NCBI GenBank assembly: GCA_938027685.1
Contig: CALJAM010000008.1
Location: 62,001 to 126,000, forward strand
Length of the DNA stretch: 64,000 bases
Reading direction: 5' to 3'
Origin: an uncultured Bryobacteraceae bacterium
Lineage (GTDB): Bacteria > Acidobacteriota > Terriglobia > Bryobacterales > Bryobacteraceae
The notes below the pieces were generated by a model, which saw only the letters and a list, made by a program, of their open reading frames with translations, was not told where the DNA came from and made no database searches. The position numbers and the translations under genes were made by a program. Below, in pieces: positions 1 to 64,000 of the stretch (position 1 is the stretch's first letter; every line of letters starts with the position of its first letter).

Positions 1-396
1 GTCCAGCCGGGCGCCCAGGGCCTCCTCGAACCAGTACTCGCCGGCGGCCACCCGCTGCAAGCATTTGATCATGACGTCGGGGCTGAGCGTTTTGCGGAGT
101 ATGCCGTGCACGCCCAGACGGATCGTCTGGTAGGCAAGCTCGAGCGGGATGGCTCGCACCCAGAGAATGATGCGGACCTCGGGTGCGCGGCGGCGTACGT
201 CACCCAAAGTTTCCAGTGTGATTTCCTCGTTGAGATCGACCAAGGCCAGATCGGGTTTTGTGGAGGAAAGCGTTTCGGCCAGCAAAGCCGATGCGTAGCA
301 AATTCCCACCAGGTCGAATTCGGCGACCGAGGACATGATGGCGGCAAAGCCTTTCGCCAGCACGGGCTGATCGGTATAAAGAAGAACGCGCGTCAT
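1..396 (-). CDS. Response regulator, receiver domain (3' end outside window)
   Basis: Reads from ATG at 396 to the window edge without a stop (132 codons). The visible part is a CheY-like receiver domain: a hydrophobic first strand with Asp9 (YTDQP), the phospho-acceptor Asp54 in DLALVDLNE, and a late LRKT lysine region. The layout matches NarL/FixJ-type regulators, in which an HTH DNA-binding domain follows, but that half lies outside the window, so the output domain is unknown. The start is supported by a GGGAAGC ribosome site and by a GCTATGAT -10 about 65 bases upstream. It is divergent from the PilZ/Tad block and could control it, which is inference. Confidence 0.8.
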   Translation of the reverse strand, partial: MTRVLLYTDQPVLAKGFAAIMSSVAEFDLVGICYASALLAETLSSTKPDLALVDLNEEITLETLGDVRRRAPEVRIILWVRAIPLELAYQTIRLGVHGILRKTLSPDVMIKCLQRVAAGEYWFEEALGARLD

Positions 397-882
397 GCTC
401 GCTTCCCGCCTTTCCGCGCCGGGCGCCAACTCCCGGACTACGCAGCCGTCGATGCCCGCATCATAGCAGAACTTTTCGCCGAAGGCCAGGGAAAAATTCG
501 TGAATGAGGGTAGAAAATGAGCCCCCCTTTGCTGGGACCATAACCGGGTACGTAGGCCGGGACTAGCCCAAGTTATGGAACCGTTCAGCCCATGACGTAG
601 GGGTGGTACCAGCGGTTTCATAACTGCTCGAGGGTCGATCGCGGCACCCGCAACAGCGCGCAAGCGCTCGCATATTCGTACGTTTATGGCCTCTTCTGGC
701 ACCGGTCCGGGATGCCGATCCCCTTCGAATGTCACCGCGGGGGTTAATTTCGTACCGGGCCGTCTGGATCGGACCGCTCACCTCTCTGGTTAACTTACCC
801 TCCCTTCTTTTTACGGGATTGGCCCTAAGGCGCTCAGGTCTTACCCTCAAGCGTGTACACCTTGGCGATGCGCAGGATGGTG
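397..882. other. Intergenic region between divergent response regulator and PilZ genes
   Basis: About 490 bases with no convincing coding sequence. The minus-strand promoter of the response regulator lies near 460. A weak plus-strand promoter candidate, TTGGCC (819-824), 17 bases, TACCCT (842-847), would serve the PilZ gene. I looked for a c-di-GMP riboswitch here because of the PilZ and pilus context and did not see its conserved core. Nothing else is supported. Confidence 0.5.
460..467 (-). promoter_or_regulatory. -10 element (GCTATGAT) of the response regulator gene
   Basis: On the minus strand the sequence reads GCTATGAT, with TATGAT at 460-465. No good -35 sits 16-18 bases upstream (best is TGGCCT). 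It predicts transcription starting near 453, giving a ~57-base leader. The same GCTATNAT form recurs before several other genes of this window. Confidence 0.5.
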
Positions 883-1278
883 ATGAGCAGCCCGCTTTAT
901 CCCGGAATTGAACGCAGGGGCCATCCCCGTCTGGCACTGGACCTGATTTGCCACCTCCAGTCCTGCACCACCACGCACTGGAAAGCGGCCGGTCGCACGG
1001 TCAACATCAGCCGCAGCGGCGTGCTGGTCGAGCTGGAACGGGCTCGGACTGCTCCGAGCCCTCCCCCACTCGGCAGCCGATTGCGCGTAGATATCGAACT
1101 GCCTGCGAGGCGAATCCTGCGCTGTCGTGGGCGCCTTGTACGCGTGGTGGACTCACAGGGAAACGGCACGCTCCTGGCGGTCGCCGTGGAGCGGATGGAG
1201 TTCCGGGACCACGCCCGTAAGCCGGTGGGCGGAATTCAAAGGGCCCGTTGGAGTGAGGTCGGAGGCTTGTTGATGTGA
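883..1278 (+). CDS. PilZ domain protein
   Basis: A 131-residue protein consisting of little more than one PilZ domain. The two signature motifs are visible: RRGHPR (the RxxxR motif, near residues 11-16) and NISRSG (the [D/N]xSxxG motif). PilZ domains bind cyclic di-GMP and relay it to motility, pili or polysaccharide export. ATG at 883 is preferred because AGGATGG lies just upstream; in-frame GTG 853 and ATG 868 and 877 are alternatives. The end overlaps the region where the next frame opens (GTG 1275), so it is probably the first gene of the transcript that runs into the pilus operon. c-di-GMP control of this pilus is inference. Confidence 0.8.
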   Translation: MSSPLYPGIERRGHPRLALDLICHLQSCTTTHWKAAGRTVNISRSGVLVELERARTAPSPPPLGSRLRVDIELPARRILRCRGRLVRVVDSQGNGTLLAVAVERMEFRDHARKPVGGIQRARWSEVGGLLM

Positions 1279-1298
1279 CGCCTGCGGAGAAAAGCCCG

Positions 1299-2966
1299 AT
1301 GACGAGGAAAGCAGGTCGCATGGTCATGGCTTTTTTCCCGTCGCTGACGGACGCGGCCTTCATCCTGCCGCTGATCTTTCTGTACCTGCGGCTCGAGGGC
1401 GCGCAGACCCTGTTGGGTGACGGGGACACGGGCTGGCACTTGCGCACCGGCGAGTGGATCCTGGCCAATGGGCGCGTCCCGGACCGCGACCTGTTCTCGT
1501 TCACCAAGGCCGGAGAGCCTTGGTACGCCTGGGAGTGGCTCTGGGACGTCCTCTTCGGCTGGCTGCACTTGCACTGGGGATTGGGCGCCGTCGTTTTCGC
1601 CAGCAGTCTTGTGCTCGCGTTGACGTTCGCGCTGCTGTTCCGCCTGGTGCGACGCGCCTGCGATCACGAATTCATCGCCATCGCGCTGACCATCACCGCC
1701 TGCGGCGCTTCCGCCCTGCACTGGCTGGCGCGCCCTCACCTGTTCACCCTGCTGTTGCTGGTCATCCTCCTTTCGATTCTCGAGCGGGCACGCGAGGGAA
1801 GGAGTCGGCTGCTGCTATGGATTCCCCTGCTTATGATCCCTTGGACGAACCTGCATGGGGGCTTTATCGCGGGCATCATGGTGGTTGTTGCGTATGCCGC
1901 GGGTGAAGCAACGGTCTGGTTGGTGAGTGCGGACCCCGAGCGCAATCGCGCCGCTCTTGCGCGCGCCCGACTCTACGCGTGGACGGCGGCCGCTGCGCTG
2001 GCCGCGAGCCTCCTCAACCCATACGGCTACAAACTCCACCTGCACATTTGGCGCTACCTGCGCGACCCCTTCCTGTACCGCACGATCCTGGAGTATCAAT
2101 CCGCCGATTTCCAGCGTGCCGACGCGGTGTTTTTCCAACTGCTGCTCCTGGTGGGCGCGGTGGCGGCATGGCGCGCCCTGCGCCGCGGCGAGTTCACGAC
2201 GCCGATCCTCTATCTGCTCTGGGGCCAGGCGGCGTTGTTTGCGGTACGCAATGTTCCCATTTTCGCCATCGTCATTGCGCCCGGCGCGGCTGCGGCCCTG
2301 CGCGAAACCCTGGAAGAGTTGGCCGCAGCGCCGGTGCGCGAACGCCTGCGCCGCTGGGCGCGCGGGCTGCTCGACGGCGTCGCAGATTTTGCGCAGCTGG
2401 ACCGCCTCCCGCGCTTGCACGCCGCCAGCTTAGCAGCCTCGTTGCTTCTTGGCGTTCTGCTGTCCGCCTCACCGGCATCTCCCCGGTTCCGCGCCGAATA
2501 CGATCCCAAGCGTTACCCCGCCCGCGTCATCGAGACCCTGGGCGCCGAGGCGCTCGCCGACCGCGTTTTCACCCACGACGAGTGGGGCGACTATCTCATC
2601 TACCGGCTGTTCCCCAAAGGCAAAGTTTTCGTGGACGGCCGCAGCGATTTCTACGGCTCGCGCTTCGATGAGGCGCTGCTGAACACGATGAATGCGCGCT
2701 GGGGCTGGGAGCAACACCTGGCCGGCTACGGCGTCGAAACCGTGCTGCTGCCGGTGGAAGCGCCGCTCACCGGGGCGCTGAAAGCCTCGCCGCGCTGGCG
2801 CGTGGTCTACGACGACGGCATGGCCATCGTTTTTCGCCTCGTGCGCGAGCCTGACGCAAGTTCCATTGTCTCGACAGGCGATGGGAGCGGCCGCGATCGG
2901 AGGGCGTCGCGGCCGCAAAATCTCAACCAGCCCGAAACCCAACTTCCAAGGAGGAGCAACTCATGA
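1299..2966 (+). CDS. Polytopic membrane protein, GT-C glycosyltransferase-like
   Basis: A 555-residue protein with about 9-10 predicted membrane helices in the first ~390 residues, followed by a C-terminal extracytoplasmic domain of ~150 residues. An early loop carries GDGDTGWHLRTGEW, where GT-C enzymes carry acidic catalytic residues. The substrate cannot be told. ATG 1299 is chosen because GGAGAAAAG precedes it; GTG 1275 would overlap the PilZ stop. The stop overlaps the Flp pilin start (TCATGA at 2962-2966), so it is translationally coupled to the pilin and may modify the pilus or its anchor. That role is inference from position. Confidence 0.7.
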   Translation: MTRKAGRMVMAFFPSLTDAAFILPLIFLYLRLEGAQTLLGDGDTGWHLRTGEWILANGRVPDRDLFSFTKAGEPWYAWEWLWDVLFGWLHLHWGLGAVVFASSLVLALTFALLFRLVRRACDHEFIAIALTITACGASALHWLARPHLFTLLLLVILLSILERAREGRSRLLLWIPLLMIPWTNLHGGFIAGIMVVVAYAAGEATVWLVSADPERNRAALARARLYAWTAAAALAASLLNPYGYKLHLHIWRYLRDPFLYRTILEYQSADFQRADAVFFQLLLLVGAVAAWRALRRGEFTTPILYLLWGQAALFAVRNVPIFAIVIAPGAAAALRETLEELAAAPVRERLRRWARGLLDGVADFAQLDRLPRLHAASLAASLLLGVLLSASPASPRFRAEYDPKRYPARVIETLGAEALADRVFTHDEWGDYLIYRLFPKGKVFVDGRSDFYGSRFDEALLNTMNARWGWEQHLAGYGVETVLLPVEAPLTGALKASPRWRVVYDDGMAIVFRLVREPDASSIVSTGDGSGRDRRASRPQNLNQPETQLPRRSNS

Positions 2967-3154
2967 AACTCGTGAAGAACTTTCTGCGCGACGAGTCCGG
3001 CCAGGACTTGATCGAGTACGCGCTGCTGCTGGCGTTCATCTGCCTGTTCTCGGCCGCGGTGTTCATCACCGTGGGCCAGGACGTCTCGGGCATCTGGAGC
3101 ACGGCCAAGACCCGAACTGCTTCAGCCGTCAGCGCCGGTCAGGCTAGCAGCTAG
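2963..3154 (+). CDS. flp: Flp/Fap-type pilin 1
   Basis: A 63-residue class IVb (Flp) pilin: short charged leader, then DESGQDLIEYALLLAFICLF, the family hallmark of a Gly processing site, Glu/Tyr pair and a hydrophobic helix. The prepilin peptidase would cut after the Gly preceding QDLIEY. It is the major structural subunit of Tad pili. A strong AAGGAGGAG site lies just upstream and the ATG overlaps the previous stop. A perfect hairpin follows the stop at 3165-3192. No prepilin peptidase gene is in the window. Confidence 0.92.
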   Translation: MKLVKNFLRDESGQDLIEYALLLAFICLFSAAVFITVGQDVSGIWSTAKTRTASAVSAGQASS

Positions 3155-3164
3155 GGGGACACCT

Positions 3165-3192
3165 GGGGAGGCGAGCTGCGGCTCGCCTCCCC
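3165..3192 (+). promoter_or_regulatory. Perfect 12-bp stem-loop between the two pilin genes
   Basis: GGGGAGGCGAGC, loop TGCG, GCTCGCCTCCCC: 12 uninterrupted pairs with a 4-base loop, lying in the 60-base gap between the two pilin genes. No T-run follows, so it is not a classic intrinsic terminator. It may stabilise the 3' end of the upstream pilin mRNA or partly attenuate transcription, making the first pilin more abundant than the downstream assembly genes. Confidence 0.6.
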
Positions 3193-3214
3193 TCGCATCC
3201 GTCGGGAGGCAACC

Positions 3215-3391
3215 ATGTGTTGGCAACGATTGCTCGATAGCGGCGGCCAGGACCTCATCGAGTACTCGCTCATCCTGGCCCTCGTGTGTCTGCTGGGTGC
3301 GGCGGCCCTGATGTCGGTGGGTCAGGACGTCAGCGCCATCTGGAGCATCGTCAACAGCCGTCTTTTTGAAGCTGCATCCACGGAAAGCTGA
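3215..3391 (+). CDS. flp: Flp-type pilin 2
   Basis: A 58-residue ORF: MCWQRLLDSGGQDLIEYSL opens it, followed by a hydrophobic helix and VGQDVSAIWS, closely parallel to pilin 1 (VGQDVSGIWS). It keeps the GGQDLIEY processing and helix motif but has a shorter, Cys-containing leader. GGGAGG lies 5 bases before the ATG. The C-terminal tail differs (NSRLFEAASTES). It is a tandem duplicate and could be a minor or alternative pilin subunit. Confidence 0.88.
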   Translation: MCWQRLLDSGGQDLIEYSLILALVCLLGAAALMSVGQDVSAIWSIVNSRLFEAASTES

Positions 3392-3434
3392 TGAAAGCCG
3401 TGGAGGGCGGCGGTTTGGGCAGGAGGTGAGAGAT

Positions 3435-4592
3435 ATGCGGCCGCTGAGAGCGGCGCTTCTGACGGCAAGCCGGCAGCTGCTGACGCCCGCGCGGCAGGTG
3501 CTTGCAGAGTACGGCGCGCAGGTGGTTTTCGAGCAGGGCGCGTTGGTCGACGCGGGCGCCGCGCTTTCCCGCGTGGCTCAAGCCCGACCGGATGTGGTGC
3601 TGGCCGAGATCGACGAGCTGGGTGACCGGATGGCGGAGTTGTTCCGGGAGATCCGGGCCATGGAAGGCTCGCCTTTGATCGTTGCGCTGCACGGGGCGGC
3701 GGACGCCGAGCGAATCCTGGCGGCCATGCGAGCCGGCGCGTGCGAGTTCGTCTACCCGCCGCTCGAGGTCCACCTGAAGGCGGCGCTGGAGCGGGTGGCC
3801 GGGGAGCTCACGGGCAGGAGGCGCCGGAGCGCGGGAGGCAAGACGTTGGGCTTTTTCTCCGCCAAAGGCGGTTGCGGGGCGACGACGGTGGCCTGTCATG
3901 TGGCGGTGGAACTGCAGCGGCAGACGCCGCAGAAGATCCTGCTGGCGGACCTGGATCTTGAAACGGGCCTCATTCGCTTCCTGATGAAAACCAGGTCGGA
4001 GTACTCGGTATTGGACGCCGCTCACAATATTGATCGCCTGGACGAGCATTTTTGGCGTGCCCTGATCTCGAATGGCATGCCGCGTCTGGAGGTCATCGCC
4101 GCGCCCGCCGTGGCCGCCTCGGTCGAACCGCCGCGCGACGAAGCCTTCCAGCGCGTGATCCGTTTTGCGCGGACGCTGTACGACTGGATCGTCGTGGACC
4201 TGGGTCGCAGCCTCAACCCGCGCACGATGACGGCGCTCGAGGAAATCGACCAGGGCTTTCTGGTCACCACGCTGGAAGTGCCCGCTCTGTACCAGGCCAA
4301 GCAGTTGATCACCACGCTGCTTTCGAGCGGCTATGGCGCCGACCGCCTGCGCGTCATCCTCAATCGAACGCCCAAGCGGCCGGAGGTCACGCTGGAGGAG
4401 GTCCAGACCATGCTGGGACTGCCCGTGTATGCAGCTCTGCCGAACGACTACGCCGCGTTGAACGAGGCGTACACCGAAGGCGAATTGTTGGAATCCGGGA
4501 GCGGACTGGCGTCTCAGTTCGCTCGCCTGGCGGCCAGGATTGCGAACCTGCCGGAACCGCGCAAGAGGACAAGATTTTCTCTGCTGGGGTGA
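3435..4592 (+). CDS. cpaE: Tad pilus localisation ATPase TadZ/CpaE
   Basis: A 385-residue protein with an N-terminal receiver-like domain (~1-125) and a C-terminal ParA/MinD-type domain (~135-385). TadZ/CpaE proteins sit at the cell pole and recruit the Tad machinery. The deviant Walker box reads SAKGGCGATT (residues 142-151): the signature Lys144 is kept but the P-loop Lys is Ala149. The receiver-like domain has Glu58 (VVLAEID) where the phosphorylated Asp would be, so it is probably a pseudo-receiver. ATG 3435 is chosen over the upstream in-frame ATG 3366 because AGGAGGTGAG at 3421-3430 is a near-perfect ribosome site and 3366 lies inside the pilin gene. Confidence 0.88.
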   Translation: MRPLRAALLTASRQLLTPARQVLAEYGAQVVFEQGALVDAGAALSRVAQARPDVVLAEIDELGDRMAELFREIRAMEGSPLIVALHGAADAERILAAMRAGACEFVYPPLEVHLKAALERVAGELTGRRRRSAGGKTLGFFSAKGGCGATTVACHVAVELQRQTPQKILLADLDLETGLIRFLMKTRSEYSVLDAAHNIDRLDEHFWRALISNGMPRLEVIAAPAVAASVEPPRDEAFQRVIRFARTLYDWIVVDLGRSLNPRTMTALEEIDQGFLVTTLEVPALYQAKQLITTLLSSGYGADRLRVILNRTPKRPEVTLEEVQTMLGLPVYAALPNDYAALNEAYTEGELLESGSGLASQFARLAARIANLPEPRKRTRFSLLG

Positions 4593-4595
4593 GAT

Positions 4596-5930
4596 ATGGC
4601 GACCGCGGCACACAGACAAGAACTTCCGCCGGTGCGGCCCTTGCGCCGCCCGGCGCCGCCCGAACACCAGGAACTGAAATTCACGCTGCACCGTAAGCTG
4701 CTGGACCGCATCAACCTGGAAGTGCTCTCGACGCTGCCCACCGAACGCGCACGCGTGGAGATTCGCACGGCGGTGGCGCGGCTCATCGAAGAGGAGAAGA
4801 CTCCGCTGAGCATGGTGGAGAAGGACCGCATCATCGAGGAAGTGCTCAACGAGGTCTTCGGTCTGGGGCCGCTGGAGCCGCTGTTGCAGGACCCGACCCT
4901 TTCGGACATTCTGGTGACCACGCCCAAGATGGTCTACGTCGAGCGGGACGGCAAGCTTTACCGCACGCCCGTGCAGTTCAAGGACGACGCCCACCTGCTG
5001 CGGATCATCGAGAAAATCGTCTCCCGGGTGGGGCGGCGCATCGACGAGTCGTCGCCCATGGTGGACGCGCGCCTACCGGATGGATCGCGCATCAACGCCG
5101 TCATCCCGCCGATCGCCATCGACGGGCCGCTGCTGTCGATCCGCCGCTTCCGCGCCGATCGGTTGCAGGCCGAGGAGTTGCTGGCCAACCTGACGCTGAC
5201 CCAGGAGATGCTGACGCTGCTCGAAGCCTGCGTCAAGGCGCGACTGAACATCATCATCTCGGGAGGCACGGGAGCGGGCAAGACTACGCTGCTCAACGTA
5301 CTCTCCACTTACATTCCCGAGGACGAGCGCATCATCACCATCGAGGACGCGGCCGAGCTCCAGTTGCGGCAGGTTCACGTCGCACGAATGGAAACGCGCC
5401 CGCCCAACATCGAAGGGCAGGGCGCGATCAAGCAGCGGCAACTGGTGATCAACGCGCTGCGCATGCGGCCGGATCGCATCATCGTGGGCGAGGTGCGGGG
5501 CGAGGAGGCGCTCGACATGCTCCAAGCCATGAACACCGGGCACGACGGCTCGCTCACCACGATTCACGCCAACTCGCCGCGTGACGCCATCAGCCGCCTG
5601 GAGGTGATGGTATCGCTGGCCAATGCCAACATCAGCCTGCGCGCCATCCGCCAACAGGTGGCCTCGGCCATCGATCTGTTCGTGCACCTGGCGCGGCTGA
5701 GCGACGGCAGCCGGCGCATCACGCACATTACCGAGTGCGTGGGGATGGAGGGCGATCAGGTCACGTTGCAGGACATCTTCGTGTTCGAGAAGACCGGCCT
5801 GGGGCCGGGCGGTAAGGTGCTGGGGCGCTTCCGCCCGACCGGCATCCGGCCGCGCTTTAGCGACCGGCTCGCGGCGTGCGGCATCCACCTGCCGGCGAGC
5901 ACCTTCCAAACCATCGTGGAGATCGGCTAG
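4596..5930 (+). CDS. cpaF: Tad pilus assembly ATPase TadA/CpaF
   Basis: A 444-residue secretion ATPase of the VirB11/CpaF family that powers Flp pilus extension. An N-terminal helical region (~25-110) is followed by a RecA-like core with Walker [10 protein letters not shown] (223-231), an Asp box [12 protein letters not shown] (247-258), a Walker-B-like region [16 protein letters not shown] (294-309) and a His box [11 protein letters not shown] (316-326). All catalytic motifs look intact, in contrast to the neighbouring TadZ. It starts 3 bases after the cpaE stop. The last ~50 residues are a family-typical variable tail. Confidence 0.95.
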
Positions 5931-5938
5931 GAGGCGCC

Positions 5939-6907
5939 ATGCCGTACCTTTGGCTGCTGTTGTTCGTGGTGATGTTCGCGCTCGTGTTGCTGGCGGTGAG
6001 TCTGGGCCTACGCCTGCTGGAAGCCGAGCGCAAGAAGCGTGTCGCCAGCATGCTGCAAACCGTCGCCGGTCGGATTTACCCGGAGGAGGCGCGGATACTG
6101 GTTCGTCAGGCGATCGGGACCTCGAAGCTGGAATCGGCGCTGACACGATGGCCGGTGACCGCGCGGCTCGAGAGATGGATCCGGCAAGCCGGGCTGGACT
6201 GGAATCCCGCGCAGGTGCTGGCCGCATCAGTGCTTCTTGCCGTGGTCGGCGCATTGGCGGGCACGCAGGTGCGCCTCCTGATGCTGCCGTGGCTGAGCTC
6301 ACTCGGGCTGGCCGTCGCGTTCGGCGGCCTGCCCCTGTGGATCATCAGCCGACGCCGCGCGCGGCGGCTCGCTTTGTTCGAGCGGCAATTCCCCGAGGCG
6401 CTGGACTTCCTGGCGCGCTCGCTGCGGGCGGGTCACTCGATCGCCGCAGGCATGGAAATGCTTTCGGTCGAGCTGCCTCCTCCGCTCGGTCCGGAGTTCC
6501 GCATTGTCTTCGAGGAAAACAACCTGGGCGCGCCGCTCGAGGTGGCTCTGCGGCGTCTGGTGGATCGGGTTCCCTTGATGGACGTTCGCTTCTTCGTCTC
6601 CGCCGTCCTGTTGCAACGGCAGACGGGCGGCAATCTGGCCGAGATCCTCCGCAATCTGGCGCGTGTCATTCGCGAGCGTTTCCAGTTGAAAGGTCACGTG
6701 CGGGCCATGAGCGCGCATGGGCGAATCACGGCGGCCATCCTTACCGTGCTTCCCGTCGTGACCCTGCTCGGGTTGATGTTGCTGGCCCCGGATTACCTGC
6801 GGGGCATGGCGCGCGACGAGCACGGCCGATACCTGATCGCCGCCGCCATCATCGGCCAGGTCACCGGTTACTTCCTGATGCGGCGCATCACCCACATCAA
6901 GATCTGA
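5939..6907 (+). CDS. tadB: Tad pilus inner-membrane platform protein TadB
   Basis: A 322-residue protein with an N-terminal membrane helix, a second pair of helices near 100-140, a T2SSF (GspF-like) cytoplasmic domain (FPEALDFLARSLRAGHS to RQTGGNLAEIL), and two C-terminal helices. TadB and TadC form the inner-membrane platform that couples TadA to the pilus. ATG 5939 is preferred to in-frame upstream codons because GGAGGCGCC precedes it and the protein then opens directly with a membrane helix. It starts 8 bases after the cpaF stop. Confidence 0.92.
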   Translation: MPYLWLLLFVVMFALVLLAVSLGLRLLEAERKKRVASMLQTVAGRIYPEEARILVRQAIGTSKLESALTRWPVTARLERWIRQAGLDWNPAQVLAASVLLAVVGALAGTQVRLLMLPWLSSLGLAVAFGGLPLWIISRRRARRLALFERQFPEALDFLARSLRAGHSIAAGMEMLSVELPPPLGPEFRIVFEENNLGAPLEVALRRLVDRVPLMDVRFFVSAVLLQRQTGGNLAEILRNLARVIRERFQLKGHVRAMSAHGRITAAILTVLPVVTLLGLMLLAPDYLRGMARDEHGRYLIAAAIIGQVTGYFLMRRITHIKI

Positions 6908-6917
6908 GGAGAAGAGC

Positions 6918-7856
6918 ATGGCAGGCTTTATTTCCCTTGCGCTGTTTGCCTTGCTGGCGGCGACCATCACTTGGTACGGCTACCGGATTTACGTGCGCCC
7001 GGGGCGCATCTTCGAACAGGTCAGCGGCGCCGCGGGCGCGGTTGCTGCCGATCCGCTCGCTCCGGCGAACGGCATACCCGGCTTCGCGGTGCGCACCATC
7101 CGGATGATCGGCCGGCAGGTTCCGGTGTCGCCCCAGGAGGCCTCGCTGGCCCGACGCGAGCTGATCGCGGCGGGATTTCGGTCGGACGCGGCGTTGTACA
7201 CCTACTACGGATTGAAAGTGCTGCTTGCAGCGGCCTTCGCCGCACTGGCGTTCCTGGTCCGCGCGGAAGTGACCTCGTTGGGGATCCTGCGAATGGCGCT
7301 GATCGGCGGCGCAACCTTCGTGGGTTACTTTCTGCCCACCTTCGTGCTGGAGCGGCTTGTCTCCGCACGCCAGGAGCGCTTGCGCCATGCCCTGCCCGAC
7401 GCGCTCGACCTGCTCGTGGTGAGCGTGGAAGCGGGATTGGGCCTGGATCGGGCGTTGCAGAACGTGGCCGAAGAGATCGGCATCGCGCATCGGGATCTGG
7501 CCGAGGAGCTGAGCCTGGTTGCGCTCGAGGTGCGCGCGGGCAAGCGCCGAGCCGACGCCCTGCGCAACCTGGCCGATCGCACGGGCGAGCGTGAGATCCG
7601 GAACCTGGTTGCAGCCCTAGTCCAAACGGACCGCTTCGGCACCAGTTTGGCGGAATCGCTTCGGACTCATGCCGAGTTCATGCGGATCCAGCGGCGACAG
7701 GAAGCGGAGGAACGGGCCAACAAGGTGGGGGTGAAACTGGTCTTCCCCATTTTCTTCTGCATCCTGCCTTCCATGTTCATCATCGCGGGAGGACCCGCCA
7801 TGATCCAGATCTTTAAGAACCTGCTCCCGCTGGTGCGCGAGTCGTACTTGCCGTAA
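6918..7856 (+). CDS. tadC: Tad pilus inner-membrane platform protein TadC
   Basis: A 312-residue paralogue of TadB: N-terminal helix, two helices around 90-140, a T2SSF domain (LPDALDLLVVSVEAGLGLD ... TDRFGTSLAESLRTHAE), and a C-terminal helix (VFPIFFCILPSMFIIAGG). GAGGAGAAG precedes the start and the gap to tadB is 10 bases. It is the last recognisable Tad gene here; secretin (RcpA), CpaB/RcpC, TadE/F pseudopilins and the prepilin peptidase are absent from the window and must lie elsewhere if the pilus is functional. Confidence 0.92.
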   Translation: MAGFISLALFALLAATITWYGYRIYVRPGRIFEQVSGAAGAVAADPLAPANGIPGFAVRTIRMIGRQVPVSPQEASLARRELIAAGFRSDAALYTYYGLKVLLAAAFAALAFLVRAEVTSLGILRMALIGGATFVGYFLPTFVLERLVSARQERLRHALPDALDLLVVSVEAGLGLDRALQNVAEEIGIAHRDLAEELSLVALEVRAGKRRADALRNLADRTGEREIRNLVAALVQTDRFGTSLAESLRTHAEFMRIQRRQEAEERANKVGVKLVFPIFFCILPSMFIIAGGPAMIQIFKNLLPLVRESYLP

Positions 7857-7890
7857 GATCGTAAGGAAATTCTCGCAGGAGGTGAATGCG

Positions 7891-7986
7891 ATGGATCAAC
7901 AGACGCTTTCAACGATTCTGTTCATCGCGGCCGGCGTGGTGCTGGTGCTGTACATCATGCGGCGCCGCAAGCGCAAGATGGGTTGA
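7891..7986 (+). CDS. 31-residue single-span membrane peptide
   Basis: A short reading frame behind a strong site (GCAGGAGGTGA): MDQQTLSTILFIAAGVVLVL followed by YIMRRRKRKMG. It is one hydrophobic helix with a strongly basic cytoplasmic tail. It follows tadC by 34 bases and its stop overlaps the following frame. A good Shine-Dalgarno, perfect membrane-peptide architecture and the operon position argue that it is real; there is no family I recognise. It could be a small regulator or accessory of the pilus platform, but that is a guess. Confidence 0.6.
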   Translation: MDQQTLSTILFIAAGVVLVLYIMRRRKRKMG

Positions 7987-8033
7987 GCCCCGAGTCGGCG
8001 CGCCTGCATGGGCCCGCTCTGTCCGGCAAGCGG

Positions 8034-9536
8034 ATGAGCATGATGAGCACGCAGACGCAAGCACATCAGAGGCAGGTCATTCCGATTGAGCGTCCGGCAG
8101 TTCCGGCTCTCGAGGGTTCTCGCCTCGGGACGGCGGTGCTGACGTCGTTGGTGTCGGCTCTCGTGCTGGTTCCCTGCTTCTGGCTGCCGCGGATCCATGC
8201 GGGCGATCTGTCGAGCCACCTGTACAACGCGTGGCTCGCCTTGTTGGTGCGCGAGGGCAGAGTTGAAGGTCTCGCGGTCACCGGGCAGTGGACCAACGTC
8301 CTCTTCGATCTGCTGCTCCGCAGACTCATGCAACTGGGCGGGCCACGCCTCGCCGAAAGGGCGGCAGTCGCGGTCGCGGTTTTGATTTTTTTCTGGGGTG
8401 CGTTCGCCCTCGTCGCGGCCGTCAGCCGCCGCCGTCCGTGGTCCCTCGCTCCCTGTCTGGCAGGCCTGGCCTATGGGTGGACTTTCCACATGGGCCTTTT
8501 TAATTTTTATCTGGCCTTGGGCCTGAGCCTCTGGGCGCTGGCTGAGTTCTGGCGCCGGGGTTATGGGCATGTGCGGCCATACCTTTTGTTAAGCGTAGCC
8601 ACATTGGCTCACGCGCTTCCGGCGGTTTGGGCGGCGGGATTGGCCCTCTATATAGCGGTTGCGCGACGGACACAGCCTCGTCGGCGCGGGTTGGTTCTGG
8701 CGAGTGCTCTGGGAGCTTTGGTCGGTTCTCGTTTGATCCTAGAACTGACACTGGAGACTGAGTGGCGGTTCCACCAGGTCGCCAGCGCGACGGGCGCCGA
8801 TCAGTTCTGGGTTTACGACCGCAAATATTTTCCGATCTTCGTCGCGGTTTTGACCCTGTGGGGGATCGACTTGCTGCGGCTGAATCGAATTCGAGGCAAG
8901 CTCAGGATGCTCCTGGGCCTGCCGTTTCAACTGCTCGTGCTGACCTCCGCGGGAATTCTGATCGTTCCGGGCCTCCTGCTTCTGCCGGGGCACTCGCTCG
9001 CTTTTCAGTTCATCGACGAGCGGATGTCCCTTGCTGCGGGTGTGCTGGTCTGCGGTGTGCTGGCGTGCGGCACGCCCTCGCGCCTGCAGCGAGCGACCCT
9101 GGCGCTTGTAGCGGGCGTGTTTTTCGGCTTCCTTTACGCAGACGCGGTGCAGTGGGATCGGATCGAGGACGAAATGGGCCGCGTGGTCCGCACTCTGCCT
9201 CCCGGCCAGAGAGTGGTCAGCCGGTTATGCGTGGTGCAGAGTCGAGTCGACCCGCTCCGGCACATGGTAGACCGTGCGTGCCTTGGCTGGTGCTACAGCT
9301 ACGCCAACTACGAACCCTCTTCGGGACATTTCTCTCTTCGCGTGCTAGGACCCAACTCGGTCGTGGCCCACGAGCGCCAAACAGTTTGGGAATTCGAAAC
9401 AGGCCGCCATATCGTGCAGCCGCGGGAACTGCCGCTGTACCAGATCGAGTGGGGAAATGCCGGTCAGGGCTTGGCGGTACGTTCGCTCCGGGCTGGAGAA
9501 CGAGCGGGGCAGAGCTGCAGCACCGACTTCAATTGA
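8034..9536 (+). CDS. Polytopic membrane protein, GT-C glycosyltransferase-like
   Basis: About 500 residues with about ten membrane helices from residue ~35 to ~390, then a C-terminal soluble part of ~110 residues. The first periplasmic loop contains HAGDLSSHLYNAWL, with an Asp-His pattern typical of GT-C transferases of lipid-linked sugars. The family is not certain. ATG 8034 is chosen (further Met codons follow at 8040 and 8043); a TTG at 7983 would overlap the preceding peptide gene. A ribosome site is weak. It continues the pilus transcript. Confidence 0.7.
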   Translation: MSMMSTQTQAHQRQVIPIERPAVPALEGSRLGTAVLTSLVSALVLVPCFWLPRIHAGDLSSHLYNAWLALLVREGRVEGLAVTGQWTNVLFDLLLRRLMQLGGPRLAERAAVAVAVLIFFWGAFALVAAVSRRRPWSLAPCLAGLAYGWTFHMGLFNFYLALGLSLWALAEFWRRGYGHVRPYLLLSVATLAHALPAVWAAGLALYIAVARRTQPRRRGLVLASALGALVGSRLILELTLETEWRFHQVASATGADQFWVYDRKYFPIFVAVLTLWGIDLLRLNRIRGKLRMLLGLPFQLLVLTSAGILIVPGLLLLPGHSLAFQFIDERMSLAAGVLVCGVLACGTPSRLQRATLALVAGVFFGFLYADAVQWDRIEDEMGRVVRTLPPGQRVVSRLCVVQSRVDPLRHMVDRACLGWCYSYANYEPSSGHFSLRVLGPNSVVAHERQTVWEFETGRHIVQPRELPLYQIEWGNAGQGLAVRSLRAGERAGQSCSTDFN

Positions 9537-9545
9537 GGAGGGGAG

Positions 9546-9890
9546 GTGGCGACGGGCGCACGAGCCGAATTGAAACCGGAGCTGGGCGTCAAAGAGGCAC
9601 GGCCGGCGGCCGGCGCTCCCATCTATTTCCAGGTCTTCGTGTACCTACAACTCCTCGATGCGCTCACCACTCTGCTGGGCTTTCGTCTCGGGGCGCAGGA
9701 GGCCAGCCCCATCGTGCGGTTGTTGACGCAAGTCAACCCGCTGGCCGGGCTCGCCGTGTCAAAGGCTGCGGCGTTCCTGCTGGCGGCGCTCTGTTACTGG
9801 ACAGGCCGTTTTCGCGTGATCGGCTGGATCAACCGCTGGTTCGCAGTGCTGGTGGTATGGAACGTCTGCGTGCTGCTGTTGATCGCTTAA
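9546..9890 (+). CDS. DUF5658-like small membrane protein 1
   Basis: A 114-residue protein with three or four membrane helices; the motif VFVYLQLLDALTTLLGFRLG with a following E-x-x-P is characteristic of the DUF5658-type small membrane proteins. GTG start behind GAGGAGGGGAGG. It is a paralogue of the gene at 11924, sharing FVYLQLLD, the G-x-QE-x-x-P segment and a WFA-LVVWN segment. Function unknown. It lies between two GT-C-like genes, and its 3' end overlaps the next gene by 34 bases if that gene starts at 9857. Confidence 0.75.
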   Translation: MATGARAELKPELGVKEARPAAGAPIYFQVFVYLQLLDALTTLLGFRLGAQEASPIVRLLTQVNPLAGLAVSKAAAFLLAALCYWTGRFRVIGWINRWFAVLVVWNVCVLLLIA

Positions 9891-11545
9891 GCGAATCGCG
9901 AGGCAGGGTGCGCATTCTCGCGTATAGTCTGCTTGGCGCCATCTTATGTGCACCGGTCACTTTGACCGCCTGGCGCGAACGGAACCTTCCGCATTTTGGG
10001 GTGCTGGTGGACGACGGTGTTTATTGGGTTACAGCTAAAGCCGTGGCGCAAGGCCAAGGTTACAAGATCCCTTGGCTGCCCGGCGAGCCGTGGCAAACTA
10101 AGTATCCCCCGCTGTATCCGGCGTATCTCGCGCTGGCGTGGCGAGTGAATCCGCAGTTTCCGGCAAACCTACCGGTCGCCGTTTTTCTCGCCTGGCTCTG
10201 GGCGCCGCCCCTGCTGCTGCTCGGCTTCTATGCTTGCCGAAAGCTGGGGCTCACGGCGTTTGAAGCGCTCGTTCTTACGGCGCTCTTCGCCGTCAACCCG
10301 CATTTTCTTTACTTCGCCACCGGGATTCATACGGAGGTCCCTTACACTGTCCTGTTACTGGGGACACTCCTAGCGCTGGAGCGGGCGAGCAGGACCGATT
10401 CGCTGAGGTGGCCTCTGGCTGCCGGCGTCCTCGCGGCGGCAGCGTTCCTCTGCCGGTCGACCGGCATCGCATTGATCGCGTCGGGAGTTCTGGGATTGTG
10501 GCTCGCCGGTCGGAAGCGCAGCGCCTGGCTTTATCTGGGAGCCGCGCTGCCTGCGGTGGCCGGCTGGGCCTGGTGGGCTCAAGTCCACAAGTACACCGGC
10601 AACGATTCGGCGCTCATCTATCACACCGATTACCTGGGCTTTTACACCCAAACGGTGAGCCTGAGAGATTTGCCCGTGCTTCTGTGGGGTAATCTGGGCG
10701 GCATCCTGATCCGCGGCGGCAATCTCGTCCTGCCTACCCCGGGCGAAACGCCGCCCGAAAGGTTCTTCTCGATTGTCATCGGCATCCTCGCCTTCCGCGG
10801 CGTCCTGGGCATGGTCAAGCGCGTAGGCTGGTCGCACTATCATCTCTACGCTGCCGGCCACCTGGCTCTGCTGATTCCCTGGAACTTTCCGGCCAACTCG
10901 CGACTGCTCTTCCCGCTGGCGCCGCTGCTGATGGCAGGGCTGTGGGAGCAATTCCGCGAGCTGACGGTTCTCGGTTTGGCCGGGCTTCGCCAGCGCGTGT
11001 TTGGGGAGCGCCTGGCAGGCGCCGCGATGCTTGGCGCCGTCGTGATCCTGGCGGCCGTGGGCGCCTGGCGATGGTCGCGGCCGTTCGGCGATCACTATCC
11101 GCAACTCAGCGAGGGTTTCCGCCGCCAAATTCGCGGCGTCCAGCGGGCTTACGCCTGGATCCGGCAGGCAACGCCCGCCGATGCGACCTTCGTCGCTTGC
11201 CAAGACCCCAGGTTGTACTTGGAAGCCAATCGGAAAGCGGCATCGCTTGGCGTTTCGCCGGTGATTTGGTTCAGGCCGACGGGCAGGACGGAGCTTCAAG
11301 ACCTTTACTTAAAGGAGATCCCCAAGCTGGCTGTGACACGCCGCCGCCGCTATGTTTTATTGACCGACACCGAATTCCTCATCGCGGATCGGCAGGACCT
11401 GGCACGGGCCAGGCGTCGACTGGCAAACGAACCCCGCTTGCGCGAGGTTTACGCATCCGAGGACGCGGTGATTTACGAGGTCGTATCTTCGGCCGAAACA
11501 GCGCCCTCTTGCCCGGCAAGCGCGAAGCTCTTGAAGCCCCGGTGA
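9857..11545 (+). CDS. GT39/ArnT-like membrane glycosyltransferase
   Basis: About 562 residues with ~10-11 membrane helices and a C-terminal periplasmic domain. The first loop reads HFGVLVDDGVYWVTAKAVAQ with the DD pair and the following KYPPLYPAYLALAW, as in dolichyl-phosphate-mannose/ArnT-type (GT39, GT83) enzymes that move a sugar from a polyprenyl phosphate to protein or lipid. ATG 9857 overlaps the DUF5658 gene; GTG 9908, giving VRILAYSLLGAIL, is an equally plausible start. The acceptor is unknown. Confidence 0.78.
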   Translation: MERLRAAVDRLSESRGRVRILAYSLLGAILCAPVTLTAWRERNLPHFGVLVDDGVYWVTAKAVAQGQGYKIPWLPGEPWQTKYPPLYPAYLALAWRVNPQFPANLPVAVFLAWLWAPPLLLLGFYACRKLGLTAFEALVLTALFAVNPHFLYFATGIHTEVPYTVLLLGTLLALERASRTDSLRWPLAAGVLAAAAFLCRSTGIALIASGVLGLWLAGRKRSAWLYLGAALPAVAGWAWWAQVHKYTGNDSALIYHTDYLGFYTQTVSLRDLPVLLWGNLGGILIRGGNLVLPTPGETPPERFFSIVIGILAFRGVLGMVKRVGWSHYHLYAAGHLALLIPWNFPANSRLLFPLAPLLMAGLWEQFRELTVLGLAGLRQRVFGERLAGAAMLGAVVILAAVGAWRWSRPFGDHYPQLSEGFRRQIRGVQRAYAWIRQATPADATFVACQDPRLYLEANRKAASLGVSPVIWFRPTGRTELQDLYLKEIPKLAVTRRRRYVLLTDTEFLIADRQDLARARRRLANEPRLREVYASEDAVIYEVVSSAETAPSCPASAKLLKPR

Positions 11546-11796
11546 CGACCACGGACAAGAGCGTCGTCGAATTGAAACTCGATCGTGTCGATCTCATCAA
11601 AACGGACATCAAGGGCGCCGAGCGTCGGGCTCTCGCTCGGTACAAGCCCCGCCTCGCCATTGCCTCCTACCATCTGCCGGACGATCACAAAGGGATCCCG
11701 GCGGCGGTGCGCCGTGCACACACCGGTTATCGCATGAGCTGCCGGAGCTGCACCCTGACGCATGCCGGGCTGGTTCCCGAAGTGCTTTTTTACTGA
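11542..11796 (+). pseudogene. C-terminal remnant of an FkbM-type methyltransferase
   Basis: 84 codons from GTG 11542 (overlapping the previous TGA) to 11796. The sequence VDLIKTDIKGAERRAL, then KPRLAIASYHLPDD and a final GLVPEVLFY, is the C-terminal third of FkbM-family SAM methyltransferases (usual form DFIKMDIEGAE). The SAM-binding N-terminal two-thirds is missing, and the catalytic-region Glu of DxEGAE is Lys here (DIKGAE). I read it as a truncated remnant left by a deletion or recombination at the end of the GT39-like gene; expression as an independent small protein is unlikely. Confidence 0.7.
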
Positions 11797-11826
11797 GCTA
11801 ACCGCTTCCCAAATCGCTCCCTGATC

Positions 11827-11834
11827 CGCTATCA
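11827..11834 (+). promoter_or_regulatory. -10 element (GCTATCAT) before the second DUF5658 gene
   Basis: GCTATCAT about 90 bases before ATG 11924, directly after the FkbM remnant. It fits the GCTATNAT form seen elsewhere. No strong -35 is visible. Confidence 0.4.
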
Positions 11835-11923
11835 TGGGGGCGAGCGGACCGGATTCGTAAATTGCCTGCCGCGGCGGCCCGCGCCAGGGGCAAGTGCAGG
11901 TCACCCAGCAGCGAGGGGCGCAA

Positions 11924-12211
11924 ATGCCTTATTTGGAAGTCTTCGTGTATCTCCAACTGCTCGACCTCATGACCACCGTCCTGGCTTTCCACCTCGGCGG
12001 TCAGGAACTCAACCCGTTCATCCGCTGGCTAATGCAAATCGGACCCGTCACCGGCGTAACGCTGGGCAAGGTGGGGGCCTGCGCGCTGGCGGGCTACTGC
12101 GTCTGGAAAAACAAGGGCCACGTGGTGCGCTGGACCAACTACTGGTTCGCCGCCCTGGTGGTGTGGAACTTGGCCAACATCCTCCGGGCGGTCTCGGTCA
12201 ACCCGCTTTGA
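11924..12211 (+). CDS. DUF5658-like small membrane protein 2
   Basis: A 95-residue protein with three or four membrane helices, paralogous to the gene at 9546 (shared FVYLQLLD, GGQELNPFIRWL, WFAALVVWN). ATG 11924 follows GAGGGG; an upstream GTG at 11894 is possible. Two copies flank the GT39-like gene and the FkbM remnant, suggesting a local duplication. Function unknown. Confidence 0.72.
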   Translation: MPYLEVFVYLQLLDLMTTVLAFHLGGQELNPFIRWLMQIGPVTGVTLGKVGACALAGYCVWKNKGHVVRWTNYWFAALVVWNLANILRAVSVNPL

Positions 12212-12221
12212 TCAGGTCGCC

Positions 12222-13070
12222 GTGCCGGAGGCCCTCGTCCGTGCACAAAACGCTGACGGCGGCTGGGGCTACGTGCCCGGCGGTCCTTCCTGGGCCGAGC
12301 CGACGGTGTATGCACTGCTCGCCCTCGCGACCGCAGGAAGCGAGGCCGAAATTCTGCGCCGCGGCTACGCGTTCCTGGCTCGGCTGCGGCGTCCCGACGG
12401 CGGCCTGGCGCCCGGTCTGGCAGTCGAGGAGAGCACGTGGGTCACCGCTCTCTACCTGCTGCTCGAGCAGGACACAATGGACGAAGCGGCCCTCGAGTGG
12501 GTCCTGCGGCAGACGGGCCGCGAATCCACCCTGCTGCACCGCGTGCGCATGAAGCTGCTGGGGGTCCGCGACGAATACGAAGCGGCGCCTCCGGGCTGGC
12601 CGTGGTATCCGGGGACTGCGGCCTGGCTGGTGCCCACGGCCGTTACGCTGCTCGCTCTGCGCAAGGCCGTCAGGCGCCGACCTGATCCACGCGTCACCGA
12701 GCGCATCCGCCAGGGGGAACGCTTTCTGCTTGTGCGACGCTGCGCGGACGGCGGTTGGAATCACGGGGCCTCCCGCGCGCTGGGCTTCCAGAGCTTCTCC
12801 TACCCGGAAACTACCGGTCTCGCGCTGCTGGCGCTGGCGGGCGGGCGGCCGCCCGATCTCAAGCGGTCTCTGGCGACGGCCGAACGGCACTTGGCGCGAT
12901 GTCGCTCATGGGAGGGGATCGCGTGGCTCGACATGGGCTTGCGCGCGCACGGACGTCCTCCGGCGGCCCTCCCCGATGCGCCCGTGCGTACCGTGACGGA
13001 CGCGGCTCTGCGCGTACTGGCGCAAAGTGCCGCGGCGGGCCGCAATCCCCTGCTCGCCCTCACGCCATGA
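12222..13070 (+). CDS. Prenyltransferase/squalene-cyclase-like repeat protein
   Basis: A 282-residue alpha/alpha-barrel protein. It contains repeats of the terpene-cyclase/squalene-oxidase type: NADGGWGYVPGGPSWAEPT near the N-terminus, RRPDGGLAPG, and RCADGGWNHG near residue 170. Full squalene-hopene cyclases are over 600 residues and carry a DxDD motif, which I do not see, so cyclase activity is unlikely. GTG start. The last base triplets overlap the ATG of the next gene, indicating coupled translation with the DUF362 protein. Confidence 0.72.
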   Translation: MPEALVRAQNADGGWGYVPGGPSWAEPTVYALLALATAGSEAEILRRGYAFLARLRRPDGGLAPGLAVEESTWVTALYLLLEQDTMDEAALEWVLRQTGRESTLLHRVRMKLLGVRDEYEAAPPGWPWYPGTAAWLVPTAVTLLALRKAVRRRPDPRVTERIRQGERFLLVRRCADGGWNHGASRALGFQSFSYPETTGLALLALAGGRPPDLKRSLATAERHLARCRSWEGIAWLDMGLRAHGRPPAALPDAPVRTVTDAALRVLAQSAAAGRNPLLALTP

Positions 13071-14035
13071 AGACGTGCACGCGACGGCAGTGGATGGCAG
13101 GCGCGGCCCCCATGCTCGCCGGGTGCCGGCGCCGCACACCGGTTACGCCCTCGCCCGTCTTCATCGCCCGGGCTGAACATTATTCGCAGGATTTGTACGA
13201 TCTGACGCGCCGCGTCCTGGCCGAGCACCGACTTCCGCTACGCGGTCGTCGCGTCCTGCTGAAGCCCAATCTGGTCGAGTTCGACGAGCGCACCACGATC
13301 AACACGCACCCGCTGCTGGTGCACGCCGTGATGGAGGCCGTACTGGCGCTGGGAGCCGCCGAGGTGCGCATCGCCGAGGGCCCGGGGCACCGACGCAATA
13401 CCTGGGAGTTGGCCGAAGCCGCGGGCTACTTCGCTACGGTTCCCGGGTTCGAAAAACGTTTCACGGATCTGAACGTGGACGACGTCGTCGCCGTTACGCT
13501 CGAGCGGCCGCGCTCCAGGCTGCGCCGCATTTACCTGCCGCGCACGGCGCTCGACTGCGACCTGCTCATCTCCCTGCCCAAAATGAAAACGCACCATTGG
13601 GTGGGCGCGACGCTCAGCATGAAGAACCTGTTCGGGCTGGTGCCCGGCGCCGTTTACGGATGGCCCAAGAACGTGCTCCACTGGGCGGGCATCGCTGAGT
13701 GCATTGCCGATCTGCACGGGTTTTTCTGCCGGCCTGGCGCGCGTCCGCAACTGTTCGCACTCGTCGACGGCATCGTGGGCATGGAAGGCGACGGGCCCAT
13801 TCACGGCAAACCCAAGCCGGTGGGCGTACTGGTTGCGGGCGCCGACCTGGTGGCCGTCGATGCGGCCTGTTGCCGCATCATGCGGATCGATCCGCGCAAG
13901 ATTCCCTACCTCGTGCTCGAGGCGCGTCCGGGCGCGTTGCGGCCCGAAGCCATCCGCGAGACGGGAGAAAGCATTCGCTCGGTCGAAACGCCTTTCGAGT
14001 TGATTCCTCAGTTCCGGTCGCTGCGCCTGACCTAG
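13067..14035 (+). CDS. DUF362 protein, Tat-type lipoprotein
   Basis: A 322-residue protein. The N-terminus CTRRQWMAGAAPMLAGC combines a twin-arginine motif and a lipobox (LAGC), so it is probably exported folded and anchored by lipid at Cys20. The body is a DUF362 domain: VLLKPNLVEF, INTHPLLVHAVM, LPKMKTHHWVGATLSMKNLFG and VDGIVGMEGDGPIHG are all characteristic. DUF362 proteins are often annotated as Fe-S proteins, but no cysteine ferredoxin motif is present. It overlaps the upstream gene by ATGA. Function unknown. Confidence 0.82.
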   Translation: MKTCTRRQWMAGAAPMLAGCRRRTPVTPSPVFIARAEHYSQDLYDLTRRVLAEHRLPLRGRRVLLKPNLVEFDERTTINTHPLLVHAVMEAVLALGAAEVRIAEGPGHRRNTWELAEAAGYFATVPGFEKRFTDLNVDDVVAVTLERPRSRLRRIYLPRTALDCDLLISLPKMKTHHWVGATLSMKNLFGLVPGAVYGWPKNVLHWAGIAECIADLHGFFCRPGARPQLFALVDGIVGMEGDGPIHGKPKPVGVLVAGADLVAVDAACCRIMRIDPRKIPYLVLEARPGALRPEAIRETGESIRSVETPFELIPQFRSLRLT

Positions 14036-14084
14036 CGCCCCAGGCAGAATCGTGGCTGAAGCCTCCCGGAAATCGCTCGCCTGC

Positions 14085-14498
14085 TCATGCGTAATGATGC
14101 GGGTACGCGCGCCGCATTTGGGCCAGCCTGCGGCGCACGGTTTCAGGAGAGATCGGCCGGCCACGGCCGATGCCCGGACAAAAGGCGGACTCGCGCCGCC
14201 AGCCTCCGCGCTGCTCGACGATTTCGGGCCAAAAGGGATAGAGCCGGCATTGCGTGGGCTTGTCCGGGTGCAGCCGACAGCCGTGCTCGTGGAGGAAGTA
14301 GCAGGCGGCGCCCCGGGGCTTGCGCAAGCGCAGCGTGTGGCGCGTGCGAAAAACGTAACGGCGCTCGAACTCGCGCGCACTCAGACCCAGCCGCGCGGCG
14401 GCGCGCTCGAGGTCATCCTCCGTGAGATAGACGAAACCCGGCTGGCGGCAACAAAGCGTGCAGCCCCGAACGCAGGAAAAACGGACGCTGTCCGGCAA
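14085..14498 (-). CDS. YkgJ-type cysteine-cluster protein (zinc/iron-chelating)
   Basis: A 137-residue protein of the YkgJ/UPF0153 family, recognised by the cysteine set CVRGCTLCC near the start, GAACYFLHEHGCRLHPDKPT, CRLYPFWP, and a final Cys in AFCPG. These residues are thought to hold a metal centre. TTG start at 14498 is supported by GGGAGA 7-8 bases upstream and by the first cysteine block lying only nine residues in. It is alone on the minus strand, divergent from the aminotransferase. Confidence 0.82.
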   Translation of the reverse strand: MPDSVRFSCVRGCTLCCRQPGFVYLTEDDLERAAARLGLSAREFERRYVFRTRHTLRLRKPRGAACYFLHEHGCRLHPDKPTQCRLYPFWPEIVEQRGGWRRESAFCPGIGRGRPISPETVRRRLAQMRRAYPHHYA

Positions 14499-14696
14499 GC
14501 AATTTCTCCCAAAACGGGATTAGCGGGACCCTGATTTTTTCCTCCCGCTGAGTTACATTATTAGTGAATGAAGCCACGTCCCTCGGAGGCACGCCCGGCG
14601 CTCTTCGGCGGCGACTGATCCGCTTCCCTGCCCTGCGGCTCCCGCGGTCCGCCCGCAAATGCCAGCCGAACGAGTTAGAAAGGGGAGGTGTGAAGA

Positions 14697-16067
14697 ATGG
14701 AGCCCACAGTGGAAGCGGCTGAGAGCGAGTTGCCGCAGATCCTCACCGAGCTGCCGGGCCCGTGTGCCCGCCAGGTCATCGAGCGCGACCACCTCGTACT
14801 CTCGCCCTCGTACACGCGGCCTTACCCCTTGGTGGCGGCCCGAGGTCAGGGTGCGATCGTCGAGGACGTGGACGGCAACCGCTTCCTGGATTTCAACGCG
14901 GGCATCGCCGTCGTCGCCACCGGGCATTGTCACCCGCGGGTCGTCGAAGCCATACGCCGACAGGCAGAGCGGCTCATCCACATGTCGGGCACGGATTTTT
15001 ACTACCCGAACATGGTGGAGCTGGCGGAGAAGCTGGCGGCGGTCGCTCCGGGCGGCGTGCCGCGTCGCGTGTTCTTCGGGAACTCGGGCGCCGAAGCCAT
15101 CGAAGCGGCGCTCAAGCTGGCGCGCTACCATTCGGGCCGTTCGCAGTTCGTGGCGTTCCTCGGCTGCTTCCACGGGCGCACTCTGGGCGCGCTGTCGCTG
15201 ACTTCGAGCCGCGCCGTGCAGCGCCGTGGTTTCGGCCCGCTGGTGCCCGGCGTGCACCACGTGCCTTATCCGGACTGCTACCGTTGCCCCTACGGGCAGC
15301 AGGAGGCCACGTGTCGGCTGGAGTGCGTGGCGGCCATCGAGGAGCGCTTTCGCACCGTGCTACCGCCCGAGGAGGTCGCAGCCATCGTCATCGAACCTGT
15401 TCTGGGCGAAGGCGGCTACGTCGTCCCGCCGGCGAAATTCTTCGAAGCTTTGCAGGCGTTGGCGCGCAAGTACGGCATCCTGATGGTGGCTGACGAGGTC
15501 CAGTCGGGCATGGGACGTACGGGCCGGATGTGGGCCTCGGAACACTTCGGATTGACGCCCGATCTGATGGCTGTGGCCAAGGGAATCGCAAGCGGCCTGC
15601 CGCTGGGCGCGATGATCGCGCGAGCCGAAATCATGAACTGGCCGCCGGGCGCCCACGCGTCCACGTTCGGCGGCAATCCGGTCGCGGTGGCTGCAGCGCT
15701 GGTGACCCTGGAGCTTTTGGAGCAGGAGCTGATCGCCAATGCCGCACGATTGGGCGCCTACATGCTGGAGCGCATGCGCGAGTGGCCGTCGCGCTTCGGT
15801 TGCGTGGGACAGGTGCGGGGTCTCGGGCTCATGATCGGCATCGAGATCGTGCGCGATCGAGCCACCCGCGAACGGGCCCCGGAGTTGCGCGACCGGATCG
15901 TGCAGATGGCTTTTCGGCGCGGCCTGCTCGTCCTGGGCGCCGGGCCGAGCAGCCTCCGGCTCAGCCCGCCGCTGGTGATCAGCCGCCGACAGGCCGACTT
16001 CGCCATGGATACGCTAGAAGAGTGCCTCAGGGAAGCGAGCGCGCCGAGGTCCGAACGCTCGACGTAG
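14697..16067 (+). CDS. Class III PLP-dependent aminotransferase (GABA/acetylornithine type)
   Basis: A 456-residue fold-type I enzyme. Visible landmarks: DVDGNRFLDFNAGIAV, the phosphate-binding FGNSGAEAIEAALKLAR, CFHGRTLGALSLTS, the cofactor Asp in ILMVADEVQSGMGRTG, and the Schiff-base Lys in LMAVAKGIASGLPLGA. The N-terminal extension and the CYRCPYG insert are typical of 4-aminobutyrate/acetylornithine aminotransferase family members found in Acidobacteria and archaea; the substrate cannot be fixed. GGGGAGG precedes ATG 14697. The 3' end overlaps the next gene. Confidence 0.9.
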   Translation: MEPTVEAAESELPQILTELPGPCARQVIERDHLVLSPSYTRPYPLVAARGQGAIVEDVDGNRFLDFNAGIAVVATGHCHPRVVEAIRRQAERLIHMSGTDFYYPNMVELAEKLAAVAPGGVPRRVFFGNSGAEAIEAALKLARYHSGRSQFVAFLGCFHGRTLGALSLTSSRAVQRRGFGPLVPGVHHVPYPDCYRCPYGQQEATCRLECVAAIEERFRTVLPPEEVAAIVIEPVLGEGGYVVPPAKFFEALQALARKYGILMVADEVQSGMGRTGRMWASEHFGLTPDLMAVAKGIASGLPLGAMIARAEIMNWPPGAHASTFGGNPVAVAAALVTLELLEQELIANAARLGAYMLERMREWPSRFGCVGQVRGLGLMIGIEIVRDRATRERAPELRDRIVQMAFRRGLLVLGAGPSSLRLSPPLVISRRQADFAMDTLEECLREASAPRSERST

Positions 16068-16573
16068 GCTGCGGGCTGCGCAAGGCGGCCGGGGCCATCG
16101 GAATCGACCGCAATCCAGCCGTCCGCCCGGATGTGCTCTGCGATCTGGATCGCTTCCCCTATCCGTTCCGTGACGGGGCTTTCGACCGCGTGCGCGCCGT
16201 GCACGTCCTCGAACACCTATCGGATCTCATCCGGGCCATGGAGGAGTTCCATCGCCTGTTGCGGCCGGGCGGGCGCGTTTACATCGTCACCCCGCACTAC
16301 AGCGACTTCAGCTCCTACTGCGATCCCACGCACCGCCGCCACCTAAGCAGTTACTCCTTCCGTTACTTCGGAGAGAGTCACGGCGGCTACGGCTATTACA
16401 CGTCGGCCAGGTTCCGCGAGATTTCCCTGCGCGTGCGAGTACTGGCTCTATGGAGATGGTTGGGATTCGAGTGGCTCATCAACCGCTGGCCGCGCTTCCG
16501 GCTTTTCTGGGAACACTATCTCTGTTTCCTCGTCCGCGGCAAGGTCATCGAAATCGAGCTCGAGAAGGTATGA
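16022..16573 (+). CDS. SAM-dependent methyltransferase (type 11)
   Basis: A 183-residue class I methyltransferase: motif I LDVGCGLRKAAGAIGID, then DLDRFPYPFRDGAFDRVRAVHVLEHL and LLRPGGRVYIVTPH. The first helix before motif I is almost absent, since GTG 16022 gives only a dozen residues before LDVGCG. The start lies inside the aminotransferase gene (46-base overlap), which suggests compact fusion of two transcripts. Such short methyltransferases often act on glycans or lipids; target unknown. Confidence 0.78.
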   Translation: MPQGSERAEVRTLDVGCGLRKAAGAIGIDRNPAVRPDVLCDLDRFPYPFRDGAFDRVRAVHVLEHLSDLIRAMEEFHRLLRPGGRVYIVTPHYSDFSSYCDPTHRRHLSSYSFRYFGESHGGYGYYTSARFREISLRVRVLALWRWLGFEWLINRWPRFRLFWEHYLCFLVRGKVIEIELEKV

Positions 16574-16580
16574 AGCCGTG

Positions 16581-17009
16581 ATGCGGCGGATGCTGAGGTT
16601 GGCCGACGAGTTGCGGCATTGGGCGAGGTTGCAGCGCTGTCTGCCGACCGAGGCCGCAGGCCGACGGGGCGAGGATCTGGCGCACCGTTTCCTGGAAGGG
16701 CGGGGCATGAAGGTCGTGGCGAGGAACTATCGGACGCTTTCGGGCTCCGGCGAGGTCGACCTGGTCGCCTGGGACGGCGACACGCTGGTGATGGTCGAAG
16801 TCAAGTGCCGCAGTACGGACGAGATTTCGGCGCCGGAGCGCAACATCGACCCGGAAAAGATCCGGCGGATGGCGCGGGCCGCGCGCGACTATGCCCGGCG
16901 GGCGTCCGTGCCGTGGGACCGGGTACGCTTCGATGTGGTCAGCGTGGTGCTCGCGGAACCGCCCGTCGTCCGGCACTGGCGTGATGCCTTCCCGGTAAAG
17001 ACGCTATAA
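16581..17009 (+). CDS. YraN/UPF0102 family nuclease-like protein
   Basis: A 142-residue protein of the YraN family with a restriction-endonuclease-like fold: GRRGEDLAHRFLEGRGMKVV, then SGSGEVDLVAWDGDTLVMVEVK gives the E-D-E-x-K set expected of this fold. Family members are conserved in bacteria and often lie near rnhB; their role is unproven. ATG 16581 is chosen; GTG 16578 is adjacent. The galT -10 sequence overlaps its stop codon. Confidence 0.87.
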   Translation: MRRMLRLADELRHWARLQRCLPTEAAGRRGEDLAHRFLEGRGMKVVARNYRTLSGSGEVDLVAWDGDTLVMVEVKCRSTDEISAPERNIDPEKIRRMARAARDYARRASVPWDRVRFDVVSVVLAEPPVVRHWRDAFPVKTL

Positions 17010-17010
17010 T
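17003..17010 (+). promoter_or_regulatory. -10 element (GCTATAAT) for galT
   Basis: A perfect TATAAT at 17005-17010 preceded by GC, overlapping the yraN stop codon. The -35 hexamer is poor. It predicts a start near 17017 and a ~68-base leader to galT. Confidence 0.55.
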
Positions 17011-17084
17011 GTTGCGGTTCCGCGAATGGCGCGCGGGCCGCATCTGGGAGCGAGCGGCGTGCGCGCCGCCACGGAGTTGGTGCG

Positions 17085-18086
17085 GTGCCCGAATTTCGTA
17101 AGGACCCGATCACCGGCCGCTGGGTGATCATCGCCACGGATCGAGCACGTCGCCCCAGCGATTTCTCCCGCGAGCAGGTCGTGATCCGCGGCAGCCGATA
17201 CTGCCCTTTCTGCCCGGGGCACGAGGAGAAAACGCCGCCGGAGATTCTCGCTTATCGGCAAAGCGGCGGTCCGAACCAGCCGGGCTGGACCCTACGCGTG
17301 GTGCCCAATAAGTTCCCCGCCCTGCGCGTCGAGGGCGACTTCGACCGACAGGGCGAGGGCGTTTACGACCGCATGAACGGGATCGGCGCCCACGAGGTCA
17401 TCATCGAGACGCCCGACCACAACCTGACCCTGGCCGATCTGCCGGAAAAGCGGGTCGAGGACGTCTTCTGGGCCTTCCGTGACCGCATCGTGGATCTGAA
17501 GAAGGACCGCAGGATGCAGTACCTGCTGATCTTCAAGAACCACGGCGAGTCCGCGGGCGCCAGCCTCGAACACACTCACTCGCAGTTGATCGCCCTGCCC
17601 GTCATTCCGCGTCGCGTGCAGGAGGAACTGGAAGGCGCGCGGCGCTACTTCGACTTCAAGGATCGCTGCATCTTCTGCGACATCGTCCGTCAGGAGATCG
17701 ATACGGCCTCGCGCGTGGTGCTCGAGACGCAGTTCTTCCTCGTCACCTGCCCTTTCGCTTCGCGGTTCCCGTTCGAGTTATGGATCCTGCCACGGCGTCA
17801 CCAGTCCCATTTCGAGGAGACCGATCCGCCCACCATGGCGAACCTAGCCTGGGTGATGCGCGTGGTGCTGCGCAAGCTGGATCGCGTGCTCGAGCGGCCT
17901 GCGTACAACTTCATCATTCACACCTCTCCCGTACAGGAGCCGCCCAAGGAGCATTATCATTGGCACATCGAATTGACGCCGCGGCTGACGCGGATTGCGG
18001 GCTTCGAGTGGGGCACGGGTTTTTACATCAATCCCACGCCGCCCGAAGAAGCCGCACGGTTCCTGCGCGAGGCGGGTCTGGGCTGA
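17085..18086 (+). CDS. galT: Galactose-1-phosphate uridylyltransferase
   Basis: A 333-residue GalT of the HIT superfamily, the Leloir-pathway enzyme exchanging UMP between UDP-glucose and galactose-1-phosphate. Evidence: N-terminal KDPITGRWVIIATDRARRP, zinc-binding CPFCPGHE (~40-47) with a second CIFCDIV pair, the active-site histidine set in GASLEHTHSQLIALP (~165-175), and HYHWHIELTPRL near the C-terminus. GTG start at 17085. It supplies activated sugars, which fits the glycan clusters around it. Its 3' end overlaps a possible minus-strand gene by 59 bases. Confidence 0.93.
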   Translation: MPEFRKDPITGRWVIIATDRARRPSDFSREQVVIRGSRYCPFCPGHEEKTPPEILAYRQSGGPNQPGWTLRVVPNKFPALRVEGDFDRQGEGVYDRMNGIGAHEVIIETPDHNLTLADLPEKRVEDVFWAFRDRIVDLKKDRRMQYLLIFKNHGESAGASLEHTHSQLIALPVIPRRVQEELEGARRYFDFKDRCIFCDIVRQEIDTASRVVLETQFFLVTCPFASRFPFELWILPRRHQSHFEETDPPTMANLAWVMRVVLRKLDRVLERPAYNFIIHTSPVQEPPKEHYHWHIELTPRLTRIAGFEWGTGFYINPTPPEEAARFLREAGLG

Positions 18087-18381
18087 AGTGAGCCGCGCCC
18101 TGCTCCAGCCGGCTGCGTGCCGCGCCTGCGACTCCCACCACCTCGACGCCCCGCCGGTCTCTGCGCACCCGCCACGCAGCCCGGCCGTCGTGCTCGATCA
18201 GGAAACGGTCGAGACTCCAACCGCCCTTGGACGTCATGAACAGCCCGCCGTCGCGGCCGAGCACGATCAGATACTCGCAGGGATCGGCGCCCGCCGTCGC
18301 GATATCGAACAGCTCGCGCGTGCGCTCGACCAGGGTCCGTTCCTGCGCTTTGCGGGCCGCGCGTTCGATCCAGAGGCTCAC
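18028..18381 (-). CDS. Hypothetical protein, convergent with galT
   Basis: A 117-residue frame filling the galT-GT gap on the minus strand. GTG 18381 follows AAGGGG; the product opens VSLWIERAARKAQERTL and includes ELFDIATAGADPCEYLIVL, GRDGGLFMTSKGGWSLDRFL and EHDGRAAWRVRR. Its third-codon G+C is high, as expected for a real gene here, and the strand-opposite frame offers no alternative. No family recognised. An in-frame ATG at 18447 exists but would overlap the next gene's start. Moderately likely to be real. Confidence 0.5.
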   Translation of the reverse strand: MSLWIERAARKAQERTLVERTRELFDIATAGADPCEYLIVLGRDGGLFMTSKGGWSLDRFLIEHDGRAAWRVRRDRRGVEVVGVAGAARSRLEQGAAHFSPDPPRAGTVRLLRAAWD

Positions 18382-18433
18382 GAACCCCTTATCGCCCCCG
18401 CGCGCGGGATTTTGAGCGCCCGGTAGAGTTGTC

Positions 18434-19720
18434 GTGGCACTGCGCATCGCCGTTGCGCCGAATGAAGACGGCCTGGGGACGTCGGCTTGGACCGTACGGC
18501 TGGTGAAGGCTCTGGCGCGTGCGGGCAGCGAAACAATTCATAAAATTTACGTTCTCGTTGTCTCCGACCGGCTCGCGGCCTTTCACGCGAGCAAGTACCA
18601 CGGGCTGCCGGTCGAGATCGTCCCGCTCAATGAGGTCCGCCGGCCGATCCGGTTGGTCAAAAGGACCGGGGAAGTGGACGTGCAGGCGACGCTCGAGTCG
18701 TGCCTGCGTGGATACCACGCCTCGCGGGAGGAATACCGGCGCGCGCTGGCCGCCTCCGGGCTGTCGGCGGCGCCGGATCTCTTCGTGGATTTCGGCGTGC
18801 CGCAACTGCTCGCAGCCCTCCGCAGTCAATGCGCGGGGCGCGCCCGTACGCAGCCACGCCCGGTCTGCGTGACCGTCTCCGACCACGCCTGGAGCGACAC
18901 GCTGGGGCGCATGGCGCAGGCGGCGGGTCTGCTCGACGGCGCGATGGAATCAGGACTGGAAAAAATGCGTGCCGACGAAGCGCTCGCCGACTGTGTGTTC
19001 ACGTTTCCGGAACCCTTGACACCGGCCGCGGCCGCCAGATACTGGCGCGAGACGCTCGGCGTTATCGTCCAGCGCCTGCCGGGGGTCTTCGGCGGCCCGG
19101 AAGTGGCGCGTCGCTGGGCCGGCGGGGAGCCGCGTGCCGCGATTCGCCAGAATCTCGGAATCCATGATGACCTTCCCGTGCTGCATCTCACCGGCGGCGG
19201 TACGGCCGTGTGGGATGACTTGCTGGCCGGTCTGCTCGATGATTTCGCAGCGCGGCCCCCGGCTTACCACGTGGTCGTGTTTAGCCCGGCAGAAAGGGCG
19301 CGGCGCGGAGTCCAGCCGTCATGGTCGGGCGCCATCGAGACGGGTCGCGATCGCCGCTCGCCGCGCGTCATTTATCTCGGGGATGTGGCCGGCGAGACGC
19401 ATCACGTGCTCTTCGCGGCCTTCGACGTGGTTTGCACGCGCGCGGGCGGAGGCACGGTGGGCGATGCGCTGGCGTTCGGCGTGCCGTTGGTCTTGGTCGA
19501 AGAAGGCGGGCACCCGCAGGTGGAAGCGATCCGAAAGCGTTGCGTCGAGCTGGGCTTTGCGCGCGGCGTGACGCTGCGAGAGTTCAAGCGTTTGGGCCGC
19601 AGCGTGTTCGAGAAGGCGGACGGCAGCCTGCAGCTTGCTGCGCGCAAGGACGCGGAGATCGGGCGCTACGCGGAAGAGGATCTGGCTCGCCGCCTGATCG
19701 AGGCGGCCGGCAGCCGCTGA
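18434..19720 (+). CDS. GT-B glycosyltransferase, MurG/GT28-like
   Basis: A 428-residue protein with two Rossmann-like halves. The N-terminal half starts with a GLGTSAWTVRLVKAL loop that fits a glycine-rich acceptor site. The C-terminal half has VLHLTGGGTAVWDDLL, then VVCTRAGGGTVGDALAFG and VPLVLVEEGGHPQVEAIR, the nucleotide-sugar-binding region of GT28-like enzymes. The donor and acceptor are unknown. GTG start at 18434. A TAGAGT sequence lies 4 bases before it but too close for a confident leaderless start. Confidence 0.72.
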   Translation: MALRIAVAPNEDGLGTSAWTVRLVKALARAGSETIHKIYVLVVSDRLAAFHASKYHGLPVEIVPLNEVRRPIRLVKRTGEVDVQATLESCLRGYHASREEYRRALAASGLSAAPDLFVDFGVPQLLAALRSQCAGRARTQPRPVCVTVSDHAWSDTLGRMAQAAGLLDGAMESGLEKMRADEALADCVFTFPEPLTPAAAARYWRETLGVIVQRLPGVFGGPEVARRWAGGEPRAAIRQNLGIHDDLPVLHLTGGGTAVWDDLLAGLLDDFAARPPAYHVVVFSPAERARRGVQPSWSGAIETGRDRRSPRVIYLGDVAGETHHVLFAAFDVVCTRAGGGTVGDALAFGVPLVLVEEGGHPQVEAIRKRCVELGFARGVTLREFKRLGRSVFEKADGSLQLAARKDAEIGRYAEEDLARRLIEAAGSR

Positions 19721-19845
19721 GCCGCGGCGCGAGGCAAGTCCTTGGACCCCCTCAGACCGCCGAAATCGAGGAAGTTGGCCCCGCGGCCGCTGAGCCGGGG
19801 CGCGAGCTGACATCCGGCCGCGCAAAGCGATCGGCGAGAAATCCA

Positions 19846-19874
19846 TTGACGCACCTCGAGGCCGGGTGTACGAT
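19846..19874 (+). promoter_or_regulatory. Sigma-70-type promoter of the Oar-like receptor gene
   Basis: TTGACG at 19846-19851, exactly 17 bases, then TACGAT at 19869-19874: the best -35/-10 pair in the window. Transcription would begin near 19881, so the in-frame ATG at 19873, which overlaps the -10, would not be in the mRNA. The next ATG with a strong ribosome site (GAGGAGGAG, then ATG 19908) is in another frame; see findings. Confidence 0.65.
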
Positions 19875-22800
19875 GACCGTGGAGGAGCGCGAGGTCGAGG
19901 AGGAGCCATGGCGAGGGTGTTGTCTGTCTGTGCTCGCCTGCTGTCTGCCTCTGGCAGGACAGGAATTCCGGGCCAGCATCTCCGGCGATGTGACCGATCC
20001 GACGGGCGCCCCCGTGGAGGGCGCGCGCATCGTCGTTACCAGCGTCGAACGCAACACGCAAACCGAGGCAATCACCAACGCGGCCGGCAGGTACCTGGTG
20101 CAGTTCCTGTTGCCCGGTCGTTATGTGCTCACCGCGGAAAAGTCGGGCTTCAAAAAATTTGTCCGGGACGGCATCACGCTCGCCGCCGCCGATCGGCTGG
20201 GGCTTCCCATCCGGCTGGAGCTGGGTGCGCTCACCGAAAGCATCACGGTGACGGGCGAGGCGCCGCTGTTGCAGACCGAGACCTCGTCGCGCACCGCCAC
20301 CATCGAGACGCGCATGATCGACAACATTCCCACCAGCGGGCGGAATCTCTTCCAGTTCCAGTACACGCTGCCGGGCGTGTTGAAAGCGTCCAGTTACTGG
20401 GGCGATTTCGAACTGTACGCATTCGGCAACATCAACGCGGTGATCATCAGCGGCGGGCGGCGCGGCGAAAACGAAACCGTGCTCGACGGCGTCTCCAACA
20501 CGCGCATGGACCGCGGTGTGGCCTTTATGCCCGCCTTACAGGCGGTCCAAGAGTTCACCGTCCTGAGCAATGCTTACGACGCGCAGTACGGCCGCGTGGG
20601 CGGCGGCGTCAACGTCATCAACCTGAAGTCCGGCACCAACGCGCTGCACGGTCAGCTGTTCCACCATCTGGAAAACGAAAAACTCTACGCCAACGTGTGG
20701 GGCGCCAACGCTCTGGGTCTCGGGCGAGTGCCGTTTAAGCAGAACACCTTCGGCTTCGAGGTGGACGGACCGGTCTATGTACCTAAGCTGTTCGACGGGC
20801 GCAACCGGGCCTTTTTCATGCTGGCGCTGGAAGGACTGCGCGAGCGCAATCCGGGCGCCCAGACGCGAACGCTGCCCACAGCCGAACAACTGCGCGGCGA
20901 TTTCTCCGGGCTGCTCAACACGCAAGGACGCCCGGTGACCATCTACGATCCCGCCACGACGCGCCTGGGGCCCGACGGGCGATACGCGCGCGATCCTTTC
21001 CCCGGCAACCGGATTCCGCAGACGCGCATCAATCCGGTCGCAGCCAGAGCGGCCGCGTTCTATCCGCAACCCAATCGGCCGCCTATCGGGCTGGACAATG
21101 CGCTCAACTACGCCCTGATCACGCCCTCCAAGAACGGCTATGACCATTGGATCGGGAAGCTGGATTTGCGCGTCTCCCAGCGCAGCACCGTATCCGGCCG
21201 TTACGGACAGACTCCCTGGAACAACTTTTCCAAGATTGTCTGGGGCAACAACCCCGCCGAACCCAGCGGAGAGGCGCCCTCCACCCGCGTCTCGCGCAAC
21301 TGGGGCGCGGATTGGACGTACACTTTGAACCCTTCCTTGTTGTTCAACCTGCGCGGCGGCCTGGCGCGCTACGAGGGTTTCAGCGGCAACGTGTACGGTC
21401 GCGGCTTCGATCCCCGCCAGCTCGGCTTCCCGGATGCCCTGGTGCGCCAATTCACCACGCTTCAGTTCCCCCGCTTCAACCTGGGACGGTATTCCGAGCT
21501 CGGCGCCACCGTGGTCACCAACTACGAAACGCACGATACCTACAGTCTTCAGCCCAACATGACTTGGGTGCGCGGCCGCCATTCCTTGAGGTACGGCGGC
21601 GAGTTTCGACGGTACAACCGCAACCGCCTCCAGCCCGGATCGGCCAGTGGCGTCTACACCTTCGACAAACGCTGGACACAGGCCGACCCGCTGCGTGCCG
21701 ACGCTCTCTCAGGTGACGAGTTCGCCGGCTTCTTGCTCGGCCACCCCTCCAGCGGGTACGTCGATCGCAATATAGATCCGGCCTATCGTAACCATTACTT
21801 CGCCCTGTACCTGCAGGACGATTGGAAGGCGACGCCGCAGTTGACCATCAACATGGGGTTGCGCTGGGACTACGAGACCCCGGTGGCGGAGCGCTACAAC
21901 CGCATGGTGCGCGGTTTCGCATTCGACCAGCCAAGCCCCCTGAGTGCGCAGGTGCCCGGTTTGAACCTGAGGGGAGGCCTGCTTTACGCGGGCACAAGCG
22001 GCGAGGCCAGGCGCGCGTTTTACCCCGACAAGAACAACTTCCAGCCGCGCATCGGCCTAGCCTGGCAATTTGCGTCGCGATGGGTGCTGCGCGGCGGCTA
22101 CGGCCTCACTTATCTCGGCCAGAGCTCGACCGGGCCGGACACCGGCTTCAGCGCCCGGACAACCCTCGTTGCCTCGACGGACGGCAATCTCACTCCGGCC
22201 GTAACTTTGAGCGACCCCTTCCCCGTGCGGCTGTTCCCGACCGGACTGTTGCAGCCGGTCGGCAGCAGCCTCGGCCTGGCCACCAACCTCGGCCTCGGGG
22301 TGAGCGCTCAGTACCTGGATCGCCCCCTGCCCTACTCGCACCAGTTTTCCCTCGGTTTCCAGCGGGAGCTGCCGTGGGGATTCCTGCTGGATGCTTCCTA
22401 CGTGGGCAACATCACGCGCAAGATCCCGCTGAGCGTGGGGTTGAACTTCATCCCCGCGCAGGAGTTGACCAGGCTGCCGGTATCGGAACGGCCTGCCTAC
22501 TTCACCGCCGCCGTACCCAATCCGATGGCCGGCAAGCTGCCGGGCTCCGGTCTGAACGGGGCCACCGTGCCGCGGCAGCAGCTACTCTACGCCTACCCGC
22601 ATTTCACTTCGGTCACGATCACCGACGTCCCCGTAGGCTCCCAGCGTTACGACTCGCTCCAGATGAAAGCCACGCGGCGCTTCTCCGCCGGTTTGGGCAT
22701 GCAGATCTCCTACACACTCTCCAAGCAGCTGGAGAGGGTCTCGCTGCTCAATGCCCAAGACGCCAGACTCGATGACTTGCTGAAGACCCGCACCGAAAAG

Positions 22801-23388
22801 CGTCTAGTGGAGTTCGATTCCCCGCACACCTTCGTGGTGTTGACGACGTGGGAGCTGCCCGTGGGCCGGGGCAAGGCGCTGGGGGCGAACCTACCTCGGC
22901 TGATCAACGGGATGGTGGGCAACTGGAACCTGAACATCCAGTACACCATGCGCTCCGGGTTGCCCTTCGCCTTCCCCAACGCTGCGCCGCTCGAACCGCG
23001 CAGCGCGAAGTTCACCCACGCGCAGCGCGACGCTCTGGCCGGGCAGAAAGGACGCAGCCAGTTCGACCCGGTGTTCGACGTTTTCTTCGACACCTCGCTG
23101 TTCCCCCACCGCGCCCAGGCGCCTTACACGCTCCGCGATTTCCCCACCCGCTTCCCCGACGTGCGCAGCAAGGCGCTGAACATCTGGGAGATCTCGATCT
23201 CGAAGGACTTCCCGATCCGGGAGCGTTTGCGTTTTCAGTTGCGGGCAGACGCGCAGAACGCCTTCAACTATCCCTGGTTCAGTCGCCTCCAGAGTGCGGA
23301 CGTGACCAACCCGCGGTTCGGCTTTCTGAATCCGTCGCCGAACTCGGAGCCGCGCGAGATCATCCTGGTGGCCAAACTGCTTTTCTGA
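19873..23388 (+). CDS. Oar-like TonB-dependent receptor with carboxypeptidase-regulatory domain (5' end frame problem)
   Basis: The main frame encodes ~1,170 residues. After a signal-like stretch (SVLACCLPLAGQEF) comes a carboxypeptidase-regulatory/CNA-B-like domain (SGDVTDPTGAPVEGARIVV ... GRYLVQFLLPGRYVLTAE), a plug (GEAPLLQTETSSRTATIET ... DNIPTSGRNLFQ), and a long outer-membrane beta-barrel ending in VAKLLF with the C-terminal Phe. Such Oar-type proteins are expanded in Acidobacteria and import large substrates, probably glycans or peptides. In-frame ATG 19873 would give an acidic N-terminus unlike a signal peptide; the better-placed ATG 19908 is out of frame by one base. The coordinates give the open frame; the true start is uncertain. 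Confidence 0.85.
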   Translation: MTVEEREVEEEPWRGCCLSVLACCLPLAGQEFRASISGDVTDPTGAPVEGARIVVTSVERNTQTEAITNAAGRYLVQFLLPGRYVLTAEKSGFKKFVRDGITLAAADRLGLPIRLELGALTESITVTGEAPLLQTETSSRTATIETRMIDNIPTSGRNLFQFQYTLPGVLKASSYWGDFELYAFGNINAVIISGGRRGENETVLDGVSNTRMDRGVAFMPALQAVQEFTVLSNAYDAQYGRVGGGVNVINLKSGTNALHGQLFHHLENEKLYANVWGANALGLGRVPFKQNTFGFEVDGPVYVPKLFDGRNRAFFMLALEGLRERNPGAQTRTLPTAEQLRGDFSGLLNTQGRPVTIYDPATTRLGPDGRYARDPFPGNRIPQTRINPVAARAAAFYPQPNRPPIGLDNALNYALITPSKNGYDHWIGKLDLRVSQRSTVSGRYGQTPWNNFSKIVWGNNPAEPSGEAPSTRVSRNWGADWTYTLNPSLLFNLRGGLARYEGFSGNVYGRGFDPRQLGFPDALVRQFTTLQFPRFNLGRYSELGATVVTNYETHDTYSLQPNMTWVRGRHSLRYGGEFRRYNRNRLQPGSASGVYTFDKRWTQADPLRADALSGDEFAGFLLGHPSSGYVDRNIDPAYRNHYFALYLQDDWKATPQLTINMGLRWDYETPVAERYNRMVRGFAFDQPSPLSAQVPGLNLRGGLLYAGTSGEARRAFYPDKNNFQPRIGLAWQFASRWVLRGGYGLTYLGQSSTGPDTGFSARTTLVASTDGNLTPAVTLSDPFPVRLFPTGLLQPVGSSLGLATNLGLGVSAQYLDRPLPYSHQFSLGFQRELPWGFLLDASYVGNITRKIPLSVGLNFIPAQELTRLPVSERPAYFTAAVPNPMAGKLPGSGLNGATVPRQQLLYAYPHFTSVTITDVPVGSQRYDSLQMKATRRFSAGLGMQISYTLSKQLERVSLLNAQDARLDDLLKTRTEKRLVEFDSPHTFVVLTTWELPVGRGKALGANLPRLINGMVGNWNLNIQYTMRSGLPFAFPNAAPLEPRSAKFTHAQRDALAGQKGRSQFDPVFDVFFDTSLFPHRAQAPYTLRDFPTRFPDVRSKALNIWEISISKDFPIRERLRFQLRADAQNAFNYPWFSRLQSADVTNPRFGFLNPSPNSEPREIILVAKLLF

Positions 23389-23476
23389 CCGTATCGGCTT
23401 TTCCGGGTCGGGCACGGGGCCGCGGCGAACCGCAGCAACGCACGCGGCTCCGCCCCTCGGGCTCGGAGGGGCGGCT

Positions 23477-23484
23477 GCTATGAT
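23477..23484 (+). promoter_or_regulatory. -10 element (GCTATGAT) of the PIG-L gene
   Basis: GCTATGAT ends 11 bases before ATG 23496, so the mRNA leader would be only ~5 bases. No ribosome site fits in it. Confidence 0.5.
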
Positions 23485-23495
23485 GACGATAAACC

Positions 23496-25973
23496 ATGCG
23501 CAGGGGATCTCTGGGCTTTGCACTTTGGCTGTGGCTTGCAGCGGTGGCCGCTGCGCAGCCGGATTGGGCCGGCGCGGCTCGCATACGCTTCGAGCTCGAG
23601 CGGCTGCGCGTGCTGGGCAGCGCGCTCATGATCGCCGCTCATCCGGACGACGAGAACACCGCCTTGCTGGCCTGGCTAGCCCGCGGCCGCAAACTCCGCA
23701 CGGCGTATCTGTCCCTCACCCGCGGCGAAGGCGGGCAGAATCTGATCGGCCCGGAGCAGGGTGACGCCTTGGGCGTCATCCGCACGCAGGAGCTCCTGGC
23801 CGCGCGACGCCTGGACGGCGCGGAACAGTACTTCACCCGCGCTGTGGACTTCGGCTTTTCGAAAACCGCGGAGGAAACGTTGGCGAAATGGGGACGCGAA
23901 CAGATCCTGGCCGATATGGTTTGGCTGATCCGCTCCTTCCGTCCCGACATTGTCATCCTGCGCTTCTCGGGCACGCCGCGCGACGGGCACGGCCATCACC
24001 AGGCCTCGGCTTTGTTGGGGCGCGAGGCCTTCGAGGCCGCAGGCGATCCCTCCCGCTTTGCCGAACAGCTCGCCGACCTCAAGCCCTGGCGACCGCGCCG
24101 TCTCCTGTGGAATGCCTTTGGCGCACCGGGAACGACGGCCATCGAAGTCGACGTCGGCGCCTACGACCCCCTGCTGGGGGCTTCCTTCACGGAGATCGCA
24201 GGGATGAGCCGCAGCATGCACCGCAGCCAGGGCTTCGGGGCGCCGCTGCGACGCGGCAGCGCGCGGAATTCGCTGGTGGTCGTGGCGGGAGAACCCGCCG
24301 CTCGCGATCCCCTGGAAGGCATCGATACATCGTGGCGCAGAGTGCCTGGTGGCGAAGCCGTCGACGAAGCGCTGGCGCAGGCCGTCCGCGACTTCTCTCT
24401 GACCGAGCCCGCACGCGCCGTGCCCGCGCTGGCACGGGCTCGCGCACTCATGCGGGCCATCCGCGACGACTGGGCGGTGCGCAAGCTGCGCGATCTCGAC
24501 GAGACGATCGCCATGTGCGCGGGCCTGTGGCTGGAGGCCGTGGCTGAAAGCCGTTTCGCGTTCCCGGGACAAACCTTGCGCGTGAGGCTGGAGGCGGTCA
24601 ACCGATCCGGCCTGCCCGTGCGCTGGCTGGCCACGATACTGGCCGATCAGCGAGGCAGGCAGTTGGAGGAGAAACCGGAAATCGACCTTCCCGAGAACCA
24701 GCTCCTCGGCCGACAGCTCATCTGGAAGTTCGAAGAGGACGCGGCCTACTCAGGACCGTTCTGGCTCACCGCTCCGCGACGCGGCGAAACTTACGCGATC
24801 GCTCCGCCCGCGTTGAGCGTGAGTCCGGACAACCCGCCCTTGCTCGAAGCGCGATTCCGCCTGGCGGTAGGGCCGGGGGAAATCGAGATCCGGCGGCCGG
24901 TACGATACCGTTACGTGGACCGTGTCCTGGGCGAGCAGACGCGGCGCCTGGAGATGGTCCCGCCGGTGGGGGTGCGGCTCTCCGCACGCACGCTGCTGTT
25001 TCCGGAGGACTCGCCGCGCAGCGTAGAAGTCTTGCTGCAAGCGCAGGATCGCCCGGCTGAGGGCTACGTGGAGCTCGAACTTCCCCCAGGCTGGAAATGC
25101 GACCCCGCGCGGCAGCCGTTCCACATGGGCGAAGCGGGCGCGCGGATGAGCCTGAGCTTCCACATCATGCCGCCTGCACAAGCCGCGACGGGCATTCTGC
25201 GCGCGGTCGCTCGCGTGAACGGTCGCAGCGTCGCGGTGGGCGTCGAGGAGATTGCTTACCCGCACATCGAACCCATCACGTTGCTGCCGCCGGCCGAGGC
25301 TCGGCTCGTGCGAGCCGACGTAAGAGTGTGGGCGCGGCGCGTCGGTTACGTCATGGGGGCAGGCGACGAGGTCCCCGAAGCGCTGCGCCAGATGGGCTGC
25401 GAGGTTACGCTGCTCGGCGAGCAAGACCTCACGCGCGGAGATCTGAGCCGGTTCGACGCGATCGTTACGGGCGTGCGCGCGTACAACGTGCGAGCAGACC
25501 TTCGCGCAAGCCACAGGCGCCTGCTCGACTACGTCGAACGCGGCGGCACACTCGTCGTGCAGTACAACACGCTGGAAGGCGGCCCTGGCGCTCGCCCGCT
25601 GCCCGAACTGGGTCCGTACCCGTTTCGCGTCGGACGGGAGCGCGTCACGGTCGAGGAAGCACCCGTCGCGTTCCCCCATCCGGAGCATCCCTTGCTGCAC
25701 ACGCCCAACCGCATCACGACCGCGGACTTCGAAGGCTGGATTCAGGAGCGGGGGCTGTACTTTGCTTCCGAGTGGGACCCTCGCTACCAGCCGCTGTTCG
25801 TCTCTCAGGATCCGGGGGAACGACCGCTGCCCGGCGGGACCCTCGTGGCCCGATACGGGCGAGGCGTGTACGTCTTTACGGCCTGGGCCTGGTTCCGCCA
25901 GTTGCCCGCCGGGGTGCCGGGAGCCTATCGTGTCTTCGCCAACCTGATCAGCGCGTCAAAAAGCTGGAAGTAA
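23496..25973 (+). CDS. Secreted PIG-L family deacetylase, large form
   Basis: An 825-residue protein: signal peptide (LGFALWLWLAAVAAAQPDW), then a LmbE/PIG-L N-acetylglucosaminyl-deacetylase domain (~35-260) with the metal site AAHPDDEN and the downstream HGHHQASALLGREAF. The remaining ~550 residues contain beta-rich segments and a late alpha/beta domain (FDAIVTGVRAYNVRADLRA ... GTLVVQYNTLEGG) of the kind seen in other long PIG-L proteins. It likely deacetylates amino sugars outside the cytoplasm. It follows the Oar-like receptor by about 100 bases and may process what that receptor imports. Confidence 0.87.
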   Translation: MRRGSLGFALWLWLAAVAAAQPDWAGAARIRFELERLRVLGSALMIAAHPDDENTALLAWLARGRKLRTAYLSLTRGEGGQNLIGPEQGDALGVIRTQELLAARRLDGAEQYFTRAVDFGFSKTAEETLAKWGREQILADMVWLIRSFRPDIVILRFSGTPRDGHGHHQASALLGREAFEAAGDPSRFAEQLADLKPWRPRRLLWNAFGAPGTTAIEVDVGAYDPLLGASFTEIAGMSRSMHRSQGFGAPLRRGSARNSLVVVAGEPAARDPLEGIDTSWRRVPGGEAVDEALAQAVRDFSLTEPARAVPALARARALMRAIRDDWAVRKLRDLDETIAMCAGLWLEAVAESRFAFPGQTLRVRLEAVNRSGLPVRWLATILADQRGRQLEEKPEIDLPENQLLGRQLIWKFEEDAAYSGPFWLTAPRRGETYAIAPPALSVSPDNPPLLEARFRLAVGPGEIEIRRPVRYRYVDRVLGEQTRRLEMVPPVGVRLSARTLLFPEDSPRSVEVLLQAQDRPAEGYVELELPPGWKCDPARQPFHMGEAGARMSLSFHIMPPAQAATGILRAVARVNGRSVAVGVEEIAYPHIEPITLLPPAEARLVRADVRVWARRVGYVMGAGDEVPEALRQMGCEVTLLGEQDLTRGDLSRFDAIVTGVRAYNVRADLRASHRRLLDYVERGGTLVVQYNTLEGGPGARPLPELGPYPFRVGRERVTVEEAPVAFPHPEHPLLHTPNRITTADFEGWIQERGLYFASEWDPRYQPLFVSQDPGERPLPGGTLVARYGRGVYVFTAWAWFRQLPAGVPGAYRVFANLISASKSWK

Positions 25974-26036
25974 CCGATCCTACAGCGGCTCGCATCGCGA
26001 AGTAAAAAGGGCTGCTTAGGCCCCGAAAAGCTGCAT

Positions 26037-26042
26037 TATACT
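26037..26042 (+). promoter_or_regulatory. -10 element (TATACT) of the first GT4 gene
   Basis: TATACT ends 11 bases before ATG 26054, with an AT-rich spacer (GTAAACAATTC). It predicts a ~5-base leader. No Shine-Dalgarno is present. Confidence 0.5.
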
Positions 26043-26053
26043 GTAAACAATTC

Positions 26054-27211
26054 ATGCTTTTCGCGGTGGATGCGCACGCCATCGGTAGCAGGTTGACGGG
26101 CAACGAGGTTTACATCCGGAATCTGCTGGCCGCCATCGCGGAGTTGCCTGGGTGCTGGGACTTGATAGCGTACATCTCACGGCCCCAAGCCGAGACCTGG
26201 CTGCCCGGGCGGGTGCGCCGCGCGCGTGTCTCGGCCAATCCATTCGTGCGCCTGGGTATCGACATGCCCCGTCTGTTGCGGTGCCACCGGCCCTCCCTTC
26301 TGCACGTGCAGTACACGGCCCCACTGGATTGCCCGGTCCCAGTAGTGGTCACCATCCACGACGTGAGCTTCCTGGAGCACCCCGAGTTTTTTCCCGCCTG
26401 GCGGGCACGCCAGCTCCGGTTGACGGTCCGGCGAACGGTGGCGCGCGCCGCCCACGTGCTCACGGGCAGCGAATTCTCGGCCCGCGCCATCGCACGCCAC
26501 TACCCCCATTGTGCACACCGAGTCACCGTGATCCCCCATGCGGCCGCTGCGGTGTTTAGGCCTGTGGCCCGCGAAACCGCCGTGAGTTATGTACGCTCAC
26601 GTTTTGGGATCGCCGACCCCTTCCTGCTCAGCGTGGGTGACCTGCAGCCGCGCAAGAACCAGCTCGGGCTGGTCGAGGCCTTTGCCGAGCTGCTGCGCCT
26701 CATGCCCACGTCGCAGCTTCGACTGGTACTGGCAGGCAAGGCCACACCCTACGCGAACCGCGTGCGAGCCGCGGCGCGGCGACTCGGCGTAGCCGAACAC
26801 GTGCATTTTCTGGGCTACGTGGGCGACGACGATCTGCTTTACCTCTACAGCGCCTGTGAGCTGTTCGTGTTTCCCTCCTGGTACGAAGGTTTTGGAATTC
26901 CGCTGCTCGAAGCGATGGCCTGCGGAGCTCCGGTGGCCTGCTCGAATCGCGCGGCGCTGCCGGAGGTAGCCGACGCAGCCGCCCTATTCTTCGACCCAGC
27001 CGACATGGGGCAGATGGTTCGCGTCCTGCGAGACCTGCTTGCCGAGGAGGACCTTCGCGCGCGGATGAAGAGGCTCGGCATGCAGCGGGCCGCGCAATAT
27101 AGTTGGCGGCGCACCGCCGAGCAGACCCTGGCCGTCTATTGCCGGGTGGCCGGGGCCGCCCTCCGCCTCCGAGCGGCGGAGCCGTCGGCCGTCAACGTAC
27201 AACGCGAATGA
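26054..27211 (+). CDS. GT4 family glycosyltransferase
   Basis: A 385-residue retaining GT-B enzyme. It starts with MLFAVDAHAIGSRLTGNEVY and has the family C-terminal signature: LLSVGDLQPRKNQLGLVEAF, LVLAGKATPYANR, VHFLGYVGDDDLLYLYSAC, LFVFPSWYEGFGIPLLEAMA with the EGFGIPLLE donor site, and APVACSNRAALPEVAD. It is a paralogue of the gene at 48814, and the two share a near-identical C-terminal WRRTAE[QL]TLA segment. First gene of a run joined by overlaps; probable role in polysaccharide assembly. Confidence 0.9.
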   Translation: MLFAVDAHAIGSRLTGNEVYIRNLLAAIAELPGCWDLIAYISRPQAETWLPGRVRRARVSANPFVRLGIDMPRLLRCHRPSLLHVQYTAPLDCPVPVVVTIHDVSFLEHPEFFPAWRARQLRLTVRRTVARAAHVLTGSEFSARAIARHYPHCAHRVTVIPHAAAAVFRPVARETAVSYVRSRFGIADPFLLSVGDLQPRKNQLGLVEAFAELLRLMPTSQLRLVLAGKATPYANRVRAAARRLGVAEHVHFLGYVGDDDLLYLYSACELFVFPSWYEGFGIPLLEAMACGAPVACSNRAALPEVADAAALFFDPADMGQMVRVLRDLLAEEDLRARMKRLGMQRAAQYSWRRTAEQTLAVYCRVAGAALRLRAAEPSAVNVQRE

Positions 27212-27882
27212 TGTGGCCGCTGTTGTGGCTGGCGCTGGTTGCGGGCGACGCGACTGCCGCGCCGCCCGAAGAGGAGACGCTCAACTACACCGTGAATTGG
27301 CCCAGCGGGCTCAGCCTCGGCGAGGCCAGCCTGCGCGCGCGAAGCGCAGGTGAACGTTGGGAGTTTGAGTTCGAGCTGGATGCCGCCGTGCCGGGCTACA
27401 CCGTGCAAGACCGGTATCGTTCGATTGCGCGGCCGGACTTGTGCGCGCTCGAATTGGAAAAGCGCTTCGCCCACGGCGTCCGAAAGGGACACGAGCGCAC
27501 GAGCTTCGATGCCGACCGCAACGTGGCCGTACGCGAGACGCTCGGCGGCGGGGGCAAGAGCGAGATCCCGACGCCCGCCTGCCCGCGGGACGCTCTGGCC
27601 TACCTTTATCACGTGCGTCGCGAGCTTGCGCAGGGCAGGCTGCCGCCATCGCAGGAGGTTTTCTTCGGCGCTCGATATCAGGTGAATCTCGAGTACCGAG
27701 GCTTCCAGACCGTCAACGTGAACGAACAGCCCACTCAGGCCGATCGCTTCCAGGCTCTGGTCAAAGGACCGGCGTCGCAGCACAGTTTCGAAATTTACTT
27801 CGCACGCGACTCGACGCGAACCCCCGTGCTGGTCCGCTTGGCTCTTCCGCTTGGGATCTTTTCGATGGAGTTGGTTCGCTGA
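27208..27882 (+). CDS. DUF3108 family secreted protein
   Basis: A 224-residue protein with signal peptide (MMWPLLWLALVAGDATA) and a beta-rich body in the manner of DUF3108: ETLNYTVNWPSGLSLGEASL at the N-terminus, a polar-rich RKGHERTSFDADRN middle and YFARDSTRTPVLVRLALPLG near the end. ATG 27208 overlaps the GT4 stop (ATGA). The family has no agreed biochemical role; its place between two glycosyltransferases suggests a periplasmic part in glycan handling, which is inference. Confidence 0.75.
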   Translation: MMWPLLWLALVAGDATAAPPEEETLNYTVNWPSGLSLGEASLRARSAGERWEFEFELDAAVPGYTVQDRYRSIARPDLCALELEKRFAHGVRKGHERTSFDADRNVAVRETLGGGGKSEIPTPACPRDALAYLYHVRRELAQGRLPPSQEVFFGARYQVNLEYRGFQTVNVNEQPTQADRFQALVKGPASQHSFEIYFARDSTRTPVLVRLALPLGIFSMELVR

Positions 27883-27884
27883 CG

Positions 27885-29861
27885 ATGCGTGTGGCGATGG
27901 TCTCGCCGCTGCCTCCTTCGAAAAGCGGCATAGCCGATTACTCGGCTACCCTCGCCCAGCATTTAAGTGCGCTCGTGCCCCTCGATCTGGTGAGCCAAGC
28001 GGGCGCGCGCTGGGAACCTTCCCGTTATGACGTGATCCTCTACCAGATGGGCAATAATCCGTGGCACGATTTCGTGTACGAACTCGCGCTGCAGCACCCG
28101 GGCGTCGTGGTGCTGCACGAGGCCAACCTGCACCACCTTCTGGTCGAACTCACCATCCGTCGCGGTGATTGGGAGGCCTACCTGGCTGAGCTCGAGTACG
28201 AGGCGGGAGCGGAGGCCGCCGCGCGCGGCCGCCGAGTACGCGCGGGAGAGATCGGCCCGGATTACGACGGCGTGCCCATGCTGCGGCGTTTGCTCGAGCG
28301 CAGCCGAGCGCTGATCGTTCATAGCCGCTACGTCGCCGAGCGCGCCCGCGAAGCAGGCTTCTCAGGCCCCATCGCCTGTATCCCGCACGGCGCCTGGATT
28401 CCGGACGCAGACCGCATGGCGTACCGCAGTCGTCTCGGGCTGGACGAGACCACGCCCCTGATCGGAATATTCGGCCACCTGAAGCCCTACAAGCGCATTC
28501 CGGAGGCTCTGCGCGCCTTCCGCCGCCTGGTGCGGCTCCAGCCCCGCGCGCGGCTGATTCTTGTGGGCGAACCCCATCCCGATCTACCGCTAGGGCCGCT
28601 GCTGCAATCGCTCGATCTGGAGGCGCACGCCCGCGTGCTGGGCTACACGCCCATCGAGGACTTCACGGGCTACATGGCGGCGTGCGACATCGTCCTGAAT
28701 CTACGCTACCCGACCGTCGGCGAAACCTCGGGGAGTCTGCTTCGGGCGCTGGGCTTGGGCAAGGCGGTGCTGGTTTCCGATGTGGGCGCCTTCTCGGAAC
28801 TGCCGGAGGAAGTCTGTCTGAAGGTAAACGTGGGACCGGGCGAGGAGGACCTGATCTTCGAGTACCTGAACCTGCTCGTCATGCGGCCGGATCTGGCGCG
28901 TGCAATGGGGGAGCGGGCGCGGGCCTGGGTGGAGAAAGAGTGCGCCTGGCCGCTGGTGGCGCGTCGCTATGCCTCCTTTCTGGAAGCGGTGGTCGAAGGG
29001 CGTGCCTGGGAGTGGGAACCGCCGGAAGCGACGCCGCCCCCGCCTGCTCCACCCCTGATTGAATCGCCGCCCAAGTTCGACTACGTGCTCGCGTGGACAC
29101 CGGAGCCGGAGGCGCGCCAATACGCGGAAACACACCGGACGCGGCTCGAAACCACGCTGGCCATCACTCCCGCGGGAGGGCCCGAAGACCGCATCCTCGA
29201 AATGGGCGCCTATCTGCAGATCACCCCCGCCCTGCGCACCAGGCTCGGCTACGGCGAAGTACGCGGCTGCTACCTCGGTCCGGCGGGTGGGATCGAACAT
29301 CACACGGTCGTTTCCCAGGAGGGCGAACGTTTCGAATGCGACGTGGATCTGTTCGACGCCGAGCGGGATCCCTTCCCCTACCCCGACGGCTACTTTGCCA
29401 CCGTGCTCTGCTGTGAGATTCTCGAGCACCTGGCGCTGGATCCCATGCACATGCTGGCGGAAATCAACCGCGTGCTGCGCGACGGCGGGCACCTCGTGTT
29501 GAGCACGCCCAATGCGGCTTCGCTGCGCGCGATCTCCGCCATTTTGCAGGGCTACCATCCAGGTTTGTTCGCCCACTACCTGCGCCCGGATCGTAGAGCC
29601 GGGGAGCCGCGACACCACCGCGAGTACACGCCGCGCGAAATCCGGCAGCTCGTCGAGGACGCGGGTTTCATCGTCGTGCGCATGGAAACCGGTCCGTATC
29701 GGGAGCGCCCGCGGCCCGATCTGCTGTGGGTGCGACATCTGCTCGAACGCTACCGCCTGCCCACGGAGCTCCGTGACGATGCCATCTACGTGGTGGCACG
29801 AAAAGCGGGGTCCGTGCGACGGCGGTATCCGGACTGGCTTTACACGGGAGGCGGCCAGTGA
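27885..29861 (+). CDS. Fused GT4 glycosyltransferase and SAM methyltransferase
   Basis: A 658-residue two-domain protein. Residues ~1-385 form a GT4 transferase: VSPLPPSKSGIADYSATLA (N-terminal glycine loop), FGHLKPYKRIPEALRAFRRL, RARLILVGEPHPDLPL, and GETSGSLLRALGLGKAVLVSD. A Pro-rich linker (PPEATPPPPAPPLIESPP) follows, then a methyltransferase domain whose clearest part is VDLFDAERDPFPYPDGYFAT, CCEILEHLALDPMHMLAEI and REIRQLVEDAGF. It starts 3 bases after the DUF3108 stop. Fusion suggests that a sugar is added and the product methylated, as in capping of O-polysaccharide chains; the substrate is unknown. Confidence 0.82.
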   Translation: MRVAMVSPLPPSKSGIADYSATLAQHLSALVPLDLVSQAGARWEPSRYDVILYQMGNNPWHDFVYELALQHPGVVVLHEANLHHLLVELTIRRGDWEAYLAELEYEAGAEAAARGRRVRAGEIGPDYDGVPMLRRLLERSRALIVHSRYVAERAREAGFSGPIACIPHGAWIPDADRMAYRSRLGLDETTPLIGIFGHLKPYKRIPEALRAFRRLVRLQPRARLILVGEPHPDLPLGPLLQSLDLEAHARVLGYTPIEDFTGYMAACDIVLNLRYPTVGETSGSLLRALGLGKAVLVSDVGAFSELPEEVCLKVNVGPGEEDLIFEYLNLLVMRPDLARAMGERARAWVEKECAWPLVARRYASFLEAVVEGRAWEWEPPEATPPPPAPPLIESPPKFDYVLAWTPEPEARQYAETHRTRLETTLAITPAGGPEDRILEMGAYLQITPALRTRLGYGEVRGCYLGPAGGIEHHTVVSQEGERFECDVDLFDAERDPFPYPDGYFATVLCCEILEHLALDPMHMLAEINRVLRDGGHLVLSTPNAASLRAISAILQGYHPGLFAHYLRPDRRAGEPRHHREYTPREIRQLVEDAGFIVVRMETGPYRERPRPDLLWVRHLLERYRLPTELRDDAIYVVARKAGSVRRRYPDWLYTGGGQ

Positions 29862-31087
29862 AGCTCGCGCTCGCGGCTCCCAGCGTGGAGATCGAGCCGG
29901 CGACGCGTCGCGTTCGGGTCGAGATCTGGGTGGAGAATGCCTCGGGCGGACCGTGGCGGCCGCCCGATGGCTTCGCCCTCGGTTACCAGATCTTCGATCC
30001 TGAGACCGACATTCTGATCGTCGACGGCGAGCGCTGTCCTCTGAGCGAGGAGCTGGGGCCCGGCGCTCGGCGTCCCTGTCAACTCGAAATTCCTCTTCCG
30101 GCCGAGCCGGGGCGATACCGCATTTCGGTCTCGTTTCTCGAAGAGGATGTCTGCTGGTATTACCAGCGGGGCCTGCCCTTCTTGCTGATCGAGGCGGAGG
30201 TGGCCGGAGGCCGCGCGCGGCTGCTGCGCAGCAGAGTGACCACGCAGAGCGCCCTGCGGTGGGAGAGGCTGCTGAGGGCCGCGGGACGAGGCTTCAGCTA
30301 TCCGGTCCTGAGCATCTGGCGCAACCGGAAGCTGATCCGCGCCATGGTGCGCCGGGACATCCGCGCGCGCTACCGCGGTTCCTTCATGGGCCTGTACTGG
30401 ACCGTGCTCAACCCGCTGCTGCTCATGCTGACGTACTTTTTCGTGTTCGGCATCGTGCTGCGGGCACGCCTGGGCGCCGACCCGAGCCGCACCGGGTTCG
30501 CACTGTACTTCCTGGCCGGGATGCTGCCCTGGTTGCCTTTCAGCGAGGCAGCCGCACGCGCCCCCTGGGTGATCCTGGAGCACCGGAACTTCGTTAAGAA
30601 GCTGGTTTTCCCCGTCGAAACCCTGCCGGTGAATCTGACCGTGGCCGGGCTGGTCACGGAGGCATTCGCGCTGGCGCTCTTCCTGGTCGGGCTGCTTGTG
30701 TTGCGTGGCGGCGTTCCCCAGACCGCCTTGTGGCTGCCGATCCTGGTCGTTCCGCAAGTGCTGTTCACGATGGGCCTCTGCTGGTTCCTGGCGGCCCTGG
30801 GCGTCTACCTGCGCGACCTTGGGCAGGTGATCGGCTTCCTTCTGACGCTGTGGTTTTTCCTGACGCCCATTTGCTACCCGATGGAATCCCTCCCTGCGGA
30901 AGCGCTGCCGCTGCTGCGCAAGAACCCCCTATTCGTTCTCGTACAAGGGTATCGCGCGATTCTGCTCGATGGGACGCCTCCGGCGTGGGGGCCCCTGTGG
31001 AAGCTGTGGCTGACGTCGCTGGCGACCTTCTTTGCAGGCCACGCGTGGTTCTACAAGCTGCGCAGGAACTTCGCCGATGTAATCTGA
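29858..31087 (+). CDS. O-antigen/polysaccharide ABC permease with N-terminal Wzt-like domain
   Basis: A 409-residue protein. The last ~265 residues are an ABC-2/Wzm permease: amphipathic start ALRWERLLRA, RDIRARYRGSFMGLYWTVLN, and six membrane helices including YFFVFGIVL and FLTPICYPMESLP. The first ~120 residues form a beta-sandwich with IWVENASGG, FALGYQIFDPETDILIVDG and YRISVSFLEED that resembles the carbohydrate-binding domain normally found at the C-terminus of the partner ATPase Wzt. GTGA overlap with the preceding GT4-methyltransferase gene, with GGGAGG upstream. No ATPase gene is in the window. Confidence 0.82.
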   Translation: MKLALAAPSVEIEPATRRVRVEIWVENASGGPWRPPDGFALGYQIFDPETDILIVDGERCPLSEELGPGARRPCQLEIPLPAEPGRYRISVSFLEEDVCWYYQRGLPFLLIEAEVAGGRARLLRSRVTTQSALRWERLLRAAGRGFSYPVLSIWRNRKLIRAMVRRDIRARYRGSFMGLYWTVLNPLLLMLTYFFVFGIVLRARLGADPSRTGFALYFLAGMLPWLPFSEAAARAPWVILEHRNFVKKLVFPVETLPVNLTVAGLVTEAFALALFLVGLLVLRGGVPQTALWLPILVVPQVLFTMGLCWFLAALGVYLRDLGQVIGFLLTLWFFLTPICYPMESLPAEALPLLRKNPLFVLVQGYRAILLDGTPPAWGPLWKLWLTSLATFFAGHAWFYKLRRNFADVI

Positions 31088-31111
31088 GGGGACCTGAGCG
31101 CGTACACAGGC

Positions 31112-32755
31112 TCAGCCGCGTGCGGGAGAGAAATAACCGCGCGCCAGCTGCGGGTTGGCCTCGAGCGCCTTGCTCCAGCAGGCGCGGGCCTCGTCGATGC
31201 GGCCCAGATCGTGGAGCACATGGCCCAGGTTCAGCAGTGCTTCGGCGAAGTCCGGCTCTTCCTCCAGCGCCGCGCGGTACCGCTCGGCCGCCGCCTCCGC
31301 CTGCCCCGCATTCTGCAGCAGCACGCCGGCGTTGAAAAGCAACTCCGGGGAGCGGTCGCCGAGCGCGATCAGCCTTTCGTGGTATTCCAGCGCCTCGTCC
31401 AGGTTCCGGCGTTGCAAAGCCAAAGCGGCCAGACCGCGCAGAGCATCTACGCACTTTGGATCCAGTTCCAGCGCCTGTTCGTAGGCGGCCTGGGCCGGAT
31501 CAAGCTCGCCCAGCTTCCAATAAGAGAGCGCCAGATTCAACTGGGCTTCCAGCCAATTCCGGCGCAGTTTCAAGCAAGCCTCGAAGGTTTCGGCGCTGCG
31601 CGCGTAGTCGCCTCTTTCAAGTTGAATCAGACCCAGTCGGAAACAGGCTTCTTCGGACTTGGGGTTGCGCTTCAGCAGGTCCGAGTAAGCTTTTTCCGCT
31701 TCCTCGAGCCTGCCGGCCTTCTCCAGGGTGAGGCCGAGATTCCACAAAGCCTTGTCTCCGCCCGGGTCCAGCTTGGCTGCCTGCTCGTGCGCCTGACGCG
31801 CGCCCTCGGCATCGCCCAGTTCCTGGCGCACCAGACCGAGATTGGTCCACGCATCGGCGGCATCCGGGCGGAGCCTGACCGCCTCCTCGTAGGCCTCAGC
31901 CGCCTGTTCGTAGCGCCCCGCCTTCTGGTGGGCCAGTCCCAGGTTGTACCAGCCCTCGAAGTGCTCGGGGGCAAGCGCGGTTAGCGTGGTGCAATACTTG
32001 GCCGCAAGCTCGTAATCCTCTCGGGCAAAGGCCCAGGCGGCAAGGCCCTCGATAGCCGCCACGGACTGCGAGTTCAGGCCCAACAGTTGATCGGCAGCGT
32101 CGCGCACCAGGTCGTAGTCTTTGCGCGCGAGCCCTAGGGCGATTAGGTTGGTCAGGGCCTCTTCGGATGCGGGATTCTTTTCCAGAACCTGCCGATACAG
32201 GGACACCGCCTCAGCGGGACGGCCTTCCTGCTGCAGAGCGACGGCTTTGCCTAACAGCGCGGCCTCCGCGTCGGGTCGCTCCGCCAGGAATTTATCGAAG
32301 GCGGCGATGGCCGGTCTGTTCATGCCGAGATGCAGGAGGCAAATGCCCATGCCCAACTGTGCTTCGATGCGAGCGGGGTCCGCTTCGGCGGCCTTCTTAT
32401 AATGCTCGGCAGCTTCTTGCCAACGCTCGAGTCTCTCCAGACAAACCGCCAGATTGAACCACGTGTCGGCGTTGTCCGGCTCCAGTTTGAGCAGCTCGCG
32501 GAAACTGGCCGCGCTATCCTCGTAGCGGCCGAGCTCGAACTGCACCCGACCGAGCGCCTGGAAGATCTCGGCACTCTTTTCGCCCGCGGCCACGGCGCGC
32601 TCCAGTTCGCGCAACGCTTCTTCCGGCTTTCCCTCCAGGTGCCTTGCAACCGCCCGGGCCAGCGCCACCGAAGACGCAGTCTGCGGCCGCCCGGATTTCG
32701 CGGAATCGGCAGCCTTGGCCGCCGGAGCGGCTCCAGCGAACTTGCGTGCGTTCAT
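31112..32755 (-). CDS. TPR-repeat protein
   Basis: A 547-residue protein made almost wholly of tetratricopeptide repeats, about 14-15 units of 34 residues from residue ~30 to the end (e.g. ALGRVQFELGRYEDSAASFR, NLGLAHQKAGRYEQAAEAYE). No signal peptide or membrane helix. ATG 32755 follows GGGAGGGT; the gap from the upstream gene stop is only 2 bases, so it is co-transcribed with the long zinc-ribbon protein and probably acts with it as a scaffold. Role unknown. Confidence 0.85.
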   Translation of the reverse strand: MNARKFAGAAPAAKAADSAKSGRPQTASSVALARAVARHLEGKPEEALRELERAVAAGEKSAEIFQALGRVQFELGRYEDSAASFRELLKLEPDNADTWFNLAVCLERLERWQEAAEHYKKAAEADPARIEAQLGMGICLLHLGMNRPAIAAFDKFLAERPDAEAALLGKAVALQQEGRPAEAVSLYRQVLEKNPASEEALTNLIALGLARKDYDLVRDAADQLLGLNSQSVAAIEGLAAWAFAREDYELAAKYCTTLTALAPEHFEGWYNLGLAHQKAGRYEQAAEAYEEAVRLRPDAADAWTNLGLVRQELGDAEGARQAHEQAAKLDPGGDKALWNLGLTLEKAGRLEEAEKAYSDLLKRNPKSEEACFRLGLIQLERGDYARSAETFEACLKLRRNWLEAQLNLALSYWKLGELDPAQAAYEQALELDPKCVDALRGLAALALQRRNLDEALEYHERLIALGDRSPELLFNAGVLLQNAGQAEAAAERYRAALEEEPDFAEALLNLGHVLHDLGRIDEARACWSKALEANPQLARGYFSPARG

Positions 32756-32757
32756 CG

Positions 32758-35700
32758 TCAGTTACCCTCCCTTTGGCTCGGCGCCAAATAAGCACAAAGT
32801 TTACCCAGAAAATCGTCCTGATGCGTGAGTCTGACCCAATACAGCTGAGCCCGATCGCCGGGCTCGGCAAAGAAGCCCACGCCGCCCTCGTGGAACCGGT
32901 CGTCGCGCCAGTAATCGGCAAGCTGATCCGCGATCCAGGTGGTGAAGCCGTCGCCGCGAACGAGCATGCGCACCCGCACTGGAGCATTCTGCTGGATGCG
33001 CGCGCGCACCGGAATCTGCACCCTTTGTTGCTCTTTGCCGGCCACCACCGTCGTACGAATCAGTGCCAGGGTCGGCAGCGGACCGGGCTTAAGCACGGTC
33101 AAGCGCATCGCGTAATGGTTTTGTAAGTCGGCGGCGCGGTAGACCCATCCCAGGCCTTTGCTTCCCATCTGCCCAAGAAACTCAAGTTGGTAATCGGACA
33201 GTCGCCTGCTAGGTCGCCAAAGAGCCAGCCGGCCGATTTCCACGTACCCGGCAGGGCTGCGCTTCCAGCTTTCCGACCAGTCCGCCTGACCCATCCAGGC
33301 AGCGAAGCCTCCCTGAAAGCTTTCCTCCAGCCTGATGGCTGCGCGTTTCTCCAACTGGGCGCCGATGGCATCCCCTGCTACGACCCAGACCAGCAACCAC
33401 AGGCCGAGCAGTAACGTCCCGAAGGCTGCGGTCACCCTAAGGAACGCCGGTAGGCCCCGCCAGACGTTCAACAGCTGCAACCAAACAGGCGGAACCGGCG
33501 GCGCCTCGAAGCTCACCGTGATCAGCGAGAGCCTTGCGATGGGCATCCGGGTTCTTGTCCGCCAGCGTGGCGCCTGGGCTGCTGCGATGCCCTGTGCCCG
33601 TCCCCGTCGCGGCGCCGGCGCGGGATTGCGAGGCGGGAAGCGCACGAACGAATGGACGGCCGCAGCTGACAGGCCGGAAGCGCGCAGTACAGGACCCGGA
33701 CCCGCAGGCGTGAAGGATGCCCGACCTTGCTCGAGACGTGGATCCCGGACCGGGGCCACTTTGGGCTCGCGCAACGGTGCGGCCGCCGGCGGTTGGGTCC
33801 ATGCCCTTGCGACAGTAAGGGGCGATGCGGTCAAAAGGAGTTTGATTGCGGGGCTCGCGACCGACGCCGCCGCAGGCAAGGCGAGATTGCGGAGTGGCTC
33901 GAGCTCACGCCCTCGCTTGGCCTCGGCGATGGCCACCGCGCCGACGGCAGTCACTGGGGCAGTCGCAACATTAGGCAACCGCGGCGGGCCCACCTGCCAA
34001 CGCCAAGTCCCGATATCCATCGCCACGGGGGGCTTCGCGGGTTCCGGTTCCGTGCCAGCCAGGCAGGCACGCGCGGCCGGTGCAACCGGGCGCCGCAGGG
34101 TGCACGCGGGCTGCGGCAACCGGATGCGAGGCCCGAAGCCGGCCGCGCCAGCGGTCCATGCCTCAGCTTTATCCTCGGGCGACCGTGCAATGGCGCCGGG
34201 CGGCGCGGGACGGATCTCAGGAGCGCGCGACAGGCCCGCCCGAGGAACCGGGACGGAAACCCTCGACACAGCGCGCGTACTGAAAGCAGCGGGGCGAAAC
34301 GCTCTCTCTGTCGGAGGCTGCCCAAAATCAGCACCCCAAGGCGCGATCGGAGGAAGCGACAACCGAGCAAGCTCAGCCCACGGCAGCGCTCCCACTCGCG
34401 GGCGAAACTCCGCTCTGGGGACATGCACCTCGAATGCGGGGCACCGGAAGGTCGCCGGGATGGGCTCTGCGACCGCGCCGGGCAACGCGCGTCCAAGACT
34501 GCGGAGCGTCAGCGGCGCAACCGGCAAACGGGCCGCTATCCCCACGGTCGTGGTGGCAGAGATTGACAGATCCACGCTCCCCGTCGGGAAAGCCCAGGCG
34601 CCTCCCTTCTCTACCGCTGTTTTCGCTGCGGGGCGCCCCACCGTGGTTAAGGCCAGGGGCGGGGCTTGCGCGAGTTCGGGCCGGTGCAGCGCGGGGGTGG
34701 GTGTGTAATCGGGCAGGAATATGCTCACGCTCAGCGCGGTGCCGCCTGACGCTCCGAGCGAGAGAACACCGGCAGGACGCGTAACGGCGGGCACGAGGCA
34801 TCCGGCCGCCGGCAGGCTGCCCGCGGCGATCAGCGAACTTGTGGGACACGCGAGCGCCGGACTTCTCAGTCGACCGGTGGCCTCGCGCCCTTGTGCAGCC
34901 GACTTCGCCGCGGCCGGGAACACTGGCAGTACAGGCGCCAATCCGAGTCTGGCTGCCGCCAACCCGGCAGCGCGCTTTGGGCGGGACCATACCGACGGGC
35001 CGAGGCTGCGCGCAACAGCCTCGCTTGCCTCAGCCACTGCTTGAATAGGCGTCGGCGAAAGCTCCCGCATTTCCGCCCGAGCGAGCGCCGCGATCGGACG
35101 CGGAAAAGTAGTGGCCGGTAACATCGGACGCAAGGGCTGGAGCGGTAGCGAAGGTCGCGCCGGCCCGGATCCGCTTTCTCCGGCGCCCGAATCCCTCGGG
35201 GCGGCACGGACGTCTCGCGGGCCCGCAGGAGAGAGCGCCGTGGCGGAAGCTCGCAACTGCGGCGACCGTACCACGCCGAGCAGCGGCCCTTGCGTAGTGC
35301 CCAACGGGAGCGCCATCCCAGAGACCTCAGCCGCTGCATAACGGCGGGGGCCTGGAATCGCCACGGGCAGCGGCAACGCAAGCCCCAAGGCCGTTCGCGT
35401 CTGTGGCGGGGCGGTGTGTGGCAGCCACGGACGACGCGTGGCAATCCGCGGCTGCGCGGACAAGGCCGCCATAACCGAAGCAAACGGACCGCCGGGGTTC
35501 AGGGCGACCGTCCCGGCCTGTGCGACAGTGACTGGGCTGCCGGGCGCCCCTAAACTAGAGGGAAAGCGTGCCTGCAGCGGCGTCCAGCGCGCAGCGCAGG
35601 CGCGACTCTCGTACTCCCTCGCGACTGCTCCCGGCGGCGGAAGGGTCAGCTCGACGGCGTAGGGCAAGCGATGGATCGTGACCAAACCACCCCGGTGACG

Positions 35701-36141
35701 CGGAATGCGTACCGTGCCCCGGAAGGCCGAAGCCCGGGCCTCGGCGAAGCGCGAGCTGAGGCGTGAAGGCGACGGCTGGAGGGGGCGAGCGCCCGCGCGG
35801 CGGGACGGCTCCGGCACGCGCGGCCCGGCGCTCGTGTGCGTGAAGGAAGGAGCGACCTCCGGCTCGGCCGAGGTCCGCGGCGGAGTGGTTTCGAAGACGG
35901 GCGGCTGTGGGGCCGCTTCCGCTACCGACTCCCGCGGCGGCACAGCGGTAGGCTTCGCTTCGGGCTCTTGTGAAGGCGCGGTTTCGCGGGACTTTCGTGC
36001 CGTAGGGGACGCCTCCATGAGCCGTCGCAACGCCTGCTTCGCAAGCTCGTTGTAGCGCTCCCTGTGCTCGTCCGAGCAAAAATCGGGGTCCTTGAGCCGC
36101 CGGGTAATTGGAATCGGCTTGCCGCAATAATGACAGGGCAT
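32758..36141 (-). CDS. Giant zinc-ribbon / disordered / single-TM / LamG-like protein
   Basis: About 1,127 residues. N-terminus: MPCHYCGKPIPITRR then DFCSDEHRERYNELAKQ, a CxxC plus Cys-x4-His zinc-ribbon-like finger. Residues ~45-890 are low complexity, rich in Ala, Pro, Arg and Ser, with no visible fold. Then one membrane helix (AAFGTLLLGLWLLVWVVAGD), and a C-terminal extracytoplasmic domain of ~190 residues (SFQGGFAAWMGQADWS ... DYQLEFLGQMGSKGLGWVYR ... GVGFFAEPGDRAQLYWVRLT) that resembles concanavalin-like/3-keto-disaccharide-hydrolase (DUF1080) folds. ATG 36141 rather than 36168 is chosen because the -10 TATAAT lies at 36167-36172. The zinc finger would be cytoplasmic. Confidence 0.8.
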   Translation of the reverse strand: MPCHYCGKPIPITRRLKDPDFCSDEHRERYNELAKQALRRLMEASPTARKSRETAPSQEPEAKPTAVPPRESVAEAAPQPPVFETTPPRTSAEPEVAPSFTHTSAGPRVPEPSRRAGARPLQPSPSRLSSRFAEARASAFRGTVRIPRHRGGLVTIHRLPYAVELTLPPPGAVAREYESRACAARWTPLQARFPSSLGAPGSPVTVAQAGTVALNPGGPFASVMAALSAQPRIATRRPWLPHTAPPQTRTALGLALPLPVAIPGPRRYAAAEVSGMALPLGTTQGPLLGVVRSPQLRASATALSPAGPRDVRAAPRDSGAGESGSGPARPSLPLQPLRPMLPATTFPRPIAALARAEMRELSPTPIQAVAEASEAVARSLGPSVWSRPKRAAGLAAARLGLAPVLPVFPAAAKSAAQGREATGRLRSPALACPTSSLIAAGSLPAAGCLVPAVTRPAGVLSLGASGGTALSVSIFLPDYTPTPALHRPELAQAPPLALTTVGRPAAKTAVEKGGAWAFPTGSVDLSISATTTVGIAARLPVAPLTLRSLGRALPGAVAEPIPATFRCPAFEVHVPRAEFRPRVGALPWAELARLSLPPIAPWGADFGQPPTERAFRPAAFSTRAVSRVSVPVPRAGLSRAPEIRPAPPGAIARSPEDKAEAWTAGAAGFGPRIRLPQPACTLRRPVAPAARACLAGTEPEPAKPPVAMDIGTWRWQVGPPRLPNVATAPVTAVGAVAIAEAKRGRELEPLRNLALPAAASVASPAIKLLLTASPLTVARAWTQPPAAAPLREPKVAPVRDPRLEQGRASFTPAGPGPVLRASGLSAAAVHSFVRFPPRNPAPAPRRGRAQGIAAAQAPRWRTRTRMPIARLSLITVSFEAPPVPPVWLQLLNVWRGLPAFLRVTAAFGTLLLGLWLLVWVVAGDAIGAQLEKRAAIRLEESFQGGFAAWMGQADWSESWKRSPAGYVEIGRLALWRPSRRLSDYQLEFLGQMGSKGLGWVYRAADLQNHYAMRLTVLKPGPLPTLALIRTTVVAGKEQQRVQIPVRARIQQNAPVRVRMLVRGDGFTTWIADQLADYWRDDRFHEGGVGFFAEPGDRAQLYWVRLTHQDDFLGKLCAYLAPSQREGN

Positions 36142-36166
36142 GGAGCCGTGCGCCGCTCTCCGGAAC

Positions 36167-36195
36167 ATTATAAGGACATACTTGAAGCTTTTCCA
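36167..36195 (-). promoter_or_regulatory. Sigma-70-type promoter of the giant protein/TPR operon
   Basis: On the minus strand TGGAAA (36190-36195), 17 bases, TATAAT (36167-36172). The start would be near 36160 and the leader about 19 bases to ATG 36141. Confidence 0.6.
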
Positions 36196-36454
36196 GCAGT
36201 AATTCGCCGTATCGGACCGCTGACCGGTAACGTATCCGTACCATATCCGCGTCTGGTTCCTGATTTAGTTGCGTTCGGGCGAACGACGGCCGCTGGAATC
36301 GCCGCACGAGGCGATAGCGCCTGCAGCCCGTGAGCACGGATCGCCCCGGAGCGATCCGCGCCCATGAGAAGACGCGCATCCGCGTGCGGACCCTAAGCTC
36401 GGGCGAGTCATGGACGGTTTCTGAGCGCCCGCGCCGCTAAGGGCGCAAGCTGCA

Positions 36455-36463
36455 TGTTATGCT
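36455..36463 (+). promoter_or_regulatory. Extended -10 of rimO
   Basis: TG-T-TATGCT, an extended -10 with weak hexamer, ends 33 bases before TTG 36496. No clear -35. Confidence 0.35.
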
Positions 36464-36495
36464 GAGTACTGGACCGCCTGCCGCAGGAATCAGCC

Positions 36496-37884
36496 TTGAA
36501 AATCGGCTTCGTCAGTCTGGGTTGTCCGAAAAACCTCGTCGACAGCGAAGTTATGATGGGCCGCCTCGTGGAGCGCGGCCATCAGATCGTCTCCGACGCC
36601 GGGCAAGCGGACGTTCTCGTGGTCAACACCTGTGCCTTCATCGAACCGGCTTGCCAGGAATCGGTGAACGCCATTCTGGAGATGGCCGATTATAAGCGGA
36701 GCGGTTGCGTCCAGCGTCTCATCGTGACGGGTTGCCTCGTCGAGCGTTACCGCGATGAGATTCGCCGCGAGATACCCGAGGTCGACGCCGTTCTCGATAC
36801 CAACCAGGTCGAGCAGATCGTCGCAGCGTGCGAGGGACGGCAAGCGGCGCCGTCTCAGACGCCCTATCTTTACGACGAACACGCTCCCCGTTTGCAGGCC
36901 ACGCCCGCGCATTACGCCTATGTGAAAATCGCCGAAGGGTGCGATCACACTTGCTCGTTCTGCATCATTCCCCGGTTACGCGGGCGCTACCGCAGCCGAC
37001 GCCCGGAATCGGTGCAAGCAGAAGTGGCCTCCCTGCTGGCGCGGGGCGTGCGGGAGATCATTCTGGTTGCGCAGGATTCGACGGGCTACGGCGAGGACCT
37101 CGGCCTTCGCGACGGGTTGGCCCTGCTGCTCGAGCGACTGGCGCAATTGCCCGCCGAGCGCGAATACTGGATTCGCTTCCTTTACGCGTACCCGAATCGG
37201 GTAACTCAGCGCCTGCTCGAGGTAATGGCCGCCCACTCCAGGATCGTGCCGTACCTGGACCTGCCCCTGCAACACGCCAGCGCGGCGGTTCTCAAGCGCA
37301 TGCGCCGCGGCGGTTCGGCAGAGCGCTTTCTGCGCCTGATCGAGCGTGTGCGCCGCACGGTGCCGGAGATCGCACTGCGTAGCACCTTCATCGTCGGGTT
37401 CCCCGGCGAAACCGAACGGGATTTCGAAGAGCTCTGTCGCTTTCTGGAAGCGGCGCGCTTCCAGCACGTGGGTGTATTCGGCTATTCGGACGAGGAGTGT
37501 GCGCCCAGCTTCCGGCTCACGGGCAAGGTGGATCGCCGCACCATTTACAACCGCAAGCGCAGGTTGATGGCGATCCAACGCAAGATCTCGCGAGCCTGGA
37601 ACCGCATTCTGGTGGGACGCGAGCTGCCCGTATTGGTCGAGGGCCCCTCGCCCGAAAGCGACCTGCTGTGGCAGGGACGGCTGGCCACACAAGCGCCCGA
37701 AATCGACGGAGTATGCCTGATCAACGACGTCGAAGGTCCGTTGCCCGCGAGGGGCCAGATCCGACCGCTGCGGATTACGCGCGCACACGACTACGACCTG
37801 GTAGGCACGCTGCTGGCCCCGGAGCCCCGCCAACAGCAACCGCAGCGCCAGGCCTGGCCTGAACTGGTCCACATCGCGCGATGA
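36496..37884 (+). CDS. rimO: Ribosomal protein S12 methylthiotransferase RimO
   Basis: A 462-residue radical-SAM methylthiotransferase that modifies an Asp of ribosomal protein S12. N-terminal UPF0004 domain with SLGCPKNLVDSE, VVNTCAFIEPA and VTGCLVERY cysteines; radical SAM motif EGCDHTCSFCIIP near residue 150 (CxxxCxxC); C-terminal TRAM domain (LPVLVEGPSPESDLLWQGR). The usual RimO family signature is intact. TTG start at 36496; no ATG precedes the conserved KIGFVSLGC. It leads the rimO-yacG-pgpA string with overlapping genes. Confidence 0.94.
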   Translation: MKIGFVSLGCPKNLVDSEVMMGRLVERGHQIVSDAGQADVLVVNTCAFIEPACQESVNAILEMADYKRSGCVQRLIVTGCLVERYRDEIRREIPEVDAVLDTNQVEQIVAACEGRQAAPSQTPYLYDEHAPRLQATPAHYAYVKIAEGCDHTCSFCIIPRLRGRYRSRRPESVQAEVASLLARGVREIILVAQDSTGYGEDLGLRDGLALLLERLAQLPAEREYWIRFLYAYPNRVTQRLLEVMAAHSRIVPYLDLPLQHASAAVLKRMRRGGSAERFLRLIERVRRTVPEIALRSTFIVGFPGETERDFEELCRFLEAARFQHVGVFGYSDEECAPSFRLTGKVDRRTIYNRKRRLMAIQRKISRAWNRILVGRELPVLVEGPSPESDLLWQGRLATQAPEIDGVCLINDVEGPLPARGQIRPLRITRAHDYDLVGTLLAPEPRQQQPQRQAWPELVHIAR

Positions 37885-38075
37885 AGTGCCCGATCTGCAA
37901 GAAGCCGGTGGCGTTCGGAGACCCCTACATGCCTTTCTGCAGCGAGCGTTGCAAACTCATCGACTTAGGCAACTGGCTGGACGAACGGTACGTGATCTCG
38001 ACTCCGTTGGCCCCGGAGGAAACTGTGGAGCGAGCAGGTGCGGTAGGCGATGAGGCAGATGGCCAATCTGAGTAA
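37881..38075 (+). CDS. yacG: DNA gyrase inhibitor-like zinc protein YacG
   Basis: A 64-residue protein with four zinc-binding cysteines (CPICKK ... FCSERCKLIDLGNW) typical of YacG, which in E. coli binds GyrB and inhibits gyrase. ATG 37881 overlaps the rimO stop (ATGA). The LIDLGNWLDERY segment after the zinc ribbon is also family-typical. Confidence 0.9.
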   Translation: MKCPICKKPVAFGDPYMPFCSERCKLIDLGNWLDERYVISTPLAPEETVERAGAVGDEADGQSE

Positions 38076-38541
38076 AGCCCCGCCGGCGGCGCGCTGGCTG
38101 GCCACCTGGTTCGGCTGCGGGTACGCCCCGAAGGCGCCGGGAACCGCGGCCTCGGCCTGCGCGACCGTGTTGGCCTGGTTGCTGGCGCGTTATGCAGCCT
38201 GGCAGCCGTGGCATTTCGCCGTGCTCGCGGGGGTCTGCCTTCCGCCGGCAGTCTGGGCCGCCAGCCGCGAGGCGGAGTCGAGGGGCCAGCGGGATCCCAG
38301 GCAGGTGGTGGTCGATGAAGTGCTCGGCCAGTGGGTGGCCCTGGCTGGCGCCGTGCGACTCGAAGGCGCTGTCTGGCCGGCCGTCTTCCTGCTGTTCCGG
38401 TTTTTTGATATCGTCAAACCAGTGCCCGTCAAACAGGCCGAGACCTTGCCCCGCGGGATCGGCATCGTGGCCGACGACGTTGTCGCCGGCCTCTACGCGG
38501 CGCTTGTTTTGCAACTGGCAGGATGTTTCAATCTTTATTGA
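38050..38541 (+). CDS. pgpA: Phosphatidylglycerophosphatase A
   Basis: A 163-residue membrane enzyme that dephosphorylates phosphatidylglycerol phosphate. WFGCGYAPKAPGTAAS near the N-terminus and DPRQVVVDEVLGQWVAL carry the family active-site residues, followed by FRFFDIVKPVPVKQAE and GIGIVADDVVAGLYAAL; four membrane helices. ATG 38050 overlaps yacG by 26 bases; MANLSK at 38059 is an alternative start. Confidence 0.92.
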   Translation: MRQMANLSKAPPAARWLATWFGCGYAPKAPGTAASACATVLAWLLARYAAWQPWHFAVLAGVCLPPAVWAASREAESRGQRDPRQVVVDEVLGQWVALAGAVRLEGAVWPAVFLLFRFFDIVKPVPVKQAETLPRGIGIVADDVVAGLYAALVLQLAGCFNLY

Positions 38542-38543
38542 CA

Positions 38544-39575
38544 ATGGCATCTAGAAAGAACACAGAGGGCAGACCGCAGATCACCGAGGTCAACCCTTCC
38601 GCGGCGATCGCCGGCGGAGAGCTCCACATCCGCGGCAAGAACCTGGCCCGCGCCGAACAGCGACCTCAGGTGCGTTTTGGCGACGTCGCAGCGCCCGTGA
38701 TCATCGGTTCGGAGTCCCTCATCATTGCGCGCGTGCCCGAAGGCGCGGCCGTGGGCGAACTGATCGTGGAGAACGGCGAAGCGGCCAGCGCGCCGTGGAC
38801 CTGCGAAATCGGCATCCAGATCGCCGACGGCGTGCATCCGGTGGCCAATCCCGTGGTGGATCGCGTCGGCAACATCTACACGACCTTCAGCGGCTCGCGC
38901 GGTCAGAAAACGCCGGTCTCCGTCTACAAGTTGGATCTGAATTGCCGACTCAAGCCCTTCCTGTCCGATCTGATGAACGCCACCGGCCTAGCGATGGATC
39001 GCGACGGGCTGCTCTACATCTCCAGCCGGTACGACGGCATGGTGTACCAAGCCACCGAGTCGGGGAACATGTCGGTCTACGTGGAGGGCATGGGCGTGGC
39101 CACCGGGTTGGCCTTCGACGACGAAGGCAGCCTCTACGTGGGTGACCGACAGGGGACGATTTTCAAGATCAGTCCCTCGCGGCAGATCTATGTTTTCGCC
39201 ACGCTGGAGCCTTCGATCTCCGCTTACCATCTGGCCTTCGGACCGGATCGCTATCTTTATGTGACCGGCCCGACGACCTCCAGCTTCGATTGCGTGTACC
39301 GGATTTCGCCGGCCGGCGATGTCGAGGTCTTCTACCGCGGGCTGGGGCGCCCCCAGGGATTGGCCTTCGACGCCGAGGGCCGTCTGTACGTAGCCGCTTC
39401 CATCGGAGGCCGCAAGGGCGTCGTACGCATCACACCGGACCGCAAGGCGGAGCTGTTTCTCTCGGGTCCCAATATCGTCGGGCTCGCCTTCACGCCCTCG
39501 CGATCGCTCATCCTGGCCACCAACAGCGCGCTCTATCGCGTCGACGTGGGCATCAAGGGCCTGCCGCTCTTCTGA
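38544..39575 (+). CDS. IPT/TIG plus NHL/SMP-30 beta-propeller protein
   Basis: About 343 residues. An N-terminal IPT/TIG immunoglobulin-like domain (VNPSAAIAGGELHIRGKNL ... VRFGDVAAPVIIGSE) is followed by a six-bladed-type propeller with repeated units such as GLAMDRDGLLYISSRYDG, GLAFDDEGSLYVGDRQGT, HLAFGPDRYLYVTGPT and GLAFDAEGRLYVAASIGG. No clear signal peptide. ATG 38544 follows the pgpA stop by two bases; ATG 38523 (MFQSLLT) is an alternative overlapping pgpA. Position between pgpA and cinA is a string I associate with Acidobacteria. Function unknown. Confidence 0.82.
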   Translation: MASRKNTEGRPQITEVNPSAAIAGGELHIRGKNLARAEQRPQVRFGDVAAPVIIGSESLIIARVPEGAAVGELIVENGEAASAPWTCEIGIQIADGVHPVANPVVDRVGNIYTTFSGSRGQKTPVSVYKLDLNCRLKPFLSDLMNATGLAMDRDGLLYISSRYDGMVYQATESGNMSVYVEGMGVATGLAFDDEGSLYVGDRQGTIFKISPSRQIYVFATLEPSISAYHLAFGPDRYLYVTGPTTSSFDCVYRISPAGDVEVFYRGLGRPQGLAFDAEGRLYVAASIGGRKGVVRITPDRKAELFLSGPNIVGLAFTPSRSLILATNSALYRVDVGIKGLPLF

Positions 39576-39578
39576 GCG

Positions 39579-40841
39579 ATGGACGCGGAAATCATTGCTG
39601 TCGGTTCGGAGCTACTCACACCCGAACGCATCGATACGAACTCGTTGTGGCTGACCGCGCAACTCAATGAGCTGGGCATCGAGGTCGTGGCCAAGATGGT
39701 CATCGGCGACGATCGCCGGCGGCTGGCGGAGGCGGTGCGGGCAGCGTGGGAGCGCTCGCCGCTGCTGCTGGTCACGGGCGGACTCGGCCCGACCGAGGAT
39801 GACGTCACGCGCGAGGCTGTCGCGGATGCCCTGGGCCGCGAGCTCGTCTTCCAACCCGAGATTCTCGCCGCGATCGAAGAGCGGTTTCGCCGCGCCGGCC
39901 GCGTGATGGCGGAAATCAATCGCCGCCAGGCGTACGTGATCCAGGGCGCGGAAGTATTGCCGAACGGGGTCGGCACTGCGCCGGGCCAGTGGATCCGCGA
40001 GCAGCGCCGCGCCGTCGTCCTCCTGCCCGGTCCTCCAGGCGAGCTGAAGCCCATGTTCACCGATCAAGTGCGGCCGCGGCTGCGCGCCCTGGGGCCTCCT
40101 CTGGCCATCCGCACGCTCACGTTTCGCGTGGCCGGCATCGCCGAATCCGATCTCGACCAGCGCATCGCGCCCATCTACAAACGCTACGCAGACCTCGCCA
40201 CCACGGTGTTGGCCGCCCCGGGCGACATTCAGGTCCACCTGCGGGCGCGATGTGAAGAGGAAGCCAAGGCGCAATCCCTGGTCGAGGAAGCCGGGCGCCA
40301 GATCGAGGCCGTCCTCGGCGACCGCATCTACTCGAACGGCGAACCCATGGAAGTCGTGCTCGGCCGGCTGCTGGCCGAGCGCCGTGCCACAGTGGCCGTC
40401 GCCGAAAGCTGCACCGGCGGCTTGCTTGCCCAAAGGATTACTTCCGTGCCGGGCAGTTCAGCGTATTTCGTGGGCGGTTTTCTGGTGTACACGGACGCGC
40501 TGAAGAGCGCGCTGGCCGGTGTGCCTCAGCACCTGCTACGAGAGCACGGGGCGGTCAGCGAACCGGTGGCGCGGGCGCTGGCCGAAGGGACGCGCGCTCG
40601 CACAGCGGCCACTTACGCCCTGGCGGTAACCGGCGTCGCCGGGCCCGGCGGCGGCACCGAATCCACGCCCGTGGGCACCGTCTTCATCGCGCTGGCCGGT
40701 TCGGAAGGGGCTCTGGCGCGCAAGTTCCGTTTCCTGGGTGATCGCGAGCGCGTGCGCGCTTTCGCCGCCCAGACGGCCATGGACATGCTGCGGCGACAGC
40801 TGCTCGGATTGCCGCAGCTTCCCGGCGTGGCTCCGAGCTGA
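39579..40841 (+). CDS. cinA: CinA family nicotinamide-nucleotide amidohydrolase
   Basis: A 420-residue CinA. N-terminal molybdopterin-binding-like domain (EIIAVGSELLTPERIDTN, VTGGLGPTEDDVTREAV, VVLLPGPPGELKPMF), middle linker, and C-terminal deamidase domain with VAVAESCTGGLLAQ, SSAYFVGGFLVYTDALK and AVTGVAGPGGGTESTPVGT. The family recycles nicotinamide mononucleotide in the pyridine-nucleotide cycle. Starts 3 bases after the preceding stop. Confidence 0.93.
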   Translation: MDAEIIAVGSELLTPERIDTNSLWLTAQLNELGIEVVAKMVIGDDRRRLAEAVRAAWERSPLLLVTGGLGPTEDDVTREAVADALGRELVFQPEILAAIEERFRRAGRVMAEINRRQAYVIQGAEVLPNGVGTAPGQWIREQRRAVVLLPGPPGELKPMFTDQVRPRLRALGPPLAIRTLTFRVAGIAESDLDQRIAPIYKRYADLATTVLAAPGDIQVHLRARCEEEAKAQSLVEEAGRQIEAVLGDRIYSNGEPMEVVLGRLLAERRATVAVAESCTGGLLAQRITSVPGSSAYFVGGFLVYTDALKSALAGVPQHLLREHGAVSEPVARALAEGTRARTAATYALAVTGVAGPGGGTESTPVGTVFIALAGSEGALARKFRFLGDRERVRAFAAQTAMDMLRRQLLGLPQLPGVAPS

Positions 40842-41395
40842 GCCCGGCTCTGTTCGGCAGTTTCGCTCCAGCGGGACGCCTCCGCTTCCGCCCAAACTCT
40901 TCTTGGGCGAATGCCACTCGTCTTCTTCGGCGACCGCCGCTCCTCCCCCGGGTAGGGCTGCGCGAGGCCACGAGCGCGAGTGGGCAAGGCCTATGATGCC
41001 CCGGCAGCCCCCGGTGGTTGCTGGTCGCCGCCCGGCCACCGGCCGGGTTTCAGCAATACGCGCACTCGGCCCGCGCCGTGCAGTTGCACCAGCCTTCGAG
41101 CGGGACCTTCCGCAACGGGGAGGCACCCTCGCTGCTTCATGCCTTTTCATGCGCCTTGTGCGCCATAGGCGGAGAAAATTTAACGGGACGCAGACCCGTC
41201 GGACATCCCCTCAGGCATGATCCCGAATTACCCGCAAAGGCGCAACGCCTAAGCGATCCACGGGCTCGCTGTGCAGGAGCCACCCCAAGTTTCAGCTCGA
41301 GCCCGAGTTCGGGCGCGACGGCGCCAGCGGGCGAGCACCGTTGAGGACTATTCTGCCGGCCCTCCTCGGCTGCGGCGCGGTCGCCGGAGGCGGCC
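40842..41395. other. Intergenic region between convergent cinA and flgL
   Basis: About 550 bases without a supported gene. A 7-bp hairpin (CGCCCAA ... TTGGGCG, 40889-40909) lies ~50 bases after cinA but lacks a T-run. Three small stems cluster at about 41180-41270 (ACGGG...CCCGT, AGGCG-CAA-CGCCT, AGCGA...TCGCT). A TATGAT at 40992-40997 has no -35. Reading frames here look like chance. Confidence 0.45.
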
Positions 41396-42343
41396 TCAAC
41401 CCAGGTAATCGAAGAGGCTCCCGCGCCGCAGATTGGCCCGAGCCGCCAGCGCCGCCTGCTGATGCATGGTGGCCTGGCTGAGCGCCAGCGCGACTTCCAC
41501 CAGATCCGCGTCGCGCAGCACGCTGAGCAGATTCTGCTCGCGCACCTCGATGCGCACCGCGAAGGCGGTCGCTTCTTCGATCTTGTTCTGCACCGCGCCG
41601 TAGAAGCCGAGCTGCACGTTCAGATGGGCATGCGCGTTGCGCAGCGCTGCGAGGGCCTGCTCGATGGCGGCCGTTTGGGCGGCGAATTGCTCCTGGTAGC
41701 CGGGCTCGCCCGGGGCCGCTGCGGGTCCGTTCTCAAGCGCCACTCTGAGGGCGTTCAGCGCAGCGAAGGCGCTTGCCTCCGGGTCGTCGAAGATTTCGGC
41801 GCCGCTGCGGGCCACGCGGAACCGAGTGCCGGCCGGGTGCATCACTTCGCGCGTCGAGGAAGCGCCCTGATATGGGCTCACTCCGTTCGGCGCATCGAGA
41901 TCCAGCGTGTAAGGCGCCGTCTGATCCTGATCCCCGCTGAACAGGTACCGGCCTTCGGCCTGCGTGGCGGCCAGCGCCACCATCTGTTCGAGCAGGGCGC
42001 GCACCTCCGTGCCAAGCATTTCACGAGTGGCAGGCGTCTGCGTGGCATTAGCGCCTTGAACGCCCAGCTGCAGCGCCCGCTCGAGCACCTTCACGGCGGA
42101 CTGCAGCGCCTTTTCGGCGGTATCGACCTCGGCTTTGACACGGCCCAGATTCAGCCGGAGCTGCACGGTCAGGTCCAGACGCGCGCGCACGACGAGGATC
42201 TCGCCCACCTGATCGGGCGCGTCCGAGGGGCTGGCCACGCGCAACCCGGAACTGACCTGCCGCTGAAGGCGGTCGATGCGCTGCTGGAGCCTTTCGAGAT
42301 CCGCCAGGAAGCGTTCGCCCAGGTTGTCAATCGCGCGTATCAT
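41396..42343 (-). CDS. flgL: Flagellar hook-filament junction protein FlgL
   Basis: A 315-residue flagellin-like protein. The N-terminal D0/D1 helices (LERLQQRIDRLQRQVSSGLRVASPSDAPDQ) and the C-terminal helices (QNLLSVLRDADLVEVALALS ... AALAARANLRRGSLFDYLG) match hook-associated protein 3. The middle domain contains GRYLFSGDQDQTAPY. It is the last gene of flgMNKL, 12 bases after flgK. Confidence 0.9.
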   Translation of the reverse strand: MIRAIDNLGERFLADLERLQQRIDRLQRQVSSGLRVASPSDAPDQVGEILVVRARLDLTVQLRLNLGRVKAEVDTAEKALQSAVKVLERALQLGVQGANATQTPATREMLGTEVRALLEQMVALAATQAEGRYLFSGDQDQTAPYTLDLDAPNGVSPYQGASSTREVMHPAGTRFRVARSGAEIFDDPEASAFAALNALRVALENGPAAAPGEPGYQEQFAAQTAAIEQALAALRNAHAHLNVQLGFYGAVQNKIEEATAFAVRIEVREQNLLSVLRDADLVEVALALSQATMHQQAALAARANLRRGSLFDYLG

Positions 42344-42355
42344 CCCGTGTCGGCC

Positions 42356-43714
42356 TTAGCGCACCATCCCGATGACGGTCTCCAACAGTTCGTCAATGGC
42401 TCTTATCATTCGGGCGGCCGCCTCGTAGGCACGCTGGAACCGCACCAGGTTGACGGCCTCTTCGTCGAGGGAGACGGCTTGCGCCTGTTCGCGCAGCCAC
42501 TGGGTCTGAAGCAGCATCTGCTTTTGCTGCTCGGCCCCTTCGCGTGCGTCCTCCAGTGCGCTGCCCACTCGGCGGGCAATCCAGCCGTAAAAGCCCATGA
42601 AGCTGAAGCCGTCCAGCTCGGCGGACTCGGCCAAGGCCGCCAGCGCCAGCGCGTTGCCGTTTCCGCCCGGAGCGTCGGGCGCGGCCGCCGCCAGTTGGTC
42701 CGGGCTGATCTGGGTCACCCGCAAAGTCGAGGCCGCCAGCTCGGGCGAATCGTATGCGAAAAGCGGGGCCCCGGGCTGTCCGTTGCGATCGATCCCTCCG
42801 GCCAGGACCTCGTTGATGCGGTCCGCCAAACCCGCCGCCAGCCGGTTCACGCCGGCCGTGAGCTCCGGCAACACGCGGTTGCGAAAATCGAGGATCGCGC
42901 CCAGCCGTCCCTGGGTGACCTGTCCTGTGATGTCGCGGCCTGCGAAGTCCAGGATGCGCGCCTGCGCGCTGGAGACGTCCGCCGCGATCTCGAACTGCTC
43001 CTCGCCTACCAACAGCGGCGTCTGCCCTCCGAGCAAAATCGTCACCGAACCGTCTTCCTGCCGGATGGCGGTGAAATCGGCGACCTGCGCCAGCTCCTCC
43101 AGCAGAGCGTGCAGCCGCGCGTCCAGCGAAGGATCCTGCAGGTTACGAATGTCCTGCCGGTAGAGTACGTTGAGCTCGCGAATCTGAGCGACCGTCCGGT
43201 TGATCTGCGCGGTCTCGTTCTGGATGCGGCTTGAGGTCTGATAAAAGATCTGGGTCAAGGCGGAGGCGGTTTCGCGAAAACGGTCCGCCAGCTCGCGGGC
43301 GCGCTCCAGGATCGCCTGGCGGGAAACGGTGTCGTTGGGGGCAACCGTCCAGGCCGAAAAAGCCTCGAACAGCGCAGTGATCGCTTTCGGCAGTCCCATC
43401 TGGCCGGAGACGTCGAACAATCCCTCGATTCGGCTCAGTTGGGCGGCCGTTTCCTCGGCTCTCGCCCATGCCCACTGGCGGGCGCGCACGGCCTGCTCGG
43501 CGTACTGCTGTCGGGCGCTTTCGATCCGCTCGGCGCGAACCCCGCCCGGAAATCCGAGATCGGGCTGGAAAGGCAGGGCCTCCAGGTAAAGCCGCTGCTT
43601 GGCAAAGCCGGGAGTCAGGGCGTTTGCCACGTTGTTTTGCACGACGGTCAGGGCCTTCTCGAAGGCCCTCAGCGCGCCCGCCGTGGCGCCCAGTGAAGAT
43701 AGGAAGCCCGCCAT
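42356..43714 (-). CDS. flgK: Flagellar hook-associated protein FlgK
   Basis: A 452-residue HAP1, at the short end for the family. N-terminus LRAFEKALTVVQNNVANALT and GFAKQRLYLEALPF, and the C-terminus LDEEAVNLVRFQRAYEAAAR, are the family-defining termini; NDTVSRQAILERARELADRF lies in the helical region. It forms the hook-filament junction. The gap to flgN is about 9 bases. Confidence 0.92.
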   Translation of the reverse strand: MAGFLSSLGATAGALRAFEKALTVVQNNVANALTPGFAKQRLYLEALPFQPDLGFPGGVRAERIESARQQYAEQAVRARQWAWARAEETAAQLSRIEGLFDVSGQMGLPKAITALFEAFSAWTVAPNDTVSRQAILERARELADRFRETASALTQIFYQTSSRIQNETAQINRTVAQIRELNVLYRQDIRNLQDPSLDARLHALLEELAQVADFTAIRQEDGSVTILLGGQTPLLVGEEQFEIAADVSSAQARILDFAGRDITGQVTQGRLGAILDFRNRVLPELTAGVNRLAAGLADRINEVLAGGIDRNGQPGAPLFAYDSPELAASTLRVTQISPDQLAAAAPDAPGGNGNALALAALAESAELDGFSFMGFYGWIARRVGSALEDAREGAEQQKQMLLQTQWLREQAQAVSLDEEAVNLVRFQRAYEAAARMIRAIDELLETVIGMVR

Positions 43715-43723
43715 CGCGCCTCC

Positions 43724-44071
43724 TCAGCCCTCGATGACGACGCTGGGCGCCGATTCCAGCGCGGCCGGCTGCCCCTGGGCCGTGTAACCTCCCGTCATGA
43801 CGCTCAACCAGCGAGCCCAGCCCGACTGCAACGTCTCCGCATTCGTGAGCAGGAGCTCGGCGAGTCTCGTCAACCGCCGCAGTTCACGGAGAATTGGGGG
43901 CTGCGGCGCGCACGGCGCCGGGGCGGCGCCCGCGAATTCCCGCAGGCAACTCTCCGCGCGTTCGAGTTCGGCCGCCGCCTCTTCGAGCGCCTCCGGGCAG
44001 GGGGTCAACAAGCGCCGGCAGGCCCGCTCCAGGCGCAACACGACTTCCTCACACGGCGGCGTCGGGGCCAT
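43724..44071 (-). CDS. flgN: FlgN-like flagellar export chaperone
   Basis: A 115-residue, mostly helical acidic protein with a Pro/Cys-rich interruption, ending in MTGGYTAQGQPAALE, the form seen at the C-terminus of FlgN chaperones (YxxxG). It would escort FlgK and FlgL, which directly follow. ATG 44071 shares a base with the flgM stop (TGATG), so translation is coupled. Confidence 0.75.
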   Translation of the reverse strand: MAPTPPCEEVVLRLERACRRLLTPCPEALEEAAAELERAESCLREFAGAAPAPCAPQPPILRELRRLTRLAELLLTNAETLQSGWARWLSVMTGGYTAQGQPAALESAPSVVIEG

Positions 44072-44370
44072 CACTGCCTCTCAAGGGCCTCGTCCACGAT
44101 GCGGCGAGCAACCGCCAAAGGATCTGCTTGGTAGCGGCCGCTGCGAACTTCCAGTGCGAGACGCTCGATCCGCGCCGCACGCTGGGGGTCTTCCACCCGG
44201 GCCAATTCCAGCAGCCGCACCGACAACTCCGAAAGACCCACGCTGTCGGAAGCAGCCTGCTCCGTCCTGCGCGGGGATTCCGGGCGCGCCGGGGCGGTGG
44301 CGCCCGTCTGCTCGGTGGGCTTTGGTTGCGAGGCACCTGTGCTCTGCAAGTACGCGTCGTGGATCTTCAA
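44071..44370 (-). CDS. flgM: Anti-sigma-28 factor FlgM
   Basis: A 99-residue FlgM. N-terminus KIHDAYLQST, a disordered Pro/Thr-rich middle, then VGLSELSVRLLELARVEDPQ and ARIERLALEVRSGRYQADPL near the C-terminus, which is the sigma-28-binding FlgM signature. The start is TTG at 44370, with GAGGAG 7 bases upstream. It inhibits FliA until secreted through the completed hook. It is itself preceded by a sigma-28-type promoter, giving feedback. Confidence 0.85.
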   Translation of the reverse strand: MKIHDAYLQSTGASQPKPTEQTGATAPARPESPRRTEQAASDSVGLSELSVRLLELARVEDPQRAARIERLALEVRSGRYQADPLAVARRIVDEALERQ

Positions 44371-44383
44371 GGCCTTGCTCCTC

Positions 44384-44399
44384 GGGGCGGAACCGCCCC
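44384..44399 (-). promoter_or_regulatory. GC-rich hairpin in the flgM leader
   Basis: GGGGCGG-AA-CCGCCCC, a 7-bp inverted repeat with a 2-base centre, lies between the sigma-28 promoter and the flgM ribosome site (GAGGAG at 44378-44383), adjoining it. It would fold in the ~30-base leader and could limit flgM translation. Confidence 0.5.
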
Positions 44400-44406
44400 T
44401 CAATGC

Positions 44407-44435
44407 TTATCGGCCGTTTCCCCTAGCCTCTTTAA
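44407..44435 (-). promoter_or_regulatory. Sigma-28 (FliA) promoter of flgMNKL
   Basis: On the minus strand: TTAAA at 44431-44435, 16 bases, then GCCGATAA at 44407-44414. The -10 is a perfect match to the FliA consensus GCCGATAA and TAAA matches the -35; the spacer is one base longer than the E. coli consensus of 15. Transcription would start near 44400, some 30 bases before flgM. Confidence 0.75.
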
Positions 44436-44492
44436 CGGGGAAACCCAGCGCCCCGGCCCGGCGTACACGACTGCCCCAGCGCGACGAGGTGC

Positions 44493-44879
44493 TCAGGCGC
44501 TCGGGCCGCCCTCCGCCGCTCGTTCGACCCGTACCTTGCGCCCCTTGAGGCTGCTCAGCACCTCCGGGTTCAATACGCGGCCGACTACCGTGACCGGGCT
44601 GGCCGCCCGGCATTCGCTGCCCTGGCTGGCCGGCGTCGGTCCCCAGAATACGCACAGACAGGAGCCCGCCGGCCAGTATGCCACCGTGCCAGGCTCCACC
44701 ACCTCTACATCGTCCGCAGTGGGCCGAAGTTTGACGGGAATGGGGAAGTAAAACTCGCTGCCCCAGTAATTGCCCGTGCTTTCGATGGGGAGGGCTTTCA
44801 GGATGGCTTGGGCAGCCGCGGTGTCGTTGAACTCCGCCTGGACTACACTATCGCCGATCTTCAGTTCGACTCGTGCCAT
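44493..44879 (-). CDS. Cyclophilin-like fold protein (TM1367 type)
   Basis: A 128-residue beta-rich protein. ARVELKIGDSVVQAEFNDTA, ALPIESTGNYWGSEFYFPIP, EPGTVAYWPAGSCLCVFWGP and PVTVVGRVLNP match the TM1367/PF04126 cyclophilin-like family of unknown substrate. ATG 44879 follows GGAGG by ~9 bases. A TTGACG (44950-44955)-N18-CATGCT (44926-44931) pair on the minus strand could be its promoter. It lies upstream of the flagellar operon on the same strand but 122 bases away. Confidence 0.78.
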   Translation of the reverse strand: MARVELKIGDSVVQAEFNDTAAAQAILKALPIESTGNYWGSEFYFPIPVKLRPTADDVEVVEPGTVAYWPAGSCLCVFWGPTPASQGSECRAASPVTVVGRVLNPEVLSSLKGRKVRVERAAEGGPSA

Positions 44880-44974
44880 CTCCACATGCCTCCGAAGCCG
44901 GCGGCGTCCGCGCGCCGTCTCATCCAGCATGGGCGAGCGCCGGCGGTTGCGTCAAGTGCCGCATCCCGTTCGTG

Positions 44975-44980
44975 TACAAT
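44975..44980 (+). promoter_or_regulatory. -10 element (TACAAT) of the first GT2 gene, leaderless spacing
   Basis: TACAAT is followed by 7 bases and then TTG 44988, the start codon chosen for GT2. This spacing places the start codon at or next to +1. No Shine-Dalgarno is visible. Confidence 0.45.
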
Positions 44981-44987
44981 CGGTTGG

Positions 44988-46001
44988 TTGTCGGATCCCG
45001 TGGTCACGGTCGTGGTGCCGACCCTCGCAGCCGGTGCGGCGCTGTTGGACTGTGTTTACGCGCTGGACCGACAGACGCAGCGCGGCGTGGAGATCGTCAT
45101 CGTCGACAACAGCGGGAACGGCCTGGTGCGCCAAAGCGCCGCCGCGCGGCTGGCCACCCGCATCATCGAGTTCGACAGCAACCGCGGCTTCGGCGCGGCT
45201 GTGAACGCGGCTTTCCTTGACTCGCGCGCACCCTATCTGGCCACGATCAACGACGACGCCGTGGCCCGCCCGGACTGGCTCGAGCGGCTGGTCGCCGCAA
45301 TCGACTCCGAACCCGGCGTCGGCATGTGCGCCTCGCAGATTCGCCTGGCGGGCCGGGAGCTGCTGGATTCCGCCGGGATGCTGATTTCCGGCGACGGCAC
45401 CAGCAAGCAGCGCGGTCAGCTTCAGCCGCCGGCCCGCTACGCGCGACGCGAGGAGGTCCTCTTCCCGAGCGCCTGCGCCGCTCTCTACCGGCGCGAGATG
45501 CTCGAAGACGTCGGCCTCTTCGACGAGGATTTCTTCCTTTATTGCGAAGACACCGACCTCGGATTGCGCGCGCGCTGGGCGGGCTGGAAGTGCCTTTACG
45601 TACCTGACGCCGTGGTCGAGCACAGCTACTCGCAAACGGCCGGCCGCGCCTCGCGGCTCAAAGCCTATTACGTCGAGCGAAACCGGCTCTTCGTGCTGCT
45701 GAAGAACTACCCGACGCAGATGCTCTGGAAAGCGCCGTTCTTCAGCGCTGCGCGATACGGTTGGCACCTGTTGGCCATGCTGGGAAACGAAGGGTTGGCT
45801 GCGCAGTTCCGAGCCGCGGGTCATCATCCGCTGGAGACGGCCTTCCTGGTCGCGCGGGCCCATTTCGCGCTGCTGTTCCACCTGCGCGCGCTGTTGAGGA
45901 AACGGCGACAGGTGTTGGGAAACGCTCGCATCAGCAGGCAGGAGTTCCGCGCGCTCCTGCGGGCGCACTGGATCACGCCGCGCGAGGTCGCTGCGCTATG
46001 A
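44988..46001 (+). CDS. GT2 family glycosyltransferase (rhamnosyltransferase-like)
   Basis: A 337-residue inverting GT-A enzyme: VVTVVVPTLAAGA, IVDNSGNG, SNRGFGAAVNAAF, INDDAVARPDWLERL (metal-binding DDD-like region), and LFDEDFFLYCEDTDLGLRAR with the ED catalytic pair, as in WbbL-like rhamnosyltransferases. Two hydrophobic segments follow. The start is uncertain: TTG 44988 fits the leaderless pattern, GTG 45000 is an alternative. The stop overlaps the next GT2 by ATGA. Confidence 0.82.
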   Translation: MSDPVVTVVVPTLAAGAALLDCVYALDRQTQRGVEIVIVDNSGNGLVRQSAAARLATRIIEFDSNRGFGAAVNAAFLDSRAPYLATINDDAVARPDWLERLVAAIDSEPGVGMCASQIRLAGRELLDSAGMLISGDGTSKQRGQLQPPARYARREEVLFPSACAALYRREMLEDVGLFDEDFFLYCEDTDLGLRARWAGWKCLYVPDAVVEHSYSQTAGRASRLKAYYVERNRLFVLLKNYPTQMLWKAPFFSAARYGWHLLAMLGNEGLAAQFRAAGHHPLETAFLVARAHFALLFHLRALLRKRRQVLGNARISRQEFRALLRAHWITPREVAAL

Positions 46002-46720
46002 CGATCGCCGCTACCGACGGGCTGCTGATCATTGTGCCCGCCTACAACGAGGAAGCGTCCGTGGGGCAGGTGGTGGAGGAAATTCGGCAGGTTCTGCCGG
46101 GCGTCGACGTCCTGGTCATTGACGACTGTTCGCTGGATCAGACCGCGGCCGTGGCCCGGCGAGCCGGCGCGCAAGTGCTCTCGCTGCCCTACCACCTCGG
46201 GCTGGGCGGCGCCGTCCAGGCCGGTTACAAGCTGGCCTACGAGCTCGGCTACCAGTATGTGATCCGCACCGACGGTGACGGACAGCACGATCCGCGCTAC
46301 ATCCCGGCCATCTACGAAGCCCTTAAGACGAGCGGCTGCCAGATGGTGATCGGCTCCCGCTTCATCGCAGGCGACGGAGCGCCTTCCAGCCTAGTCCGCG
46401 GCTTGGGCATCCGCTTCTTCCGCTTCGTGCTCCGTCCGATCCTGGGCCAGCCGGTTTACGACCCGACCTCCGGCTTCGTCGGCGTCAATCGCGAGGCGTT
46501 GCAGGTCTTCAGCAAAAGCTTCCCGCTGGAATACCCGGAGATCGAGGCGCTGGTGGTGCTGCAGCGCCGCCGCTTCCGCTTCAAGGAGGTTCCCTGCCGG
46601 ATGCGCCCGCGCATGGCGGGACGGAGCACGATCACCGTGCTGAAATCCTTCTACTACATCATCCACGTCCTGTTGGGGGTTTTCGTCAACGTGCTCAAGT
46701 ACGAGCGGCGCAGGCGCTAA
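45998..46720 (+). CDS. GT2 polyprenyl-phosphate sugar transferase (DPM1-like)
   Basis: A 240-residue dolichol-phosphate-mannose-synthase-like enzyme: LIIVPAYNEEASVGQVVEEI, VDVLVIDDCSLDQT, RTDGDGQHDPRYIPAIYE with the catalytic DGD, and VIGSRFI. The C-terminal hydrophobic stretch (SFYYIIHVLLGVFVNVL) anchors it. Such enzymes make polyprenyl-phosphate sugars for GT-C transferases. It is paired with the DUF2304 gene that follows, an arrangement common for this GT subfamily. Confidence 0.87.
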   Translation: MTIAATDGLLIIVPAYNEEASVGQVVEEIRQVLPGVDVLVIDDCSLDQTAAVARRAGAQVLSLPYHLGLGGAVQAGYKLAYELGYQYVIRTDGDGQHDPRYIPAIYEALKTSGCQMVIGSRFIAGDGAPSSLVRGLGIRFFRFVLRPILGQPVYDPTSGFVGVNREALQVFSKSFPLEYPEIEALVVLQRRRFRFKEVPCRMRPRMAGRSTITVLKSFYYIIHVLLGVFVNVLKYERRRR

Positions 46721-46744
46721 GGCCTCGCGCCCGGGGAGGATGCG

Positions 46745-47107
46745 ATGGACGAGCTGCTCGATTTCACTGCCGGCATGAGCCTGGCCCTGCTGGCGCTGGT
46801 GCTCTTCTCGATTCGGCGACAGCACATCCGCGTCGAGTACTCCGTGAGCTGGTTCGGCGCCGCGCTGGCCCTCTTGCTGCTGTCGCGGTGGCCGGCGGCG
46901 CTGCAAACGCTGGCCGGATGGATGGGCATCGCCAACCCGCCGCTGGCGCTGCTGCTGATCATCGGCATGCTCTTCCTGTTGGTCATATTCCGACTCTCGG
47001 TGATCATCTCCGATCTGAAGGACGCCAACATCGCGCTCACGCAACGGTTGGCGATCCTCGAATATCGGCTGGAAAGCCTGCATGGCCAAACGGGCGCGAA
47101 AAGTTGA
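46745..47107 (+). CDS. DUF2304 membrane protein
   Basis: A 120-residue protein with three membrane helices and a C-terminal coiled-coil-like tail (DLKDANIALTQRLAILEYRL). DUF2304 proteins usually follow a GT2 gene, as here, and are thought to be accessory membrane partners. GGGGAGG precedes ATG 46745. Confidence 0.83.
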   Translation: MDELLDFTAGMSLALLALVLFSIRRQHIRVEYSVSWFGAALALLLLSRWPAALQTLAGWMGIANPPLALLLIIGMLFLLVIFRLSVIISDLKDANIALTQRLAILEYRLESLHGQTGAKS

Positions 47108-48812
47108 GAAGGCTGCCCGGCCGGACCGGTCCGCAGCCCCTCCCCGCAGCCGCCGCGCGATTTACGCGGGCGCTGTCGCCATCGCTTTTTGGATCCTGAT
47201 GGAAATCTACGGACCGGCGCTGCGAGGGCCGTTCCTTTTCGACGACCTCTACCTGCCGTTCACCGACCCAGGGCTGCAGGAAGCCCCCCTGCGCTCCTGG
47301 CTGGGGTACATCCGTCCCGTGCTGATGCTCAGCTACTGGTTGAATTACCGCATGGCCGGGATGGAGCCCTACGCGTACCATTTCTTCAGCGTCCTGGCGC
47401 ACTTCCTTGCCGCACTCTTCGTCTGGCTGATCGCGCGCAGGTTGCTGGAAAGAGCGGGCCTCGAGCCTGTCCGCCGCACCCTGTCGGCCGCCTTCGTAGC
47501 GCTGATGTTCCTGTGGCATCCTCTGCAGACCGAATCTGTGGCCTACATTGCCGGACGCTCGGAGGTGCTGAGCGGGTTGTTTTTCTTCGCAGCCGCGGCT
47601 CTCTTCGTGCTTCGTGGGATGCCCGCGATCTCGTGGACCGCGTCCATGGCAGTCCTCGCGCTTTACGGCGCCGCGGTGCTGAGCAAGGAACACACGGCTT
47701 CGCTGGTCGCCGTGCTGCTTCTGACGGATCTGTACTGGAACTCCGGCCGGCAGGGCGTGCGGCGCAACTGGCGTCTCTATCTGCCCCTAGCGGTGGCGGC
47801 GGCCGCGGCGGCGCGCTTCGTCTGGGGCGTTTTGGCAGCCAGCGACACGGCGGGCTTCCGTGTGCGCGAGTTCAACTGGTACCAGTATTTCTTCACGCAG
47901 TGTCGCGCCCTGTGGTTGTACCTGAGGCTGTTCCTGCTGCCCTACGGGCAGAACCTCGACTATGACTTTCCTGTGTCGCGGACCCTGCTGGAGCATGGGG
48001 CGCTCTGGGGTCTGATGGGCCTGGCCGTGTTGGTGATCTTCATCGTTGCGGCCCGGAAGCGCTTTCGGCTGGCCTCTTACGGGCTGGCCTGCGCGCTGGT
48101 GACGCTCGCGCCCACGTCTTCGATCGTCCCCATCGCGGATCCGGTGGCCGAGCGGCGGATGTATCTGGCTATACCCTGGCTGGCTCTCGCCTTGGCGGAG
48201 CCGCTCGGCCGCTGGCGCACCAGCGCGGTGAAGCTGGCGGCCGTGCTCGCCCTCTGGCTGAGCGTGCTCGCAGTCCTCACCTGGAACCGCAATCGGCTCT
48301 GGGCGGACGAAATCGCGCTGTGGCAGGATACGGCGGCCAAATCGCCGCGCAAGCAGCGTCCGCGCTTCCATCTCGCCTACGCCTTCTACCAGCAGGGCCG
48401 CTGCGAAGAGGCGCTGAAGCATTTCCAGCATGCCGCACGGCTGGGGCCGACGGACTACCGCCTGCTGGTGGATTGGGGCTTGGCCGCCGAGTGCGCGGGC
48501 CACTTCGACCAGGCACTCGAGAAGCTGCGAGCGGCCGCCAGGCTCGAAAACACCGCTCACGTGCACGCCCTGATCGGCATGGTGCTCGCCAAACAAGGTC
48601 GGCGGGAGGAAGCGCTCAAGGAGCTCGATCTGGCCGCCTCGCTCGATCCCAGCTTCACGATGACCTATGTCTACCGCGGCAACGTATACCTGAGCGCCGG
48701 CTCGCAGGAGGCGGCGATTGCCGAGTACCGGCGTGCCCTGGAACTGGATCCCCGCAACCCGGCCGCGCGCCAGGCGCTCGAGCAGGCGTTGGCCGCGCGG
48801 CGGAAGCGGTAG
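47082..48812 (+). CDS. TMTC-like membrane protein with TPR repeats
   Basis: A 576-residue protein with about 10 membrane helices over ~400 residues followed by four TPR-like units (LAYAFYQQGRCEEALKHFQH, DWGLAAECAGHFDQALEKLR, IGMVLAKQGRREEALKEL, YRGNVYLSAGSQEAAIAEYR). The early loop FLFDDLYLPFTDP with Asp-Asp and the SYWLNYRMAGMEPYAYH segment are typical of TMTC/PMT-like O-mannosyltransferases. It overlaps DUF2304 by 26 bases. It probably uses the polyprenyl-sugar made by the upstream GT2 to glycosylate exported proteins; that is inference. Confidence 0.78.
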   Translation: MAKRARKVEKAARPDRSAAPPRSRRAIYAGAVAIAFWILMEIYGPALRGPFLFDDLYLPFTDPGLQEAPLRSWLGYIRPVLMLSYWLNYRMAGMEPYAYHFFSVLAHFLAALFVWLIARRLLERAGLEPVRRTLSAAFVALMFLWHPLQTESVAYIAGRSEVLSGLFFFAAAALFVLRGMPAISWTASMAVLALYGAAVLSKEHTASLVAVLLLTDLYWNSGRQGVRRNWRLYLPLAVAAAAAARFVWGVLAASDTAGFRVREFNWYQYFFTQCRALWLYLRLFLLPYGQNLDYDFPVSRTLLEHGALWGLMGLAVLVIFIVAARKRFRLASYGLACALVTLAPTSSIVPIADPVAERRMYLAIPWLALALAEPLGRWRTSAVKLAAVLALWLSVLAVLTWNRNRLWADEIALWQDTAAKSPRKQRPRFHLAYAFYQQGRCEEALKHFQHAARLGPTDYRLLVDWGLAAECAGHFDQALEKLRAAARLENTAHVHALIGMVLAKQGRREEALKELDLAASLDPSFTMTYVYRGNVYLSAGSQEAAIAEYRRALELDPRNPAARQALEQALAARRKR

Positions 48813-48813
48813 C

Positions 48814-49935
48814 ATGGCGCTGCGCATCGGCGTCAACGCGCTGTATCTGATCCCGGGAGGAGTCGGGGGAACCGAGATCTACCTGCGCAACTTGCTCCAG
48901 GCTCTGGCGGAGCTGGATCAAGAGAACCGGTACGTGGTATTCGCCTGCCGTGAAACCGATGCAAGCCTGTGCCCGAGTCGCAGCAATTTCCGTTACGTAC
49001 GCGAGCCCGTGCCGGCCCGCCTGCGTCCGGCCCGTCTGATCTGGGAGCAAACCGTCCTGCCCCTGCGCGCCGCGTTTCACAGGCTCGACGTCCTGCTCAA
49101 TGCAGGCTTTACCGCGCCCGTCCTCGCGCCTTGTCCCTCCGTCACCGTCTTTCACGACCTCCAGCACAAGCGCCACCCGGAGTATTTCCGCCGGTTCGAT
49201 CTTCCGTTCTGGCGGCTCTTCCTATGGTTGGCCGCGCATCGTTCCCGGCTGATCCTCGCCGACTCGGATGCCACGCGGGCCGACTTCCTGCATTACTACC
49301 GCGTCAATGCAGCTCGTGTCCGCGTCGTCCCGCTGGGCGTGGATCCGGCTTTTTTTCGGCTCGCCCACGGACGTGCGCCCGGACGGGATCCATCCCTGAT
49401 CTTGTGCGTCTCCACGCTGCATCCCCACAAGAATCTGGATCGTCTGCTGGCCGCCTTCGCGCGGATACGTCGCAGCCATCCACGGGTGCGGCTGGTCATC
49501 GCCGGCTTGCGCGGGTTCCACGCACGCCGTCTCGAGCAGCGCATCGAGGCACTCGGGCTCCGCACGAGCGTCGAACTGACGGGCTGGATCCCGCGCCGGC
49601 GCCTGTACGAGCTCTACCGCGCGGCTTCGGCCTTCGTCTATCCTTCGGAGTTCGAAGGATTCGGCCTACCCGTACTCGAAGCCCTCGCCGCCGGGTTGCC
49701 CACGGCCTGCTCGAACATCGAACCCTTGGCCAGCCTGGCCGCCGACGCCGCCCTGCTGTTCGACCCGCATTCGGAAGAGGCAATCGCCGCCGCCCTCGCG
49801 CGGCTGCTCGAGGATGAAAACCTGCGTGCGATCCTCAGTCGGCGAGGTCCCGAGCGCGCGGCGCAGTTCCCCTGGCGGCGCACCGCCGAGCTGACCCTGG
49901 CCGCGCTCGAAGAGGCCGCCGGCACGGCGGGCTGA
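48814..49935 (+). CDS. GT4 family glycosyltransferase (second copy)
   Basis: A 373-residue GT-B enzyme beginning MALRIGVNALYLIPGGVGGT, with LILCVSTLHPHKNLDRLLAAF, VELTGWIPRRRLYELYRA and FVYPSEFEGFGLPVLEALA. It closely resembles the gene at 26054, and both end in WRRTAE[QL]TLA. It starts one base after the preceding stop (TAG CATG). Confidence 0.9.
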   Translation: MALRIGVNALYLIPGGVGGTEIYLRNLLQALAELDQENRYVVFACRETDASLCPSRSNFRYVREPVPARLRPARLIWEQTVLPLRAAFHRLDVLLNAGFTAPVLAPCPSVTVFHDLQHKRHPEYFRRFDLPFWRLFLWLAAHRSRLILADSDATRADFLHYYRVNAARVRVVPLGVDPAFFRLAHGRAPGRDPSLILCVSTLHPHKNLDRLLAAFARIRRSHPRVRLVIAGLRGFHARRLEQRIEALGLRTSVELTGWIPRRRLYELYRAASAFVYPSEFEGFGLPVLEALAAGLPTACSNIEPLASLAADAALLFDPHSEEAIAAALARLLEDENLRAILSRRGPERAAQFPWRRTAELTLAALEEAAGTAG

Positions 49936-49942
49936 TTCCTGC

Positions 49943-49948
49943 TATCGT
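49943..49948 (+). promoter_or_regulatory. -10 element (TATCGT) of the Gfo/Idh gene
   Basis: GCTATCGT ends 8 bases before ATG 49957. The GAGG within the gap may also serve as a weak ribosome site. Confidence 0.4.
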
Positions 49949-49956
49949 GAGGTACG

Positions 49957-51060
49957 ATGCAACGCAGGCATTTCCTTGTCGCCACCGCCGCCAGCCTGCG
50001 CGCCCTCGCCCGGCAGGAGCAGGCTACCGTCCGCGCCGGTTTCATCGGCACAGGCAATCGCGGCTTCTACCTGATGCGGGCCTTCATGAGCCTGCCGGGC
50101 GCCCGGGTGACCGCTCTTTGCGACATCAAAGCGGACCGGCTGGACAAGGCCGCCACTGCGGCCGCCGACCATCAGCCGGCCACCTTCGCCGACTACCGCC
50201 GTCTGCTCGAGCAACGCGATCTCGACGCGGTCTTCATCGCCACGCCCTGCGACCTGCACGCGGAAATGGCGATCGCTGCGCTCCAGGCGGGCAAGCACGT
50301 TTATCTGGAGAAGCCCGTCGGCATCAGCCCGGCGGAGATCCGCGATCTGCTGGCGGCCGCCCGTTCGGCCCGGACGGTCCTGCAGGTGGGCCAGCAACTC
50401 CGCTCAGACCCACGCCTTCAGGCCACGATCGCAAAGATCCACCAGGGCGTGGCGGGCGAGGTGATCATGGTTAAAGCCCAGCGCCATGCTTCCGATGATC
50501 TCGATCATCACGGTCCTTCAGCCGACTGGTTCTTCGATGCGAAGCGCTCGGGTGACGTCATTGTCGAGATGGCCGTCCATAACCTGGACATCTGCAACTG
50601 GATCGTTCGCTCGCGTCCGGAACGGGCGGCCGGGTTCGGCGGCGTTCTGCTCTGGAAGGACGATCCCCCCGGCCGCAGCAGCATGGACGGCTACACCCTG
50701 AGCTACGAATACGCCAACGGCGTCAAGCTTTCCTTCACGCAGGTGTTCTTTCATCCGCCGGGCCTGCCCGGCGGCGGCCAGTACTTCTACGTCTACGGAA
50801 CAAAAGGCGCCGTGGATGTTTTGGCTTCCGTCTTCTACCCGCGCGAGCGCAAGGCCACCCCTCAGAAGCTCGTCGAGACCGTGCCCGAACGCAAAGGCGA
50901 TGCGCACATCGCCGCCTTCCTGGAATCGATACGCACCGGCGCGCCGCCCGCGGCCGACATCACGGTGGGCGCTACGGCCGCCCTCACCGCCATCCTGGGC
51001 CGCGAAGCCATCTACCAGAAACGCGTCACCGAGTGGAGCGAGTTCCAAGTGGACCTCTGA
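49957..51060 (+). CDS. Gfo/Idh/MocA family oxidoreductase with Tat-like N-terminus
   Basis: A 367-residue NAD(P)-dependent dehydrogenase-like protein. Arg-Arg at residues 3-4 with ATAASLRAL suggests a short Tat signal. Rossmann motif VRAGFIGTGNRG, the EKP signature in VYLEKPVGISPAE (~125-130), and a C-terminal alpha/beta domain with DGYTLSYEYANG. Members of this exported subgroup are common in Acidobacteria and Planctomycetes and act on sugars; substrate unknown. Confidence 0.87.
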   Translation: MQRRHFLVATAASLRALARQEQATVRAGFIGTGNRGFYLMRAFMSLPGARVTALCDIKADRLDKAATAAADHQPATFADYRRLLEQRDLDAVFIATPCDLHAEMAIAALQAGKHVYLEKPVGISPAEIRDLLAAARSARTVLQVGQQLRSDPRLQATIAKIHQGVAGEVIMVKAQRHASDDLDHHGPSADWFFDAKRSGDVIVEMAVHNLDICNWIVRSRPERAAGFGGVLLWKDDPPGRSSMDGYTLSYEYANGVKLSFTQVFFHPPGLPGGGQYFYVYGTKGAVDVLASVFYPRERKATPQKLVETVPERKGDAHIAAFLESIRTGAPPAADITVGATAALTAILGREAIYQKRVTEWSEFQVDL

Positions 51061-51532
51061 GCGCGAAGCCTCGCCGAGCGCTCGAAGCAGCGGCTGATCC
51101 CGCACCGCTGAGACCGACGCCCGAAGCGCACCCTCGCACTGAATCGAGTCAAGCCTCGTTGAACGCTCGCTCGGCGCCCGCCGCGGCATGATCGCGCCCT
51201 CCGATCGCAGGCCTTGAAGCGGCGCGAGACCGGAGCAGACGCACTTTCCATTCGGCAAGCATCCTGTGCAGGGCCGACTTCCATGCGGGCGCCCGGCAAA
51301 GTCGAGCAGCCCCGAGGTGGTCCTGCGGGACCGGGAGCTTCCCCGAAGACGTCCTGCACTCCGCAAGCCAGGCGCCGCGCGTGCCCGCCGTCGGAGAGGA
51401 CCCTCCGCCCGGCGCGACGCGACCGTCCAAGCTCACCTCGAGCTCCGGGGGGAAACTTTGAAGGCCCACGGTTTCCCGATCGGTTCGTTGAAGTCATCGC
51501 GTTGGTTGACCGAAAATCCCAGCGTCGCCCGC
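51061..51532. other. Intergenic region between convergent Gfo/Idh and FecA-like genes
   Basis: About 470 bases with no supported coding sequence or RNA. Several short GC-rich inverted repeats are present, none with a T-run. No terminator can be named with confidence. Confidence 0.4.
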
Positions 51533-53959
51533 CTACCACTTCCACTGCAGCCCGAACTGCACCAGGCGGGGATGGCTCGGCAGGATGCCGCGAGTGCGAT
51601 CCACGATGACGAGACGATCGAAAAGATTCTTGACCGTGACAAACAACGTGGCCTGGCGGCCTTCGAGCGGATAGTTCAGGGTGACGTTCCACAGCACGTG
51701 GCCCGGAAGGGGACCACGTTGGCCGTCCGGAGTCGGCAGTGTCGTATTAAGGTCGTCGCTGAACTGCCGGGAGACGCCCGCACCCTCGACCAGAAGGTTC
51801 ATGCCGCCCACGTTGCTGTACACGAGCGCGGCGCTAAAGAGGTGGCGCGGGGCATAGGGAAGCCGGTTGCCCCGCACCGAAACCGTGCCAAAGCCGGGCG
51901 CCGAGCTGTAACGGGCGCCAGAAAATTTCGCCACCGGCAGCGAGGTATAGGCGGCGTCGAGGCGGAGCCTGTGGCGGGCGCCGAACCAAGAGGGCAGCTC
52001 CCAGCGGCTGGACCACTCTACTCCCTCATGCAATGTCCGCCCGGCGCTGGTGAGCGTGGCGCCGAGGCCCCCAGCCACGCTTGCGGGGACGATCTGATTC
52101 CGGTAGTCGATGCGGAACGCGGTGGCTTCGAGCGAGAGGCGCCGGGTGGGCCGCCAGCGGGCGCCCAACTCGTAGTTCCAACTGAGCTCCGGATCCAGAT
52201 CCACGCTGCCGCCCTCGTTGGTGAGGATGTCCTCGACCCGGGGCGGCGCAAAGCCGCGGTGTACGCCGGCAAACACGGTGAATCCGGCCGCAGCGAACGA
52301 GATCCCAAGCCCCGGGATCAGCTCCGATAGCCGGGTCCTGCCGACGGCCCCGTTCAGGCGGTTGTTGCGATAGTAGCGCACGTGCTCGAACCGGATGCCG
52401 GGCGTCAAGGTGAAGCCGCCGCGGCTCCAGCGGTTTTGCCAAAACCCCGAGTAGGCCTCGGTGCGGCGCTTGTTATCCTCCGCCAGCCGGCCGTCGCGTG
52501 ACCAGGGCAGCGGGCCGTTTTTCTGCTGCCGATCCTGGTCCTCCACGTGCGCGCGCAGGCCCAGATCAGCTTCGTTCGAAAAGCCGGCGAACGGATGCGA
52601 AAGGCGTAGGCGCGGCTCGAAGCCCCAACTGTAATAGCTGCGCAGCCGGCCCTCGTTGCCGCAAGTGGTGAGCAGATCGGCCATGCCGGTGCAACCCGGA
52701 TCGCCGCGTCGGTTCGGACGCTGGGCGGAGTTGCTCGATTGCCGCCACCAGTCGCGGTCGAAATACGAGCCGTAAAGACTCGCCGTCAGCATCGACCTCG
52801 GGCCGAGATTCTGCGAGTAGCGAAGCGCGGCTCCGATGCGATCAGCCGAGAAACGGTCGTACAAGAAGGGATTCTGGCGGGGATCGATGCGGAATTCCTC
52901 CTCGGTGAGACCTGAGTAGGTCACCTGCGACCGCTCGCGGTAGTAATTGAGCTTCAGGCTAAGCAGCCGCCGGGGATCCCAGGCGGTGGACAGCTTGAAG
53001 TTGAAATCCGAGTAGCCGATGCGCGTATTCCGGCGTCCGCCTTCGCCCTGCTTGCGCGTCGCGTCGGCCAAAATGCCGGTGCGCCCCCACGTACCGCCTG
53101 CGCGCAGATGGCCGCTCAGAAAATCACGGTTGCCGCCGGTCAGAACCAACTGAGCTGTGGGCCGATCCGGAAGGGCAGGCGTCAGGTAGTTGATCACGCC
53201 GCCGATCGTCGAGGGTCCGTACAGGATTTGTCCGGCGCCCTTGACCACCTCGACGCTCTCAAAACGGTCAATGGGGGGATGGTAGTAAGTCGCGTTGTCG
53301 CCATAGGGGGCGTACGCAAGAGGCAGACCGTCCTCCAGCAGCAGCAGTTTGGAGGAACGGGTGGGATTCAGCCCGCGAATGCCGATGTGCGGTCGCAGTC
53401 CGAAGCCTTCCTCATTGGGCCGCACGAAGACGCCGGGAACTCTTCTCAGCACCTCGTCGACCGTGAACGGACGGATCTGGGCGAGGTCGCCGGCCTGTAC
53501 AAGGTGTAAGGCGCCCGGAATCTCACTCGCGCTTGTTGCAACCCGGTTGCCGAAAACCACGATCTCCTGGCGAAGGGCGGCGGGCTGCAACGTGACCGCG
53601 ACCTCGGCCTCCACCCCCTGCGCCAGCCGGACCACGAGGGAGCGATCCGCGAAACCCGGGGCCGTGACACGCACCTGGTATTCCCCCGGGCCCAGTCCCT
53701 CGAGCCGAAACCTGCCTTCCTCGTCGGAAGCGGTCCTCCACTCGACACCGGCTGTAAGGGACACCACCGTAATGGCCGCACGCGGAATGGCCGAGCCGGT
53801 GGGATCGAACACTCGTCCGTGCAGCCGAGCGGGGGAGGGATCCGCCCCAGCGACGGCTAGGCAGGGAACGGCCAGAATCAGCCCCAGCCGCAGAAGGGCG
53901 CGGTCAAACCGGCCCCTGGGAAGCGGGGCTCGTGGGTTGCGCTGCGTAGAATAAAGCAT
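51533..53959 (-). CDS. FecA-like TonB-dependent receptor with carboxypeptidase-regulatory domain
   Basis: An 808-residue outer-membrane receptor. Signal peptide (ALLRLGLILAVPCLAVAGAD), a carboxypeptidase-regulatory-like domain (LHGRVFDPTGSAIPRAAITV ... GLGPGEYQVRVTAPGF), a plug (VDEVLRRVPGVFVRPNEEGF ... LRPHIGIRGLNPTRSSKLLL ... VEVVKGAGQILYGPSTIGG) in the FecA manner, and a barrel ending in QFGLQWKW. Probable ligand a ferric siderophore or citrate; the usual FecA N-terminal signalling domain is absent. ATG 53959 is preferred because GGAGG lies 7 bases upstream; ATG 53995 is further out. Confidence 0.88.
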   Translation of the reverse strand: MLYSTQRNPRAPLPRGRFDRALLRLGLILAVPCLAVAGADPSPARLHGRVFDPTGSAIPRAAITVVSLTAGVEWRTASDEEGRFRLEGLGPGEYQVRVTAPGFADRSLVVRLAQGVEAEVAVTLQPAALRQEIVVFGNRVATSASEIPGALHLVQAGDLAQIRPFTVDEVLRRVPGVFVRPNEEGFGLRPHIGIRGLNPTRSSKLLLLEDGLPLAYAPYGDNATYYHPPIDRFESVEVVKGAGQILYGPSTIGGVINYLTPALPDRPTAQLVLTGGNRDFLSGHLRAGGTWGRTGILADATRKQGEGGRRNTRIGYSDFNFKLSTAWDPRRLLSLKLNYYRERSQVTYSGLTEEEFRIDPRQNPFLYDRFSADRIGAALRYSQNLGPRSMLTASLYGSYFDRDWWRQSSNSAQRPNRRGDPGCTGMADLLTTCGNEGRLRSYYSWGFEPRLRLSHPFAGFSNEADLGLRAHVEDQDRQQKNGPLPWSRDGRLAEDNKRRTEAYSGFWQNRWSRGGFTLTPGIRFEHVRYYRNNRLNGAVGRTRLSELIPGLGISFAAAGFTVFAGVHRGFAPPRVEDILTNEGGSVDLDPELSWNYELGARWRPTRRLSLEATAFRIDYRNQIVPASVAGGLGATLTSAGRTLHEGVEWSSRWELPSWFGARHRLRLDAAYTSLPVAKFSGARYSSAPGFGTVSVRGNRLPYAPRHLFSAALVYSNVGGMNLLVEGAGVSRQFSDDLNTTLPTPDGQRGPLPGHVLWNVTLNYPLEGRQATLFVTVKNLFDRLVIVDRTRGILPSHPRLVQFGLQWKW

Positions 53960-53979
53960 AATAGGGCCTCCATGTCTTT

Positions 53980-53994
53980 TGCAAGTTAGTTGCA
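53980..53994 (-). promoter_or_regulatory. Inverted repeat TGCAA-N5-TTGCA upstream of the FecA-like gene
   Basis: TGCAA GTTAG TTGCA in AT-rich sequence about 20 bases before the start codon. It has the size and symmetry of a dimeric repressor site and lies where a promoter -10 or start would be. The regulator is unknown; I see no Fur-box match. Confidence 0.4.
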
Positions 53995-54313
53995 CCTAGA
54001 GACAGTCTACGCGCTCCGGGCGGGGGCGTCAAGCCCGCCGGCGAGCAAGCCCCGGCACCTCGAGGGAACCCGCCCAGGGTCCGAGCCTGGGAGGTGGCCG
54101 TGAGGCCTCAGGAACGTTTGCTGTGGGGGAGCGCAACCGGCGACGCCTTCGCACCCGGGCGGCCGCAGGCCTGCGCCGGCCCGCGAGGGCAAAGCGCCTC
54201 AACAGCGGGCGGTAGCCATGAGGCCCGAGGTCTGCGGCGCCCGGGGGGCGGTCGAGGAGGCCGCCCGAGCCGGTGGCCAAGCGCGTCGCGGACAGGCCGG
54301 CCCTCGGGTCCCT

Positions 54314-54319
54314 TATAAT
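54314..54319 (+). promoter_or_regulatory. -10 element (TATAAT) of the hemXACD operon
   Basis: TTATAATG contains a perfect TATAAT, predicting a start near 54326 and a ~29-base leader. The -35 region is poor. Confidence 0.5.
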
Positions 54320-54332
54320 GAAAGCTGACTCG

Positions 54333-54348
54333 GGATGGGCCACCATCC
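54333..54348 (+). promoter_or_regulatory. Leader hairpin of hemX
   Basis: GGATGG-GCCA-CCATCC, 6 bp with a 4-base loop, ends 6 bases before ATG 54355 and occupies the position where a ribosome site would be. It could restrain translation of the haem operon. Confidence 0.4.
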
Positions 54349-54354
54349 TCCCGC

Positions 54355-55173
54355 ATGCACGAACTGAGCACTCTTTGGCTGCGAGCGGCGGCCGGCTTTT
54401 ACTCGGTGGGACTGGTGCACGCGCTGCTGCTCGCCCTGCGCCGCACCAGCCGGCTGTTTCCCATCGCTTTGGGCGCTTTCAGCGTCGGCATCGTTCTGCA
54501 CGCGGTTTCGCTCGTCGAACAAGGTGTGGCCACGGGTCACTTCCCCGCCAACAACTTTTTCCAGTCGGCTTCGCTATGCGCGCTGCTCAGCGCCCTACTC
54601 TACGTGTTCGTGTGGTGGCGTTACCGCGTGCGGAATCTCTGCATGTTCATTTTCCCCTTGGTCTTCGTGCTGACGCTGATCGGCGCGCTGGGCTCGCCCG
54701 TGGGGCGCTGGGCCGACGAGGGCGTACGGGACGCCTGGCTGCTGGTGCACGTCGCGCTGGTGCTGGCCGGATATGCCGCCCTGACGGTGGCCGCCGTGGC
54801 TTCTATCGCCTATCTGGTTCGCGAGCGCCAGCTCAAGCGGAAGCTGGCGTTGCCTTTCTCGGCCGACTCGCCTGCCCTGATGACTCTGGATGAACTGATC
54901 GGCCGCGGGCTGGCGCTTGGTTTCGTGATGATTACGCTGGGCGTGGTGGCGGCAACGACCTGGGCTGCGGTGGAGTCCGGGACGCGGTGGATTCGTGATC
55001 CGCGCATTCTGATCTCCCTGGGTACCTGGGCGCTCTATCTGCTGATGATCTTCCTGCGTGCGACGGCGGGTTGGCGCGGGCGCAAGGCCGCCGTGATGGT
55101 GGTGGCATTGGTGGGCTGCTCCGTGCTGACATGGGCGGCGCACACCAGCCTTCGTCACCTGCTGCTGCCATGA
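54355..55173 (+). CDS. hemX: HemX-like membrane protein (cytochrome c assembly/CcsA family)
   Basis: A 272-residue protein with eight predicted membrane helices and the WD-free form of the CcsA/ResC fold (NFFQSASLCALLSALLYVF, WLLVHVALVLAGYAALTVAA). HemX in Bacillus lies next to hemA and lowers HemA abundance; here it precedes hemA with an ATGA overlap, supporting that identification. A CcsA-type haem-handling role remains possible. Confidence 0.8.
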   Translation: MHELSTLWLRAAAGFYSVGLVHALLLALRRTSRLFPIALGAFSVGIVLHAVSLVEQGVATGHFPANNFFQSASLCALLSALLYVFVWWRYRVRNLCMFIFPLVFVLTLIGALGSPVGRWADEGVRDAWLLVHVALVLAGYAALTVAAVASIAYLVRERQLKRKLALPFSADSPALMTLDELIGRGLALGFVMITLGVVAATTWAAVESGTRWIRDPRILISLGTWALYLLMIFLRATAGWRGRKAAVMVVALVGCSVLTWAAHTSLRHLLLP

Positions 55174-56435
55174 AGTTTTCCATCACCGGCCTGAACCACC
55201 GCAGCGCTCCGGTCGAGGTGCGCGAGGGCTTGGCCTTTGACGCGCGCTCGCTGGGCGAGGCGCTCACGGATCTGTTGCGTCGGCCCGGCATCGCGGAAGG
55301 TCTGATTCTTTCGACCTGCAACCGGGTGGAAGTGGCCGTCACCTCTCCGGATGGCGAAGATCCGCGAGCCGTGGTGGAGGAATTCCTCGCTGCACGGCGC
55401 GGCGTGGACGTCGGATGGCTTGCGCCTTACCTCTACCACTTCGAAGATGCCGAAGCCATTCGTCATCTGTTCCGTGTGGCCGCCAGCCTCGACTCGATGG
55501 TCGTGGGTGAACCTCAGATTCTGGGGCAGCTGAAAGCGGCCTACGCGGCCGCCAAGGCGCACGGCGCTGTGGGGGGATGGATGGAAACGATCCTTACGCG
55601 CGCCTTCGGCGTGGCCAAGCGCGTGCGCACGGAGACGGGCATCGGCGAGAACCCGGTCTCCATCAGTTCGACGGCGGTGGATCTGGCGCGGCAGATCTTC
55701 GGATCGCTTGCCGAGCGGCGCGTCATGGTCGTAGGCGCGGGCAAGATGGCGGAGCTCGCCGTGCGACACCTGCGCTCGGCCGGCGTCACTCGCATCTACG
55801 TCACCAACCGCACTCTCGAACGGGCCCGCGCCATGGCCGAGGCCTTCGAAGGCGTCGTGGTCGAGTACGATCGCTTCCTCGACGCGCTGCAGGAGATGGA
55901 CATCGTTTTAACCTCGAGCGGGGCGCCCTTTTATTTGCTGCGCAAGGAGCAGGTGCGGCGCGTGATGGAAGCGCGCAGGAACAGGCCCGTATTTCTGATT
56001 GACATCGCGGTGCCCCGCAATGTGGACCCTGCGGTCAACGAACTCGACAACGTCTTCCTGTACGACATTGACGACCTGCAGCGCGTAGCCGATGCCAACA
56101 TGGGGGAGCGGCGTAAACGGGCGCAGCTCGCCGAGCGCATCGTCGCCGAGGAAGTCGAGCGGATGGTGGCGCGCCTGAAGGCCCGGGAGGTTACTCCGAC
56201 CATTGTGGGCTTGCAGCAGCGCTTCGAACAGATTCGGCAGGCCGAGCTCGCGCGTTACCGCTCCCGACTCGGTCCGCTTTCACCCGAGCAGCTCGACGCG
56301 CTCGAAGGTCTCACTCGTTCCATCCTGGCCAAGCTCGCCCACGGTCCCATCACCGAGTTGCGACGGCAGGCCGGCCGGCCCGATGGGTTCGAGGTTGTCG
56401 AACTTATCCGTCGCATCTTCCGACTCGACGAATGA
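55170..56435 (+). CDS. hemA: Glutamyl-tRNA reductase
   Basis: A 421-residue enzyme reducing glutamyl-tRNA to glutamate-1-semialdehyde, the first step of C5 tetrapyrrole synthesis. Catalytic Cys in LILSTCNRVEVAV (~50), VVGEPQILGQLKAAY, the NADPH site RVMVVGAGKMAELAV, and a C-terminal dimerisation helix with TRSILAKLAHGP. ATG 55170 overlaps the hemX stop. Confidence 0.95.
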   Translation: MKFSITGLNHRSAPVEVREGLAFDARSLGEALTDLLRRPGIAEGLILSTCNRVEVAVTSPDGEDPRAVVEEFLAARRGVDVGWLAPYLYHFEDAEAIRHLFRVAASLDSMVVGEPQILGQLKAAYAAAKAHGAVGGWMETILTRAFGVAKRVRTETGIGENPVSISSTAVDLARQIFGSLAERRVMVVGAGKMAELAVRHLRSAGVTRIYVTNRTLERARAMAEAFEGVVVEYDRFLDALQEMDIVLTSSGAPFYLLRKEQVRRVMEARRNRPVFLIDIAVPRNVDPAVNELDNVFLYDIDDLQRVADANMGERRKRAQLAERIVAEEVERMVARLKAREVTPTIVGLQQRFEQIRQAELARYRSRLGPLSPEQLDALEGLTRSILAKLAHGPITELRRQAGRPDGFEVVELIRRIFRLDE

Positions 56436-57337
56436 ACGAACTGGTCATCGGCACACGCGGATCGCAACTGGCCTTGGCTCAGGCGGAGTGGGTGCGCCGG
56501 CGACTCGAAACCCTGGGATTCAAGTGCCGCATCGAGACCATCCGTACGACGGGAGACCGCCTCGCCGACGCGCCCCTGCCCGAGATCGGCGGCAAGGGCC
56601 TGTTCACACGCGAGCTCGAACAGGCGCTGCTGGAAGGCCGCGTGCATCTGGCCGTTCATAGCCTGAAGGATCTCCCGGTGGAGTTACCCCAGGGCCTCCG
56701 ATTGGCCGCCGTACCTAGGCGCGAAGACGCCAGGGACGTGGTCGTCGGACGGAAACTGGCGGAATTGGCCGCGGGCGCGCGCGTCGGCACCAGTTCCCTG
56801 CGCCGCGCGGCGCAACTGAAGCTGTTGCGGCCCGATCTGATCATCGAGCCGGTGCGCGGCAATCTGGACACGCGGTTGCGGAAACTGGAAGCCGGCCGTT
56901 ACGATGCCTTGGTTCTGGCGGCCGCGGGCCTACATCGGATGGGGTGGATGGGAAGGATCGCAGAATACCTCACTCCGGAGCAGATGTGCCCGGCCCCCGG
57001 CCAAGGCGCCCTAGGCATCGAGACCCTGTGCGAAGGCCCGGCGGCGCAAGCCTGTGCCGCGCTGGACGATCCTGCCACTCGCGCCGCGGTGACCGCCGAA
57101 CGCACCTTACTGGAAGCGCTGGGCGGGGGTTGCCAGGTTCCCATCGGCGCCTACGCTGAACAGTACAATAGCGCTTTGTGCTTGCACGCAGTGGTGGTCG
57201 CACCGGATGGCAGCCGTGCAGTACGCACCAGGGCGGAAGGGACGCCGGGCGAGGCGGCTGAAATCGCACGAAACGCCGCCCGTCAATTGCTGGCCGGCGG
57301 CGCACACGAAATTCTGGAATCATTTTCGCGATCATGA
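56432..57337 (+). CDS. hemC: Porphobilinogen deaminase
   Basis: A 301-residue hydroxymethylbilane synthase. IGTRGSQLALAQAEWV at the N-terminus, LKDLPVELPQGL, VGTSSLRRAAQLKLL, VRGNLDTRLRKLEAG and the dipyrromethane-binding Cys in ALGGGCQVPIGAYAEQ. ATGA overlap with hemA. Confidence 0.95.
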   Translation: MNELVIGTRGSQLALAQAEWVRRRLETLGFKCRIETIRTTGDRLADAPLPEIGGKGLFTRELEQALLEGRVHLAVHSLKDLPVELPQGLRLAAVPRREDARDVVVGRKLAELAAGARVGTSSLRRAAQLKLLRPDLIIEPVRGNLDTRLRKLEAGRYDALVLAAAGLHRMGWMGRIAEYLTPEQMCPAPGQGALGIETLCEGPAAQACAALDDPATRAAVTAERTLLEALGGGCQVPIGAYAEQYNSALCLHAVVVAPDGSRAVRTRAEGTPGEAAEIARNAARQLLAGGAHEILESFSRS

Positions 57338-58119
57338 CGCACCCTTTCGCTCGGCCTCTTTCCGGACGACGCGTCGTCGTCACGCGCGCGGCCGCGCAGG
57401 CGGCCTCACTCAGCCGGCGCTTGCGCGAGCTTGGCGCTGAGATTATCGAGTTACCGGCGATCGAGATCCGGCCGCCGGAGGATTGGATGGAGCTCGATGC
57501 CGCTATCGCCCGACTCCACGAGTACGACTGGATCGTCTTCACCAGCGCGAACGGGGTGCGCTTCTTTCTCGAAAGGCTGGACGCTTCGCCGCTCGACACC
57601 CGCGCCATTCGGGCAACCCTATGCGCCATCGGGCCCGCGACGCGCAAAGCGCTCGAAGCTGCGCACCTCAAGCCGGATCTGGTGCCCGCCCACTACGTAG
57701 CCGAAGGCATCGTCGCGGCCTTTTCGACCGTCGACCTGACCGGCCGCCGCATTCTATTGCCGCGCGCCGCGGGCGCGCGCGATTACCTGCCGGAACAACT
57801 GCGACAACGAGGCGCGCTGGTCGACGTGGTCGAAGCCTATCGGACGGTGGCGCCTGCCGGCCTGGCGGAAAAGGCGCGTGAACTCTTCCTCAGCGACTCG
57901 CGCCCGCACTGGGTGACTTTCACGAGCAGCTCCACGGTCCGGCATCTGGTCGAGGCGATCGGCGCGGAGCCGCTGCGGGGCGTGCGAATCGCCTCCATCG
58001 GCCCCGTCACGTCGGCTACGGTGCGCAAGTACGGCCTGGAGGTCGCCGCCGAGGCGCGCGTGTACAGCTCGGACGGCCTAGTCGAGGCGATCGTGGCGGC
58101 CGAATCCGCCGGGACCTGA
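57334..58119 (+). CDS. hemD: Uroporphyrinogen-III synthase
   Basis: A 261-residue two-lobed protein: RRVVVTRAAAQAASLSRRL, WIVFTSANGVRFFLERL, LPRAAGARDYLPEQLRQRGA, VTFTSSSTVRHLVEAIG and IASIGPVTSATVRKYGL. The sequence is poorly conserved in the family but position after hemC with an ATGA overlap supports it. It ends one base before the convergent gene. Confidence 0.92.
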   Translation: MTHPFARPLSGRRVVVTRAAAQAASLSRRLRELGAEIIELPAIEIRPPEDWMELDAAIARLHEYDWIVFTSANGVRFFLERLDASPLDTRAIRATLCAIGPATRKALEAAHLKPDLVPAHYVAEGIVAAFSTVDLTGRRILLPRAAGARDYLPEQLRQRGALVDVVEAYRTVAPAGLAEKARELFLSDSRPHWVTFTSSSTVRHLVEAIGAEPLRGVRIASIGPVTSATVRKYGLEVAAEARVYSSDGLVEAIVAAESAGT

Positions 58120-58120
58120 T

Positions 58121-59788
58121 TCAGCCCGTCTCCCACCGTAGCTCGATCGTGTGATCCAGCGGAGAGTAACCCGTCAGATACAGACTCGGGCCGGGCAGCT
58201 TGGGTTCCGCCAACCGCACCTGCGTGTAGGCGTGTTCGCGGAGTCCCGGTCCGATTACCAGCGTATCCGAGCCGATGCGATAGCGAACCGAATTGGCGCG
58301 GAACAGCCAGGCGTCGCTGACCCCGGGCGATGCCTCCACGCCCTCGAGTCTGCCGCCCTCGCGCAGGTTGATCTCCACGGCGACAGGCACCCCGTTGGTA
58401 CCTTGGACTTCGAAGCGGAGTCGAAAGCCTTGGGGCAATTCGCTGATCGTCACACGTTGTAAGAGCCGGCACGTCTCCGAACGCTTCCGTTCTGCCCGGG
58501 TCGCCGCCCATTCCTCGGTACCCACCTGCCGAGGCGGCTCCAGAGGCTGAAAATAGTCGCCCTCGAGCGCCTGCGTGAGCACGTAGCTGTCGGCGCGTTT
58601 CTCGCCGTGCTGCGGGATGAACTGACCGCGGCCGAAAAAGGCGGCAGCCATGCGCACGGCTTCCACGACGGCTAGGCCGCAGCGCACATGGAGCAAGCGG
58701 CTGGTCCCCCGCAGGAACACGGTCGCGCTGAGCGGACCGCGCCGGATGCGTGCGATTCCCAGGGCGGGCATTAAGCGCTCGTAGTGGGCCGGCAGAGGCC
58801 GCTCGGGCGGCAAGGGCCGTAAAAGCTCGGGATACTCCATCACCGTGCTCAGATAAGCGTGGCGCGGGAAAAAGCGCCGCGCCAATGCGGCCAAACGCCC
58901 GTCGCCGTCCCGGATGGCCATGTACTGCAGCGCGAACCAGTGAGGAGCGGCGTCGCCACGCTGGTACTGATCCTGCCGCCGCGAGATTTCCGTGACGACC
59001 TCGCCGTCGGGATGCAGAAGGTAGAGCAGCGAATCCAGATTGCGACGGACCGGCTCCAGCAGTTGGTCGCGGCCCAGCTTAGCCGCCATCACGATCAGAG
59101 CCCGATTCGTGATCGCGTTGTAGACCAGCGTACTGCGCTCCGTGTACTGGCCGTCGGTATCGATGTCAATGCCCTCGGCCAACCACTGATCGATGCGCCG
59201 GAGGCAGGAGGCATCACGATAGAGTTCCCAAAGTTGCGCCAGTGCGGCCGAAACGACCCAGCGGTGATTGGGGGTGTGCACGCCCCCGCGCACGAGCGCG
59301 ACCATGGCGCGCCTCAGGAACGCTTGGGGGAGCGCGGCGAGCTCCCTTTCCCCCGCACGGTGCGCCAGTAGGGCTGCCGTCGCTACGTGGTGCACGCAAA
59401 AGGCGGTATCGGGCGGGGAGTTGAAGTTAGTGATAGGCAGATCTACATTGCCCTCGCTGTTCTGGCAGCGCTCGAGAAAGCCCGCAGCCAGGCGCGCGCG
59501 CTCAACCAACACGGCATCCCGGTGGAAGCGCGAGGCAGGGTGCAAGTATGCGGCCGCGAAAAGCTCCAACGCGCTCGCCGCCGGGCCGGGGAAGTAAAGC
59601 TCGGAGGAATCGGCAAAGCCGCCGCGATGAGGGTTGGCCGGATCGGTGATCTGGCGGCGCAACAGCTCGACTACGGCCTCATCGTGACGACGGGCGATGG
59701 CCGGCTCGAGCTCGGTTGGGACGGCCGACGCCGGCAGGGCGGCGGGCACGGCAGCCAGCAGTTCGCGTCGAGTCAACACAGCAGCCAT
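58121..59788 (-). CDS. Tat-exported alpha-toroid protein, unknown function
   Basis: A 555-residue protein: Tat signal (LTRRELLAAVPAALPASAV), an alpha-helical part of ~330 residues (NFNSPPDTAFCVHHVATAAL, HTPNHRWVVSAALAQLWELY) followed by a beta-rich part. The layout resembles polysaccharide lyases/heparinase II-like enzymes, but I see no clear catalytic motif. ATG 59788 lies 8 bases after a TACTCT -10 and is preferred over an upstream in-frame codon. Isolated on the minus strand. Confidence 0.7.
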   Translation of the reverse strand: MAAVLTRRELLAAVPAALPASAVPTELEPAIARRHDEAVVELLRRQITDPANPHRGGFADSSELYFPGPAASALELFAAAYLHPASRFHRDAVLVERARLAAGFLERCQNSEGNVDLPITNFNSPPDTAFCVHHVATAALLAHRAGERELAALPQAFLRRAMVALVRGGVHTPNHRWVVSAALAQLWELYRDASCLRRIDQWLAEGIDIDTDGQYTERSTLVYNAITNRALIVMAAKLGRDQLLEPVRRNLDSLLYLLHPDGEVVTEISRRQDQYQRGDAAPHWFALQYMAIRDGDGRLAALARRFFPRHAYLSTVMEYPELLRPLPPERPLPAHYERLMPALGIARIRRGPLSATVFLRGTSRLLHVRCGLAVVEAVRMAAAFFGRGQFIPQHGEKRADSYVLTQALEGDYFQPLEPPRQVGTEEWAATRAERKRSETCRLLQRVTISELPQGFRLRFEVQGTNGVPVAVEINLREGGRLEGVEASPGVSDAWLFRANSVRYRIGSDTLVIGPGLREHAYTQVRLAEPKLPGPSLYLTGYSPLDHTIELRWETG

Positions 59789-59796
59789 AAAGCGAC

Positions 59797-59802
59797 AGAG
59801 TA
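59797..59802 (-). promoter_or_regulatory. -10 element (TACTCT), leaderless spacing
   Basis: On the minus strand TACTCT is followed by 8 bases and then ATG 59788. No Shine-Dalgarno is present, so a leaderless mRNA is likely. Confidence 0.4.
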
Positions 59803-59862
59803 ACGCACTGGCCAAGGCAGATCGGCCGCGGCTTGATTAACGGATGTTAACGAAAAAGGGGA

Positions 59863-59890
59863 TTTACAGGTCTGAAATTCGTGCTATGAT
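59863..59890 (+). promoter_or_regulatory. Sigma-70 promoter of the candidate small RNA
   Basis: TTTACA at 59863-59868, 16 bases, then TATGAT at 59885-59890 (as GCTATGAT). It is one of the two best -35/-10 pairs in the window and is followed by structured RNA rather than a gene. Confidence 0.65.
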
Positions 59891-59896
59891 TTAAGT

Positions 59897-59995
59897 AAAC
59901 CTGCTATCCAATAGCATCCCCCGGCGACGAGGCCCAGCTCGTCGCCAGCCCCTCTGAGTGAAGCCCCTAGGCCCAGCTAGGGGCTTCTTCTGTTC
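59897..59995 (+). ncRNA. Candidate ~100-nt structured small RNA
   Basis: Three successive hairpins follow the promoter: TGCTAT-CCA-ATAGCA (59902-59916); GGCGACGAG-GCCCAG-CTCGTCGCC (59923-59946, 9 bp); GAAGCCCCTAG-GCCCAG-CTAGGGGCTTC (59960-59987, 11 bp), then TTCTGTT. The second and third hairpins have the same six-base loop GCCCAG inside the same 10-base context AGGCCCAGCT. The last hairpin plus U-rich tail serves as an intrinsic terminator. No open frame with a ribosome site lies within. I cannot assign it to a known RNA family from sequence alone. Confidence 0.62.
59960..59995 (+). terminator. Intrinsic terminator of the small RNA
   Basis: An 11-bp perfect stem with GCCCAG loop, immediately followed by TTCTGTTC. 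The U-run is interrupted but the stem is strong. The orientation is plus only; no T-run lies on the other side. Confidence 0.6.
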
Positions 59996-60174
59996 AAGAG
60001 CGCCGCTATGCGGCCGTCGACCGGCTTGTTGCCGACCGGACGCGGGCTTTCTATACGCCGCGCCCGCCGCTGGACCGCGCCACGGCTGGAGGACCGCACC
60101 CCGAGAAGGGCTGACCTCAATCTCCGGACCGCAGGCAAGCGACCACCGGACCCGCCGGCGGGAGTTCTCCAACA

Positions 60175-61959
60175 CTACCAGGCCAGGGCCCAAGCGTCAC
60201 AGCGAGGATCGGTCCCCGCTTCGATGACGCCGCGTGCCCAATCGATGACCACCGCCGCATTCGAGCCCAGCGTCCACGGGCCCATCACGCGCACCCGGTG
60301 CCCCCTGGCTTCCAGCGCCCGGCGTACGGTTTCAGGAACGCGCTCTTCCAGCCCGAGGTCGCCGGGGACCATTCGATGAGGGAACACGGAGGAGGGGAAG
60401 CCGCGCGTGGTCCAGCGCGGCGCCTCGATGGCCTGCTGCACGTTCATGCCGAATTCGACGATGTTGAGGAAGGTCTGCATGGTGCGCAGGCACTGATCGT
60501 CGCCGCCCGGGCTGCCCATGGCCATCACCGGCCGCCCATCGCGAGCGACCAGAGTGGATTGCAGCGTGCTGCGGGGGCGCTTGCCCGGCTCGAGCGCGTT
60601 GGCGTGCCCCTCGACCAGCGAAAAGTAATCGCCGCGGCAGTTGAAGCTGAAACCCAGCTCTCCCATGACGACACCCGTTCCGAAGGCCGTGTGGAGACTG
60701 GGTGTAAAGCTCACCACGTTACGCTGTGCGTCCACGATCACCAGGTAGCTGGTGTCGCCCTCGGGCTCCTCCGGGCCTGCGACGGTGTAATCCGCGGGTC
60801 GCTCGAGCAGCTTCATCCCGGGAACGAACCGCTCAGGTTCGCCGGGACGATACTCCAGCGACGCGCGGCCGGGATCGATGAGGCCGCGCCGCAGGCGCGC
60901 GTACTCCTTGCTCAGCAATCCTCCGTAGGGGATCTCGATGCGGTCCTGATCGCCCAGATACTTGTCGCGGTCGGCCATGGCCAGCTTGACGGCCTCGGCC
61001 GAGGTATGGATGTACTCGGCCGAGTTATGCCGCATGGCCTTGAGATCGTAACCCTCGAGTAAGTTCAACGCAAAGAGCTCGGCCGGTCCCTGCGAAGCCG
61101 ACGGATTCTTGTAAACCGCGTAACCACGGTACTCGATGAAGACCGGGTCCTCGATCTTCGCCGAGTAAGCAGCGAAGTCTTCGTACCGGAACAGACCGCC
61201 GTTCTCTTCGGAGAAGCGGGCCATTTCGCGCGCGATGTCGCCTTTGTAGAAGCGGTCGCGGGCGGCACGCAGGGCGGCTTTGCGCCCCTGGCCGGCAGCC
61301 TGCTTTTCGGCCTCGACCAATCTCCGCAACGTGCGCGCCAGATCCGGGTTGCGGAAGATATCGCCGGGCTGCCAGCGGCGTCCATTGGGAAAGTAAAGCC
61401 GCAGGCTCGTCGGAAATTTCCTAAGTTTCTTGGTATTGTTGATGGCGGCTGCGAGTCGGTTACTCAGAGGAAAGCCGTTCTCCGCCATTTCGATGGCAGG
61501 CGCCAGCGTCTCGGCGAAACTCATGGTGCCCCAGCGCTCCAGCAGCAGATACCAGGCGTCCACCACGCCGGGCACGGTCCCCGACAGCAGCCCTTCGTCA
61601 ACCGGGATTTTGCCGCCCTGGTGGGTCCGGTACCACTCGATGGTGGCCAGCCGCGGAGCCGTCCCCTCGGCGTTGAGGGACCAGGCGCGGCCGGCGCGCG
61701 CGTCCCAGACCAGAATGACCGCGTCGCTGCCCACGCCGTTATTGGGCGCGTCGACCAACCCGAGCACGGCCTGGCAGGCGACCGCCGCATCGAAGGCATT
61801 GCCCCCCGCGCGCAGGATCCGCTCCGCCACCTGCGTGGCCTCGGGCTTCATGGACGCCACCGCGTACTGCCTCCCCCGAATGACCGGGCGCAGGGTGGGC
61901 TGCGCCCATCCGGCCTGCGTGAGGATGAGTCCCGTCGTCATCACCCAGACTCGCCGCAT
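60175..61959 (-). CDS. Gamma-glutamyltransferase family protein
   Basis: A 594-residue exported Ntn-hydrolase precursor: signal (MTTGLILTQAGWAQ), KPEATQVAERILRAGGNAFD, PNNGVGSDAVILVWD, and the self-cleavage/catalytic Thr in EGDTSYLVIVDAQRN near residue ~405, followed by FGTGVVMGELGFSFN and RSTLQSTLVARDGRPVMAMG, MGSPGGDDQ. It cleaves gamma-glutamyl bonds such as glutathione. ATG 61959 (MRRVWV) lies 10 bases after the upstream stop; likely co-transcribed with the serine-hydrolase gene. Confidence 0.9.
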   Translation of the reverse strand: MRRVWVMTTGLILTQAGWAQPTLRPVIRGRQYAVASMKPEATQVAERILRAGGNAFDAAVACQAVLGLVDAPNNGVGSDAVILVWDARAGRAWSLNAEGTAPRLATIEWYRTHQGGKIPVDEGLLSGTVPGVVDAWYLLLERWGTMSFAETLAPAIEMAENGFPLSNRLAAAINNTKKLRKFPTSLRLYFPNGRRWQPGDIFRNPDLARTLRRLVEAEKQAAGQGRKAALRAARDRFYKGDIAREMARFSEENGGLFRYEDFAAYSAKIEDPVFIEYRGYAVYKNPSASQGPAELFALNLLEGYDLKAMRHNSAEYIHTSAEAVKLAMADRDKYLGDQDRIEIPYGGLLSKEYARLRRGLIDPGRASLEYRPGEPERFVPGMKLLERPADYTVAGPEEPEGDTSYLVIVDAQRNVVSFTPSLHTAFGTGVVMGELGFSFNCRGDYFSLVEGHANALEPGKRPRSTLQSTLVARDGRPVMAMGSPGGDDQCLRTMQTFLNIVEFGMNVQQAIEAPRWTTRGFPSSVFPHRMVPGDLGLEERVPETVRRALEARGHRVRVMGPWTLGSNAAVVIDWARGVIEAGTDPRCDAWALAW

Positions 61960-61969
61960 GTCAGCAACT

Positions 61970-62845
61970 CTACCGCACCCTGTGGCCATAGCGGTTCGAG
62001 CGCGCCAGGCGCTCGAAGTGGGCGTAAACGATGCGGGTCACGGGCTCGATGGGATCGTCTTTGTCGCCGAGAAAAGTCCCCATCACGCTGAGCACGAAGG
62101 GCCGGCCCGGCAGGAACACGATGCCGGTCTCGCAGCGCACTCCCGGCACGGAACCGGGCTTGGAGGCGACGGGGACCTCGCGGGGCACGGCCTTGCGGAT
62201 GCCCGCTTCGACCGTCTTCAGGACGGTCAACATCCGGCGGCAGGCCTCCTCGTCCACCACACGCCCGTGATAGAGCATCTCGGCCAGGCGCGCCATCTCC
62301 CGCGGGGTCGAAACATTTTCCTCGTCGCGCGTTGCAGCGACCGAATCCATCATGCGCCGACGCAACCGCGTGGCGAACAGACCGAGACCGTCCAACGTAC
62401 GATTGACCTCCTCCATCCCGACCAGGCTGATCAGCCGATTCGTGGCCACGTTGTCGCTGTCGCGGATCATGCGTTCGATCAGCTCGCGGACGGTGATCTC
62501 CAGGGGGCCGCGCTTGAGCTCCTGCCGGAGCTTCCCGCTGCCGCCGACGACATCCTCCGGTCCCAACCGGACGCGTTCCTCGAGGCGAATGCGGCCGGCG
62601 CGCGCGGCGCGGAAGACCTCGACCATGACGGGGATCTTGATCGAGCTGGCTTGCGGAAAGACCGTATCGAGGTTGTGGCCGAACATCCAGCCGGTGTCCA
62701 GGTCGAGCGCGGCCACGCCCAGAACGCCCTCCAGCGACCGCTCCACGCCGGCCAGAGCCTCCAGCGTCCGTTTCTCGAGCAATTCCGTGACCGTCGGCTG
62801 CGACCATAGCGCAGCCGGGGCAAGCAACCAGGCCATCCAGCGCAT
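61970..62845 (-). CDS. Class A beta-lactamase-fold serine hydrolase
   Basis: A 291-residue exported protein. SxxK motif QASSIKIP (S67-K70), SDN at 130-132 (RDSDNVATN), TPREMARL and KPG at 229-231 in place of KTG. The omega-loop Glu (E166 in class A enzymes) that activates water appears absent; that region reads RMMDSVAATRDEENV. It is therefore probably not a penicillin-hydrolysing enzyme but a related serine hydrolase/transpeptidase-like protein. ATG 62845 lies 7 bases after a TACATT -10 (62853-62858, minus). Confidence 0.82.
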   Translation of the reverse strand: MRWMAWLLAPAALWSQPTVTELLEKRTLEALAGVERSLEGVLGVAALDLDTGWMFGHNLDTVFPQASSIKIPVMVEVFRAARAGRIRLEERVRLGPEDVVGGSGKLRQELKRGPLEITVRELIERMIRDSDNVATNRLISLVGMEEVNRTLDGLGLFATRLRRRMMDSVAATRDEENVSTPREMARLAEMLYHGRVVDEEACRRMLTVLKTVEAGIRKAVPREVPVASKPGSVPGVRCETGIVFLPGRPFVLSVMGTFLGDKDDPIEPVTRIVYAHFERLARSNRYGHRVR

Positions 62846-62852
62846 AACCGTC

Positions 62853-62879
62853 AATGTAGCCCGGATGCTGCGCTAGAAT
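62853..62879. promoter_or_regulatory. Divergent -10 elements, both with leaderless spacing
   Basis: Minus strand TACATT (62853-62858) is followed by 7 bases and ATG 62845. Plus strand TAGAAT (62874-62879) is followed by 7 bases and ATG 62887. Only 41 bases separate the two start codons, so there is no room for ordinary leaders. Confidence 0.5.
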
Positions 62880-62886
62880 CCGGGGT

Positions 62887-63732
62887 ATGAAATTCGGCGT
62901 GCACTCGTTCATCTGGAGCGCGGGCTTCGATGAATCCAACGTGGACCTGTTCCCCATGGTGAAGCAGTACGGCTTCGACGGCCTCGAGGTCCCGCTGTTC
63001 GAGCCACGCTCCTTCCCGGCCGCAGCCATCCGCCGCGCACTGGAAGTCAACCGCATGGAATGCACCGTGAGCGCCGTGATGGTGGACGGCCTCAGTCTGA
63101 TCAGCGATGATGCGGACGTGCGTCGGCGGGCCAGGGAGCACCTGGTCGATGCCATCCGCGCCGTAGCCGAGGCGGGCGCAAACTTGCTGGTAGGGCCGCT
63201 CTATGCGCCTGTGGGCTACCTGCCGGGCCGTCGGCGCACGCAGGAGGAGTGGCGTCGGGCGGTGGATGCCTACCGCAGTCTTACTGCCGTTTTGGACCAG
63301 ACCGGGGTGACCCTGGCGATCGAACCCTTGAATCGCTTCGAGACCTACTTCCTGAACACCGCTGCCGACGCCGTCGCCATGGCTATCGAGGTCGGCCATC
63401 CGCGCGTCGGCGTGCTGCTGGACACCTTCCACCTCAACATCGAGGAGAAGGACCTGGGCGCCGCCTATCGCCTGGCGGGTCCGCATCTCAAGCACGTGCA
63501 TGCCTGCGAAAACGACCGCGGCACGCCGGGCACGGGCCACATCGAATGGGAGGCTGTCTTCGCAGCGCTGCGCGAAATCGGCTACGACGGCTGGCTGACG
63601 ATCGAAAGTTTCGGCTTCGCCCTGGGCGGCATTTCGGCAGCAGCCTCCATCTGGCGCGACCTGGAGTCCAGCCCTGACCGGATCGCCATCGAAGGCGTCA
63701 AGTTCCTCAAGCGCATGGCCGGGCGCGCGTGA
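62887..63732 (+). CDS. Sugar isomerase/epimerase, xylose-isomerase-like TIM barrel
   Basis: A 281-residue protein of the AP endonuclease 2/xylose isomerase-like family, near D-psicose/tagatose 3-epimerases. MKFGVHSFIWSAGF, GFDGLEVPLFEPR, VTLAIEPLNRFETYFLNT (metal-site Glu), VGVLLDTFHLNIEE, HLKHVHACENDRGTPGTGHI and TIESFGFALGG give four metal-ligand positions. Divergent from the serine hydrolase. Confidence 0.88.
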   Translation: MKFGVHSFIWSAGFDESNVDLFPMVKQYGFDGLEVPLFEPRSFPAAAIRRALEVNRMECTVSAVMVDGLSLISDDADVRRRAREHLVDAIRAVAEAGANLLVGPLYAPVGYLPGRRRTQEEWRRAVDAYRSLTAVLDQTGVTLAIEPLNRFETYFLNTAADAVAMAIEVGHPRVGVLLDTFHLNIEEKDLGAAYRLAGPHLKHVHACENDRGTPGTGHIEWEAVFAALREIGYDGWLTIESFGFALGGISAAASIWRDLESSPDRIAIEGVKFLKRMAGRA

Positions 63733-63772
63733 GCTCTGCCCCCTGATGCGGCAGACCGGATGCGCCGCGTTT

Positions 63773-64000
63773 TCAGTCACGAATACGTCCGGCCATGCGG
63801 TAAAGCCAGACCAGCGCGGCGTCCATAAGCCGCTCCCCTGCTCCGATTTCGACCGGGGAGACCGCAGGGTCTGCGCCGTAGCCGCCCTCGGCCACCGCCT
63901 CGATCGTGGGAAAGTACTGGTGGTAACCGTTCGTGCAGCCGGCGAAAAACAGCGCTCTCAGCCGCGCTCGCTGCTTCAGCCGGATCGCGTGGGCGCAGAA
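63773..64000 (-). CDS. Neutral ceramidase-like protein, C-terminal end
   Basis: 75 codons from the window edge to a TGA at 63773-63775. The sequence LFFAGCTNGYHQYFPTIEAV, then EGGYGAD and GAGERLMDAALVWLYRMAG, matches the conserved end of neutral/alkaline ceramidase-like hydrolases (usual form NDYxGYLPTxxAYxEGGYE). The catalytic part is outside the window. Confidence 0.65.
   Translation of the reverse strand, partial: FCAHAIRLKQRARLRALFFAGCTNGYHQYFPTIEAVAEGGYGADPAVSPVEIGAGERLMDAALVWLYRMAGRIRD

Follow-up and report, generated by a model that had tools for sequence, protein, structure and literature searches.

A 64,000-nucleotide stretch of DNA from an uncultured Bryobacteraceae bacterium, referred to here as the window, carries a predicted plus-strand small RNA gene at positions 59897-59995 that, judged by its sequence and predicted fold, is a homologue of Acido-1 and not a representative of an unknown family. 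We lean towards reading it as a stand-alone RNA that runs opposite to the strand modelled in Rfam and would act in trans through its C-rich sites. Few small RNAs have been studied in Acidobacteriota, a phylum of soil bacteria, and for an orphan RNA family dating from 2010 this reading would supply an orientation, the limits of the gene, its promoters and a mechanism open to test.

Anatomy of the locus

The first-pass annotation of this locus had described a near-consensus promoter leading into three hairpins and an intrinsic terminator at a place with no gene, and all of these elements are present (Table 1). The promoter is the sole match within 59000-61000 (shuffle mean 0.2), and the same-genus copies at loci L029 and L030 have promoters scoring 9/12 and 10/12; the start of the RNA was placed ~7 nt past the -10. 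The hairpins are a 5' hairpin, a 9-bp hairpin (hairpin 1) and a terminator hairpin with an 11-bp stem, GAAGCCCCTAG-gcccag-CTAGGGGCTTC (59960-59987), followed by a modest T-tract, TTCTGTTC. The segment 59863-59995 folds at -51.8 kcal/mol (z -4.94), a value that 0/200 shuffles equalled. A covariance model built here, R1, matches 59914-59960 with 69.7 bits, the window's own copy being part of the R1 alignment. The upstream flanking gene is divergent and the downstream one ends toward the small RNA; open reading frames also span the place, and none is gene-like, because homologues differ there by single-base insertions and deletions.

Table 1. Predicted features at the small RNA locus, in window coordinates.
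Feature	Positions	Strand	Basis or remark
TTAAC direct repeat, 10-bp period	59837-59851	+	Lies ahead of the -35; perhaps an activator operator, a lead only
Sigma70-like promoter, TTTACA-N16-TATGAT	59863-59890	+	TG ahead of the -10; 10/12 positions
Predicted small RNA, ~98 nt	59897-59995	+	Fold, promoter and terminator signals; R1 match
Class-specific 5' hairpin, TGCTAT-cca-ATAGCA	59902-59916	+	Seen in the sequence
Leader GCATCCCCC, C-rich site 1	59914-59922	+	First 3 bases shared with the 5' hairpin
Hairpin 1, 9 bp, GGCGACGAG-gcccag-CTCGTCGCC; loop is C-rich site 2	59923-59946	+	Covariation
Linker AGCCCCTCTGAGTG, single-stranded C-rich site 3	59947-59960	+	Near-invariant in alignments
Intrinsic terminator; loop GCCCAG is C-rich site 4; T-rich tail after it	59960-59995	+	
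Rfam Acido-1 (RF01686) match, model positions 1-64	59923-59987	-	Opposite to promoter and terminator

Relation to Acido-1

A default-mode Rfam search of the window returned no matches, because the best score lies below the RF01686 gathering threshold, set at 50 bits. With permissive settings, the whole Acido-1 model (RF01686) can be aligned to the minus strand at 45.0 bits (E 1.3e-7). The empty default search is therefore misleading as a sign of novelty, and the Rfam check that the annotation had proposed, with Acido-1 named among the families, finds the family already catalogued. Of its proposal of a candidate undescribed small RNA, the small RNA gene with covarying stems and C-rich loops is supported, and "undescribed" is not, Acido-1 being a family already known by name and structure.

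The gap to the cut-off is bridged by relatives. Loci L040, L041, L073, L089, L091, L100 and L101 score 52-86 bits against RF01686 (12 copies above the cut-off, from 7 of the 20 loci scored), and since they share the same core, we regard the window RNA as an Acido-1 homologue just under threshold. It has the two hairpins and the conserved linker over 64/64 model positions and an acidobacterial host, the same-genus loci L029 and L030 also appearing under Bryobacteraceae-labelled records (L074 and L075). Acido-1 as described by Weinberg et al. (2010; PMC2864571, consulted in part) likewise has these two hairpins, the linker and an Acidobacteria host. Unlike the RF01686 model, the window RNA appears to be read from the opposite strand, as its promoter and terminator signals indicate; its 5' module and promoter lie outside the 64 model positions, and its hairpin-1 loop is GCCCAG, whereas Rfam-like copies have the longer UCCCCUCC. 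Scanning 396 genomes of the phylum with RF01686 gave 2/396, a count that says little because only 12 candidates per genome were scored.

The portions of PMC2864571 consulted contain no statement on the strand of Acido-1. Beyond the family's known name and structure, several points appear to be new, none of them met in the parts of the literature searched: the direction of reading, the limits of the gene, the division into promoter classes, the site upstream and the role suggested for the C-rich runs.

Homologues and conservation

A DNA search of 61 genomes found matches at E < 1e-4 in 16/37 genomes of the window's family (L042 partial only) and in 0/24 outside it, and revealed a second copy in the window's own genome (C1:65985-66064). 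The covariance model likewise finds two copies in that genome; with 150 candidates per genome scored, it matches in 13 of 37 genomes, that is 13/23 of the window family and 0/14 of sister families. Scanning named genomes with a pattern yielded 39 stretches, 38 of them labelled as Acidobacteriota lineages; L088, which carries a Bacteroidetes label, failed the stem test as a family member and looks like chance. A stricter pattern was present in 48/150 family genomes, of which 3 look chance-like by eye, and the reversed control gave 7 matches. The 396 phylum genomes, which include few members of this family, had the pattern in 8 places, and a stem could be seen by eye only in the window genome's own 2.

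We analysed 54 distinct homologues, with an alignment set of 46. Both sets exclude L042 (partial), L059 (contig end), L038 (without the GCATC anchor) and the tandem copies whose linker is CTCTCTGAGTG. L088 and L105, which matched but have no stem, were removed by hand before the count of 46. Of the two L061 copies, one entered the set of 46 but did not pass the 7-bp stem test required for the set of 54. Copies with too little flank reduce terminator-tail counts to 45 of 46 copies and promoter and palindrome counts to 52 of 54. Row L081 of alignment A2 is misregistered at its ends.

The annotation had suggested a covariance search across related genomes, and hairpin 1 does covary: 8/9 pairs changed on both sides and 95.5% of cells are paired, a result that 0/500 shuffles reach and that all slid controls fall far below. 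It had also pointed to a loop, GCCCAG, common to two hairpins with different stems. In the homologues, CCC is kept in 44/46 hairpin-1 loops (alignment read by eye) and in 43/45 terminator loops while the stems vary, and on these alignments the sharing of the loop by hairpin 1 and the terminator exceeds chance. The linker is near-invariant across the alignments, an invariance that is partly built in because the linker served as a search anchor.

Many genomes have more than one RNA copy. The Rfam-like copies of L040, L041, L073, L091 and L101 form tandem pairs ~160-300 bp apart, each copy with a promoter-like site and a terminator, and one linker in each tandem pair of L040, L041, L073 and L101 (4 copies) is CTCTCTGAGTG.

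Direction of transcription

Promoter-like sites lie on the sense side of 40/52 copies and on the other side of 2/52, the sense promoter being below the thresholds used in 12/52; a T-rich tail follows the terminal stem on the sense strand in 37/45 copies and on the antisense strand in 0/45. In every one of the 12 copies above the RF01686 cut-off, TRGACA-N17 followed by a -10-like hexamer stands at one fixed sense-side place. At a strict promoter score of at least 9, 8 of these 12 have a sense upstream promoter and none has an antisense one; a relaxed score of 8/12 positions is reached on the antisense side in 4/12, without a fixed place. Because the promoters, the T-rich tails and the fixed promoter-like pair lie overwhelmingly on the sense side, RF01686 appears to model the reverse complement of the true RNA. 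If this is true, the Rfam entry needs strand reversal, since the GGG loops of the model are CCC loops in the transcript.

Wobble pairs and folding energy divide by subclass. Outside the Rfam-like subclass, hairpin 1 contains 11 G-U against 3 A-C on the plus strand, so the sense strand fits the wobble pairs there; in the Rfam-like subclass (6 distinct rows) it contains 6 A-C cells and 1 G-U, A-C being G-U on the minus strand, and 7/8 copies fold better on the Rfam strand. This behaviour may account for the strand chosen by the original pipeline. As a strand test for the remaining copies, folding energy is undecided (sense better in 23/45).

Two front ends

A 5' hairpin, AAGTC-N-GACTT, is found in 28/54 distinct copies, and a sigma-54 -24/-12 site, located 50-58 nt upstream of the core, occurs in 21 of these 28 and in 0/26 others; the window's copies are of the other class. 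Among the AAGTC..GACTT copies, the L126 site is just under threshold, L056 is cut by a contig end, and five have no sigma-54 site: L140 and L141 (sigma70 score 10/12), L087 and L096 (8/12) and L061 (no sigma70 score). Proteins of the sigma-54 family are above cut-off in 10/10 genomes tested.

Upstream of the sigma-54 sites lie palindromes like TGSGNGAWWTCNCSCA, as at L037, L055, L066, L104, L130 and others. A match of at least 11/16 is present in 22/22 sigma-54 copies against 2/30 others (shuffle control mean 2.2, max 6), the pattern, like the TTAA pattern below, having been read from the same sequences later scored. The best palindrome is 43-103 nt before the -24 site and has a second one 17-23 nt away in 19/22, a layout expected for enhancer-binding protein sites; by this arrangement, the paired palindromes are likely the site of an uncharacterised enhancer-binding protein. 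By naming a regulator site, the sigma-54 class offers a route to the signal controlling the RNA. No other promoter with a paired upstream site was found in 796 kb, ~1/5 of genome G026, where the RNA itself scored 39.9 (its sites being in the matrix), the next candidate 22.4 and the control geometry at most 21.2.

Other candidate regulator sites adjoin the sigma70-like promoters. Upstream of the -35, TTAA is directly repeated at an interval of 10-11 bp in the window, L030, L033 and L079 (N6) and in L048 and L052 (N7); TTAA-N6-TTAA thus occurs in 4/17 class-A1 upstream regions, the window included, and the N7 form in 2/17, with no word pair exceeding 3 in 50 shuffles and the pattern chosen post hoc. 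OmpR/PhoB-type regulators often bind direct repeats of such a 10-11 bp period, and the TTAAC repeat upstream of the window copy hints at a response regulator, as a lead only. GRTCYGAAA-like letters in the promoter spacer, a possible regulator site, are found in 9/9 Rfam-like copies (loci L040, L041, L073, L081, L089, L091, L100 and L101) and in 3/17 class-A1 copies, those of the window's genus; in the window they occupy 59869-59877.

A proposed C-rich regulator

Comparison among homologues supports a plus-strand small RNA gene with conserved C-rich loops: a promoter, a covarying hairpin and a terminator are kept as a unit, and paralogues have different promoters. C-rich runs stand at four places, in the leader, the hairpin-1 loop, the linker and the terminator loop. 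The small RNA would be transcribed from the plus strand and act in trans: G-rich stretches of mRNAs would pair with its redundant C-rich sites in an LhrC- or 6C-like manner, possibly with Hfq. The copies would give one output to different inputs, through a sigma70 promoter in the window copy and sigma-54 in others, and a single enhancer-binding protein might work the sigma-54 copies. We base this proposal on the four C-rich sites, the analogy to LhrC and B11, and the presence of Hfq and sigma-54. The Hfq family is above cut-off in 10/10 genomes tested, weakly in G001 (29.8 bits). More than one Hfq match is seen in 9/10, and genome G000 has weak extra Hfq-like matches beside Hfq proper at C9:92073-92234 and C29:141076-141240.

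With a shade less assurance, we also favour a broader view: that Acido-1 has been on the wrong strand since 2010 and is a multicopy C-rich regulator across Bryobacteraceae, in which a core is joined to swappable 5' modules and promoters, including a sigma-54 class under a TGSGNGAWWTCNCSCA-binding protein that maybe mainly serves this RNA.

The B11 RNA of Mycobacterium abscessus is a relative of 6C RNA, for which Rfam includes a model; the search, run up to E 10, gave 5 Rfam matches, none of them to that 6C model. In the part of the B11 report consulted, two C-rich loops act redundantly on a G tract (PMC10470900), as the C-rich loops of the window RNA might, but the two RNAs have no sequence match, and the conserved linker and the leader are extra in the window RNA. 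LhrC of Listeria monocytogenes, in the part of its report consulted, distributes three redundant CU-rich sites over a loop, a linker and the terminator (PMC4132741). Both LhrC and the window RNA are multicopy, and in both a C-rich motif recurs in the loop of a hairpin, in an unpaired linker and in the loop of the terminator; in contrast, we found no sequence relation, and the hosts belong to another phylum. LhrC was absent from the same 5 matches, although Rfam may lack an LhrC model. The sister class resembles another group in promoter layout. Qrr, GlmY and CrcZ are sigma-54-driven small RNAs and share with that class a sigma-54 promoter with upstream activator sites, whereas the window copy has a sigma70-like promoter.

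Complementarity to gene starts, which would go with an LhrC-like blocking of the Shine-Dalgarno region in target mRNAs, gave a weak and divided result. In a sample of 589 G026 genes, with start codons picked with a bias to AGGAGG, 6-mer complements of the leader (23 at starts vs 11 in inner regions) and the linker (34 vs 25) appear slightly commoner at starts, and those of the loops do not (loop 1, 18 vs 29; terminator loop, 43 vs 62). For the window's 44 genes, the counts were 1 vs 1 (leader), 1 vs 1 (linker), 5 vs 3 (loop 1) and 7 vs 1 (terminator loop, with G026 letters).

Alternative explanations

A serious rival, to which we give a real but minor share of belief, is that the plus-strand RNA is a decoy whose C-rich loops and linker titrate an RNA-binding protein with no mRNA pairing, much as CsrA sponges titrate their protein through GGA loops. 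In favour of such a decoy, the loop is kept as the stems change, each RNA has a similar site four times over, many genomes carry at least two copies, and the loop complements of the G026 sample are no commoner at gene starts; against it, the conserved linker, at 14 nt, exceeds the usual repeated protein sites, and we know of no CCC-loop-preferring protein in such genomes. That Rfam is right, with the minus strand and its GGG loops as the functional Acido-1 and the plus promoter incidental, we consider unlikely. RF01686 was built on that strand, and the A-C cells, the better folds and the relaxed promoter scores of Rfam-like copies lean toward it, but promoters and T-rich tails are at 2/52 and 0/45 there, the wobble pairs of the other copies favour plus, and the sigma-54 sites, which are directional, are on the plus strand.

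With a divergent gene on one side, the end of a convergent gene on the other and a terminator as its second hairpin, the locus might also be no small RNA gene at all, just a terminator working in both directions or a cis element belonging to a neighbour. This is very unlikely given the RNA's own promoter, the tandem copies that each have promoter and terminator, and neighbours that differ among copies, the commonest neighbour family being found at 6/46 and in differing places. Scarcely credible is a short mRNA encoding a small peptide: a GTG-started frame does cross the terminator, but it extends beyond it, terminator-loop lengths differ by single bases among homologues, and conservation tracks the stems.

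Genes beside individual copies

Among 17 neighbour proteins compared by Pfam, no shared function was found. On the upstream side, an adenylate kinase gene adjoins the RNA in the sigma-54 copies of L090 and L055 (Pfam) and L066 (by similarity), and a lactate permease gene lies near it in those of L090 and L104 (Pfam) and L055; both probably reflect shared ancestry of place. At L061:3577-4049, two RNA copies follow a same-strand tRNA gene.
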